DNA from: a virus
Length of the DNA stretch: 36,199 bases
Virus record (IMG/VR): IMGVR_UViG_3300047408_000168
Location: 1-36,199 of that record
Reading direction: 5' to 3' (one strand)
Shown here: positions 1-36,199 of the stretch, in pieces
Layout of the letters: every line of letters begins with the position of its first letter
How positions within the stretch are numbered: the first letter of the stretch is position 1
The notes under the pieces: model-generated
Told to the model about the DNA's origin: nothing
The model's input: only the letters and a program-made list of their open reading frames with translations
Databases searched by the model: none
Made by a program: the position numbers and the translations under genes

Positions 1-54
1 CAACCGCACGGGACTCATGCGTAGATTTTTTATTCCACCAGGGGTTTTGCGTCG

Positions 55-630
55 ATGAGCGCTGCCGCTATTAAAAATTGGCCGGCGGACAAGATCGAGC
101 GTTGGCCAATCAGCAAGTTGATTCCGGATGCGCGCAATGCCCGCACGCACAACAAGGCTCAACTGGAGCAACTGCGCGCGTCGTTTCGACGTTTCGGTTG
201 GACGATGCCGTGTCTGGTTCGCGAGGATGGGCGTTTGATCGCCGGTCACGGGCGCGTTGAAGCTGCTCATCTTGAGGGACTCACCGAAGTTCCGGTGATT
301 GTCGCGCGCGGCTGGAACGAGGAACAATGCCGCGCATATTCGTTGGCCGACAATCGCATCCCGCTCAATGCCGGCTGGGATGACAAACTTCTGAAACTGG
401 AGATCGCCGCGTTGCCGGCATTCGACTTGGCGTCGCTTGGTTTCGATCTGCCTGAAATCGGGCGTTTGCTCGATTTCCCCGACAAGAAACAAGACGTCGA
501 GCCTCAACTCAACGGGTTGTCCTATTCCATCGTGGTGCGTTGCAAGGCTCGAAGCGCGAGCAAAAAAGCAGGGTTACACTTTCCCCGCCGTTCAATTCTA
601 CGACTACACGAAGCTCGCCAATCCCTTTGA
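55..630 (+). CDS. ParB/Srx-fold nuclease-like protein with replaced C-terminus
   Basis: 191 aa. Residues about 18-90 have the ParB N-terminal (Srx-fold) pattern: a PxxxIxPDxRNARTH-type opening, a stretch compatible with target search (LRASFRRFGW), and GRLIAGHGRVEAA, the nucleotide-binding GHxR box. Residues 90-150 resemble the linker seen in phage ParB-methylase proteins. Such domains occur in phages alone or fused to DNA methylases, usually next to terminase genes, and bind CTP or cleave DNA; its job here is not known. The tail is odd. After LSYSIVVRC, where relatives continue with a conserved helix, the reading frame turns into a basic sequence with no family resemblance, because the DNA from about 540 belongs to another gene read in another frame. 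An AGGGG ribosome site precedes the ATG. The N-terminal domain is clear; whether the chimera works is unknown. Confidence 0.75.
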   Translation: MSAAAIKNWPADKIERWPISKLIPDARNARTHNKAQLEQLRASFRRFGWTMPCLVREDGRLIAGHGRVEAAHLEGLTEVPVIVARGWNEEQCRAYSLADNRIPLNAGWDDKLLKLEIAALPAFDLASLGFDLPEIGRLLDFPDKKQDVEPQLNGLSYSIVVRCKARSASKKAGLHFPRRSILRLHEARQSL

Positions 631-721
631 CACCTTCCCTCGGTCTCCTACTCTCGAATTGGATATCCCACTAAATCGCAAATTATTTTTAGGGGAATAC
701 TGTCGCCTTTGGCGATTATAG
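542..721 (+). pseudogene. Fragment of a Gp88-like phage gene, out of frame with parB-like
   Basis: In the frame shifted from the ParB-like gene, codons from 542 to a TAG at 719-721 encode a phage-like segment with the motif FPAVQFYDYTKLANPF. From memory this resembles the FYDYTK motif of Gp88-type phage proteins (assignment tentative). The fragment has no start codon of its own with a ribosome site, and it begins where the ParB family similarity ends. I read it as the remnant of a second gene joined to the ParB gene by deletion or illegitimate recombination. It could also be chance, but the motif is in the frame the ParB gene does not use. Confidence 0.4.
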
Positions 722-802
722 TCGCTGCTTTAGTAGTTTGAGGGGAATACTATCGTTTAAGGCGACTATAGTCGCCTCTCTTTGAAAGGGGGGAATATTG
801 TC
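691..802 (+). repeat. Three spaced copies of RGGGGAATAYTRTC upstream of terminase
   Basis: Copies start at 691 (AGGGGAATACTGTC), 741 (AGGGGAATACTATC) and 789 (GGGGGAATATTGTC), 50 and 48 bp apart. In the first two the similarity runs on for about 35 bp and ends in TATAGTCGC. The third is followed by CCCC, making a GGGGA/TCCCC inverted repeat. The stretch 631-837 has no other gene and is richer in A+T than its surroundings. It lies directly before the small-terminase-like gene, so it could be a packaging (pac/cosB-type) recognition array or an operator set for the late operon. Confidence 0.7.
761..776. promoter_or_regulatory. Perfect 16-bp palindrome GGCGACTATAGTCGCC
   Basis: This perfect palindrome is part of the second 50-bp repeat unit. 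The first unit has a degenerate version (GGCGATTATAGTCGCT, 711-726). Its two-fold symmetry suits a dimeric DNA-binding protein such as the HTH protein encoded just downstream. The TATAGT inside could also be a -10 element, but I see no good -35. Confidence 0.55.
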
Positions 803-837
803 CCCTAATAACCGACACAAGAAGGGCCGAAACAGAG

Positions 838-1212
838 ATGCCGAGAAAAGGTTTTGAACCGACCAAAGAACAACGCCAACAAGTCGATGCGATGGCCGCT
901 TATGGCGTGCCTGCGGAATCCATCGCGCGCGTGTTAGCCATCAGCAAGCCGACATTGCTCAAATATTTCCGCGACGAGTTGGACACAGGTCACATTAAGG
1001 CCAACTCAGCGGTCGCGCAGTCGCTGTTCCGAAAAGCGACCGGCGAAGGGTCGCAGTCCGTGACCGCGGCGATCTTCTGGCTCAAGGTTCGCGCCGGCTG
1101 GTCCGAGTATGCGCCGCATCCGTTGCCGGTGCCGCTTGGCAAGAAGCAGCAGGCCGAGCTTGACGCGGTCACCAGTGCCAAGGGCACCGAGTGGAGCGAG
1201 CTGGTGCATTGA
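838..1212 (+). CDS. HTH protein, probable small terminase subunit
   Basis: 124 aa. Residues about 10-50 form a helix-turn-helix (VDAMAAYGVPAESIARVLAI followed by SKPTLLKYF), then a helical segment ending FWLKVRAGWSE. Proteins of this shape and size sit just ahead of the large terminase in many alpha- and betaproteobacterial phages and are usually called small-terminase-like. Small terminases bind the packaging site and recruit the ATPase/nuclease; three repeats suited to such binding lie immediately upstream. A GAAGGG ribosome site lies upstream of the ATG. The stop codon overlaps the ATG of the next gene (TGATG). The collagen-like gene between it and the large terminase is unusual. A transcription factor remains possible. 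Confidence 0.6.
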   Translation: MPRKGFEPTKEQRQQVDAMAAYGVPAESIARVLAISKPTLLKYFRDELDTGHIKANSAVAQSLFRKATGEGSQSVTAAIFWLKVRAGWSEYAPHPLPVPLGKKQQAELDAVTSAKGTEWSELVH

Positions 1213-2132
1213 TGACGATTCCATTCATCAGCGGCCCGAAGATTGCGGCGGGACAATCGTTGTCTGACATTGTCGATTGCAGCACCTCGCCGCCGGTTCG
1301 CATCACGATGCCGCCGGGGTGGACACCGGCGCATCTGACGTTTCAGGTATCGTCCGACGGCGTCACGTTTGGGGACCTGGTCGATATGAACGGCCAGGAG
1401 ATCAAAGCGAACGTCAAACCAAATACTGTCGTGAGGCTATCGTCGCAGTGGATTACTGCGCCGGTGTTTCTCAAGTTTCGTTCTGGATCAAGCAGCGTTC
1501 CGATCGTGCAAACGGCGGATCGTATTTTTGGGTGCTCGATGACGAATGATCAGACAGGGTCGCCAGGGCCGGCAGGTCCGCAAGGTCCCGCTGGTCCCGC
1601 GGGGCCGGCTGGTCCGAGTACGGTCAGCGCGAATGCGGGCAATCTGGCCAAGCTCGGCACCGACAGCCTCATCCTCGTCCCGAACACGCTGATCCTGAAG
1701 GGGACTATTGCCGGCGACGACGCTGCGCCGGGCATGATCGGCGAGGTGATCTCGTCCAGTAATTTCGGCGGGGTCGCACTGACGACAGCCATACCGATGA
1801 ACGTCACTCAGATCACGCTGTCCCCTGGCGATTGGAATGTTGGCGGCGTGGTCATCTTCACGCCGACGGGTACCGGACCGAATTCCGTCATTGCGGCGCT
1901 CAGCCAGACGGCGGCGTCGTTGCCGTCCGATAACGATGTGGCAACCGGCAAGGGCATCGAACAGCAAATCTGGGCCAGCTCGATGCCTGCGGGCAAGACT
2001 CAAACCACGCCGACGAGCTTGATCCGCATCAACACCAGCACGGCGAAGCCGGTCTACCTGGTGGCGGTGGCGACCTTCGGCGGCGGCACGGTGACGGTTA
2101 CGGGTTACATCTCAGCCCGGCGCATCCGCTGA
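1212..2132 (+). CDS. Collagen-like fibre or head-decoration protein
   Basis: 306 aa from the ATG that overlaps the upstream stop; an in-frame GTG at 1191 lies inside the previous gene and is less likely. Residues 1-110 are beta-rich. Residues about 117-134 are a short Gly-X-Y tract (GSPGPAGPQGPAGPAGP). Residues 150-306 form a compact beta domain ending GYISARRIR, a pattern I know from phage trimeric fibre C-termini. Collagen tracts in phage structural proteins make trimeric stalks on heads, tails or fibres. The position between the two terminase genes is not usual for a tail fibre, so head decoration is as likely. Structural role is confident; exact location is not. Confidence 0.7.
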   Translation: MTIPFISGPKIAAGQSLSDIVDCSTSPPVRITMPPGWTPAHLTFQVSSDGVTFGDLVDMNGQEIKANVKPNTVVRLSSQWITAPVFLKFRSGSSSVPIVQTADRIFGCSMTNDQTGSPGPAGPQGPAGPAGPAGPSTVSANAGNLAKLGTDSLILVPNTLILKGTIAGDDAAPGMIGEVISSSNFGGVALTTAIPMNVTQITLSPGDWNVGGVVIFTPTGTGPNSVIAALSQTAASLPSDNDVATGKGIEQQIWASSMPAGKTQTTPTSLIRINTSTAKPVYLVAVATFGGGTVTVTGYISARRIR

Positions 2133-2136
2133 TTAC

Positions 2137-3825
2137 ATGAAGCTCGATCTCTCGTGCCGCGATTGGGAAGAGCGCATCCGGGCGCGCCGCTCGCTCATTC
2201 CCGCAGGCGCGCACGGCATCAACCCGGCCGAGACCAAGCGTGCGATCAAGATATTCGACAAGCTGCGGCTGCCGGATGTGCCGGGCACGCCGGCGCTGGC
2301 TGAGGCGGCCGGGGAATGGTTTCGCGAGATCGTCGGCGTGCTGCTCGGCGCCATCGATCCGCTGACCGGCGAGCGCGTGATTCGCGAGCTGTTCCTGCTG
2401 GCGGCGAAGAAGAGCAGCAAGACCTCATACGGCGCCGCGCTGATGGTGACGGCGCTGCTGCTCAACAAAAGGCCGCGCGCGGAATTCCTGCTCGTGGCGC
2501 CGACGCAAGCCGTCGCCGATCTGGCATTCATGCAGGCGGCCGGAATGACCCAACTCGACGACGACGGGTTTTTGCAGAAGCGCATGCTGGTGCAGGATCA
2601 CCTGAAGTGCATCACCGACCGGCGCACCAAGGCGCAGTTGCGAGTCAAGACCTTTGACACGTCGGTGTTGACCGGCGTCAAGCCGGCCGGGGTCTTGATC
2701 GATGAGCTGCACGAGATTGCCAAGACGTCGAAGGCGGGCCGCATTATCGGCCAGATCAGAGGCGGGTTGCTGCCGATCCCGGAGGCTTTCCTGGCGTTCA
2801 TTACGACCCAATCCGACGAGCCGCCGGTCGGTGCGTTTCGGGCCGAGCTGAGCATGGCGCGCGCAATCCGCGACGGCCGGGCCGGCGGCGCGATGCTGCC
2901 GGTGCTGTATGAATTCCCGGCAGCGATCGCGAATGACCGCGGCCATCCGCCGGCCTGGCAGGACGTGGCGCACTGGCCGATGGTGACGCCCAATCTTGGC
3001 AAGTCCATCACCATCGAGCGGCTGGCCGCCGATTTCGAGACCGCGACCTACAAAGGGTCGGAGGAGATCTGCCGTTGGGCGTCGCAGCACCTCAACATGG
3101 AGGTGGGGCTGGCGCTCAAGACCGACGGCTGGCCCGGCGCCGAGTTCTGGGCCGATGCGGAAGACGAAACGATCACGATCGAGACGATGCTTGAGCGGTG
3201 CGAGGTGATCGTGGCTTGCGCGGACGGCGGTGGCCTCGACGACCTGTTCGGCTTCGGCCTGATCGGCCGCGATAGCACGACCAAGGACTGGCTGACCTGG
3301 TCGCATGCGTGGTGCCACCGCGGCGTGCTCGAGCGACGCAAAAGCATCGCCTCGCGCCTGCAGGATTTTGCCAAGGCAGGAGAGCTGACCATCGTCGATG
3401 ACAAGCTCGACGACATTGTCGAGATGGTCGCAATCATCAACCGGGTCAACGAGGCGGGCTTGCTGGCCTGCGTCGCGCTCGATCCCGAGGGGCCTTACGG
3501 CGAGCTCGTCGATGCGCTGGCCGAGATCGGCGTCACCGAAAAGGACGAGCAGATCGTCGGGGTGCCACAGGGATACAAATTGATGAATGCGATCAAGAGC
3601 AGTGAGCGCAAGCTCGCCAACGGCACGTTCTGGCACGCGAAGTCGTCGCTGATGGATTGGTGCGTCGGCAACGTCCGGCTGGAGCCGACCGCGACCGCGA
3701 TCCGCGCCACCAAGCAAAACGCCGGCGACGCCAAGATCGACCCGTGGGCGGCATTGATGGATGGGGTCACGGTCATGATGCGCAACCCGAACGCGGAACC
3801 CGACGTAGCAGCGATGGTGGCTTGA
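2137..3825 (+). CDS. terL: Terminase large subunit
   Basis: 562 aa, normal for the Terminase_1 family. The N-terminal ATPase has a deviant Walker A (LAAKKSSKTS, about 88-97) and a Walker B with catalytic glutamate (GVLIDELHE, 185-193, D189 and E190). The coupling motif region follows near FITTQSDEPP. The C-terminal RNase H-like nuclease has candidate metal ligands at CADGGG (D363), ALDPEG (D449) and KIDPW (D535). The protein pumps DNA into the prohead and cuts it. The gene starts four bases after the collagen-like gene, with a one-base gap to the next gene, so it belongs to the late operon. The serine-rich KKSSKT in place of the usual GKT-type loop is a variant seen in this family. Confidence 0.93.
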   Translation: MKLDLSCRDWEERIRARRSLIPAGAHGINPAETKRAIKIFDKLRLPDVPGTPALAEAAGEWFREIVGVLLGAIDPLTGERVIRELFLLAAKKSSKTSYGAALMVTALLLNKRPRAEFLLVAPTQAVADLAFMQAAGMTQLDDDGFLQKRMLVQDHLKCITDRRTKAQLRVKTFDTSVLTGVKPAGVLIDELHEIAKTSKAGRIIGQIRGGLLPIPEAFLAFITTQSDEPPVGAFRAELSMARAIRDGRAGGAMLPVLYEFPAAIANDRGHPPAWQDVAHWPMVTPNLGKSITIERLAADFETATYKGSEEICRWASQHLNMEVGLALKTDGWPGAEFWADAEDETITIETMLERCEVIVACADGGGLDDLFGFGLIGRDSTTKDWLTWSHAWCHRGVLERRKSIASRLQDFAKAGELTIVDDKLDDIVEMVAIINRVNEAGLLACVALDPEGPYGELVDALAEIGVTEKDEQIVGVPQGYKLMNAIKSSERKLANGTFWHAKSSLMDWCVGNVRLEPTATAIRATKQNAGDAKIDPWAALMDGVTVMMRNPNAEPDVAAMVA

Positions 3826-3826
3826 C

Positions 3827-5833
3827 ATGCAATACAGCACGCGTACCGCGCCGCCGCCGAGCGGCGACACGATGGAATTTGTCCTGTCCGACAACAGCGT
3901 CGACCGCATGGGCGACGTGATCGAGCAGAACTGGAGCCTGACGGCATTCAAGAAAAATCCGATCGCGTTATTCAACCACGACCGCGACCAGGTGATCGGC
4001 GGATGGGAGAGCGTTCGCGTTGAGGGCGATCGGCTGCTCGGCAAGCTCAAGCTGGCGGCCGAGGGCACCTCCGAGCTCGTCGACACCGTGCGCAAGCTGA
4101 TCGCGCAAAAAATCCTGCGCGCGACCTCGGTCGGCTTCATGCCGCTGAAAAAAGAGAAGCTCACGGACGACGCTTCTGAATTCTGGGGGCCGTTCCGGTT
4201 CTTGAAATCCGAGCTGCTCGAGGTGTCGCTGGTCTCGGTGCCCGCCAATCCGAATGCGGTCGCGTTAGCGCGATCGCTCAACCTCAAACCCGATCTCGTC
4301 GGTGCGATCTTCTGCAAGCCTGCAAATGAAGCTCGCACCAGTATCCCGGCAAGCCTGCCGAAACCCTCCCCAAACATCAGGGGCATTTCAATGCAACTCA
4401 ATCAAACGCTGGCATCGCGGATCGATGTCGCACAGAAGAACGTCATGGCCTTGCGGACTCGTCTCGACGAGATCACCAGCAAGGAAGAGCAGGATGAAGA
4501 CGAGGCCCGCCGTGCTGTGGAGCTACCTGACGAAATCGACACCGCCGAGGACACGCTGCAAAAGCTTTTGCGGCAGGAACGGGCCATCACCGGCGGGCGG
4601 CGCAACGGCGACGTCGTCACCCAAGGCGCCGGCCCGATCTCCATCGAGACCGTCAAACAACAACAAGAAATCATCCGTCCCGGCGACCTCAGTTCTGCCG
4701 AGCGCGAGCGCGGCGAGCGGAGGCCGTTCGGCAACGCGGAAAAGAAGGTGATCGATGGCGACTATGTCTTCCGTTCGCTCGTAACCTGGTTCGCGGCGCA
4801 CGCGACTCGCGAAACGATCGATCACGTACTGCGTTCGCGATACGGAGAGCGCGACGAACGGATGAATATGGTTCTGCGCGCCGCCGTCAACCCGGCGACA
4901 ACGACCGTCGCCGGATGGGCCGCCGAGTTGGTGCAAACCCAGAACGCGGGCTTCCTCGACCGCATCTTGCCGAAATCGATCTACATGCCGCTCGCCAATC
5001 GCGGCAACCGCTACACGTTCGGCGCTGGTGTCAGCCAGTTGAAAATTCCGGTGCGCACGACGACGTCGCTGCTGTCCGGAGCGTGGGTGGGGGAAGGCTC
5101 GCCAAAGCCGGTCAAGAAGGCATCGTTCAGCTCGGTGGCGTTGATTCCGTACAAGCTCGCCGTGATCTCGACCTTTACCGAAGAGATGGCGCAATACTCG
5201 AACCCGGCGATCGAGGCGATCATTCGCCAGGGGCTGCAGGACGACACGTCGGTCAGTCTCGACACCTACCTGATCGATGCCGTCGCATCGAGCTCGAGCC
5301 GGCCGGCGGGATTGCTCAACGGCGTCACGCCATTGACTGCGACCGCGTCGGGCACCAGCACCGAGAAGATGGTTGCCGACATCAAGCAGTTGCTGGCCGC
5401 CATCGTGGCAGCCGGCGGGGGCACCGATGTCATCATGCTGATCAACCCGGCGCAGGCGATCACGCTGGGGTTTGCGCAAACGACGACCGGCGATTTCCTG
5501 TTTGCGACCGTTCAGGAAGCGGGGCAGAAATTCAACGTCTCCTTTATCGTCTCGCAAACAGTCACCGCCGCCCGCATCATCGCGATCGATGCCAGCGAGT
5601 TCGCAACCGCGACCGGCGACTCGCCGCGGTTCGCGATCTCGAACGAGGCAACGCTGCACGAGGAAGACACGACGCCGTTGGCGCTCGGCACGACCGGCTC
5701 GCCAAACGTCGTCGCGGCGCCGATGCGGTCGCTGTTTCAGACCGACAGCGTCGCCATTCGGTTGACGCTTTACGTGACCTGGGTCATGCGGCGCACCGGC
5801 ATGGTCCAGACAATCGCCTCAGTGGGGTGGTGA
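3827..5833 (+). CDS. Fused HK97-type prohead protease and major capsid protein
   Basis: 668 aa in one unbroken frame. Residues 1-160 are an HK97 prohead protease: H51 in LFNHD and S101 in ATSVGF fit the catalytic His and Ser of that family, followed by LLEVSLVSVPANPNA, its usual closing strand. From about residue 189 (an internal Met in ISMQLNQT) comes a capsid delta domain with coiled-coil character (190-270), then the HK97 capsid fold, ending in VAIRLTLYVTWVMRRTGMV. The protease normally cleaves the delta domain during head maturation; here it must also release itself, unless translation restarts at Met189 (position 4391). I see no strong ribosome site there. Protease-capsid fusions are known in other phages. 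Confidence 0.92.
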   Translation: MQYSTRTAPPPSGDTMEFVLSDNSVDRMGDVIEQNWSLTAFKKNPIALFNHDRDQVIGGWESVRVEGDRLLGKLKLAAEGTSELVDTVRKLIAQKILRATSVGFMPLKKEKLTDDASEFWGPFRFLKSELLEVSLVSVPANPNAVALARSLNLKPDLVGAIFCKPANEARTSIPASLPKPSPNIRGISMQLNQTLASRIDVAQKNVMALRTRLDEITSKEEQDEDEARRAVELPDEIDTAEDTLQKLLRQERAITGGRRNGDVVTQGAGPISIETVKQQQEIIRPGDLSSAERERGERRPFGNAEKKVIDGDYVFRSLVTWFAAHATRETIDHVLRSRYGERDERMNMVLRAAVNPATTTVAGWAAELVQTQNAGFLDRILPKSIYMPLANRGNRYTFGAGVSQLKIPVRTTTSLLSGAWVGEGSPKPVKKASFSSVALIPYKLAVISTFTEEMAQYSNPAIEAIIRQGLQDDTSVSLDTYLIDAVASSSSRPAGLLNGVTPLTATASGTSTEKMVADIKQLLAAIVAAGGGTDVIMLINPAQAITLGFAQTTTGDFLFATVQEAGQKFNVSFIVSQTVTAARIIAIDASEFATATGDSPRFAISNEATLHEEDTTPLALGTTGSPNVVAAPMRSLFQTDSVAIRLTLYVTWVMRRTGMVQTIASVGW

Positions 5834-5834
5834 T

Positions 5835-6410
5835 TTGGCCAAGTTGATGCAGGTCCTCTACGGGCCCTACCGCGACCAGCGTGTCCACATGCCGGACGCG
5901 GACGCCGACCAGGCGATCGCGGACGGCTGGGCCATCGACCCGCATGCTCCGGCCATCGAGCCGCCATTCGATGTCACCGTGCCGGAATATGCCGACCGCG
6001 TGTACGAGGCCGCCCACGCCGGGGCGGCCAAATTGCGCGAAGCCGTAGCGGAGGCGCCGTCGGCGCCGCCGGTCGTGACCAGCCTGCTTCCGGCACAGGC
6101 GACGATCGGCGATCCCGACTTTACGCTGTTCATCACCGGCCAGGGGTTTATGGAAAGCTCCGTGATTCACTTTGCCGGTCATGATGAACCGACGACGCTC
6201 AATGGAGACGGTACGCTGTCGACCGGCGTGAAGCCCTCACTGTGGGGTGCGCCGGTCGTGGTGCAATGCTCGGTGCGCAACGGCGCGGTGTCGTCGAACG
6301 TGCTCGACTTTACGTTTGTCGATCCGGCGAGAAGTCGCGCCATTGAGAATCCAATCCCGCAACCGGACCGTGGGGTGCGGACCCACGCCAGAGGAGGAGG
6401 CAAAACATGA
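5835..6410 (+). CDS. Small structural-operon protein with IPT/TIG-like domain
   Basis: 191 aa from a TTG with GGGGTGG just upstream; the alternative ATG is only four codons later. Residues 9-39 carry a motif shared with the next gene (GPYxxQRxxMPxADADxAIADxWAxDPxAP). Residues about 79-163 (SLLPAQATIGDPDFTLFITGQGF onward in outline, ending LDFTFVDP) look like an IPT/TIG immunoglobulin-like fold. Ig-like domains often decorate capsids and tails. The position right after the capsid gene suggests a head-decoration or capsid-associated role. The gene overlaps the next by ATGA. Function is not established. Confidence 0.6.
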   Translation: MAKLMQVLYGPYRDQRVHMPDADADQAIADGWAIDPHAPAIEPPFDVTVPEYADRVYEAAHAGAAKLREAVAEAPSAPPVVTSLLPAQATIGDPDFTLFITGQGFMESSVIHFAGHDEPTTLNGDGTLSTGVKPSLWGAPVVVQCSVRNGAVSSNVLDFTFVDPARSRAIENPIPQPDRGVRTHARGGGKT

Positions 6411-6766
6411 CCGACGCGCCGAAAAAGACTGACGAGCCGGCGGTGGTTCACGTCGTCGCCGGACCCTATGCCGGCCAACGGCTGACAATGCCGAAGGCCG
6501 ACGCCGACGCGGCGATCGCCGATAAATGGGCGACCGATCCGAACGCCCCGCCGCCGAAGGAGGGGGAGAAGGAGGCAAAACCCATGACCGAGGAAGAGCA
6601 CGCCGAGGTCAAGGCCAAGGCCGAGAAGGCGGCGCGCAAACTGCGCGGCGAACCGGAGCCCGATGCCAAGTCCGAAGACAAGGCGCATCGGCAGGAGCCG
6701 GTTACGCGCGAGCTCGGCCCCGGCGAACCGCACACATATCAGACCAGGGAAACCGGCAAGAAATGA
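6407..6766 (+). CDS. Small charged protein paralogous to the preceding gene's N-terminus
   Basis: 119 aa. Residues 18-48 repeat the GPY-QR-MP-ADADxAIAD-W-DP-AP motif of the upstream gene; the rest (50-119) is Lys/Glu-rich and probably disordered or helical (EEEHAEVKAKAEKAARKLRGE). The two genes look like a tandem duplication in which the first acquired an Ig-like domain and the second an acidic/basic tail. A GAGGAGG ribosome site precedes the ATG. The stop overlaps the portal start (ATGA). I do not recognise a named family. Confidence 0.6.
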   Translation: MTDAPKKTDEPAVVHVVAGPYAGQRLTMPKADADAAIADKWATDPNAPPPKEGEKEAKPMTEEEHAEVKAKAEKAARKLRGEPEPDAKSEDKAHRQEPVTRELGPGEPHTYQTRETGKK

Positions 6767-8175
6767 CCCTGCTCGGCGGCTTGCGCAGCCTGCTCGGCCT
6801 CGGCCTGAAGTCGACGCCGGAAGGGGCCTATCACGAAGGCCCCTATCGCATCCTGACGACGAGCTCGCCGGGATGGCTGCCGCCCGAATGGGGCGCGTGG
6901 AATCACTGGCAGATGAATCAGGACCCGCGCTCCGGCGCGGGTATCAGCGCCATGGTCGAGGCTTGCGTTTCGGCCTATGCCCAGACGGTCGCCATGTGCC
7001 CGATGGCGCATTGGCAGACGCAATGGGATACAGGCGGCCGCGAGCAGGTAAGGACCTCGGCGCTCTCGCGCATTGCGATTGCGCCGAACGACTATCAGAC
7101 GCGCAGTGACTTCCTGCTGAACCTCGTGCGCGCGCTCTACCTCGACGGCAACGCCTACGCGCTGGCGTTGCGCAACAATCGGTTTGAGATCGCAAGCCTG
7201 CACGGCATGGACCCGCGGTTATGCCGGGCCGAGGTCCTCGACGGCGAAATCTTCTACGAGCTCGGCGGCAATCCGGTCATCGAGGGGCGCGTGGATTCGC
7301 TTGGCCTCGATCGCAGCATCTTGCGCTTCGTTCCGGCGCGCGATGTGTTGCACGTGAAACTTAATTCGGTGGTCGACGTCCTGCATGGCGAAACGCCGCT
7401 TTGTGCCGCTGCATTGGCGGTTGCGGCGAACAATGCAATCTTAAAGCAGTCGATCAGTTTTTTCGCCAATCAATCGCGGCCGAGCGGCGTCCTGTCGACC
7501 GATCTCGCGCTCTCCAAGCCGAAGGTCGATGAATTACGGGAACGCTGGAACGAGGTTTCCAAGGGCCTCAATGTCGGCGGCGTTCCGATTCTGACGGCCG
7601 GGCTCAAGTTCCAGCCGATGGCGATCTCGGCCAAAGACACTCAGGCGATCGAGATATTGAAGGCCAACGACGCCATGGTGGCGCAAGTCTTTCGGGTACC
7701 ATTGGCCATCGTCGGTTCAGAGCAGCAGCCGATGGGCTCGACCGAGGCCTTGATGAATTTCTGGATCGCCGGGGGCCTGGGCTTTGCGCTCGACCGCGTC
7801 GAGCTCGCGTTCGACAAGCTGTTCGGCTTGCCGGCGAGCGAATACTCCGAGCTGGATTCGTCGGTGCTGTTGCGCAGCAATCTCAAGGACAAGATCGAGG
7901 CGTTCGCGCGCGGGACGATCGGCGGCATCTACTCGCCTAACGAGGCCCGCGCCGAGTTCGAGCTTCCGGCAGCCAAAGCCGGCGACGAGCCTCGGGTCCA
8001 GCAACAGGTCGTGCCGCTCTCGTTTGCGGCCGAGCCGCCGGTGCCGCCGGCAGCGCCGTCCTCCCTGCCGCCGGTGGCACCTGGCGCCGCTGCAGAGGAT
8101 CAGCAGGCGGATATCGCCGCGCTGGTGCGGCACAATGCGCGTCTCGGGCGTATCGATGCGATGTTGAGCCACTGA
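6763..8175 (+). CDS. Portal protein (HK97 family)
   Basis: 470 aa from the ATG at 6763, which overlaps the preceding stop; the frame is open further upstream but that part lies over the previous gene. Portal features: YPxx-type N-terminus, SAMVEACVSAYAQTVA, DFLLNLVRALYLDGNAYALALRN, IxHxKxN-like block (VLHVKLN), SFFANQSRPSGVL, FQPMAISAKDTQAIE and FRVPLAIVG. These match the Phage_portal family that forms the twelve-fold DNA entry ring. The C-terminal 80 residues are Pro/Ala-rich. Its position after the capsid gene rather than before the protease differs from the lambda/HK97 order but is seen in rhizobial phages. Confidence 0.93.
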   Translation: MTLLGGLRSLLGLGLKSTPEGAYHEGPYRILTTSSPGWLPPEWGAWNHWQMNQDPRSGAGISAMVEACVSAYAQTVAMCPMAHWQTQWDTGGREQVRTSALSRIAIAPNDYQTRSDFLLNLVRALYLDGNAYALALRNNRFEIASLHGMDPRLCRAEVLDGEIFYELGGNPVIEGRVDSLGLDRSILRFVPARDVLHVKLNSVVDVLHGETPLCAAALAVAANNAILKQSISFFANQSRPSGVLSTDLALSKPKVDELRERWNEVSKGLNVGGVPILTAGLKFQPMAISAKDTQAIEILKANDAMVAQVFRVPLAIVGSEQQPMGSTEALMNFWIAGGLGFALDRVELAFDKLFGLPASEYSELDSSVLLRSNLKDKIEAFARGTIGGIYSPNEARAEFELPAAKAGDEPRVQQQVVPLSFAAEPPVPPAAPSSLPPVAPGAAAEDQQADIAALVRHNARLGRIDAMLSH

Positions 8176-8176
8176 C

Positions 8177-8596
8177 ATGTCAGACCGGGCTGGGGTCATA
8201 GACCGCGTCCTCGAAACGCTGGAACGCCTGGCCGGCCGCATTGTCGCGCTCGAGGCGCGGCCGGCTGCGCGCGACGGCCGCGATGGGTCACCAGGGACAC
8301 CCGGCCGGGACGGCACACCCGGTCGCGATGGCGAGCGCGGGCCGCCGGGCGAGCGCGGCGAGCCGGGGCCGGCTGCCGAGCCCGAGCAGCTCCCGCCTGA
8401 ACTTGCCGAGCAAGTCAGCGATGCCATTCGCCTGCTGTATGCGCCGACGCCATTTCCTGCCCTGCCGGCCGTGCAATCGGCTGCAGCGCAGCGTCCCAGC
8501 CGGATCGAGCGCGATGACAGTGGCGGATACGCGTTGGTCTATGACGAGGACACCAGCCGCGAAGACGGCGTCTCGACGCCTGGTGCGCAGCCGTGA
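8177..8596 (+). CDS. Short collagen-like protein
   Basis: 139 aa. An N-terminal helix with heptad character (RVLETLERLAGRIVALEAR, about 9-27) could trimerise, followed by a Gly-X-Y tract at about 36-66 (GRDGSPGTPGRDGTPGRDG and further repeats), then a charged or flexible tail. This coil-plus-collagen arrangement is typical of phage trimeric stalks. It starts one base after the portal stop and its end overlaps the next gene. I cannot place it in the virion. Confidence 0.65.
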   Translation: MSDRAGVIDRVLETLERLAGRIVALEARPAARDGRDGSPGTPGRDGTPGRDGERGPPGERGEPGPAAEPEQLPPELAEQVSDAIRLLYAPTPFPALPAVQSAAAQRPSRIERDDSGGYALVYDEDTSREDGVSTPGAQP

Positions 8597-8964
8597 TCAA
8601 TCTTTCCGAAGCTGCCGGCAATGCAACGCTCGACACGCTGTCTGCCCTGATGGACGGCGGCAGCATTGAATTACTGTCGGACGCCGACCGCCTGCTTGTG
8701 GTGATGAATCTTTCCGATCCCGCGGCAGGACCCGCCGCCGACCGCGCGCTCGTCCTCGACAATATCGCCGAGGGCACCGCGCTCGGGCAGGGCAACGCGT
8801 CATCCGCGCGCATCGTCGCCACGGATGGCAGCGAACTGTTCTCCTGCGACGTCGGCGACGAGAATTCCGACGCGACGATCAAGCTGACTGGAACAACGAT
8901 GATCTACCGCGGACAACCGGTGCGGCTGCATTCGTTCCGTCTGGTGATGCCAAGTGGCGGTTAA
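8593..8964 (+). CDS. Hypothetical beta-rich phage structural protein
   Basis: 123 aa from GTG, overlapping the upstream stop (GTGA). The sequence is hydrophobic/acidic with predicted beta strands (SIELLSDADRLLVVMNLS, TMIYRGQPVRLHSFRLVMPSGG). It begins as a protein of its own (MINLSEAAGNATLD) and has the look of a small head or fibre accessory subunit. It overlaps the next gene by 11 bases, consistent with coupled translation. No family recognised. Confidence 0.6.
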   Translation: MINLSEAAGNATLDTLSALMDGGSIELLSDADRLLVVMNLSDPAAGPAADRALVLDNIAEGTALGQGNASSARIVATDGSELFSCDVGDENSDATIKLTGTTMIYRGQPVRLHSFRLVMPSGG

Positions 8965-9334
8965 CTACAGCTCGACTCTGAAGTCGACCAGGATGGCGGC
9001 GGTCATCACCGCGGTCGATGCCGGCAGCGGTCCCGGCACGCTGGAGATTTGCACTGCTGCCTATGCCTCGGTGCTCGCCACCGTCACGCTCGCCGATCCA
9101 TCGTTCACCGAGTCGGGCGGCGTGATCACCATGGCGGGCCTGCCGCGCAGCGACACCTCGGCCGACAATACCGGCACCGCGGCGCTGGCGCGCATCAAAG
9201 ATTCAAACGGCACCGTGGTCATCAGCGGGCTGACCGTTGGGGCGGGCAGCGGCGACATCCAGTTGAACTCGGTCTCGATCACGGCAGGCCAGAATCTGTC
9301 GATCACCGCCGCTACCATCACGCATTCCGCATGA
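8954..9334 (+). CDS. Hypothetical beta-rich phage structural protein
   Basis: 126 aa from GTG. Ser/Thr/Ala/Gly-rich with alternating hydrophobic residues (LEICTAAYASVLATVTLADP, VVISGLTVGAGSGDIQL), as in virion beta-sandwich subunits. I have the impression of similar small proteins of this type in structural clusters of other proteobacterial phages, but cannot name a family. The stop overlaps the next start (ATGA), so it is part of the late operon. Confidence 0.6.
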   Translation: MAVNYSSTLKSTRMAAVITAVDAGSGPGTLEICTAAYASVLATVTLADPSFTESGGVITMAGLPRSDTSADNTGTAALARIKDSNGTVVISGLTVGAGSGDIQLNSVSITAGQNLSITAATITHSA

Positions 9335-10269
9335 CCCAAAACCTCGTCCGCACCCAGCAGGGCGTCAAAGTCCACGGCGGCGGCAAAAAGGACACCGGCG
9401 TTGCCACACTGGCAGCGGCCGAGGTTGCCGATATTGCGGCGCTGATCGGCCAGATTTCCTGGCGCGCGACGCTGGCGGCCACCGAGGCAGCGGACACCGC
9501 CGTACTGGCTGGCGTGATCGGCTGGCGCGCAACGATTGCCGCGACCGAAGCTGCCGACGTTGCCGCATTCGCTGGCTCGGCATCCTCGATCGCAACGCTG
9601 GCAGCGGCCGAGGCCGCAGATGTCTTTGCCGGCATCGGCACGCTCGTTGGCGCCGGCATCGCTGGCATCCTGACGGCGGTCGAGGCTGCCGATTCCGCCG
9701 CGGTTGCCGGTGGGATCACCGGCGCCGGCACACTGTCGTCGGTCGAGGCCGCCGATGTGGCCGCCTTTGCTGGGTCGGTCGTCGGTGCCGGTGCGGCATT
9801 CGGGGTCCTGGCGGCCATCGAGGCCGCCGACACGGCTGCCTTTGCAGGCGAGGTCACGGGCGAGGTTGCCCTTCCGCCGGTCTATGGCGGGGGCGTCTGG
9901 TTGCCGCCGCGGCCGGTCCCGGTCGAGGGCATTGGTTATGGAATACTCCCGGCGCTCGAAGGCGAGGCGCGCGGGGTCGTTGTCGCAGCGAGCATCGGCG
10001 CTGCGGTGCTGCCCAGTCTCGCTGGCGAGGCCGTTGGTGTGGCCGGCGTCAGTGGGCAGGGGAATGGGCCTCTCACGGTCAAGGCGGCCGCCAGCGGCGC
10101 TCGTGGCGCGAATGGCGCGGCAGCGGCGGTCCTCGGCCTTGAGGTTGCCGGTGCGGGTTCCACCGGCGTGCGCGGCGAGGCGGTTGGCATGATCGTCGGT
10201 ATCGAGGCAGTCGCGACCGGCCGGCAGGACGACGACGCAGCCGCCATCGCATGGCTGTTAGCGGCCTAA
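9331..10269 (+). CDS. Ala-rich repeat protein with seven EAADxAAFAG units
   Basis: 312 aa from the ATG overlapping the upstream stop; a much longer open frame upstream is only a shadow of the previous gene. Residues about 25-175 hold seven copies of a repeat of usually 21 residues with core TLAATEAADTAAFAG; the Glu-Ala-Ala-Asp is nearly invariant (EVAD in copy 1). The spacing suggests a solenoid or helical bundle stack. A Pro/Gly hinge follows (PPVYGGGVWLPPRPVPVEG), then a second Ala/Gly/Val-rich half with ALEGEARG/LAGEAVG/VRGEAVG units. A related Ala-rich tail occurs in the fibre-like gene at 21053. Probably a virion fibre or surface protein; function unknown. Confidence 0.65.
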   Translation: MTQNLVRTQQGVKVHGGGKKDTGVATLAAAEVADIAALIGQISWRATLAATEAADTAVLAGVIGWRATIAATEAADVAAFAGSASSIATLAAAEAADVFAGIGTLVGAGIAGILTAVEAADSAAVAGGITGAGTLSSVEAADVAAFAGSVVGAGAAFGVLAAIEAADTAAFAGEVTGEVALPPVYGGGVWLPPRPVPVEGIGYGILPALEGEARGVVVAASIGAAVLPSLAGEAVGVAGVSGQGNGPLTVKAAASGARGANGAAAAVLGLEVAGAGSTGVRGEAVGMIVGIEAVATGRQDDDAAAIAWLLAA

Positions 10270-10281
10270 GAGGGCAATGGC

Positions 10282-10923
10282 ATGGGCGCCCCGCAATATA
10301 CGCTAACCGAGGCCATGGGCGTCTGCCTTGCCATGTGCCGGCGATGTCTCGACGAGGTCCGCGCGCTTGCACGTCTGCCGGGGCCGCCAGGGCAGGAAGG
10401 CAAGCGCGGACTCAAGGGTGACAAAGGCGAGTCGGGCGCCCGCGGCGAGCCGGGCAAACAAGGCCCGGCCGGGCGCGACGGTGTGCCTGGCGAGCCAGGT
10501 GGGCCGGGATCACAGGGCCTGCCCGGCGAACGCGGCGAGCGCGGCCCGGAGGGCGAATGCGGGCCGCCAGGGCCGGTCGGGCCGCCCGCCTATCCTGGGC
10601 GCGCCTGCGGCCTCTACGACGCGCAGGCGAAATATCGGGCGCTCGACGTCGTCACGCACAATGGCAGCGAGTGGCGCGCGCGCTGCGACAACCCTGGCCC
10701 ATTGCCGGGCGACAATTGGCTGCTCGGCGCGAAAAAGGGCGAACCCGGCAAACCGGGGCAGCGGGGCCCGCAAGGCGAGCGCGGTGAGCCGGGGCCGGCC
10801 GGCATTGGCCTTGCAGCGATCGAGCTCGAGGAGTGGTCGCTGGTGTTCACGCGCCCTGACGGCTTGGTAAAGGTTTGTGATCTGCGGCCATTGTTTGAGC
10901 GTTACGACGCGGAGCGGCGCTGA
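10282..10923 (+). CDS. Collagen-like protein with carbohydrate-binding-like insert
   Basis: 213 aa. An N-terminal helix (1-30), a collagen tract at about 33-102 (GPPGQEGKRGLKGDKGESG and further), a 50-residue domain at about 107-155 (AKYRALDVVTHNGSEWRAR, NPGPLPGDNWLLGAKKG), then a second short Gly-X-Y tract and a final domain that appears to bind through VCDLRPLFERYD. The middle domain has the Y-x-x-x-DVV-x-x-N-G-x-x-W pattern of chitin-binding type 3 modules, so it may bind a surface glycan. Third collagen-like gene of the cluster. Confidence 0.7.
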   Translation: MGAPQYTLTEAMGVCLAMCRRCLDEVRALARLPGPPGQEGKRGLKGDKGESGARGEPGKQGPAGRDGVPGEPGGPGSQGLPGERGERGPEGECGPPGPVGPPAYPGRACGLYDAQAKYRALDVVTHNGSEWRARCDNPGPLPGDNWLLGAKKGEPGKPGQRGPQGERGEPGPAGIGLAAIELEEWSLVFTRPDGLVKVCDLRPLFERYDAERR

Positions 10924-10924
10924 C

Positions 10925-11590
10925 GTGGATATTCTCAAGCTCGCGCACTTCTCGGTCATCACGCCTGCGACCGATCTGACGCTGTTGACGCCCGAGGAAA
11001 TGCGCGTCGCCGCCGGCCTCGACCGCGCCGACGCCAGCCAGGACGAGACGCTGGCGGAATACGAGGCTGAGATCGCCGCCGAGATCGCCTCGGATTGTGC
11101 GATTGCGAGCGACGGGGTTAACCCGCCGACGCTGCGCTCGGAAGTCGTCAACGACGTGTTTCGTTACTGTTCCTCCGGTGCGTTGTGGCTCTCGCGCAAG
11201 CATGTCAGCGACGTCTCGCAAATTATGGAAAACGGGATCTCGCTGACGCCGGCCGATTGGCTGCTCGAGGCCGAGACCGGCAAGCTGATACGCCTGGCCG
11301 ACAACGCGAAGATCCGCTGGAGCGGCACCATCGTCGAGGTGTCTTACACCGCCGGCTTCGACGTCGTGCCGAACGAGCTCAAGGCCGAAGCCAAGTCGCG
11401 CATCAAGTTCAAGGCCTCGGAAGGCTCGCGCGACCCGCTGGCGCGCTCGATCCGCACCGACATCCCGGATGTCGAGAGCCGGCAGGTCGACTATCAGGTC
11501 GGCGGGCTGTCGCGCCTGATGGGCGAAGGCCTCGCCGCTGAAAGCGAGCGACGGCTGCGGCGCTTCATGACCCAAAGCATGGTCGGCTGA
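10925..11590 (+). CDS. Head-tail connector (gp6-like adaptor)
   Basis: 221 aa from a GTG one base after the preceding TGA; the frame is open upstream but there it overlaps the collagen-like gene. It has the pattern of helical connector proteins: LLTPEEMRVAAGL near the start, a central DWLLEAETGKLIRL with WSGTIVEVSYTAGF, and VPNELKAEAKSRIKFKASEG. HK97 gp6-like adaptors sit under the portal and begin the head-tail interface, which agrees with the location between portal and tail genes. Confidence 0.72.
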   Translation: MDILKLAHFSVITPATDLTLLTPEEMRVAAGLDRADASQDETLAEYEAEIAAEIASDCAIASDGVNPPTLRSEVVNDVFRYCSSGALWLSRKHVSDVSQIMENGISLTPADWLLEAETGKLIRLADNAKIRWSGTIVEVSYTAGFDVVPNELKAEAKSRIKFKASEGSRDPLARSIRTDIPDVESRQVDYQVGGLSRLMGEGLAAESERRLRRFMTQSMVG

Positions 11591-11592
11591 TC

Positions 11593-11952
11593 ATGGGCGA
11601 GCTGACGGCAGCGCAGGCGACCGCCGACTGGGAAGCCGCGCTCGACCGGGTCGGCGAGACGATCGAGATCGGGCGCCAGACCGGGACTGATGCGAACAAC
11701 GTCTTGCGGGTGCAATGCCGCGCCCGCGTGAAAGGCAACCGGCCGCAGATACTGGCGGGCGACGTAACGCAGGGCGAGGTTCTTGTCCTAGCGTTCTATC
11801 CCGACATCGTCGCCAACGGCTTCCCGGTGCCGGTACGCGCCAGCGACCATGTCGTGATCCGGGGAAAGCGGCAAAAGATCAACTCGGTCGACAACAATAC
11901 CGGCCGCATCGGCACGACCCAGATTTTCGTCAAGATCGGAGCGATGGGTTGA
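11593..11952 (+). CDS. Head closure / head-tail joining protein
   Basis: 119 aa. Beta-rich, with VRVQCRARVKG-like and VVIRGKRQKINSVDNNTGRIG segments that recall the small beta-barrel stopper or joining proteins of siphophages. Order connector, this gene, tail terminator-like gene, tail tube is the usual siphophage order, and this supports the call more than any motif does. The stop overlaps the next start. Confidence 0.55.
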   Translation: MGELTAAQATADWEAALDRVGETIEIGRQTGTDANNVLRVQCRARVKGNRPQILAGDVTQGEVLVLAFYPDIVANGFPVPVRASDHVVIRGKRQKINSVDNNTGRIGTTQIFVKIGAMG

Positions 11953-12413
11953 CCACCGTCACGCAGGCCCGCCAGGCGCTGCGCACGCGGCTCGAGGGCG
12001 GCAGCATCGTCGATGCGGCCAGCAAACCGGTTCCCCTGCGCTGGCAGTTCGAGCGCGAGGCCGGTCTGCCCGACGAGCCGTCGGCGTTCGTCTATACCGA
12101 GTTCCTGGTCGAGAGCGGCGAGTTTCTCGAGCACGGGCGCGGGCGCGGGTACAATCGCTTCCGCAACTTCGCGCGCGCCGTCTCCTGGGTTTTCGTCCCG
12201 CAGGACACCGGCCTGACCGAGGCCGAGCTGATCGGCAACCAGATCGCCGACCTGCTGCGCAGCTACAAGGACACGGCCATCACCTGCGAGCAGGCCGAAG
12301 TCTTCCCCGGCGGCGATGGTGCCAGCCTGGTGCCGCCCGGCCTGTCGTCCGAGGTCGGGAACTACGCGTGGGCTACCTGCGAAACCCAATTGTTTTTCGA
12401 CCTGATCGGCTGA
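11949..12413 (+). CDS. Tail terminator-like protein
   Basis: 154 aa from a TTG overlapping the upstream TGA (TTGA), with GGAG about eight bases before it. Begins TTVTQARQALRTRLEGG, typical of tail completion/terminator proteins that start with a helix and then run into a beta sheet (WVFVPQDTGLTEAELIGN, LLRSYKDTAITCEQAEV, CETQLFFDLIG). Tail terminators cap the tail tube at the head end. Placement just before the tail tube gene fits. Confidence 0.6.
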   Translation: MTTVTQARQALRTRLEGGSIVDAASKPVPLRWQFEREAGLPDEPSAFVYTEFLVESGEFLEHGRGRGYNRFRNFARAVSWVFVPQDTGLTEAELIGNQIADLLRSYKDTAITCEQAEVFPGGDGASLVPPGLSSEVGNYAWATCETQLFFDLIG

Positions 12414-12443
12414 ACCCGTCGAACGCCTGAAGGAGTCAAACCC

Positions 12444-13703
12444 ATGCCCGTCGTCGCCGAAACCAGAGCCGAACGGCTCGCCTACAAGCTTTACACCGAC
12501 CCACTCATTCAGTCGCAAACGGTGCCCGATCCGCTGACCGATCCGGGCACCAATTTGGGGCAGGTCTTGCGCTATCTGTCGCATGATCTGCAATTGACCA
12601 AGGACCAATACCGACCGACTGAGATGCGGGAGGACCGGCAGCGACCGATGGGCAGCGACGGCTCACGCACGATCGCTGGCACGATCAAGGGTTATCTCAG
12701 CGCCGGGACGCAGCAGGACTTGTTCGCGGCCATCATGCGCAACACCTGGGTGGCCGCCTCCACCGCCACCGAGGCCGTGTTGACCTCGGTCGCATTCTCG
12801 AAGTCGGCCAAGACGATCACCTTCGGTGGCGGCGATCCGGTTGCGGCAGGTTTTGGCGTCGGGGAGACCATCGCCGTCACCGGCATCACCGGCCTCAATC
12901 TCAATCAGCGATTCTCGATCCTCGGCTTCGGCGGCACCACTCACCGCGTCGTGAGCGTGTTCCCGGCGCCGGCCGAGGACCTCGCCGCGGTGACGACGTT
13001 CGGCGTCTCCAATGTCGGCAAGACGATTATCAACCCGAGTACGACGTTGAGCTTCGTAAACTACAAATTTGCGATCGAGCTCTACAGTCCCGAAGTCGAT
13101 CTAGCGCGGCTCTATACCGAATGCCGCATCGGCAGCATGGACCTCGACATTCCGGTCAACGACAACCCAAAGCTGGACTTCGGCGTCATGGGCCGCGGCC
13201 GCCAGCTCTACAAGACCACCGCGGCGCCGTTTTTCACTGCGCCGGCCAACGAGACCTCGTCCGATATTCCGACCGCCATGGACGGATTGCTTCTTTTCGA
13301 CGGCTTGCCGTTCGGCGTTGCAACCAGCGTCAAGATATCGGTCAAGCTCAATCCGCAGCCGGCCAAGGTCATCAACCCCCAAGGCTTGGTCGCGGCGATC
13401 TTCCTCGACGACTTCGTCTGCGACGGCACCTTCGCCGCCTATGTCGACGACACGCTGCTATTCGATCTGCACGGCGACAATGTCGAGTTTGGGTTGCTGG
13501 TCTACATGCCGGCGCAGCCGCGCCAGGTCGCAACCCCGGCAAATACCTTCTACATGCCGCGCATCCGCATTTTGACGTTGCAGGAACAAGACAGCGCCGG
13601 AGGCAAGATGGTCAACGCCACCTTCGAGGCGGCGCGCTACTTCGGAACCGCGCCCGGCATCCCCTCGACGACCTTGCAGATCAGCGACACCAACGCGGTG
13701 TAA
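12444..13703 (+). CDS. Major tail tube protein
   Basis: 419 aa, with an AAGGAG site ahead of the ATG. Residues 1-70 are a leader with PDPLTDPGTNLGQ. The centre has an inserted Ig-like beta region (about 110-200: TFGGGDPVAAGFGVGETIAV and following). The end carries the tube-protein pattern MDLDIPVNDNPKLDFGVMG, then VKISVKLNPQPAKVINPQG and VNATFEAARYFG. The size and repeated beta strands match the large tail tube proteins of alphaproteobacterial siphophages. The 30-base untranslated gap and strong ribosome site suit high expression. Confidence 0.78.
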   Translation: MPVVAETRAERLAYKLYTDPLIQSQTVPDPLTDPGTNLGQVLRYLSHDLQLTKDQYRPTEMREDRQRPMGSDGSRTIAGTIKGYLSAGTQQDLFAAIMRNTWVAASTATEAVLTSVAFSKSAKTITFGGGDPVAAGFGVGETIAVTGITGLNLNQRFSILGFGGTTHRVVSVFPAPAEDLAAVTTFGVSNVGKTIINPSTTLSFVNYKFAIELYSPEVDLARLYTECRIGSMDLDIPVNDNPKLDFGVMGRGRQLYKTTAAPFFTAPANETSSDIPTAMDGLLLFDGLPFGVATSVKISVKLNPQPAKVINPQGLVAAIFLDDFVCDGTFAAYVDDTLLFDLHGDNVEFGLLVYMPAQPRQVATPANTFYMPRIRILTLQEQDSAGGKMVNATFEAARYFGTAPGIPSTTLQISDTNAV

Positions 13704-13716
13704 TTCGGAGTTGCCC

Positions 13717-14193
13717 ATGCCTTCAAAATTTGCCGCGCTGGCGGCTGACGTTACGACGCCGTTCCGCGTCGAATTGCGTGATCCCCGAACCGACTTGGTG
13801 CTGCGCGATGGCGATGGGAGTGTCGCCTATATTGACGTGCTCTCGACCGACAACGAGCGCGCGCGCGAATTCGAGAAGGGCAAGCGCAAGGATCTGCGAC
13901 AGCGGATCATGCGATCGAGAACCGGGACCATCGACGCCTCGGATCAGATCGAAGACAACATGGCGCTGCTTGCGCTGCTGACGGTCGGCTGGCACCTGGT
14001 CGATCTGCGCGGCGAGGTCATCGATCTCCCATGCACGCCGGAGAATGCTGCCGAGCTCTACAGCGAGCCGGGGCTGGCGTATGTTTTCAACGTGGTCTGG
14101 TTTGCGGCTAACAGTGTCGCAAATTTTTTGCCAGCCGGATCGCCGACCTCGTCCGCTACGGGGAATGGGCGTTTGCAAACCAGCGCCGATTAA
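13717..14193 (+). CDS. Tail assembly chaperone, short (gpG-like) form
   Basis: 158 aa from the ATG at 13717 (GGAG six bases before); an in-frame TTG at 13711 is nearer the ribosome site than is normal. Helical, charged protein with a DNERAREFEKGKRKDLRQR segment. It lies between tail tube and tape measure, exactly where siphophages encode chaperones as two products through a -1 ribosomal slip. The slip site is visible at 14121-14130, after which the -1 frame stays open to 14561. After the slip site the zero frame adds only a low-complexity tail to a TAA at 14191-14193. Confidence 0.85.
   Translation: MPSKFAALAADVTTPFRVELRDPRTDLVLRDGDGSVAYIDVLSTDNERAREFEKGKRKDLRQRIMRSRTGTIDASDQIEDNMALLALLTVGWHLVDLRGEVIDLPCTPENAAELYSEPGLAYVFNVVWFAANSVANFLPAGSPTSSATGNGRLQTSAD
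14121..14130 (+). promoter_or_regulatory. Programmed -1 frameshift slippery sequence AAATTTTTTG
   Basis: Zero-frame codons are GCA AAT TTT TTG. The run contains two overlapping X XXY YYZ heptamers in the correct phase: A AAT TTT (14121-14127) and T TTT TTG (14124-14130). Slipping back one base leads from the short chaperone into the open frame that ends at 14561. It is near the end of the short chaperone gene, the usual place in siphophages. Confidence 0.85.
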
Positions 14194-14561
14194 ACGACGG
14201 CGCCAGCGAGGGCGAGCACCTCGGTGCAGCCGCCGAGACGCTGCGCAAGATCGGCCGCGGCGACAAGGCCAGGGCGATCAACGAGGATGGGGCGCCGCCG
14301 TTTCCGTTCGAGTTGGAATACCTCTGGTCGATATTCCACGACGTATCCATGGGCCTCGCCGTGACTGGCATGGCGATGCCGACCATCACCTGGGAATGCC
14401 TGCAGGCCTACGAGCAACTCAACGGCTCGTTCGAGCCATGGGAGCGGCGAGCACTGCTGCGGCTCTCGAGCGCGCGCGCACACGTTCTCTCGATCCGGCC
14501 GGAACCACCAAAGGAAATGCAGCCCCATGGGCGTAAGCTTTCGCGCCGATCCGATCGATAG
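14127..14561 (+). CDS. Tail assembly chaperone, -1 frame extension (gpGT-like T part)
   Basis: Read by -1 frameshift from the gene starting at 13717, giving a fused product of about 281 aa. The T part is 144 codons with no stop: FASRIADLVRYGEWAF, AAETLRKIGRGDKARAINED, PFPFELEYLWSIFHDVS, GMAMPTITWECLQAYEQL and FEPWERRALLRLSSARA. The sequence is rich in Trp and aromatic residues and reads like a real protein, resembling T-domain chaperone tails. There is no independent start with a ribosome site. In lambda, G and GT bind the tape measure protein and load tail tube subunits; the same role is inferred. The last 35 bases overlap the next gene. Confidence 0.8.
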   Translation, partial: FASRIADLVRYGEWAFANQRRLNDGASEGEHLGAAAETLRKIGRGDKARAINEDGAPPFPFELEYLWSIFHDVSMGLAVTGMAMPTITWECLQAYEQLNGSFEPWERRALLRLSSARAHVLSIRPEPPKEMQPHGRKLSRRSDR

Positions 14562-15183
14562 GATGACCAAGACGCTGCTTGCCGGATTGAACGAGCAGCG
14601 CAAGGACATGGCCGCGCAATTCGCGCGCGAGGAGATTGCCAGGGCCGAGGCGATCAACAAATCGGCAACCGGCGGCGACGTCAAATACACCGTCTCGGTC
14701 GACGGCCGCGTCGGCGCGCCGCTCGAAAGCGTCAACACCAGCGGCGGCTCGATCATCGTCGAGTTCAATCTCGGCACCGACGTGCTGCGCTGGATCGCCG
14801 ACAAGCTCAAGCAGCGGTCGCCGTCGCGGAGCGGGCGCTATATCGGCGCGCAGATCATGCTCGCCGATGGGCGCGAGACCTCGCCCTACGGGCGGGTGCC
14901 GCCGGCCGATGTCTACATGTTCGTCGACACCGCGCCCTATGCGGCCAAGATCGAAGCCGGCAAGACCAAGTCGGGCCGCAGTTTTACGATCTCGACATCG
15001 AATGCGCGCGTCTACGATCGCACCGCCAAGGAGGCGCGCAGCCTGTTCAAGGACATTGCGGATATCCAATACAGCTTCACGTCGCTGGCGCAGGCTTACA
15101 CCTTCCAGACCCACGGCCGGCGCCGGCGCATCGGCAACAAACAACGCACGGCAGCGATCATCGTCAAGATGAAGGGCCTCTAG
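14527..15183 (+). CDS. Conserved-looking tail-region protein of unknown function
   Basis: 218 aa, with AAAGGAA upstream. N-terminal helix (IDRMTKTLLAGLNEQRKDMAA), then a beta-rich part with FVDTAPYAAKIEAGKTKSG, which is loosely like the YAxxxExG signature of HK97 gp10-type tail completion proteins. The C-terminus is Arg-rich (HGRRRRIGNKQ). The position between chaperone and tape measure suggests a tail assembly or tail-completion role. The resemblance is weak. Confidence 0.55.
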   Translation: MGVSFRADPIDRMTKTLLAGLNEQRKDMAAQFAREEIARAEAINKSATGGDVKYTVSVDGRVGAPLESVNTSGGSIIVEFNLGTDVLRWIADKLKQRSPSRSGRYIGAQIMLADGRETSPYGRVPPADVYMFVDTAPYAAKIEAGKTKSGRSFTISTSNARVYDRTAKEARSLFKDIADIQYSFTSLAQAYTFQTHGRRRRIGNKQRTAAIIVKMKGL

Positions 15184-15186
15184 ATC

Positions 15187-18042
15187 ATGGCGACGACGCA
15201 AGAGGCGATTGCGCGGCTGCGCATGATCTTCGAGACGCAGGGCGCCGACGCCGCCGTTGCCGAGATGAAGAAGCTTGAGACGGCCGAGACCAGCCTGGGG
15301 ACGAGCTCGCTCAACCTCGACCGCGCCTTTACCGGGCTGGAGCGTCGCTACAGCGAGACGGCGCGCGCCACGGCCGACTATGAGCGATCGATGCGGACGC
15401 TCAACGCCGCGGTCGCGCAAAACCCGGCGCTGGCCGAGCGGGCGGCGGCGGTGCAACAGACGATTGCTGCGCGCTACCAGACGACCATGCAGGCTGCACG
15501 CCAGGCGACGCAGGCGCAGACGGCGTATGGGCAGGTCAGCCAGGCGGTCGGGGCGCAGGCGCAAGCTCTGGCTGCTTCAACGGGCCTGCTGGGTTCGACG
15601 CTCTCGACGCTCGGGGGGGCTGGAACGGTCGCGGCAGTCGGGCTTGGTGCCCTGTATCTCGCCTATCAGAAACTTGACGAGGGTGTCACTAGAACCGCGC
15701 AGTATGCGCGCGATATCTCCCATTTTGCCGAGGCGACTGGATTGACGACGTCGCAAGTCCAAGGACTCAACAAAGAGGCGACGAGGTTCGGAATCTCCAG
15801 CGAAGAGCTGCATGCCGGCCTCCAGCGATTCACCGCCGGCTTCGAGGAGGTGCGCAGCGGCGGCGGCGCCATGCTTGAGATAATCCGTAAGATCGATCCT
15901 GAGCTTGCCCGGCAGGCCGTAACGGCTGGCAATGAAACAGAAGCATTGAGCGTCGTCGGCGAAGCTTTGCGCCGCGCGAGCAACGAGTTCGACCGCGCCC
16001 GGCTGGCGCGCGCTGCGTTTGGCCGCGGCGGCTCCGATATTGCGCTGATGGTGAAGGACCTCGATCTTGGCGCGGTGACGGAACGTTATAAGGACCGTGG
16101 GCTGTCGCAAGAGGTCATTGAGGACCTAAAGAGACTGCAGTCGGAAGTCGACGCGCGCGGAGCCAGCATCTCAAATAAAATCTATGGATACTTCGGGGTG
16201 CCATGGCTTGAAGCCAAAAATCACGTCTTGGCTTATATCGAGGCGGTGCTGAAAATCGGATCGGCAGCGGACGCGGGCAAAGCAAAGAGCGGCGGCGCGC
16301 TTGTGGGCGAAGCGCTTAAGGTGTTGGGCAGTGCGTCGCCATTGCTTGGGTCAATGGCCACGATTGGTCTCGGCATTGCCGGTTCTATGACTAAGGTTGA
16401 TGAAGAAACGAAGAAAGCCGTGACCGATCAGCAACGGCTGGCTGATGCGTTCAAGCAAACGGAGGCAGCTGGCAAGCGCGCCGCCCCCAACCCGCAAGGG
16501 CAAGTGCGGAGTGAGATGAGCGAAGTCGCGACCGGTACCTACGATCGACAGCTCGAAGCGCTGAAAGCGATGAAGGCAGAATATCCCGGCCTGGTGGCGC
16601 AGGACGCGGCGCGTATGGTGGCGATGGATGATCAGCTTCGCGCTGCGCAGGCCGTGACCGGCGTGCAGAAAATGCAAGCGCAAGAGGAGACGATGTATAA
16701 TCAACTTGTGCGGCAAGGGGTCGAGCCGGAACTTGCGATGGCGATGGCCAAGAAGCAGAGCGCCATTGCGCAGGCGCAGGTCAATGCCCAGGCACAGCAA
16801 CAATTGTTGAATTTGAAAAATCAGGCCGGTGTCGCGGCGGCGGTGACCGGCGCGGACAGAATGCGCGCGCAGCAGATAGCGACGATCAACTCGCTTCTGC
16901 AGCAAGGCGTCGACCTGGAGACAGCACAGAAGATTGCCGCGCAGGAGCGAGCCAACGCGGAAGCCGCCGTCAGTGCGGCCGTGGAAAAGCAGGTCACCTC
17001 ATTGAATGAATCTACGGAATTGATCAAGGCGCAGATCGCCGACATGCAGGAGCAATCCGGCGAGGCGCAAAAGATCCTTGGCATTCATGAAATGATGGTC
17101 CGCACCCAGCAGGCTTACAATCAAGCCATTCGCGAGGGTGCCAGCGAAGAGGCCGCTTCGGCCCTCGCCGCGGCGACATACAATAACTTGCTGGCGCAGC
17201 GGGCGATGCAGATTCAGCAGATCGCAATCGCGCAGGCCCAGCAGGCCCAGCAACAAGCGGCGGCGGCCGAAGCCGCGGGAAACGCAGCGGCGACGCAGGC
17301 AGGGCAAGCATTCAATCAAAAAATGGCATCCGCACAGACATCGGCTCAAGTGGATGCATATCAGCAAATGAAGTCGCTTGCGGATGCGGGCTCGAATATC
17401 GCGAAGAACTATATGCGTGAGATTTTGGATAGTGGGTATGGGGCGGCGGCGTTGTTCAACTCCCAGTCGATGATGCCGACTATCCAAGCGGCCCAGCAGG
17501 AGGTGGCGCGCTTGCCGCAAATCCAGCAACACAAACAGGCCCAGGCGTCGGCTCTGGATCAGCTTAAATCGTTGCAGGATGAAGGTCGCCTCGGCGCCGC
17601 CGCAACCCCGCAGGAGAAGGCGCAAATCCAAGCGCAGATCACCTACGAGAATCTGCTCAAAGAAGGCGTCTCCGCTACCGTGGCGCAGCAGGTCGCCAAT
17701 CAGCAGCTTGCGAACACGATGCAGGAATTGGCGAAGTCGGTCGACGCCAATACCACAGCGCTGCAAGACCAGCTCGATCCGATCTACACCGAAGGCAGGG
17801 CCGCATTGCGCATCGGCTATTACGGCGAGGGTTCGGGCGGCACTGCGCGCAACGTCACGGGGACGGGCTACGCTACGCCAGCCAACATGAACGAGCCATC
17901 GGTGCCGAGGGCAGGGGCTCCCGTCGCGGGGACGACCGTCGTGATCAACAACAATTTCCCACCTGGGTCGGTGCTTGGCGACCGCAGGACGCAATACTTG
18001 GCGGCCAATAGCTACGGCCGCGCCATCAAGGCTGCTGGCTGA
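15187..18042 (+). CDS. Tape measure protein
   Basis: 951 aa, the longest gene of the window. Long Gln/Ala-rich helices throughout, with hydrophobic segments near residues 137-158 (LGGAGTVAAVGLGALYLAY) and 380-400, typical of tape measure proteins that eject from the tail and insert into the membrane. Four repeats with the pattern (A)VTGxxxMxAQxxxxxxLLxQGVxxExA begin near residues 489, 552, 629 and 806, 63 to about 180 residues apart. The length fixes the tail length; from the known rule of about 1.5 angstrom per residue the tail would be about 140 nm, so the virion is siphovirus-like. Follows the chaperone genes as expected. Confidence 0.9.
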   Translation: MATTQEAIARLRMIFETQGADAAVAEMKKLETAETSLGTSSLNLDRAFTGLERRYSETARATADYERSMRTLNAAVAQNPALAERAAAVQQTIAARYQTTMQAARQATQAQTAYGQVSQAVGAQAQALAASTGLLGSTLSTLGGAGTVAAVGLGALYLAYQKLDEGVTRTAQYARDISHFAEATGLTTSQVQGLNKEATRFGISSEELHAGLQRFTAGFEEVRSGGGAMLEIIRKIDPELARQAVTAGNETEALSVVGEALRRASNEFDRARLARAAFGRGGSDIALMVKDLDLGAVTERYKDRGLSQEVIEDLKRLQSEVDARGASISNKIYGYFGVPWLEAKNHVLAYIEAVLKIGSAADAGKAKSGGALVGEALKVLGSASPLLGSMATIGLGIAGSMTKVDEETKKAVTDQQRLADAFKQTEAAGKRAAPNPQGQVRSEMSEVATGTYDRQLEALKAMKAEYPGLVAQDAARMVAMDDQLRAAQAVTGVQKMQAQEETMYNQLVRQGVEPELAMAMAKKQSAIAQAQVNAQAQQQLLNLKNQAGVAAAVTGADRMRAQQIATINSLLQQGVDLETAQKIAAQERANAEAAVSAAVEKQVTSLNESTELIKAQIADMQEQSGEAQKILGIHEMMVRTQQAYNQAIREGASEEAASALAAATYNNLLAQRAMQIQQIAIAQAQQAQQQAAAAEAAGNAAATQAGQAFNQKMASAQTSAQVDAYQQMKSLADAGSNIAKNYMREILDSGYGAAALFNSQSMMPTIQAAQQEVARLPQIQQHKQAQASALDQLKSLQDEGRLGAAATPQEKAQIQAQITYENLLKEGVSATVAQQVANQQLANTMQELAKSVDANTTALQDQLDPIYTEGRAALRIGYYGEGSGGTARNVTGTGYATPANMNEPSVPRAGAPVAGTTVVINNNFPPGSVLGDRRTQYLAANSYGRAIKAAG

Positions 18043-18043
18043 A

Positions 18044-18694
18044 ATGGCCGCCGAGAATATCGTGCTCGATCAAGAAGGATGCCTGAAGTCGCTGGTGCGC
18101 CGGCTGACCGACGATGCCATTATCCAGACCGGCGACACGCTGCAGGAACTGCGCATCAAGCGCGGTCCGCTCGCGCGGCGGGTCTGGTCGGCAGCCTGGA
18201 TTACGGAAAAGGTCCCAATCGTCGAGAACTATTTCGAGGTGTTCGGGACGCATACAGCTTTCCTGCTGCGGCCGAGCCGAGCGGCCGACTACACCGAGAC
18301 AAACCAGAGGCTGCGCAACATCGTGACCGGCCAGCAGGTCGGCGACGGCACCACGATCACATTCCAGCTCGAGATCACCAGGACGCTCGGCTCAAAGAGC
18401 GGGTCGAAGAAAATCATGCATCCGCTTTCGCCGTTGACGGAGCTGCGCGTCGATGGGACGGTGCGCACCGAAGGCACTCATTACAGCGTCGACTATTCGA
18501 CCGGCATCGTAACTTTTCTTGCCGGGTCCATCCCGGCGGCCGGACAAGTCGCGACCGCGGATTTTTTTTACGACACGCCGGTGCGCTGGCTGTCCGACCA
18601 CGTCGAGACCCGCATTCAGCAAGCCTACGGCATCGACGGCGAGGTCATGCAGGAAATCAACCAGGCCGACCTGATCGAGGTCTTTGACGAGTGA
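18044..18694 (+). CDS. DUF2460-family distal tail protein (GTA gp12-like)
   Basis: 216 aa from the ATG two bases after the tape measure stop. Motifs of the DUF2460 family are visible: RLTDDAIIQTGD, a conserved RxRxI-type start, a centre with TQYSVDYSTGIVTF-like text (here THYSVDYSTGIVTF), and FFYDTPVRWLSDHVETRI at the C-terminus. In the Rhodobacter gene transfer agent the homologous ORF12 product is the distal tail protein joining the tube to the hub. Order tape measure, DUF2460, DUF2163 is conserved and is kept here. Confidence 0.85.
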   Translation: MAAENIVLDQEGCLKSLVRRLTDDAIIQTGDTLQELRIKRGPLARRVWSAAWITEKVPIVENYFEVFGTHTAFLLRPSRAADYTETNQRLRNIVTGQQVGDGTTITFQLEITRTLGSKSGSKKIMHPLSPLTELRVDGTVRTEGTHYSVDYSTGIVTFLAGSIPAAGQVATADFFYDTPVRWLSDHVETRIQQAYGIDGEVMQEINQADLIEVFDE

Positions 18695-19731
18695 GGACGT
18701 TTGCGCTCGACCCTGCCAGGGCGACCATTGCGCGGCTGATCACGATCACGCGCCGCGATGGCACAATCCTGCGGGTGACACCATGGCCGCGCGCCATTCA
18801 TATCGGGTCCGAAGGACCCTGGCTGCCGGCACCCGGACTCAAGACCTTCGACATCGGCGAGCGCAGCAACGGCGAGCCAGCCTCGACGCAGCTTCAACTC
18901 TCTGCCGGCAGCGGTGGCATCGTTGCCGGGCTCGATGTCGAGGACGAGCTATACATTGGCGCCGATGTCGAAATTTTCCTGACCGATGCGGATAACCCGA
19001 CTACGAAAGATTTTGAATTTTTCGGCCGCATCGGATCGTGGTCGTTCCCGGCGCACGATGTCGTTACGTTCAACCTCAAAAACCCGTTGGCCTTCCCACG
19101 GCACACTCTCGTTCCGGTCTTCTCGGTCATGTGCCGGTTTGCGCTCGGCGATCAGTTTTGCGGCGTGCCGATCATGCGACCGGAGGTCAAGCGCAGCACC
19201 GCCTATGCGCTCGGTGAAAGCGTTCGCCACCTGACCGGGGCGGCGCCGGCGGGATATGGCAATGTCTATTTCGAGACGACGACCGCAGGAACATCGGCGG
19301 CAACGGCGCCGAGCTACAGCTATTCGGTCGGAGCGACGACGACGGACGGCAGTGCCGTCTTCACCGCCCGCAATGCCTATGAGCGGGCTTGCGAAGTCGC
19401 AGTGGTTGTGGACCCGCATACTCTGACGCTGACGACGTCGCCAGATCCGCGCGCGGTCGACGACTGGTATGTGCCGGGAAAGATTCAATTCGCCAGCGGC
19501 CGGCTCAAGGGGCGCACCTATAAGATCGGCGGCTGGAGCGCGAGCGATCTGCAATTGACGACATACCTGCCCGCCGGTCTCTGCGCCGCTCCGGGCGACA
19601 CTGCGCTGATCTGGAAAGATTGCGACAAGACGATCGCGCAATGCGAAACACCATTCAATAACGTGCGCCGTTTCGGAGGCTTCCCGTATTACGAAGGCGC
19701 CAAGGCCGTTACGCTGGAGCAGACCGAATGA
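18691..19731 (+). CDS. DUF2163/BR0599-type tail hub protein (GTA gp13-like)
   Basis: 346 aa from GTG overlapping the previous stop. N-terminal DUF2163-type beta domain (1-190), C-terminal domain ending DCDKTIAQCETPFNNVRRFGG. Four cysteines (C148, C157, C311, C318) are placed as in hub proteins that carry an iron-sulphur cluster (lambda gpL is the known case). It would sit under the distal tail protein and open the tube at ejection. A beta insert at about 185-235 (YGNVYFETTTAGTSAATAP) has a Thr/Ser-rich loop that could be exposed. Confidence 0.85.
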   Translation: MRTFALDPARATIARLITITRRDGTILRVTPWPRAIHIGSEGPWLPAPGLKTFDIGERSNGEPASTQLQLSAGSGGIVAGLDVEDELYIGADVEIFLTDADNPTTKDFEFFGRIGSWSFPAHDVVTFNLKNPLAFPRHTLVPVFSVMCRFALGDQFCGVPIMRPEVKRSTAYALGESVRHLTGAAPAGYGNVYFETTTAGTSAATAPSYSYSVGATTTDGSAVFTARNAYERACEVAVVVDPHTLTLTTSPDPRAVDDWYVPGKIQFASGRLKGRTYKIGGWSASDLQLTTYLPAGLCAAPGDTALIWKDCDKTIAQCETPFNNVRRFGGFPYYEGAKAVTLEQTE

Positions 19732-21056
19732 GTGGCTACGACCTTCCCGACCCAATGGCCGGCAGCGGCATCGAAGTTCGTGACGACGGGTTTTGGTATG
19801 CAAGAGCGCCTAGACCTTCGTCGTCACCAACAGTTACTCCACCGCCGCAAGTTCCGCTAACGACGCCGTCAGTTCCGCCGGCCGCGGCGCCGCTCGATCC
19901 GCAACAGCTCGCAGCGGTTCTATACGACAAGCCCATACCGCTCGGCTTCTCGACGCGATCACAATGGGGAGGGCGCATTATCGAGGGGCCGATTTCCAGT
20001 GTCATCGACGGCGAGCGGGTCGTCAGCTTCATCGCCGGCTATTATATCCCGATCAATTTCTGGGACGCGACAAGAACGATCAGCGAGCTTTATTTTCGCG
20101 GACAATTGGCATGGACGCAGAGCCAAGGTGCGCTTTTGAGCGGGCTCAATGTCGGCGTTCCAACGGTGGGCGGCGCGCAAACAGTACGCTTTGCGACCGG
20201 GACGCTGGCGCAGACGCCCGACGCCTGGAGCGTCGCACGCTATGGCGCACGGGCTGTCGCCTATGTTCCGCTGGTCACCGCAACATTCGAAAACATTCGT
20301 ATTGCGCAGTTCGGCAATATTGTCCCGTTCACCAGCGTCACCGTCGACGATACCGCCTACGGCACGCCGGGCGATCTCGTCGCCTGGGCCGATGCGATCG
20401 AAGCCCTGGCGCGTCATGATGGGCGCACGGTCGACGAATTCGAGACGGTCGATGTCTCGGGTGGCATCGGCGCTTTGATTCTCAGCGATAAGACCAACTT
20501 CATCGAGTTCCTGAGCGGGATGCGCAAGCATAAGCCGCAATGGAATATCCGCACCGGGCAAAAGCTCATCCTGATCGAGAAGGGAGGTTTCTTGCTTGAT
20601 CTGACGCTCGAGCTGGCAAAGCTGGTCAACCACGGCGCGCAGCCAATCGTCGTTCATACCAGCGACGCATTCGACACGCCGCGCGAGAAAATCTGCCGTT
20701 ATCTCGACGCCGATCGTGATTATGAGCCGAGCAACGTGCGCGTCGCCGAGGACATCGATCCGGTCATCGAGACCGATGCGGTCAACACCGACAGCTATGA
20801 CATACCAGTTGCTTCGACGGCTGACATGGTCATGGCCGAGACCGCGTTTGCCTATTACACCGGCGAGGTCGCGCGCCGGCAATCGGAATTCACCGGCATG
20901 GCCCATTACCTCGGATTGGAGCCGGGCGACACTTACCAGTGGACCACGGCCAGCGGTCGCGCGATCTACCATCGCGTCAACGAGATCGTGCGCCGCGCCG
21001 ATTTCACCATCGATGTCAAGGGCGAAGGGTTCATGACCTGCGCGGCCCAAACATGA
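19728..21056 (+). CDS. Tail-tip / baseplate protein (GTA-megatron-like part)
   Basis: 442 aa, overlapping the previous stop. A Pro-rich N-terminus (20-65) leads to a beta-rich body: QQLAAVLYDKPIPLGFSTRS, VVSFIAGYYIPINFWDATRT, FIEFLSGMRKHKPQWNIRTG and the final ASGRAIYHRVNEIVRRADF. It resembles the C-terminal half of central tail-tip proteins in alphaproteobacterial phages. The window has no cell-wall peptidase gene in the place where GTAs have one between the hub and this gene. Likely forms the central spike or fibre attachment at the tail tip. Confidence 0.65.
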   Translation: MSGYDLPDPMAGSGIEVRDDGFWYARAPRPSSSPTVTPPPQVPLTTPSVPPAAAPLDPQQLAAVLYDKPIPLGFSTRSQWGGRIIEGPISSVIDGERVVSFIAGYYIPINFWDATRTISELYFRGQLAWTQSQGALLSGLNVGVPTVGGAQTVRFATGTLAQTPDAWSVARYGARAVAYVPLVTATFENIRIAQFGNIVPFTSVTVDDTAYGTPGDLVAWADAIEALARHDGRTVDEFETVDVSGGIGALILSDKTNFIEFLSGMRKHKPQWNIRTGQKLILIEKGGFLLDLTLELAKLVNHGAQPIVVHTSDAFDTPREKICRYLDADRDYEPSNVRVAEDIDPVIETDAVNTDSYDIPVASTADMVMAETAFAYYTGEVARRQSEFTGMAHYLGLEPGDTYQWTTASGRAIYHRVNEIVRRADFTIDVKGEGFMTCAAQT

Positions 21057-21952
21057 AGCGACGGGGAAGGACAACCGGGGCAAACAATGAAGCACCACCT
21101 AGCGGCCCAATCGTTCTGGACTTGCACGGCACGCCGATCCCGCACACATATCAACATTATACAATTAGCTTCGTCGCAACCTCGTCAGCCTCTTTTATTA
21201 GTTTTGCCTTTCGTGAAGATCCGGGCTTTTTTGGGCTTGATGATGTTTCTGTAACGAGCGGCGGAGGTTCGAACCTTATAGTCAATGGAGATTTTGAGTC
21301 AGGCCCAATTGGCGGATCAGCTCCGAGCGGCTGGACTTATCTCAACGAGTTCGCGGCCACATTTTCCGGCGAAGTTGCTGGCTATACGTCCCCGTTTCCA
21401 CACAGCGGAATTTGCTATTACTACGATGGTTCGGTTCAGGCGTATGATGTCATCACGCAACAGATACCCACGACCATCGGTCATACCTATGACATCGGTT
21501 TCTGGCTCATCGACAGTAGCGGTCTAACCACGTTTCAGCGCCTGAGCGACAACGGACAACCTGATACCTTAGGGAACGGGGTCAACCTCGTCGTCTATGC
21601 GGGCGACGGTCAGCCTTTTTGGTCCTCCGGGCTCGACGCCTGCATCGGGCACATTTTCGAGCCGGGCAACATCGCGACCGACAGCGGTGCGTTCACCAGG
21701 CCGCGCTATCCCGTCACGGCGGATATCGTGGAGGCAGTGACGGCGGCCGATCTGGCGTCGGCTTCCGTACCTGGTGTGTTTGCGGCGGCGGTGGCGGAAG
21801 CGGCTGCGGCTACCGACACGCAAAGTGCCAGTGCCAGCAGCGCCGTCATACGGAGCGCAGCGATCGCCGGGTTGTCGCTGATGCGCGTCAATTCTGGGGT
21901 ACCGCCAATCAAGAGCTCGCGGTTGAGCTCGGGAACAGCGTTAGGAGCTTAA
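21053..21952 (+). CDS. Receptor-binding protein with CBM-like domain
   Basis: 299 aa from the ATG overlapping the upstream stop. Residues 72-215 contain NLIVNGDFESG...SGWTY, a GHTYDIGFWLIDSSG strand and NLVVYAGDG, the pattern of galactose-binding-fold carbohydrate-binding modules (NGDFE type). Before it is a half repeat (FVATSSASFISFAFREDPGF, GLDDVSVTSGG) of the same type, probably the C-terminus of a preceding module. The C-terminal 90 residues are Ala/Ser-rich with TAADLASASV and EAAAATDTQSAS, related to the repeats in the gene at 9331. The base composition is locally richer in A+T than the tail genes before it, which suggests exchange. Likely binds host glycan. Confidence 0.65.
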   Translation: MKRRGRTTGANNEAPPSGPIVLDLHGTPIPHTYQHYTISFVATSSASFISFAFREDPGFFGLDDVSVTSGGGSNLIVNGDFESGPIGGSAPSGWTYLNEFAATFSGEVAGYTSPFPHSGICYYYDGSVQAYDVITQQIPTTIGHTYDIGFWLIDSSGLTTFQRLSDNGQPDTLGNGVNLVVYAGDGQPFWSSGLDACIGHIFEPGNIATDSGAFTRPRYPVTADIVEAVTAADLASASVPGVFAAAVAEAAAATDTQSASASSAVIRSAAIAGLSLMRVNSGVPPIKSSRLSSGTALGA

Positions 21953-21956
21953 GCCT

Positions 21957-24323
21957 TTGGCCCTCTACGACACCACTTGGTACACATCCTCGGTCGCTTA
22001 TGCGGCTGTCACGGCGCGCCCGCAGAACACGGCGGTGGCCGCAGGCGTCGTGCGCCGGCAGTTCACGGCGCCGGCTGTCAATAGCGAGCGGTGCTTCGTC
22101 TGCATCGTCGCCGGCACCACGGCGAATGTGACGGACGCGACCTGGACGCTCACCCGCGGCGCCAAGACGACGGACGGCACCGCGACGTGGATCGAGTGCA
22201 CGGGCATGGCCGCCGTCAACGGCGATGCCGCCAACACGCCAACGTGGACTGCTGCCAAGGCCGCCGGCACGCCAACGCAGGGCGCCATCATCAAGCGCGC
22301 CAACGGCGCCAGTTATTGGATCGCCAGCACGGCTGGCACGCTGGGCGCGACCGAGCCGGCGTGGCCGAACGACACCGCGGGAACGACGCAGGCAGACGGG
22401 ACGACGACGTGGACGTGCTTGGGTGTCGTCGGCAACTTCCCGGCCTGGGGCGCCCCGCACGCGCGGCTCACCAATGCCTATACCAGCACCTGGGGCGCGG
22501 CCGGGCACAAGTTTTGGATCGCCGACAATCACGCCGAGACGCAGGCGGCGAATTTAACTTTGAACCAGCCGTGCTTGTCAGCTGCAATAACTACCGCGAT
22601 CTGTGTGGATCGTACTGCCGCATTGCCACCGGCCGAAGCCAACTACAATACCGGGGCCTCGATCTCGACCACAGGCAATTTCAATCTAGGCATTGGTTAT
22701 AGCGGTTCTGCCTATACGGTCTATTATCAGGGGATCGCGTTCAGTTGCGGCAGCGGTTCGTCATCATCGGCGTTTCTTTTGCTCGACGGCATCGCGCTAA
22801 ATTATAAGTTCGTGAATTGCTCGTTTACGATGGGAATCAGCACTGCCGGTTCGACGATCCAACTTGGTAGCACGACTACTCCCAATACAATCTTGTGGGA
22901 CAACTGCAAGGCGCAATTGGCGGCGACCGGGCAGTCCATCACCTTACGGAATACGAATTTTGAATGGCGCAACAGCCCGAGTGCCATCCAGGGCGCGACG
23001 TTGCCGACGAATTTGTTTTTCTTGAGTTCTACGAATGCGACCTATGTTGTATGCCGTGGTGTAGACTTCTCTGCGTTTTCGGGTCAGTTGGTCACCTCCA
23101 GTCCGACCAATGTCACTCCGCTCATATGTGAGGATTGCAAGTTCCACGCTAACATGACCCGTTACGGAGCGAGTACGGCCGGTTATGCCTCGTCTCCCGT
23201 CATCACCGTGCGCTGCGATTCAGGCGCGACCAATTACAAATCCACCCGCGACGAATACGCCGGCACGCAGACCACCGAGACCTCGATCACGCGCGTGGGC
23301 GGGGCCACCGACGGCACCACGCCTTCCAGCGACAAGATCGTGACCAACGCGCAGGCCGCATTCCTCACGCCCTACCGCATGCTGCCACTGGCGATCTGGA
23401 ACGAGACCATCGGCGGCAACGTCACGGTCACGGTCTATGGCACGGTCAACAGCGCGTCGTTGCCGAACAACGATGAACTTTGGATGGACGTGCAGTATCT
23501 CGGCAGCTCGGGCTCGCCGCTCGCGTCGTTCAAATCCACGTCCAAGACTCATCCGCTGGCGGCCGCGGCGGCGGTGGCGAGCGATAGTTCGACGTGGAAT
23601 GGAATGCCTGCGTCCACCACGCTTAATGGTGTTGCCACCAACGTGACGCTGTCGAACGGGAATCTGACCGCTTCGCATCTCAACACCAGCCCGGCAGGGG
23701 TGGCCAGCGCATCGTTCCTCAATTCCAGTAAATACTATTTCGAGGCGACGATTCAGACATCGTTTTCTGGCAACAGTGGCATCGGCATCGTTCAGGACAC
23801 GGCATCTGTCTCGTCTGGAATGATTTCCAATGCCGGCAGCGCCGGACTTAATTTGGGCGCGGCATCCAGCAAGGTTTATGCCAATGCCGTTTATAGTGGC
23901 AAAGACGTCGGTGGTTTGTCGGTGGGGGATGTCATTGGTGAGGCTGTTGATTTGACTGCTCGTTTGATTTGGTGCCGCAGGCTGGGGCCAGGCTCTCCCG
24001 GTTATTGGAACAACGACCCTACTGCCGACCCAGCTACAGGGGTGGGGGGTATATCGTTTGCAGCAGGAAATTATGCGCCTTTTGCAGAGTTCGCAAACGC
24101 AGCCAACAACACCGATGCCGTGACATTCAATTTCGGCCAGTCGGCTTATGCTGCTGCCGCGCCATCAGGTTTCGGCAACTGGGCCGTCGGGTGGTTCCCC
24201 TTCAAGCTGGTCGCCGTGCTCACCTCGCCGCAGCCTCAGATGAAGGGCTTCATTTACGTCAACGTGCGCGCGGCCAAGGCGTCGGCGACCTATTACATCG
24301 ACCCGTTGCCGGCGCTCACTTAA
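21957..24323 (+). CDS. Tail fibre/spike protein with inserted SPRY-like domain
   Basis: 788 aa from a TTG four bases after the previous stop. Residues 1-180 contain two beta units with NPTWTAAKAAGT-like and GATEPAWPNDTAGTTQADG motifs, common in phage fibres that attach to the tail tip. Residues 180-450 are Ser/Thr/Asn-rich with short strands, like a right-handed beta-helix (receptor-binding spike). Residues about 541-740 form a SPRY/concanavalin-like module (KYYFEATIQTSFSGNSGIGI, GYWNNDPTADPATGVGGIS). That module interrupts a terminal domain whose halves are LPNNDELWMDVQYLGSSGS (about 500) and LVAVLTSPQPQMKGFIYVNV (about 755). The SPRY part looks like a swapped cassette for host recognition. 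Confidence 0.75.
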   Translation: MALYDTTWYTSSVAYAAVTARPQNTAVAAGVVRRQFTAPAVNSERCFVCIVAGTTANVTDATWTLTRGAKTTDGTATWIECTGMAAVNGDAANTPTWTAAKAAGTPTQGAIIKRANGASYWIASTAGTLGATEPAWPNDTAGTTQADGTTTWTCLGVVGNFPAWGAPHARLTNAYTSTWGAAGHKFWIADNHAETQAANLTLNQPCLSAAITTAICVDRTAALPPAEANYNTGASISTTGNFNLGIGYSGSAYTVYYQGIAFSCGSGSSSSAFLLLDGIALNYKFVNCSFTMGISTAGSTIQLGSTTTPNTILWDNCKAQLAATGQSITLRNTNFEWRNSPSAIQGATLPTNLFFLSSTNATYVVCRGVDFSAFSGQLVTSSPTNVTPLICEDCKFHANMTRYGASTAGYASSPVITVRCDSGATNYKSTRDEYAGTQTTETSITRVGGATDGTTPSSDKIVTNAQAAFLTPYRMLPLAIWNETIGGNVTVTVYGTVNSASLPNNDELWMDVQYLGSSGSPLASFKSTSKTHPLAAAAAVASDSSTWNGMPASTTLNGVATNVTLSNGNLTASHLNTSPAGVASASFLNSSKYYFEATIQTSFSGNSGIGIVQDTASVSSGMISNAGSAGLNLGAASSKVYANAVYSGKDVGGLSVGDVIGEAVDLTARLIWCRRLGPGSPGYWNNDPTADPATGVGGISFAAGNYAPFAEFANAANNTDAVTFNFGQSAYAAAAPSGFGNWAVGWFPFKLVAVLTSPQPQMKGFIYVNVRAAKASATYYIDPLPALT

Positions 24324-24339
24324 GCCCTGGAGAAGCCTT

Positions 24340-24924
24340 ATGACCGACGAACGCGCTAACGCGCGCGAATGCAATGACGCATCCGTAATTCGGGGCAGCG
24401 GTATCGGCGAACAGGCCGATGCGCACGGCCGCTACGAGATCGAATGCATCGGCGCGGACGGCAAGCTGAAGTGGCGCGAGACGGTCGACAACGTGGTTTG
24501 CACGGTCGGCAAGAATTTGGCGCTCGACACGTTCCTTGCCGGTTCGGCCTACACCGTGGTCGGACCGGTCATGGGTCTGATCTCGTCGGTGTCTTACACG
24601 GCTGTCGCGGCTGGCGACACCATGGCGTCGCATGCGGGGTGGCTCGAGGCCGGCGGCGCCAACGCGCCGACCTATACCGGCAACCGTCAGACCGCGGTGT
24701 GGTCCGCCGCCACGGCCGGCTCGAAGGCATTGAGCGCGGCGCTGTCGTTTGCGATCACGGGCTCGGGCACGGTCAAGGGCGCATTCCTGTGCTACGGCAC
24801 CGGCGCGGTTGCCACCAAGGACGACACCGGCGGCGTACTGTGGTCGGCCGGCACGTTCTCGACCGGAGACAAGCCGGTGGTTGCGTCCGACACGCTCAGT
24901 GTCAATTACTCCGCGTCGCTATGA
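24340..24924 (+). CDS. Phage structural/fibre-associated protein
   Basis: 194 aa, GGAG ahead of the ATG. The pattern YEIECIGADGKLKWRETVDN, VGKNLALDTFLAG, VVGPVMGLI, DTMASHAGWLE and NRQTAVWSAA is the one found in a widespread family of small structural proteins next to tail fibre genes of proteobacterial phages. It is the last gene of the late structural block. Exact role unknown; probably a fibre or virion surface subunit. Confidence 0.6.
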   Translation: MTDERANARECNDASVIRGSGIGEQADAHGRYEIECIGADGKLKWRETVDNVVCTVGKNLALDTFLAGSAYTVVGPVMGLISSVSYTAVAAGDTMASHAGWLEAGGANAPTYTGNRQTAVWSAATAGSKALSAALSFAITGSGTVKGAFLCYGTGAVATKDDTGGVLWSAGTFSTGDKPVVASDTLSVNYSASL

Positions 24925-24930
24925 GCGATT

Positions 24931-25329
24931 TCAGCACAGCATCCGACAAGTGACGGCGGTCACTCGCCCTGCGCGGTTGGCGGTCACTCTGAAAATGCCG
25001 GTTGAACAGCCAACCGAGAAATTCAGACCGCGGCTATCCTCGTGAGTGAATGATGCGCTGATAATCCTCGGGCAATTGTACCCACCGTAGTTGATGCTCT
25101 CTTGCAGCAACTCTAGGTGCTTCGGATTGATGATGTCATTTGCGCTTGGTTTTGGTGTGGGAGCCGACGCCCGAGTTTCTTCCGGCTTTGGTTTGGGAGC
25201 CGATTCCTTCGCAGGCTTTGTGGGGGTGCGAGCCTGAATTCCTTCCGGCTCGAGAGCTGGACCCCTGGCAACAAGGCCCATGAAACCAAGGGCGAGCAGG
25301 ACGGTCCAGCCCACCAGGAAAAGTCTCAT
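24931..25329 (-). CDS. Small exported or membrane-anchored protein (moron-like)
   Basis: 132 aa on the strand opposite the late operon. N-terminal hydrophobic helix (LFLVGWTVLLALGFMGLVA, about 3-21) is a signal anchor; residues 28-65 are a Pro/Lys/Glu-rich linker (PKPKPEETRASAPTPKPSA); residues 75-132 contain a Cys-containing domain (YGGYNCPRIISASFTHED, VGCSTGIFRVTANRAG). Similar short C-terminal domains occur in exported proteins of Bradyrhizobium, so it may be a lysogenic conversion factor. AAGGAA ribosome site; starts one base after the upstream gene's stop, so co-transcribed with it. Confidence 0.65.
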   Translation of the reverse strand: MRLFLVGWTVLLALGFMGLVARGPALEPEGIQARTPTKPAKESAPKPKPEETRASAPTPKPSANDIINPKHLELLQESINYGGYNCPRIISASFTHEDSRGLNFSVGCSTGIFRVTANRAGRVTAVTCRMLC

Positions 25330-25330
25330 T

Positions 25331-25594
25331 CTATGAATTCCTTCTCATTGCGGGTAACGGCATAAAGCACGGTTGCCGCGCTGGCGCAGTTGTCCGATCG
25401 CGCCAAAGTTTTGACTTTGGAGGCCCAAGCTTCCCCTCAAGGCGAGGGGAGGCAGTTGGTCGGCGAGCCTGCCGATTGACGAACTCAGCGGCCAGCAGCC
25501 CCGCGGCAAACCCAGCGGCTGCCATGTTCAGCGGCATGAGCGGGCTGTGGAGCAGGGCGGCGATAAGATTGATGGCGATGATTGCGACGAGCAT
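25331..25594 (-). CDS. Small membrane protein (moron-like)
   Basis: 87 aa. Starts with a hydrophobic N-terminus (MLVAIIAINLIAALLHSP, then MAAAGFAAGLLAAEFV), suggesting two transmembrane segments or a hairpin, followed by a basic cytoplasmic tail. A GAAGGAAC ribosome site precedes the ATG. Between the 56-aa gene upstream and the exported protein downstream. No family recognised. A copy of the CCCCTC/GAGGGG hairpin lies inside its 3' half. Confidence 0.6.
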   Translation of the reverse strand: MLVAIIAINLIAALLHSPLMPLNMAAAGFAAGLLAAEFVNRQARRPTASPRLEGKLGPPKSKLWRDRTTAPARQPCFMPLPAMRRNS

Positions 25595-25654
25595 TTGGGT
25601 TGTTCCTTCGTTCCAATTCTTTGCGTGAATGGCCGGCTCCCCTCAGGCGAGGGG
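25433..25654. repeat. Two copies of a CCCCTC/GAGGGG hairpin
   Basis: CCCCTCAAGGCGAGGGG at 25433-25449 and CCCCTCAGGCGAGGGG at 25639-25654, with similarity going on through GAGGGGAGG and AGTTG. They differ by one base in the loop. The second overlaps the stop of the 56-aa gene, the first lies in the 87-aa gene. They suggest a duplicated short segment and could stall or terminate transcription of the cassette, though no T tract follows. Confidence 0.6.
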
Positions 25655-25813
25655 AGGGAGTTGCTCAGCGATCTTGCTGATCTGGCGGATAACTGCGGCC
25701 TGCTGCTTCGTGTTGAGACCGTTGAAATGAACTGTCGAGCGGATCATCGCGTATTCGACGGCGAGGTCGATCAGGTCTCGGTGGCTGCAGGTCTCGGCGA
25801 AGGTCTTGGTCAT
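25643..25813 (-). CDS. 56-aa small helical protein, first gene of minus-strand cassette
   Basis: The ATG is at 25811-25813 (minus), preceded by AGAGGAAG, one of the best ribosome sites in the window. It encodes MTKTFAETCSHRDLIDLAVE, then YAMIRSTVHFNGLNTKQQAA and VIRQISKIAEQLPPLA, a helical soluble peptide. Codon use is normal for the phage. It is the promoter-proximal gene of the three-gene cassette. The TGA stop lies inside a CCCCTC/GAGGGG hairpin repeat. No family recognised. Confidence 0.65.
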   Translation of the reverse strand: MTKTFAETCSHRDLIDLAVEYAMIRSTVHFNGLNTKQQAAVIRQISKIAEQLPPLA

Positions 25814-25842
25814 GTCTTGTCTTCCTCTGTTCTGATGAAAGT

Positions 25843-25870
25843 AAAATATAGTATTTACCTAAGAGGTCAA
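25843..25870 (-). promoter_or_regulatory. Promoter of the minus-strand moron-like cassette
   Basis: On the minus strand, TTGACC (25865-25870) and TATTTT (25843-25848) are 16 bases apart in a clearly A+T-rich patch, about 30 bp upstream of the 56-aa gene. It fits a sigma-70-type promoter with an imperfect -10. The same 120-bp gap must also hold the start region of the plus-strand lysis genes. Confidence 0.6.
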
Positions 25871-25933
25871 TCGTATTCATAGTATTCGCGCGTGCTATTT
25901 CTTGGACTTTGCAGTAATGACACGGAGCGCACG

Positions 25934-27478
25934 ATGAGCAACGAAGCCCCGCCCTGGCTCCTGGTGATGCGCTCGATCAACGGGTTGACGGAGACGCCTG
26001 GGTCTGCCGACAACCCGAAGATCCTGGCGATGAACGAGGAGATCGCCCGGCGCTATCCCGAGATGCGCTCGTATTGCAACGGCTACCAGCACGACGAGAC
26101 GCCGTGGTGCGGGCTAACGGTGGCCTACTGCATGGCGATGAGCGAGGTGCGGCCGGTGTTCGGGCCGACCGATACCGACAAGTGGCTGTGGGCGCAGTCG
26201 TGGGACGACCCGAGCTTCGGCAAGATCATCGAGGAGCCGCGTCTCGGCTGCGTCGTGGTGATGACGCGCGAGGGTGGCGGCCACGTCACGCTGTACGAGC
26301 GCAGCGAAGGCTCCAACTACATCTGCCGGGGCGGCAACCAGGGCGACAAGGTGAAGGAGTCGTCCTACGCCAAGAGCACGGTGATCGCGCTGGTGTGGCC
26401 GCATGAGCCTGGCGTTCCCGTCCCGGCGGCGCGGCCGATGCTGGAGGACGGTGACAGCGGCCCCGACGTGGAGGCGCTCCAGCGCAGTCTCGGCATTCCG
26501 GCCGACGGCGACTTCGGGTCGGTGACCGAGGCGCAGGTGAAGGCGTTCCAGGCAGCGGCGAAGCTGACGGCGGACGGTGTAGTTGGGCCCGCGACCTGGG
26601 CCGAGGTGGACGCGCTCGACGAGCGCATGGCGGCGGGCGGGGACGGCGTGGAGCCGCAGTCGCTGGAGGACAAGATCGCAGCCGAGGTGGTTGGTTCGGG
26701 GTTGGCGAGCTACGCCTGGGACGACCGGGGCGTTGCACCGCTGGGCTATCTCCAGGGCATGGCTTTGACGTTTGCGCTGGCGGTGCAGGAGTGGCAGGCG
26801 GGCAACCCGGTGGCGCTGGAGATCGCCAGGGCGGACACCGGCAAGGAGGATACCGACGCGCTGGCGTGGTTAGCGCCCGAGTTCGAGGAGATGGGGTTCA
26901 GCAATCGCCAGGACGGGCTCAACACCCTGCGGCATCTTTTTGTTCTGCTGATCGGGCTTGGCATGCGGGAAAGCTCTGGCAAGTACTATTGCGGCCGGGA
27001 CACCACGGCTACGAACGTCGAGAGCGACACCGCCGAGGCGGGATTGTTCCAGACCTCGTGGAACATCAGGAGCTGCTCGCCGCTGATGGAGGGGCTGCTC
27101 GACACCTACTGGTCCGACCCTAACGGCTGGCTGGCGGTGTTCGCCCAGAAGCAGAATCCGACCGCGTCGAATCTTTCCCACTACGGGTCCGGTGATGGGG
27201 CGCGCTACCAGTTCCTGGCCAAGTTCTCACCGAGCTTCGCGGCTTACGTGACGGCGCTGGGCCTGCGCAAGCGGCGGCAGCACTGGGGTCCGGTGAACCG
27301 GCGCGAGGTCGAGCTGACATGCGAGGCCGATGACCTGCTGATGGCGGTGCAGAAGATCGTGACCGAAGGCGTGAGCGAGCCCGAGCCCGAGCCGCCGATC
27401 GGCGAGGCTGCGTCGGTCGATATCGTCATCAGCGGGGATGTCGTCGTCACGATCAACGGCGTGCCGGTCAGGTTATGA
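25934..27478 (+). CDS. Multi-domain endolysin
   Basis: 514 aa from the ATG preceded by CGGAG; the frame is open 14 codons further upstream without a good ribosome site. Domain 1 (1-155) is a CHAP/NlpC-P60-like domain of the TIGR02594 type with C59 in TPWCGLTVAYCM, H117 in GGGHVTLYE and N135 in GGNQGD as likely catalytic triad. Domain 2 (168-225) is a PG_binding_1 repeat (DVEALQRSLGIPADGDFG, TADGVVGPATW). Domain 3 (about 255-480) has a glycosidase-like centre: GMRESSGKYYCGRD with E346, then EAGLFQTSWN like the GLMQ motif of lytic transglycosylases. A short beta tail follows. It would cut cell wall at lysis. Overlaps the next gene (ATGA). Confidence 0.8.
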   Translation: MSNEAPPWLLVMRSINGLTETPGSADNPKILAMNEEIARRYPEMRSYCNGYQHDETPWCGLTVAYCMAMSEVRPVFGPTDTDKWLWAQSWDDPSFGKIIEEPRLGCVVVMTREGGGHVTLYERSEGSNYICRGGNQGDKVKESSYAKSTVIALVWPHEPGVPVPAARPMLEDGDSGPDVEALQRSLGIPADGDFGSVTEAQVKAFQAAAKLTADGVVGPATWAEVDALDERMAAGGDGVEPQSLEDKIAAEVVGSGLASYAWDDRGVAPLGYLQGMALTFALAVQEWQAGNPVALEIARADTGKEDTDALAWLAPEFEEMGFSNRQDGLNTLRHLFVLLIGLGMRESSGKYYCGRDTTATNVESDTAEAGLFQTSWNIRSCSPLMEGLLDTYWSDPNGWLAVFAQKQNPTASNLSHYGSGDGARYQFLAKFSPSFAAYVTALGLRKRRQHWGPVNRREVELTCEADDLLMAVQKIVTEGVSEPEPEPPIGEAASVDIVISGDVVVTINGVPVRL

Positions 27479-27813
27479 TCCCCGGTGTCGAGGAGGCTGG
27501 CAAGACCGCGCGCAGTTTCATGGACGCGCTGAAGGATCAGCCGCTGAGCCTCGCGCTTGTGGTGATGAATTTCGCGCTGGTCGCCTACCTGTTCTATTCC
27601 GGCGCGTCGCTCACCTCGCAGCGGCAGGAGACCACCCGCATGATCGTCGCGTGGCAGGAGCGAACCGACCAACTGATGGCGAACTGCGTCAGCAAGGAAG
27701 TGCTGGAGTCGGTCGTCGGTGCGCTGGAGCGGCAACTGCAAGAGATGCGGCGCCAGCTCAACGGCGGGCCGAAGCCCGATCCGGTGCCCGTCCCAGTGCC
27801 GCGTCCCCCTTGA
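27475..27813 (+). CDS. Single-helix membrane protein of the lysis cassette
   Basis: 112 aa. A cytoplasmic N-terminus of 25 residues, one transmembrane helix (LSLALVVMNFALVAYLFYSG, about 24-43), a coiled-coil stretch (QRQETTRMIVAWQERTDQLM, and VVGALERQLQEMRRQL) and a Pro-rich end. The topology fits an inner-membrane spanin (Rz-like) or a one-helix holin; being next to the endolysin supports lysis. No embedded outer-membrane spanin lipoprotein gene was found in the same stretch. Confidence 0.6.
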   Translation: MIPGVEEAGKTARSFMDALKDQPLSLALVVMNFALVAYLFYSGASLTSQRQETTRMIVAWQERTDQLMANCVSKEVLESVVGALERQLQEMRRQLNGGPKPDPVPVPVPRPP

Positions 27814-27817
27814 GCGG

Positions 27818-28414
27818 CTAGGCATGGCCGGTGACATCCGGGCTTCCTTCGAACCGCGCGAGCTGTTCTTTAAGCAGGACGACGACGTCCTCGCGCCGGC
27901 CGTTGCTGATGTAGTTGCAGCGGCCCTCGTGATCGTTTAGCGGGAACACCAGCAACACGAACCCGGTCTTGCGCCCGCCCGGTGCATCCGGCGCCGGGCC
28001 GTTGAAAAAACGGTCGAGATACTGCGCCATGCTGTTCATCATTTCGCGGTAGTCCGCCTCGATGGGCGCGTCGCCGAGCGTCTGCGGTTCGGCCACGACG
28101 GCGGCCGCCGCCTTCTGCTTCACCTCATAGCTGGCCACAAGCTCATGCTCGGCCGCCGCAAGCTCGTCAGCGATCAAATGCATGCGCTTGAGGTCGGCGT
28201 CGGTCGGCTCACTGGAGGGATCAAGCACGCTCATGATGCTGGAAAACAAATGCTGCGCGCCTCCGAGAAAGGCCAAGCGCATCTCGCGCAGTTGCTCGGC
28301 CGGCGCATTCTCCAGGCCGACCGCAAGCCGCAGGCCGACCCAGCCGGCCTCGACCAGTTTGCCCTCGTCGGCAAGCCGCTTCATGGTCATTTCGAGAAAC
28401 TCTTTCGCCGCCAT
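27818..28414 (-). CDS. Phage protein of unknown function
   Basis: 198 aa from ATG 28414, after a GGGAGC site; the frame is open upstream only because it shadows the next gene. N-terminal helical region (LEMTMKRLADEGKLVEAGWV, LREMRLAFLGGAQHLFSSIM, EPTDADLKRMHLIADEL) and a C-terminal part with FVLLVFPLNDHEGRCNYISN and VVVLLKEQLARFEG. The final pattern is one I recognise from many siphophages, always unannotated. It is the last minus-strand gene, ending four bases from the plus-strand lysis gene without a terminator between. Confidence 0.6.
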   Translation of the reverse strand: MAAKEFLEMTMKRLADEGKLVEAGWVGLRLAVGLENAPAEQLREMRLAFLGGAQHLFSSIMSVLDPSSEPTDADLKRMHLIADELAAAEHELVASYEVKQKAAAAVVAEPQTLGDAPIEADYREMMNSMAQYLDRFFNGPAPDAPGGRKTGFVLLVFPLNDHEGRCNYISNGRREDVVVLLKEQLARFEGSPDVTGHA

Positions 28415-28416
28415 GG

Positions 28417-28658
28417 TCAGTGCTCCCGTTTGATGCAAGCGACCTTGAGCGAGCGCGGATCGTCGGGGCGGCCGGCTGGCCGCAGGTAGTGCAGACGACG
28501 ATGTAGATGCCGATGCGCTTGGCCGGATAGGGCAGCGCTGTCTGGCAGGTTCGCTCGGCCCCGCGCGAGATGTCCAGATCCACGCCCTTCGGGTAATCCG
28601 GGTTGGGCTTGCTCTTCGGCTCGCGCTCGCCGTCAACCCAGGTGACGTGCAAGCTCAT
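28417..28658 (-). pseudogene. Frameshifted small phage zinc-finger-like protein
   Basis: Starts with ATG 28656-28658 and encodes MSLHVTWVDGEREPKSKPNP, then GVDLDISRGAERTCQTALPY, PAKRIGIYIVVCTTCGQ. After the CTTCG motif the frame is lost. In the next frame the sequence continues PAGRPDDPRSLKVACIKREH and a TGA two bases before the next start, which is the usual end of this protein family in phages. So a short deletion of about 20 bases (in relatives VxVTTAGRPDDP follows the Cys pair) has put the end out of frame. The unshifted frame runs on into the following gene to 28221. A -1 slip could rescue it, but no slippery motif is present. Confidence 0.6.
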
Positions 28659-29032
28659 TGCCTCGTCCCCCGTTGCGGCAGCAACGTGGCTATCAAAGGC
28701 CGCCCTCGTTTCAACACCTGGGCCTTCTCCCAATATTGCCGGCCATCGCTACAGTCTTGCGGCTTGGGAAACTTCCCTTCTGCCACCCAACGGTCAATCC
28801 TGGCCAACGAAACTCCGTAAAACTTTGCGACGGTTCTCTTGTCGATCCGAGAGTCAGCTTTCACAGGCTTCTTGTGGTGCCAGCGACGACGGTTAGGCGG
28901 CGGCTTAACCGGCGCAAGCTTAGGCGGTGGAGGGAGCTTCGCTACCGGCACAGAATCCCACTGACGCATGTGAGCAACTGCGTCGGCAAACGCCTTCTCA
29001 TGCTCTTTTCGGCCGTTGTCGGGGGGGCTCAT
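28655..29032 (-). CDS. AlpA-like DNA-binding protein
   Basis: 125 aa from ATG 29032. The first 60 residues are a basic, Pro-rich linker region. Residues about 69-110 are a winged helix-turn-helix of AlpA/MerR type: KRTVAKFYGVSLARIDRWVA then GKFPKPQDCSDGRQYWEKAQ, with the RWxxxGxFPxP signature. AlpA-like proteins act as regulators or excisionase-type factors in phages. Its stop overlaps the start of the 28658 gene (ATGA), so translation is coupled. A second excisionase-like gene is next to int. Confidence 0.65.
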   Translation of the reverse strand: MSPPDNGRKEHEKAFADAVAHMRQWDSVPVAKLPPPPKLAPVKPPPNRRRWHHKKPVKADSRIDKRTVAKFYGVSLARIDRWVAEGKFPKPQDCSDGRQYWEKAQVLKRGRPLIATLLPQRGTRQ

Positions 29033-29060
29033 TGCTTTGATTGGGCGTCTGGTTTCTGGG

Positions 29061-29279
29061 TCATTGCAACTCCGACTCGTCACATGGCTCGTAAGCGTCA
29101 GGCAGCGGCACGATGGGGGTGAGCCCATTGGCGATGCGAAGAGGATTGGCGCGGGCAACGCAGTTCGCGCAGATCGGCTCGCGCGTGCCATTAACTTTCA
29201 CGCTGGGCACACGCATCGGGTTGTAGTTGAACACCCGGCCGCAGCCGATGCACGCCGAGGTGGCCCACACGAAACCCAT
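29061..29279 (-). CDS. Small phage zinc-ribbon protein
   Basis: 72 aa. Two CxxC pairs (SACIGCGRVFNYNP and EPICANCVARAN) about 25 residues apart should bind one zinc ion. The frame MGFVWATSACIGC and the end NGLTPIVPLPDAYEP are typical of a very widespread phage protein of unknown function. GGTGAAG ribosome site. It lies in a run of small early-type genes on the minus strand. Confidence 0.75.
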   Translation of the reverse strand: MGFVWATSACIGCGRVFNYNPMRVPSVKVNGTREPICANCVARANPLRIANGLTPIVPLPDAYEPCDESELQ

Positions 29280-29285
29280 CGCGCT

Positions 29286-29630
29286 TCACCCCAGTATCGA
29301 ACAAAAGCGTTCGCTGTCTTTTGGCTCGGTGGTCTCGCCGAGGATGTACTGGACATCGACGACGTCGCCGTCATTGAGTGACTGCCAGTTCGTGCGGATG
29401 AACTCGTGCGCCGTGCGCTTGGTCCTCATGTCTTTAACCCAGTTGTAGGGATCGTAGGAAACGCCCCGGCACTGCGCATCGATCATGATGATGCAGGGCT
29501 CGGTGTCGTCGGCGCGGTAGCCGTCCCGGCGCAAGAGGTAGCGTTGCGCCTCGTTGTCGGCGACCGGCCAAATGCAAATGACCGGGATGAATGTGCCCTC
29601 GTCACGCAGCTCAAGGCATTTTACTTCCAT
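29286..29630 (-). CDS. Conserved small phage protein
   Basis: 114 aa. Pattern MEVKCLELRDEGTFIPVICI, NEAQRYLLRRDGY, AQCRGVSYDPYNW, TAHEFIRTNWQSLNDGDVVD and VQYILGETTEPKDSER. I recognise this as a conserved phage family of unknown function, generally next to the zinc-ribbon protein above. No ribosome site stands out. Seven bases separate it from its downstream neighbour. Confidence 0.7.
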   Translation of the reverse strand: MEVKCLELRDEGTFIPVICIWPVADNEAQRYLLRRDGYRADDTEPCIIMIDAQCRGVSYDPYNWVKDMRTKRTAHEFIRTNWQSLNDGDVVDVQYILGETTEPKDSERFCSILG

Positions 29631-29643
29631 GGTGGTTGCGTCC

Positions 29644-30081
29644 TCATTTTAGGGTCAGCCGCCAACTGAGTTTCTTTCGAGCATTCATTGGGTTCGTTAC
29701 TTCAGCCTTTAGACAGCCGCACGATTGCGTTGAACCATTAACAAGACAGAAGCCGCGCACCCGCGAAGTGCGCCCGCATGAACATCGACAGCGCCATGCC
29801 GCATTTTTCCCAAGCCTGCCATCGCGACGAACAACGGTCAGCCGTCCGAAGGATTGCCCCACTAAGTCTCTATGGCGCGGCGGCCATGTCATCGCTCTCA
29901 GGGTTTGATTCCTCGCGCAGCCGCATGATTTGGTGTTGCCAGAGCTGAGACTTGCGCTGCGCACGCGGATGCGTTTCTCGCAATCGCATTTGCAAAGCCA
30001 CGCCACGTATATGTCAATCAGGCCATCCTCGCGGAGGGCAATCAAGCGACCGAAGCGTTTCCCTGTTAGATCTCGCTTCAT
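29644..30081 (-). CDS. Protein with two tandem zinc-binding domains
   Basis: 145 aa from ATG 30081; a GTG at 30138 would give 164 aa and follows an AGGCGAG sequence, so the start is uncertain. It is a duplication: DLTGKRFGRLIAL...AWLCKCDCEKR...SGNTKSCGCARN and DLVGQSFGRLTVV...AWRCRCSCGRT...GSTQSCGCLKAE. Each copy has a CxCxC knuckle and a SCGC knuckle for one zinc. Similar single domains occur at the N-terminus of phage HNH and AP2-type endonucleases, where they bind DNA. There is no HNH catalytic domain, so it may be a DNA-binding remnant or regulator. The base composition is lower in G+C than its neighbours. Confidence 0.65.
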   Translation of the reverse strand: MKRDLTGKRFGRLIALREDGLIDIYVAWLCKCDCEKRIRVRSASLSSGNTKSCGCARNQTLRAMTWPPRHRDLVGQSFGRLTVVRRDGRLGKNAAWRCRCSCGRTSRVRGFCLVNGSTQSCGCLKAEVTNPMNARKKLSWRLTLK

Positions 30082-30147
30082 TGTCGTCACGCGCGCGGAT
30101 GCTTGTCGGCAAGCACCATGGTCATCGGCATGCTGCACCTCGCCTGG

Positions 30148-30576
30148 TCATTCGGGTTCGGGTTTTTTGGAGTGGCCGTTCTGGTGCATGCCATTGGCGA
30201 GCGAAGCCAGCGCCAATATCAGGTTAGCGACGGCGCGGCGGACTTCTGGCGATTTGATTGAGTCCCAGGCCTCCGCCACCTCGACGCCGACGGCGGTCGA
30301 GCCCAGCCGCGTGATCACGTCGTCACGCCGGCTGACTTTTGACACGCCGTCGGGGACCTTGCAGATTTCGTCGACAGACACGTTGAACAGTCTTGCGATC
30401 TGGATGAGCCGGCTGCCGCTGATGCGGTTCGCGCCCTTCTCGTATTTTTGCACCTGCTGAAAGGTAAGCCCGAGCTCCTTGCCCAGAGCCTCTTGCGACA
30501 TCTTATGAATGTTGCGCAGTGCACGTAGATTGCGGCCAATCGCAACGTCGTAGGGGTTTGGGAGTCTGAGTGACAT
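30148..30576 (-). CDS. Cro/CI-type (XRE) repressor
   Basis: 142 aa from ATG 30576, preceded by GAGG seven bases away. Helix-turn-helix at about 14-68: AIGRNLRALRNIHKMSQEAL, GLTFQQVQKYEKGANRISGS, LIQIARLFNVSVDEI, a typical XRE domain with the recognition helix TFQQVQKYE. The remaining 75 residues have no peptidase motif (no LexA/CI Ser-Lys autoprotease), so induction must be through another route. It is the likely lysogeny repressor, because it lies next to attP and integrase. The frame is open far upstream but that region has no protein-like sequence. Confidence 0.8.
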   Translation of the reverse strand: MSLRLPNPYDVAIGRNLRALRNIHKMSQEALGKELGLTFQQVQKYEKGANRISGSRLIQIARLFNVSVDEICKVPDGVSKVSRRDDVITRLGSTAVGVEVAEAWDSIKSPEVRRAVANLILALASLANGMHQNGHSKKPEPE

Positions 30577-31066
30577 GTGCGGCCTCGACTTTTGTTTGTG
30601 TCTGGGTGGTGTCCCCTCCCCTTCTCGGCGCCGCACGGCTTTGCCAGTCCCCTCAAAATGAGGGGGCCTGTTTGATGGATTTTTGGTGTGTCGTGCCACG
30701 TTCGCCGCCCCGCGAAAGATCGGGGCAAGCGGCCCCGGTGACCGGGGGTGAGAACACCTGCAACTAGGTGAGCGGGGCCTTCGAGCTTTCGCTCTATTGT
30801 ATAGCGTCCGCACCCCGGCCATGATGGCCGTGGGGGCGCAGCCGCTAAGCCGCGTCCGAGTGCCGAGCGCTGCTTCAACAGCGCGGGGACACCGTCGGCG
30901 GATAGAATCCGCCCAAGTTGCATCAGGGTTCTCACACCCAGCCGCGACTTTAGCGCTCGGGCGCCGGGCGTCGCAACGCCCAAATATGTGTAATTCTATA
31001 TCTTTTAGTTGTCGGCTCACGCGCTGCGCCCTTGACCTCGCCCCAGCAACATCCGCAAGGCAGCCG
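30577..31066 (-). other. Gene-free, hairpin-dense leader upstream of the repressor
   Basis: Nearly 500 bases with no convincing gene on either strand. Perfect inverted repeats: 30649-30665 (7 bp stem), 30733-30747 (7 bp), 30755-30770 (5 bp), 30783-30794 (4 bp), 30817-30829 (6 bp), 30867-30884 (6 bp), 30897-30913 (7 bp) and 30966-30981 (6 bp). Read on the minus strand (that of the repressor), 30783-30794 becomes GAGC-GAAA-GCTC with a GNRA loop and 30966-30981 becomes GGGCGT-TGCG-ACGCCC with a UNCG-type loop. An A+T-rich patch at 30982-31010 could hold a minus-strand promoter. This suggests a structured RNA or repressor leader; operators may be in it too. Confidence 0.5.
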
Positions 31067-31320
31067 GTACCACAATGGGTGCCACAGTGACTGCGCGACC
31101 GTGCGGGGAAAGCCGCCAAAATGCTATATGAAATGGGGGTTTGTGCGAGGTAACACAGAGCCGGCTTGGCTGGTTTAGCAAACCGCCGCCTTCAGCCACT
31201 CGGCCACGTCTCCGCAGGCAGAAATCCTTATAGAATGCGGGTTTCCTCGTCAACACGCGAAACGCGCCAACCGCGAAAAACGCGCAGAAAGTGCCACACG
31301 GTACCACAATGGGGACCACA
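31067..31320. other. Phage attachment site (attP) with tRNA-Ser core and arm-type repeats
   Basis: A core of 42 bases (31172-31213, minus strand) equals the 5' half of a tRNA-Ser(GCU) gene: acceptor GGAGACG, a D arm, and an anticodon loop TTGCTAA. It breaks after AAACC; the 3' half and T arm are absent. Five copies of a G(T/G)(G/A)CCACA motif flank it: 31067-31074, 31079-31086 on one side and 31291-31298, 31301-31308, 31313-31320 on the other. They have the spacing of integrase arm-type sites. The integrase gene follows, as in most temperate phages. Confidence 0.8.
31227..31253 (-). promoter_or_regulatory. Possible promoter driving the tRNA-Ser 5' half
   Basis: On the minus strand TTGACG (31248-31253) is followed after 15 bases by TATAAG (31227-31232), 13 bases before the first tRNA nucleotide (31213). 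The spacing is a little short for sigma-70, but the position fits a tRNA promoter. If real, the phage supplies both promoter and 5' half of the tRNA gene when it integrates. Confidence 0.45.
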
Positions 31321-31348
31321 GTAAACGGGCGCGAATGCCGATCTGTTC

Positions 31349-31627
31349 TCATGCCGATACCTCGGGATAATAGGCGCGAGCGACTTCCTGACCCCGTTTG
31401 GCCTTGCGGCGCGCGATCGCCACCGCCGGATCGTCGGTGTGCAGCGACCAACGAAAACGCTGGCCCTTAACCTTGGTCTCCGCCCACAGCACCGCCCCGC
31501 GCCAATAGCAACCGCGCGGCGCCTTGGGTGCTACCTTCTCGACGGCCAGCACTTTGCGAAGGGCCAGACTGGCGCGCACCTCGGCCACGCTATCCGCTTC
31601 AACCTCGATCGTGACGCGGTACCTCAC
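31349..31627 (-). CDS. Stand-alone copy of the integrase N-terminal domain
   Basis: 92 aa from GTG 31627, overlapping the integrase TGA (GTGA), so translation is probably coupled. Residues 1-33 (MRYRVTIEVEADSVAEVRAS...) form a beta-alpha unit not found in the integrase. Residues from about 35 on (APRGCYWRGAVLWAETKVKG, QRFRWSLHTDDP) match integrase residues 5-36 (APAGCYWRDTVLWAQVKIKG, RRIRWSLDTDDP) at 23 of 32 positions without gaps. That part of the integrase is where arm-type DNA-binding domains sit. It lies between int and attP. It may bind the arm sites and change the choice between integration and excision, or be a decayed duplicate; no family is known to me. Confidence 0.7.
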   Translation of the reverse strand: MRYRVTIEVEADSVAEVRASLALRKVLAVEKVAPKAPRGCYWRGAVLWAETKVKGQRFRWSLHTDDPAVAIARRKAKRGQEVARAYYPEVSA

Positions 31628-32694
31628 GACGCCCGCCCGAACTTGGCGGCGCGCTCCACCGCGGTGGTGACGTATTTGAGGTAGCCCTCAGTCACCGCGA
31701 TGGTGGAATGACCGAGCCGCTTCTGCAGGTCGTAGAGGTCACGGCCCGACTGCAGCCAGTCAACGGCGTGCTTGTGCCTCAGGTCGTGGAATCGAAAGGG
31801 CTTGAACGGCACGCCGGCATCGGCCGCAAACTTGGCGGTACCGCCCACAAGGTTGTTCGCAAAATTTGCCGACGCGTTGCGGTAGGGCTCGCCACGGTCG
31901 TGCCAGAAGAGAAGATCGCAACCAACATAGCTCGGCAAGTTGGCGAACGCCTGATAACCGTCGAACGGTCGCAGGTCGATCACGCGCATCTTGTTGCCCT
32001 TGCCGATGACGGTCAGTTCCTTGCGCTGGTGATCGAGCTGCGAGCGCTTGGCGGTGACGAGCTCGGCCTGCCTCGCGCCAGTCACCCACGCCGCGCGAAT
32101 GAGCTGCGGCCACATCGAGACCGCCTGCGCGCCGGGACGGCGATCGCACTCTAGGCCGCGCGAGATCACCAGCTCGATATCCTTATCGTTCGGCAGCACG
32201 ATCGGGTCGCGGCGCTCCTTCACGCCCCGCATGCGCGGCAGCACCGGATTGCTCTCGCACCAGCCGCGGTCGACAGCGTAATTGATGACCGATGACAGCG
32301 CGCCGAGATCGCGGCGAACAGTGGCGTTGGTAACCACCTTCTGGCGTTCGGCAACAATGTCGCCGATGAGCCGCGCGTTAATGTCGGGAAGCTTGCGACC
32401 TTCCAGGAAAGGCGCGAGCTGACCTAGCGATACCATGTAGCGGATAAACGTCGCCGGCGAACTCTGCGCCTTGAAGTGTGTCCCCCACGCCTTGATCAGT
32501 TCGTCGAGAGTGTGCACGGCGTCACCGTGGATCAGCTCGGCGATCGCGCGGGCTTTGCCGGCTTCGCGACGCTGGCGCGCAAGCTTTGGATCGTCTGTGT
32601 CAAGGGACCATCGGATGCGCCGACCTTTAATCTTGACCTGTGCCCAAAGGACGGTGTCGCGCCAGTAACAACCCGCCGGTGCTTTCCTTGCCAT
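31624..32694 (-). CDS. int: Tyrosine integrase
   Basis: 356 aa from ATG 32694 with AAAGGAACG upstream. Residues 5-45 are a small N-terminal arm-binding-like domain (see the neighbouring 92-aa gene). Residues 60-150 are the core-binding SAM-like domain (HTLDELIKAWGTHFKAQSSP and following). The catalytic domain has R208 (VTGARQAELV), a likely K232 (IGKGNK), H303 and R306 in FHDLRH, H329 in RLGHST and the nucleophile Y338 (TEGYLKY). All catalytic residues are present, so it should be active on attP just downstream. It overlaps the upstream excisionase-like gene by 163 bases. Confidence 0.93.
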   Translation of the reverse strand: MARKAPAGCYWRDTVLWAQVKIKGRRIRWSLDTDDPKLARQRREAGKARAIAELIHGDAVHTLDELIKAWGTHFKAQSSPATFIRYMVSLGQLAPFLEGRKLPDINARLIGDIVAERQKVVTNATVRRDLGALSSVINYAVDRGWCESNPVLPRMRGVKERRDPIVLPNDKDIELVISRGLECDRRPGAQAVSMWPQLIRAAWVTGARQAELVTAKRSQLDHQRKELTVIGKGNKMRVIDLRPFDGYQAFANLPSYVGCDLLFWHDRGEPYRNASANFANNLVGGTAKFAADAGVPFKPFRFHDLRHKHAVDWLQSGRDLYDLQKRLGHSTIAVTEGYLKYVTTAVERAAKFGRAS

Positions 32695-32873
32695 GTCTCG
32701 CGTTCCTTTTGGCGCACGTAGGCGCGCAGCTTTTCGAGGTTGAACGACCAGCGTCGGCCAAATCGGGCAGCGCCGGGAATATCGCCGCGTTGGGCCATTT
32801 CCTGAACGGTGCGAACTGGCAGCCCAAGGATTTCCACCGCTCGCTCGATCGTCGCCCGTTCTGGATCGGCCAC
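32532..32873 (-). CDS. Excisionase-like protein, overlapping int
   Basis: 113 aa from GTG 32873 with AAGGAG seven bases upstream (a strong site). Residues about 5-50: RATIERAVEILGLPVRTVQE, MAQRGDIPGAARFGRRWSFN, LEKLRAYVR, the helix-turn-helix-17/excisionase pattern. The domain is finished near residue 55; the remaining 53 residues overlap the start of int in another frame and look like its shadow. So either the gene really overlaps int by 163 bases, or the tail is functionless. A -1 or +1 slip would fuse it to the integrase. It may steer excision or repress int. Confidence 0.65.
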   Translation of the reverse strand: MADPERATIERAVEILGLPVRTVQEMAQRGDIPGAARFGRRWSFNLEKLRAYVRQKERETWQGKHRRVVTGATPSFGHRSRLKVGASDGPLTQTIQSLRASVAKPAKPARSPS

Positions 32874-32931
32874 AACGCAACTCCTTACAAAAATCCGATT
32901 TTTCGCCCCCCAAGTCGAGATAGGACCTGGC

Positions 32932-33150
32932 CTATTTTTTGGACTTTTCCCGCGTCGGCTTTTCGCGCAATTCACCGTGCACAACCCATTCGTCGCCCCA
33001 ACGATATGGTCCCATAATCCGCAGCCAGGCTCGGTCGGCGTCCAGGGCACCGACGATGCGATCGATCTCGGAAACGACCGAAAGCCATGGGCCGGCGATG
33101 CGGAATTCGGTGACATCGCCGAAGCGGCCGGTGCTGAAGGTCGTGGGCAT
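32932..33150 (-). CDS. Small phage protein of unknown function
   Basis: 72 aa after a GAGAGAGG site. Acidic/aromatic, beta-rich text (MPTTFSTGRFGDVTEFRIAG, PWLSVVSEIDRIVGALDADR, AWLRIMGPYRWGDEWVVHGE) with a basic end. No family recognised. Part of a string of very short minus-strand genes upstream of int. Confidence 0.5.
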   Translation of the reverse strand: MPTTFSTGRFGDVTEFRIAGPWLSVVSEIDRIVGALDADRAWLRIMGPYRWGDEWVVHGELREKPTREKSKK

Positions 33151-33160
33151 TGCCTCTCTC

Positions 33161-33385
33161 TCAAGGCCGATTGCGCGCGCGGATTCTGGCCGACGCGATC
33201 CAATCCTCGAGCGGCGCCTTCGGGTTAGGGAGAAGGGCTAACAGCCGATATGGCCAGGGGGCACTCTTTGCCAACTCCGCGCGGCGCAACGCAGGCGCGG
33301 CACGGAAGCGAGCATAGTCGGCCTCAGTCAAACGGTCGGGAAAGGGCGGGGCGAAGCCGCGCTTGTCGTCGTCATGATTTTCCAT
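33161..33385 (-). CDS. Small phage protein of unknown function
   Basis: 74 aa. Acidic N-terminus (MENHDDDKRGFAPPFPDRLT) followed by helical EADYARFRAAPALRRAELAK and PNPKAPLEDWIASARIRARN. CGAGG lies before the ATG. Eleven bases from the next small gene. No family recognised. Confidence 0.5.
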   Translation of the reverse strand: MENHDDDKRGFAPPFPDRLTEADYARFRAAPALRRAELAKSAPWPYRLLALLPNPKAPLEDWIASARIRARNRP

Positions 33386-33397
33386 TCAGGGCCTCGG

Positions 33398-33577
33398 TCA
33401 ATGGCTCGATGCCGTGCGCTCGATGGTGATGGTCCAGGTCTCTTTGCCGCCAGCGGTCAGATCAATCTCGAACTCGAACCAGGTGTGAGTTGAGCGGTCT
33501 CCCGCGTCGCGTTCCACATCGCGCACCACGCCGATCAGTAGGCGCGCGGCAGCATAGACGTCTTCCTCGCGGATCAC
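33398..33577 (-). CDS. 59-aa small protein overlapping the DnaA-like gene
   Basis: Starts at GTG 33577, overlapping the stop of the DnaA-like gene (GTGA), with GGAGG seven bases upstream. It encodes MIREEDVYAAARLLIGVVRD, VERDAGDRSTHTWFEFEIDL and TAGGKETWTITIERTASSH: helical start, then three beta strands. Its strong ribosome site and exact coupling make it a gene despite its shortness. No family recognised. Confidence 0.6.
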   Translation of the reverse strand: MIREEDVYAAARLLIGVVRDVERDAGDRSTHTWFEFEIDLTAGGKETWTITIERTASSH

Positions 33578-34020
33578 CGCAAAGCCTCCTCGACCAGGGC
33601 GCGGTACTTTCGGGTGCTATGGATTACGGTCGAATGGTCGCGCCCGAAGACGTGGCCGATGCGCGTGGTCGACCAGCCACAGAACAGGCTTGCGAACGCT
33701 ATCGCTTGTTGCCGCGCGCGCGCGACCCGCCTGCCTCTGCGGCGCGAGGCCAGCACGGCCTCGTCAATGCTGAATGCCGCACCGGCGACCCGGCGAAGGA
33801 TCATGCCGCGGGACGCCCAGGCCGGCGCGCGCTCGCATCGCGCCTGATACTCATCACGCATCCAACGCAGCCGCTCGTGGTCGTCATCGAAGGATTTCTG
33901 CGTCGGCGGCTCCTTCTTCTTCTGCGCCGGCTTTGCGTAGGCAAGCACGAGCGCAAACTCAGCATGCCGGCGCTGCTGCTCGGCGCGACCGACGAGGAGA
34001 TGATCAAGATGATGCTTCAT
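33574..34020 (-). CDS. Stand-alone DnaA domain IV-like DNA-binding protein
   Basis: 148 aa. Residues about 74-146 are a DnaA C-terminal (domain IV) DNA-binding domain: ILRRVAGAAFSIDEAVLASR, RRGRRVARARQQAIAFASLF, CGWSTTRIGHVFGRDHSTVI, HSTRKYRALVEE. The GRDHSTVIHSTRKY stretch is the DnaA-box-reading signature. There is no ATPase domain. Such proteins occur in phages and prophages of alphaproteobacteria and may bind DnaA boxes to start phage replication or to compete with host DnaA. It lies two genes from RecT in the early replication/recombination block. Confidence 0.85.
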   Translation of the reverse strand: MKHHLDHLLVGRAEQQRRHAEFALVLAYAKPAQKKKEPPTQKSFDDDHERLRWMRDEYQARCERAPAWASRGMILRRVAGAAFSIDEAVLASRRRGRRVARARQQAIAFASLFCGWSTTRIGHVFGRDHSTVIHSTRKYRALVEEALR

Positions 34021-34078
34021 GGAGATGCTTCATGGCGGGATTGGATGGATGCCTCCAAAATTTCCTCATCTACCATCG

Positions 34079-34315
34079 TCACTCCCGCCCATTGGGCGCG
34101 GTCCCAGGGCCTCTGATCGGCGACAGGTGATTCCATTTCACTTTTCCAAAGGTGCCGTCGTCCCAGGTTATGAGCGCGTCGCCGTCCTGTAGGCACTCGT
34201 CTAGGACGCCAGTTCGGCCATCGATGTCGTAGTAGACTTTGTCGCCAGCGCGGACCTCGTATGGCCCGCCCGAATTTCCACCCGACTTGTTTCCTGGGCG
34301 AGCTAATGGATGCAT
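34079..34315 (-). CDS. Small SH3-like phage protein
   Basis: 78 aa with GGAGATGA before the ATG. The core (PYEVRAGDKVYYDIDGRTGV, DGDALITWDDGTFGKVKWNH) has the pattern of a small SH3-like barrel that reads like KOW or chromo-barrel domains. Function unknown. 58 bases separate it from the DnaA-like gene. Confidence 0.55.
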   Translation of the reverse strand: MHPLARPGNKSGGNSGGPYEVRAGDKVYYDIDGRTGVLDECLQDGDALITWDDGTFGKVKWNHLSPIRGPGTAPNGRE

Positions 34316-34342
34316 TTTCTCATCTCCACGATCTGTCGATCA

Positions 34343-34537
34343 TCACCGGCATAAGCCACGCAAGTATCGTGGTGGCCGCGGCGGATTGCAGTGCTGGCCG
34401 TCAGCCAGGAACCGATAACAAGCGGCCGTCTTGACGGCTAACCCCCAGGGCTGCTTGCCGGCTCCGTGTTTCTTGCGGCGAGCTTTTCGCAACCCTTCCA
34501 ACCAACATCGCCAGCCATGAAAGTATCGCGGCATCAT
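34343..34537 (-). CDS. Small basic phage protein
   Basis: 64 aa after an AGAGGAGAG ribosome site; two Met codons in a row. Basic and aromatic (MMPRYFHGWRCWLEGLRKAR, KKHGAGKQPWGLAVKTAACY, RPPRYLRGLCR). The W-x-x-G-x-x-x-x-R-K-A-R-x-K-x-G pattern with KQPWGxAVK is one I have seen in small phage genes. The start overlaps the upstream stop (ATGA). Confidence 0.55.
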   Translation of the reverse strand: MMPRYFHGWRCWLEGLRKARRKKHGAGKQPWGLAVKTAACYRFLADGQHCNPPRPPRYLRGLCR

Positions 34538-34719
34538 CTCTCCTCTGTGTGGATGGGGTTTTGCCGTTCATGAGCATCCCAGCACATTGCGGCTCTCAGC
34601 AGCGTATTGAGGTCCGCATTGAGTTGGGCCGGCAGATAGTGGCTGTCGATTGCCATGCTGGCGCGCTTGGCGGCGGCCTCGATGGCGCTCGGGATTTCAA
34701 GTTCGATGGTGTCTGGCAT
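34534..34719 (-). CDS. 61-aa helical phage protein
   Basis: Starts at ATG 34719 with GGAAGG upstream; the longer open frame upstream is a shadow. MPDTIELEIPSAIEAAAKRA, SMAIDSHYLPAQLNADLNTL and LRAAMCWDAHERQNPIHTEE make a small helical protein. Coupled to the neighbours on both sides (2-base gap, ATGA overlap). No family recognised. Confidence 0.55.
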   Translation of the reverse strand: MPDTIELEIPSAIEAAAKRASMAIDSHYLPAQLNADLNTLLRAAMCWDAHERQNPIHTEER

Positions 34720-34721
34720 GG

Positions 34722-34910
34722 TCAGCCTTCCGCGTTGACAGGATCGAGATCGGCCGGAATTTTCCAGCCTAGCGCCTTCGCCAAGGTGAGGCATTCGGCC
34801 GCCTTGGTAGCAAAGAATATGGCGTGAACGTCATCGCCCTTAGCCTTGGCCGCCATGGCCGCGTCGGCTAGGTCAATCGCAAGTTTTCCGATTTTCTCTG
34901 CGCCCGTCAT
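34722..34910 (-). CDS. 62-aa helical phage protein
   Basis: MTGAEKIGKLAIDLADAAMA, AKAKGDDVHAIFFATKAAEC and LTLAKALGWKIPADLDPVNA: a soluble helical pair. Ends two bases before the next start, so the two small helical proteins may act together. The ribosome site is weak. It lies 59 bases downstream of recT. No family recognised. Confidence 0.5.
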   Translation of the reverse strand: MTGAEKIGKLAIDLADAAMAAKAKGDDVHAIFFATKAAECLTLAKALGWKIPADLDPVNAEG

Positions 34911-34969
34911 GGGTTACGCTTGGCCATGTTAAGGTGCTGTCACTTGCGCTTTGCCCTTTTGCTTCAGCG

Positions 34970-36142
34970 TCACGCGGACGCCCCCGCCTTCGCGCGCAGC
35001 ATGCCGATCTTCACCTTCAGCAGCCCGTGCAGATCGTCGCGCACCTCGGGTTCGACGAGGCACTTGTTGCGCAATCCTTTCTCGGCATCCCAGCGGCGCT
35101 CGAGCTCGTCGGGATCATCGGTCGCGTCGCGCCAGTTGCCGGCGTAGGCCACATACGCCGCCTGCGTCTTCGGCTCGGCCGCGGGTTTGTTCGGCTTTGC
35201 GTCGGAAGTGGCGCCCGCCCCTGACGCGGCACCGACAGTCGGGGCGGGCGCACCTCCATCCGCTGCGTGTTCGGCGCCAGCGGAAGAAGAGTCGTTGTCG
35301 ATCACGACGCCGTCGCCGTCGCTCTCAAGGCGCTGGCCGTGGCCGTCGGTGGGTTCGGCAAAGTGATCAAGCGCGGGGCGGCCGGTGCTCGCGTGCACGC
35401 GCTTAGGCCGAGCGGCGCGATCGCTCGCCCCAGCCATATCGTAAAGCTCGTCATCGCGACGGATCAGCGTGTCGAGATCAGTCGACATCGGCAGCGATTT
35501 CGAATGCAGCCGCGCCACCGTCTTGCGCACCATTTCGGGAAATGCGACCGGATCGCTCCATGGGCCTCGCTTGCTGCGGCTGTAGCGGTTCTTAACGTCG
35601 AGAACTTCGTCGATCGTCATCACCTCTCGCGCGATCGTGCCATCCTTGAATTTGCAGATCGAATAGGCCGCCGTAATCTTACGCGTGCGCCCGCCGACCA
35701 ACGCCGGCTTGTGATACAGGTGCGGATCATCGCCGAGCACAAATTCGAATTCGTCGTCCGCGTGCACGACCTCGGCGTACCAGTCGGCGATCTCGCCTGA
35801 GTTGCGCGCCTTCTTGCGGATGCCAAGGATCATCGGCATCCACGACGCGGTGTCGGCTGACTTCTTGCCGCTGTCGTCCTCGTCGCCGAAGGGCACGATC
35901 GCGCCCTCCCGGCCGTCGGGCAATAGACCATCCTGCGCCGCCCTCATGCATGCGTTGAACAGCGATTGCCTGCGACAGGCCAGCAGCTTCGGATTGTTCT
36001 GCAGTGCCGTCATCACGACGCGCTCGAAGCGTTCGACCGGAATGTGCGCCGGCAACGCGTTCTCGAATTGCGGGCGCATCTTGACGAGATCGCGGCGCAC
36101 GTCGTCGATCAGTGCGACTGCTTTGGTGCCGGTTTCAGCCAT
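34970..36142 (-). CDS. recT: RecT-family single-strand annealing recombinase
   Basis: 390 aa from the ATG with AAAAGGAG seven bases before it. Residues 1-230 form the RecT core: ERFERVVMTALQNNPKLLAC, RQSLFNACMRAAQDGLLPDG, REGAIVPFGDEDDSG, MPMILGIRKKARNSGEIADW, AYSICKFKDGTIAREVMTID and SDPVAFPEMVRKTVARLHSK. The last 150 residues are an acidic, Ala/Pro-rich linker and a conserved-looking helical end (QAAYVAYAGNWRDATDDPDE and following). RecT anneals single strands in phage recombination; its exonuclease partner would normally be encoded upstream, beyond the right edge of the window. No ssDNA-binding protein is seen either. Confidence 0.92.
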   Translation of the reverse strand: MAETGTKAVALIDDVRRDLVKMRPQFENALPAHIPVERFERVVMTALQNNPKLLACRRQSLFNACMRAAQDGLLPDGREGAIVPFGDEDDSGKKSADTASWMPMILGIRKKARNSGEIADWYAEVVHADDEFEFVLGDDPHLYHKPALVGGRTRKITAAYSICKFKDGTIAREVMTIDEVLDVKNRYSRSKRGPWSDPVAFPEMVRKTVARLHSKSLPMSTDLDTLIRRDDELYDMAGASDRAARPKRVHASTGRPALDHFAEPTDGHGQRLESDGDGVVIDNDSSSAGAEHAADGGAPAPTVGAASGAGATSDAKPNKPAAEPKTQAAYVAYAGNWRDATDDPDELERRWDAEKGLRNKCLVEPEVRDDLHGLLKVKIGMLRAKAGASA

Positions 36143-36199
36143 GATCAAACTCCTTTTAACTCGGTGAAGGTGGCGAGCGGAGCACGATTGCCCCGCTCG
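36143..36199 (-). promoter_or_regulatory. Upstream edge of recT
   Basis: The last 57 bases hold the recT ribosome site (AAAAGGAG on the minus strand) and a GC-rich inverted repeat: CGAGCGG/CCGCTCG-type sequences at 36174-36180 and 36193-36199 flank 12 bases. This could be a hairpin at the 5' end of the recT message or the end of an upstream gene. The window ends here. Confidence 0.35.

Follow-up and report, generated by a model that had tools for sequence, protein, structure and literature searches.

Can a phage replace the promoter and 5' half of a host tRNA gene when it integrates, and does it thereby take control of that gene? The question is raised by a tRNA-Ser(GCU) 5' half, GGAGACGTGGCCGAGTGGCTGAAGGCGGCGGTTTGCTAAACC, which lies just downstream of a TTGACG/TATAAG pair in the stretch of viral DNA analysed here (the window, 36,199 bases). 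A preliminary description had interpreted this arrangement as an attP that carries the 5' rather than the 3' part of its target, and had proposed that the phage controls expression of the tRNA in its lysogen. The arrangement itself was confirmed (Table 1), and the interpretation is partly supported: in our assessment, the locus is very probably an attP that exchanges promoter and 5' half at tRNA-Ser(GCU), with maintenance of the gene as its role.

Table 1. Features of the attachment region (coordinates are those of the window)
Feature	Position	Strand	Evidence
HTH_17 domain ORF	32685-32867	minus	Pfam HTH_17 E 7e-9; PHROG excisionase E 1.5e-5
Tyrosine recombinase (integrase), 356 aa	32694-31624	minus	Pfam PF00589 E 9e-15; PHROG integrase E 7e-47
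92-aa ORF, overlaps integrase stop (GTGA)	31349-31627	minus	copies integrase N-terminal region
Arm-type repeat, integrase side of core	31299-31331	minus	82% direct repeat of 31065-31097
Promoter-like pair, TTGACG (31253-31248) and TATAAG (31232-31227)	31253-31227	minus	recurs in L004 and L005
tRNA-Ser(GCU) 5' half, attP core	31213-31172	minus	direct reading; 42 nt
Palindromic anticodon stem-loop GGTTT-GCT-AAACC	31172-31184	minus	sequence symmetry
Conserved block AAACCCCCATTTCATATAG, far side of core	31123-31142	minus	near-identical in L004, flanks diverged
Arm-type repeat, far side of core	31065-31097	minus	direct repeat family D7
Cro/CI-type HTH regulator	30148-30576	minus	Pfam HTH_3 E 2e-14; PHROG transcriptional regulator E 2e-14

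The attachment core and its surroundings

The tRNA half extends from the acceptor strand through the 3' side of the anticodon stem, where identity stops at AAACC (position 31172) and gives way to non-tRNA phage DNA, AGCCAAGCCGG. The first bases of this DNA are unlike host 3' halves, and it is thus the 5' half that is carried, as had been proposed. The tRNA-Ser(GCU) gene of a Rhodopseudomonas MAG begins with exactly the 42 nt of the core, and exact matches were also found in 4 of 385 alphaproteobacterial genomes. No complete tRNA was detected by ARAGORN anywhere in the window, and no whole tRNA or known RNA family was found in it; the Rfam tRNA model matched 31213-31156 at E 0.86, the lack of a 3' half keeping the match under the gathering score. 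In blastn searches against phage records, annotated tRNA-Ser genes were matched at E 3e-8. The matches from Komagataeibacter phiKM1 and Wolbachia WO were set aside; there, the tRNA-Ser genes are complete and lie close to an integrase and a DNA invertase.

The integrase gene is transcribed towards the tRNA half, with its stop 371 bp ahead of the promoter-like pair. A 33-bp direct repeat occurs on both sides of the core, as arm-type integrase sites would predict. The conserved block on the far side, which is lacking in L005, resembles a block in the near-side -10 region and is a possible Xis, IHF or Int site. The HTH_17 ORF overlaps the start of the integrase gene, and a homologous ORF precedes the integrase gene in L004; its product is probably a recombination directionality factor of the excisionase type. 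The 92-aa ORF is 52% identical to the N terminus of the window's own integrase over 58 aa (E 2e-19). The copied region is probably the arm-binding domain, and the protein could act as a competitor for arm sites or as a directionality factor. This ORF is absent from L004, and a solo integrase N-terminal domain matched no phage record, with one equivocal contig-end match elsewhere. Folding of stem-loops near the core was no better than that of shuffled sequences, except for a GC-rich segment between the core and the HTH gene (30690-30830, minus strand), which had a z of -2.1 against shuffles and no Rfam match.

Two other phages contain a comparable locus. The integrase of L004 is 88% identical to that of the window, and its locus has the same order: integrase gene, repeats, TTGACG-15-TATAAGG, tRNA-Ser(GCU) 5' half, conserved block and repeats, with TTGTGGTAA-type repeats at both arm positions of the window. 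L005, a phage contig with an integrase 49% identical to the window's, has its own repeats, GGTGATAAAT, on either side of the core, a tRNA 5' half that ends inside the anticodon loop and an integrase gene that does not lie upstream of the tRNA half. Both retain the promoter pair and spacing of the window with diverged spacers, that of L005 being wholly different. Because the integrase gene adjoins the fragment, direct arm-like repeats flank it and relatives share the layout, the fragment is an attP of the class that targets tRNA genes with a 5' fragment, here beside a tyrosine integrase.

Exchange of the 5' half in integrated relatives

A scan of genome contigs with a single integrase found no relatives. 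With an alignment of three integrases, 15 related, usable loci were recovered from alphaproteobacterial genomes (L010-L024), and their junction types were read from the sequence beyond each integrase gene, several of the supporting genomes being drafts or MAGs. Eight of the 15 have the host 3' half at the integrase-side junction, the classical form: L010, L011, L012, L018, L021 and L023 at tRNA-Thr(UGU), L019 at tRNA-Ser(GCU) and L022 at tRNA-Ser(UGA). At the other 7 (L013-L016, L017, L020 and L024), the 5' half is supplied by the element. The host 5' half faces the integrase gene in the Methylobacterium loci L013-L016 and L024 and also in L020, at tRNA-Ser(GCU), where an intact copy is found elsewhere with a different upstream sequence and with phage genes, e.g. 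for endolysin, farther out. The L017 MAG has an intact tRNA-Ser(UGA) directly 3' of the integrase gene; one further strong match in this genome, on another contig, covers query bases 1-44 only and is followed after the break by arm-like, prophage-type repeats. Besides L017 and Methylobacterium sp. W2 (below), 5'-half cases include Methylobacterium E-045, E-005 and fujisawaense, MAG AP_29 and a 3.7-kb island. Matches on Azospirillum plasmids (integrase 36% identical), with an intact tRNA-Ser(GCU) and the element on its 3' side, are of the classical form and provide a contrast.

The decisive case is Methylobacterium sp. W2, where a single contig spans both junctions; they are separated by 57 kb that include genes for the terminase large subunit, head closure, scaffold and tail. 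One end has a 5'-half remnant, which the integrase gene adjoins, and the other an intact tRNA-Thr(UGU). The genome contains no third match, and the one intact tRNA-Thr(UGU) found in it is preceded by prophage DNA. The empty site is seen in the related genome G019, which contains one uninterrupted tRNA-Thr(UGU). On the downstream side, this gene is flanked by sequence that matches the DNA beyond the intact end in W2 (94% over 1331 bp), and on the upstream side by sequence that matches the DNA beyond the remnant end (93% over 1383 bp); therefore, the host promoter and 5' half have been displaced. That the phage-type upstream sequence in W2 might be the host's own is rejected by the same comparison, which documents prophages that supplant the promoter of an essential tRNA gene together with its 5' half and leave the tRNA intact. 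W2 and the L017 MAG together establish that, in this subfamily of integrases, phages do replace the 5' half and bring in a promoter with it.

The junctions of the relatives stop within, or just past, the anticodon loop, in keeping with the expected crossover in or near the anticodon stem. For the window phage, we infer a cut in the same stem-loop, the crossover region probably being the 7-nt loop at 31181-31175. The proposed comparison of junctions also bore out the predicted layout, with phage upstream DNA and 5' half joined to the host 3' half and the host 5' half displaced, in W2 at tRNA-Thr(UGU); neither the window phage nor L004 was found as a lysogen, the integrated relatives recovered being more distant ones. 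This last result would be compatible with the fragment being a decayed tRNA gene or a chance duplication outside integration, the integrase using some other site. Against such an origin, the 42-nt identity is perfect and ends exactly at the anticodon stem, arm-like repeats lie on both sides, two other phages have the same arrangement and the integrated relatives break at the same point, and we consider it almost certainly wrong.

The attP reading can be applied to the Rhodopseudomonas MAG, which also contains L010, the bacterial integrase closest to that of the window. An in-silico attR, made of the window 5' side and the 3' half from this MAG, contains a complete tRNA-Ser(gct) according to ARAGORN, and the in-silico attP and attL contain none. 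The predicted course is as follows. The phage would be temperate, and its integrase would recombine in the anticodon loop of the host tRNA-Ser(GCU) gene, with an attP made up of the tRNA 5' half and, ahead of it, a tRNA-type promoter and a short leader. Integration would cut off the host promoter and 5' half, leaving a dead fragment at the integrase-distal end, and would place the phage promoter and 5' half directly before the 3' half of the host, giving an intact tRNA gene beside the integrase gene.

Phage-type upstream sequences in Methylobacterium are also seen in genomes without a 5' remnant. Seven more genomes (L069, L071, L075, L077, L084, L086 and L090) have CTTGACGAAGCGCC-like phage-type sequence before tRNA-Thr(UGU); a 5' remnant is detectable in L075 only, and L069 has a 3' remnant downstream. 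The assumption that every such upstream sequence in Methylobacterium marks a prophage was therefore rejected, most other carriers having no 5' remnant; those without one are either scars of lost prophages or native promoters. In Methylobacterium sp. E-065 (L034 and L038), contig ends join the phage-type promoter and 5' half straight to integrase-side phage sequence, as an attP or tandem prophages would, with several copies in this one draft genome.

The promoter-like pair and its probable role

TTGACG and TATAAG are separated by 15 nt, and TATAAG lies 13 nt ahead of the first tRNA base. A promoter scan at spacings of 16-18 did not list this pair. Exact TTGACG-15-TATAAGG was obtained in 0 of 200,000 shuffles of an 80-nt stretch, and any promoter pair matching at least 10 of 12 positions at spacings of 14-19 in 0.4% of shuffles. 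As far as sequence can tell, recurrence in two other phages with different spacers is better evidence for a promoter than these shuffles. The Rhodopseudomonas MAG has TTGACG-15-TATAAGG upstream of its own tRNA-Ser(GCU), at the same distance as in the window. Several genomes of its family have TTGAC-type promoters before this gene, and others have the CTTGC...GGGCATAT type. Because ordinary tRNA promoters of likely hosts resemble it, the phage promoter looks like a normal host tRNA promoter.

The pair might nevertheless be inactive in the lysogen, with the rebuilt tRNA arising by read-through of the integrase gene or of another upstream phage transcript. The integrase gene does point at the tRNA half and ends close by, and in L017, where the tRNA closely follows the integrase gene and no clear consensus promoter precedes it, the tRNA may be expressed in this way. 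Such an origin is very unlikely for the window phage, given that three phages, among them L005 with no integrase gene upstream, retain TTGACG-15-TATAAGG with spacers that have diverged, and that a weak terminator-like site separates the integrase gene from the promoter in the window. The tRNA of the lysogen would more plausibly be transcribed from the phage-borne promoter, the likeliest role of which is to keep an essential gene working.

The stronger proposal, that the phage controls the tRNA, did not fare as well as the observation on which it was built. Under this proposal, the level or timing of tRNA-Ser(GCU) would be altered, for example at induction, with Int and Xis on the adjacent arm and core sites. 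The promoter is flanked by an arm-type repeat and the core, and an attR intasome could therefore cover it; in addition, the displaced host promoter differs from that of the island in MAG AP_29 and at the 3.7-kb island. However, no operator or regulator link was found for the phage promoter, and tRNA-Ser(GCU) genes of the probable host family often have a promoter of this type, which suggests housekeeping. Altered regulation is thus highly unlikely in our estimate. Maintenance of an essential gene is the simplest reading and regulation by the phage possible but unsupported; the promoter probably serves to keep the gene on and not to regulate it.

The exchange would also act in the other direction, the host gene receiving the phage tRNA promoter and the prophage the displaced host promoter, which would read inward. 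In a lysogen of the window phage, the Cro/CI-type gene, downstream of the core, would sit downstream of the displaced promoter. It is an improbable idea that this exchange signals lysogeny. If it did, the displaced promoter would run towards the Cro/CI-type gene (30576-30148) in the window phage and antisense into the integrase gene in the Methylobacterium layout, and the host tRNA promoter would support immunity or silence excision in the integrated state only.

Known systems and changes of polarity

As expected, carriage of a 5' half sets the window apart from most known elements: among 3919 islands, Islander lists 3760 with a 3' tRNA fragment and 159, about 4%, with a 5' fragment (PMC4383910). 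The 5'-fragment islands share with the window a tyrosine integrase, a site in the anticodon loop, a 5' half supplied by the element and displacement of the host 5' half. The present finding is a well-supported member of this previously recognised minority class. Islander counts the class without promoter analysis (PMC4383910), whereas the promoter was compared across phages here; unlike the class as counted, moreover, our data place 5'- and 3'-carrying relatives in a single integrase subfamily. Archaeal pTN3-type integrases also use the 5' half of a tRNA gene as att site (PMC5495485; reviewed in PMC8371274), and the rebuilt tRNA is reviewed as being expressed from the element's (integrase) promoter, an arrangement seldom met in bacteria (PMC8371274, citing Williams 2002). 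In those elements, the integrase gene itself contains attP and is split by integration; in the window, the integrase gene is intact, ends well before the promoter and is distinct from the separate tRNA-type promoter that precedes the half tRNA. Islands in dusA and prfC substitute a 5' end and promoter of their own for those of the host gene that they interrupt (PMC4482086, PMC8409611), and lacZ fusions with IMEVchUSA3 have shown dusA to be driven by the promoter of the element, which is weaker than that of the host (PMC8409611); these islands differ from the window in having protein-coding targets and other integrases.

Dependence of an essential host tRNA function on phage DNA, with a site in the anticodon loop, has been described for mycobacteriophages as tRNA-dependent lysogeny (PMC10865867). 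In that system, integration does not restore the host tRNA, for which an entire phage tRNA gene substitutes, whereas the window combines a 42-nt core, not a short one, with the lack of any complete tRNA gene. If the phage promoter is active, the host would depend on prophage DNA, and imprecise loss of that prophage end should be lethal, which would help to hold such prophages in the genome.

In the integrase tree, which is small (20 rows) and for which modes were assigned by hand from junction sequences, 5'- and 3'-carrying elements interleave within one subfamily. Well-supported branches force at least 3 changes of mode, with 4 being most parsimonious, and a tree in which all 5' carriers form one clade is rejected (p-AU 2e-85). 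L010, the closest bacterial relative of the window integrase, is of the 3' kind. The orientation of the integrase gene relative to the tRNA varies as well, all four combinations of mode and orientation being represented. Alternation of 5' and 3' carriage within one integrase subfamily is less expected than membership of a known class, and the palindromic anticodon stem-loop may be the reason that polarity can switch. With both forms and both orientations in one subfamily, the evolution of polarity at a palindromic anticodon loop can be studied.

Two of the 5'-half elements were also inspected for cargo. The 3.7-kb island (L130:6733-10513; G485:C17:109732-113512) lies at tRNA-Ser(GCU) between a 5'-half remnant and an intact tRNA; no integrase was seen within it, and it encodes a reverse transcriptase-protease fusion (PADLOC RT-Protease_XI, E 2.5e-180) and an Mrr-type nuclease. 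The element in MAG AP_29 (L131:3904-8520) has, in a row, genes for an Eco57I-type methylase and for a protein that contains two HATPase domains, plus one more ORF, which together may form a defence cluster.

Follow-up and report, generated by a model that had tools for sequence, protein, structure and literature searches.

Directionality in lambda-type integrases depends centrally on the arm-binding (AB) domain, which in lambda binds arm sites and steers recombination to integration or excision (PMC8138268), with each direction using different ensembles of arm sites (PMC4880445). The AB domains of the lambda Int N-terminus, Tn916 Int, and the HPI and P4-like integrases (3JTZ, 3RMP) have the same three-stranded sheet and helix that is predicted for the protein described here, orf92, whereas orf92 stands alone as a polypeptide, has a leader of its own and lacks core-binding and catalytic domains. 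The directionality factors Xis, Cox and RdfS resemble what is predicted for orf92, being small DNA-binding proteins whose genes accompany int and which could set direction, but they are winged-helix/HTH proteins, unlike orf92, and the phage studied here has a separate Xis of that type. Truncated integrase remnants in genomic islands resemble orf92 in being short, AB-only open frames; those found here, however, are of the DUF4102-type AB family, whereas orf92 is tidy and overlaps the stop codon of an intact int. The isolated N-terminal domain of lambda Int was reportedly studied in the laboratory by Sarkar, Radman-Livaja and Landy in 2001, and would thus also be an AB domain separate from its recombinase, but as a laboratory construct rather than a natural gene; the title of that report, as listed in PMC5871717, calls the domain a context-sensitive modulator. 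We know of no described natural family of free integrase AB-domain genes, and the literature searched, with incomplete coverage, names none.

The orf92 protein and its neighbors

The window, i.e., the whole stretch of DNA analyzed, is an entire IMG/VR virus record of 36,199 bases. Along its minus strand lie, in order, xis, int, orf92, three TGTRGY motifs, a TTGACG/TATAAG pair that resembles a promoter, the first (5') half of a tRNA-Ser(GCU) gene and two more TGTRGY motifs. The coding features are as follows.

32532..32873, minus strand: xis, an excisionase-type HTH protein of 113 aa, with a GTG start and AAGGAG upstream
31624..32694, minus strand: int, a tyrosine recombinase of 356 aa from ATG, whose first ~58 residues are an AB domain homologous to orf92
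31349..31627, minus strand: orf92, 92 aa from a GTG start, a free-standing arm-binding-domain ORF overlapping the int stop (GTGA)
31529..31627, minus strand: leader of orf92, residues 1-33, predicted strand-helix (strand 3-8, helix 14-30) at low confidence
31352..31528, minus strand: AB domain of orf92, with a beta-beta-beta-alpha prediction at a pLDDT of about 84-94 for most residues

The int product is recognized by the Phage_integrase (E 6e-15) and PHROG integrase (E 7e-47) profiles, and the xis product, encoded by a gene separate from orf92, matches TIGR01764. Since the int stop TGA (31626-31624) and the GTG start of orf92 share a GTGA overlap, orf92 is probably coupled in translation to int. 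A 92-codon frame would be open here by chance with P about 0.07, so that ORF length alone is not significant, and orf92 is taken as coding because of its homology. Among the six frames compared, codon usage fits best in the frame of orf92 itself, with a score at the low end of the range of true genes. The frame is free of internal stops and closes soon after the AB helix, with att sequence directly downstream.

Residues 35-86 of orf92 align to int residues 4-55 with 29 of 52 identical, and the best block, KAP..TDD, has 23 of 32 residues identical. In a search of the whole of its own record, the int N-terminus was the sole other match to orf92 (E 3.9e-20, 46%), a likeness therefore far beyond chance, and all 12 positions that are invariant in an alignment of 15 homologous AB domains are kept. 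Given this 15-domain alignment, AlphaFold2 predicts strands at residues 40-43, 46-53 and 56-61 and a helix at 67-86, mostly with pLDDT 84-94. Foldseek returned no match to the model at E 0.001 or better in the PDB or among viral predicted structures; a second-look aligner ranked three integrase AB domains highest, namely P4-like (Z 5.4), HPI (5.1) and HAI7 (4.9), with lambda Int at Z 4.1. These Z scores are modest, yet the top three ranks go to the expected family, in concordance with the sequence homology, and the assignment is supported in both alignment and model. With homology to an AB-containing tyrosine integrase and a predicted beta-beta-beta-alpha fold, it is thus well supported that orf92 carries an integrase AB domain. 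It does not qualify as a tyrosine recombinase, as the core-binding and catalytic domains and the nucleophilic tyrosine are found only in the neighboring int, nor as an excisionase or other directionality factor, as it has no excisionase match in Pfam, PHROG or NCBIfam and its predicted fold is different. The initial annotation, made from the sequence alone, had described a 92-aa ORF starting inside the int stop, with 23 of 32 residues identical to the integrase N-terminus behind a different 33-residue leader, and had taken the shared part for the region that should contact the arm repeats; the present analysis agrees on each feature of the ORF and, by homology, predicted fold and structural matches, on the domain. 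Separately, a viral protein of 51 residues, BFVD entry A0A2H4FUQ5, matches the AB model of orf92 across 48 columns (0.8 A, TM 0.87 of target, 23% identity), and may be either a further free-standing AB-like domain or part of an integrase.

The leader was folded at low confidence in both models made, and the searches made gave no convincing homologue of it; weak matches, inspected in their loci, were unconvincing and are ascribed to chance. An origin from the DNA upstream of xis/int was rejected, since the alignment to the DNA upstream of int was not significant, its score of 28.5 lying within the shuffled range (mean 23.8, maximum 41.5).

The xis gene and the AB part of int share 163 nt (32532-32694) in different frames, the same DNA encoding both the Xis tail and the AB domain. 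This long overlap is conserved: in the window and in 16 of the 16 relatives printed for comparison (L003, L004, L011, L017, L018, L032, L043, L074, L120, L145, L167, L168, L169, L171, L176 and L178), the xis frame crosses the int AB codons in +1 and ends 35-50 codons beyond the GCYW motif. Orf92 lacks the xis-frame overlap that characterizes these integrase genes: its +1 frame is already closed at 5 codons before the AB motif. Within the family of the int next to orf92, the Methylobacterium ajmalii integrase at L162 (1073-2243) matches in two pieces, residues 3-297 and 297-351, and its gene is probably frameshifted or interrupted.

Relatives and origin of orf92

The closest integrase, 88% identical, belongs to L004 (IMGVR_UViG_3300047388_000325), which is without orf92. 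There the int stop falls in ATGAGAACA; in the window ATGAGAACA, the same att sequence, comes after orf92, with the stops of int and orf92 275 bp apart and TGAG at both junctions. A search for the gene beside other integrases, as suggested in the initial annotation, gave no second convincing copy in peptide and DNA pattern scans of IMG/VR, in pattern scans of GTDB contigs (among the matches listed), at about 25 other related integrase loci (tblastn), in the whole records behind 16 loci, or in protein and profile searches of 296, 397 and 385 genomes from the groups that contain a Bradyrhizobium relative at family, order and class rank (samples that overlap in part, about 1,000 genomes altogether). 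In the 16 relatives whose sequence continues for at least 300 bp beyond int, no AB-containing ORF is found there, and tblastn of phage and plasmid records gave chance-level matches only. Convincing matches elsewhere were integrase N-termini in long frames. The records behind the 16 loci held two weak matches that we take as chance (E 0.02 and 0.08, 30-39% identity, frames of 88 and 58 aa), and the genome searches a single weak match (E 4e-4), in a short frame interrupted by a stop. Orf92 is thus an orphan in the collections searched, seen in one virus so far, and rarer copies may exist elsewhere; as no second copy recurs next to integrases of other elements in these collections and L004 is without the gene, orf92 is not yet a family.

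Evolutionarily, pN and pS are 0.38 and 0.72 between the orf92 AB part and integrases, and 0.38 and 0.65 for integrase-integrase pairs, which gives no hint of relaxed constraint in this part of orf92; the protein-level constraint could predate the domain becoming free-standing. Absence of homologues in relatives, or homologues full of stops, had been named beforehand as evidence against the proposed control device: free-standing homologues are indeed absent from the relatives examined, which counts against it, but orf92 itself is intact and the constraint on its AB part looks undiminished. In the AB tree orf92 sits on a long branch (1.0), and it is as close to the L003 and L167 integrases as to its own Int; with this and with pS near saturation, recent duplication of the phage's own int was rejected. 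Excess synonymous divergence, considered as proof of long freedom from the xis overlap, was apparent on ten sequences and not distinctive on 18, and was dropped.

Nearly as likely as the modulator function that we propose below is a non-functional mosaic fragment, in which illegitimate recombination at the int/attP boundary joined the 5' part of another integrase gene to an unrelated leader, leaving a frame that has stayed open through chance and recency. Such illegitimate events concentrate at att sites and at the ends of integrases, and the orphan status of orf92, its long branch, the TGAG that bounds the indel relative to L004 on both sides, and the chance of an open frame of this length all fit such an origin. 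So does the background of AB-only fragments: 8 of ~165 matches to PF13356 (another, DUF4102-type AB family) lie in frames <150 aa, among the matches listed, by a hand count over 119 genomes of the same host family that includes some frames at contig ends. The fragment reading sits less easily with domain boundaries that are tidy at both ends, with a start that overlaps the int stop, with the retention of every invariant AB residue, and with a pN/pS no worse than that of functional integrases. Moreover, orf92 bears neither mark of a truncated remnant: no overlapping xis frame lies upstream of its AB motif, and no trace of a core-binding or catalytic domain lies downstream, where att sequence is found instead.

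The attP region and a possible role for orf92

The attP region next to orf92 has the following features.

31293..31320, minus strand: three int-side arm-type sites, TGTRGY (31320, 31308, 31298), at spacings of 12 and 10, the same in L004
31227..31253, minus strand: TTGACG/TATAAG, resembling a promoter and conserved in L004, upstream of the tRNA half
31172..31213, minus strand: attP core, 42 nt, the 5' half of a tRNA-Ser(GCU) gene
31069..31086, minus strand: two far-side arm-type sites, TGTRGY (31086, 31074), at a spacing of 12, the same in L004

With this 3+2 layout of TGTRGY around the core, attP has five arm-like sites, predicted here from sequence; lambda attP also has five (PMC4880445). 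TGTRGY pairs 9-13 nt apart occur only in the attP arms within the whole 36-kb record, and the arm-like sites of L004 (9103-9130 and 9336-9353) repeat both the 3+2 layout and the 12/10/12 spacings. The arm repeats near attP noted at the outset are real, forming one 33-nt pair (31065-31097 and 31299-31331) that flanks the tRNA core. The bases between arm repeats are CCC in the window and AAAA in L004, and within each phage both arms agree. In both attP regions the tRNA-Ser(GCU) segment is the 5' half, where a 3' half would be usual (window 31172-31253, minus strand; L004 about 9169-9260), and integration would, judging from this arrangement, rebuild the host tRNA gene behind the predicted phage promoter, downstream of int.

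An unlikely reading is that orf92 mainly regulates transcription rather than recombination, binding the arm repeats to control int/xis or a phage-borne promoter that would drive the host tRNA-Ser after integration. For such a regulator speak the promoter-like element, which separates the int-side arm sites from the tRNA half and is conserved in L004, and the closeness of the AB fold to AP2-type DNA-binding domains; against it, L004 has this promoter and these arms but no orf92, and no arm-like cluster lies upstream of xis/int in the 36-kb record. Very unlikely is a decoy, an AB domain diverged from that of its own Int that recognizes and blocks the arm sites of another integrative element: orf92 is equally close to the L003 and L167 integrases and its DNA specificity may therefore differ from that of its own Int, but no candidate target element or arm sites were identified.

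We tentatively prefer the reading that orf92, acquired recently, acts in trans at the arm sites to compete with Int or modulate it. Functionally, a separate polypeptide made of an integrase AB domain and a small leader, presumably gained recently in the phage lineage of the window, would be translated from the int mRNA in amounts that follow those of Int, and would bind at least one of the five TGTRGY sites that make up the attP arms, as well as the arms of attL and attR, where it may compete or cooperate with the AB domain of Int. Because a free AB domain would occupy arm sites without a catalytic domain, recombination is expected to be damped or redirected, and orf92 may thus shift the balance of integration and excision or damp recombination, with the leader possibly serving oligomerization or contact with Int. 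The AB homology and predicted fold, the tidy domain edges on both sides, the GTGA overlap, the missing xis-frame overlap, the 12 invariant residues, the integrase-like pN and pS, the own-frame codon usage and the confinement of closely spaced TGTRGY pairs to the attP arms argue for a modulator, as features read from sequence, and so does the part that the AB domain plays in lambda, whereas the orphan status, an L004 that does without orf92, the low-end codon score, the leader without relatives and the modest Z scores argue against it. More doubtful is that orf92 is a dedicated natural gene, whose free AB domain, co-translated with Int, sets the direction or amount of recombination in trans via the arm sites, and thus belongs to a different class of control protein from the HTH directionality factors.

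Should orf92 be no more than a fragment, it illustrates how domains of integrases become recombined at the int/attP boundary. If instead it works at the arm sites, a natural AB-only gene would be a simple, separable control knob for insertion and exit, and arm-site occupancy alone as the setter of direction would become directly testable.
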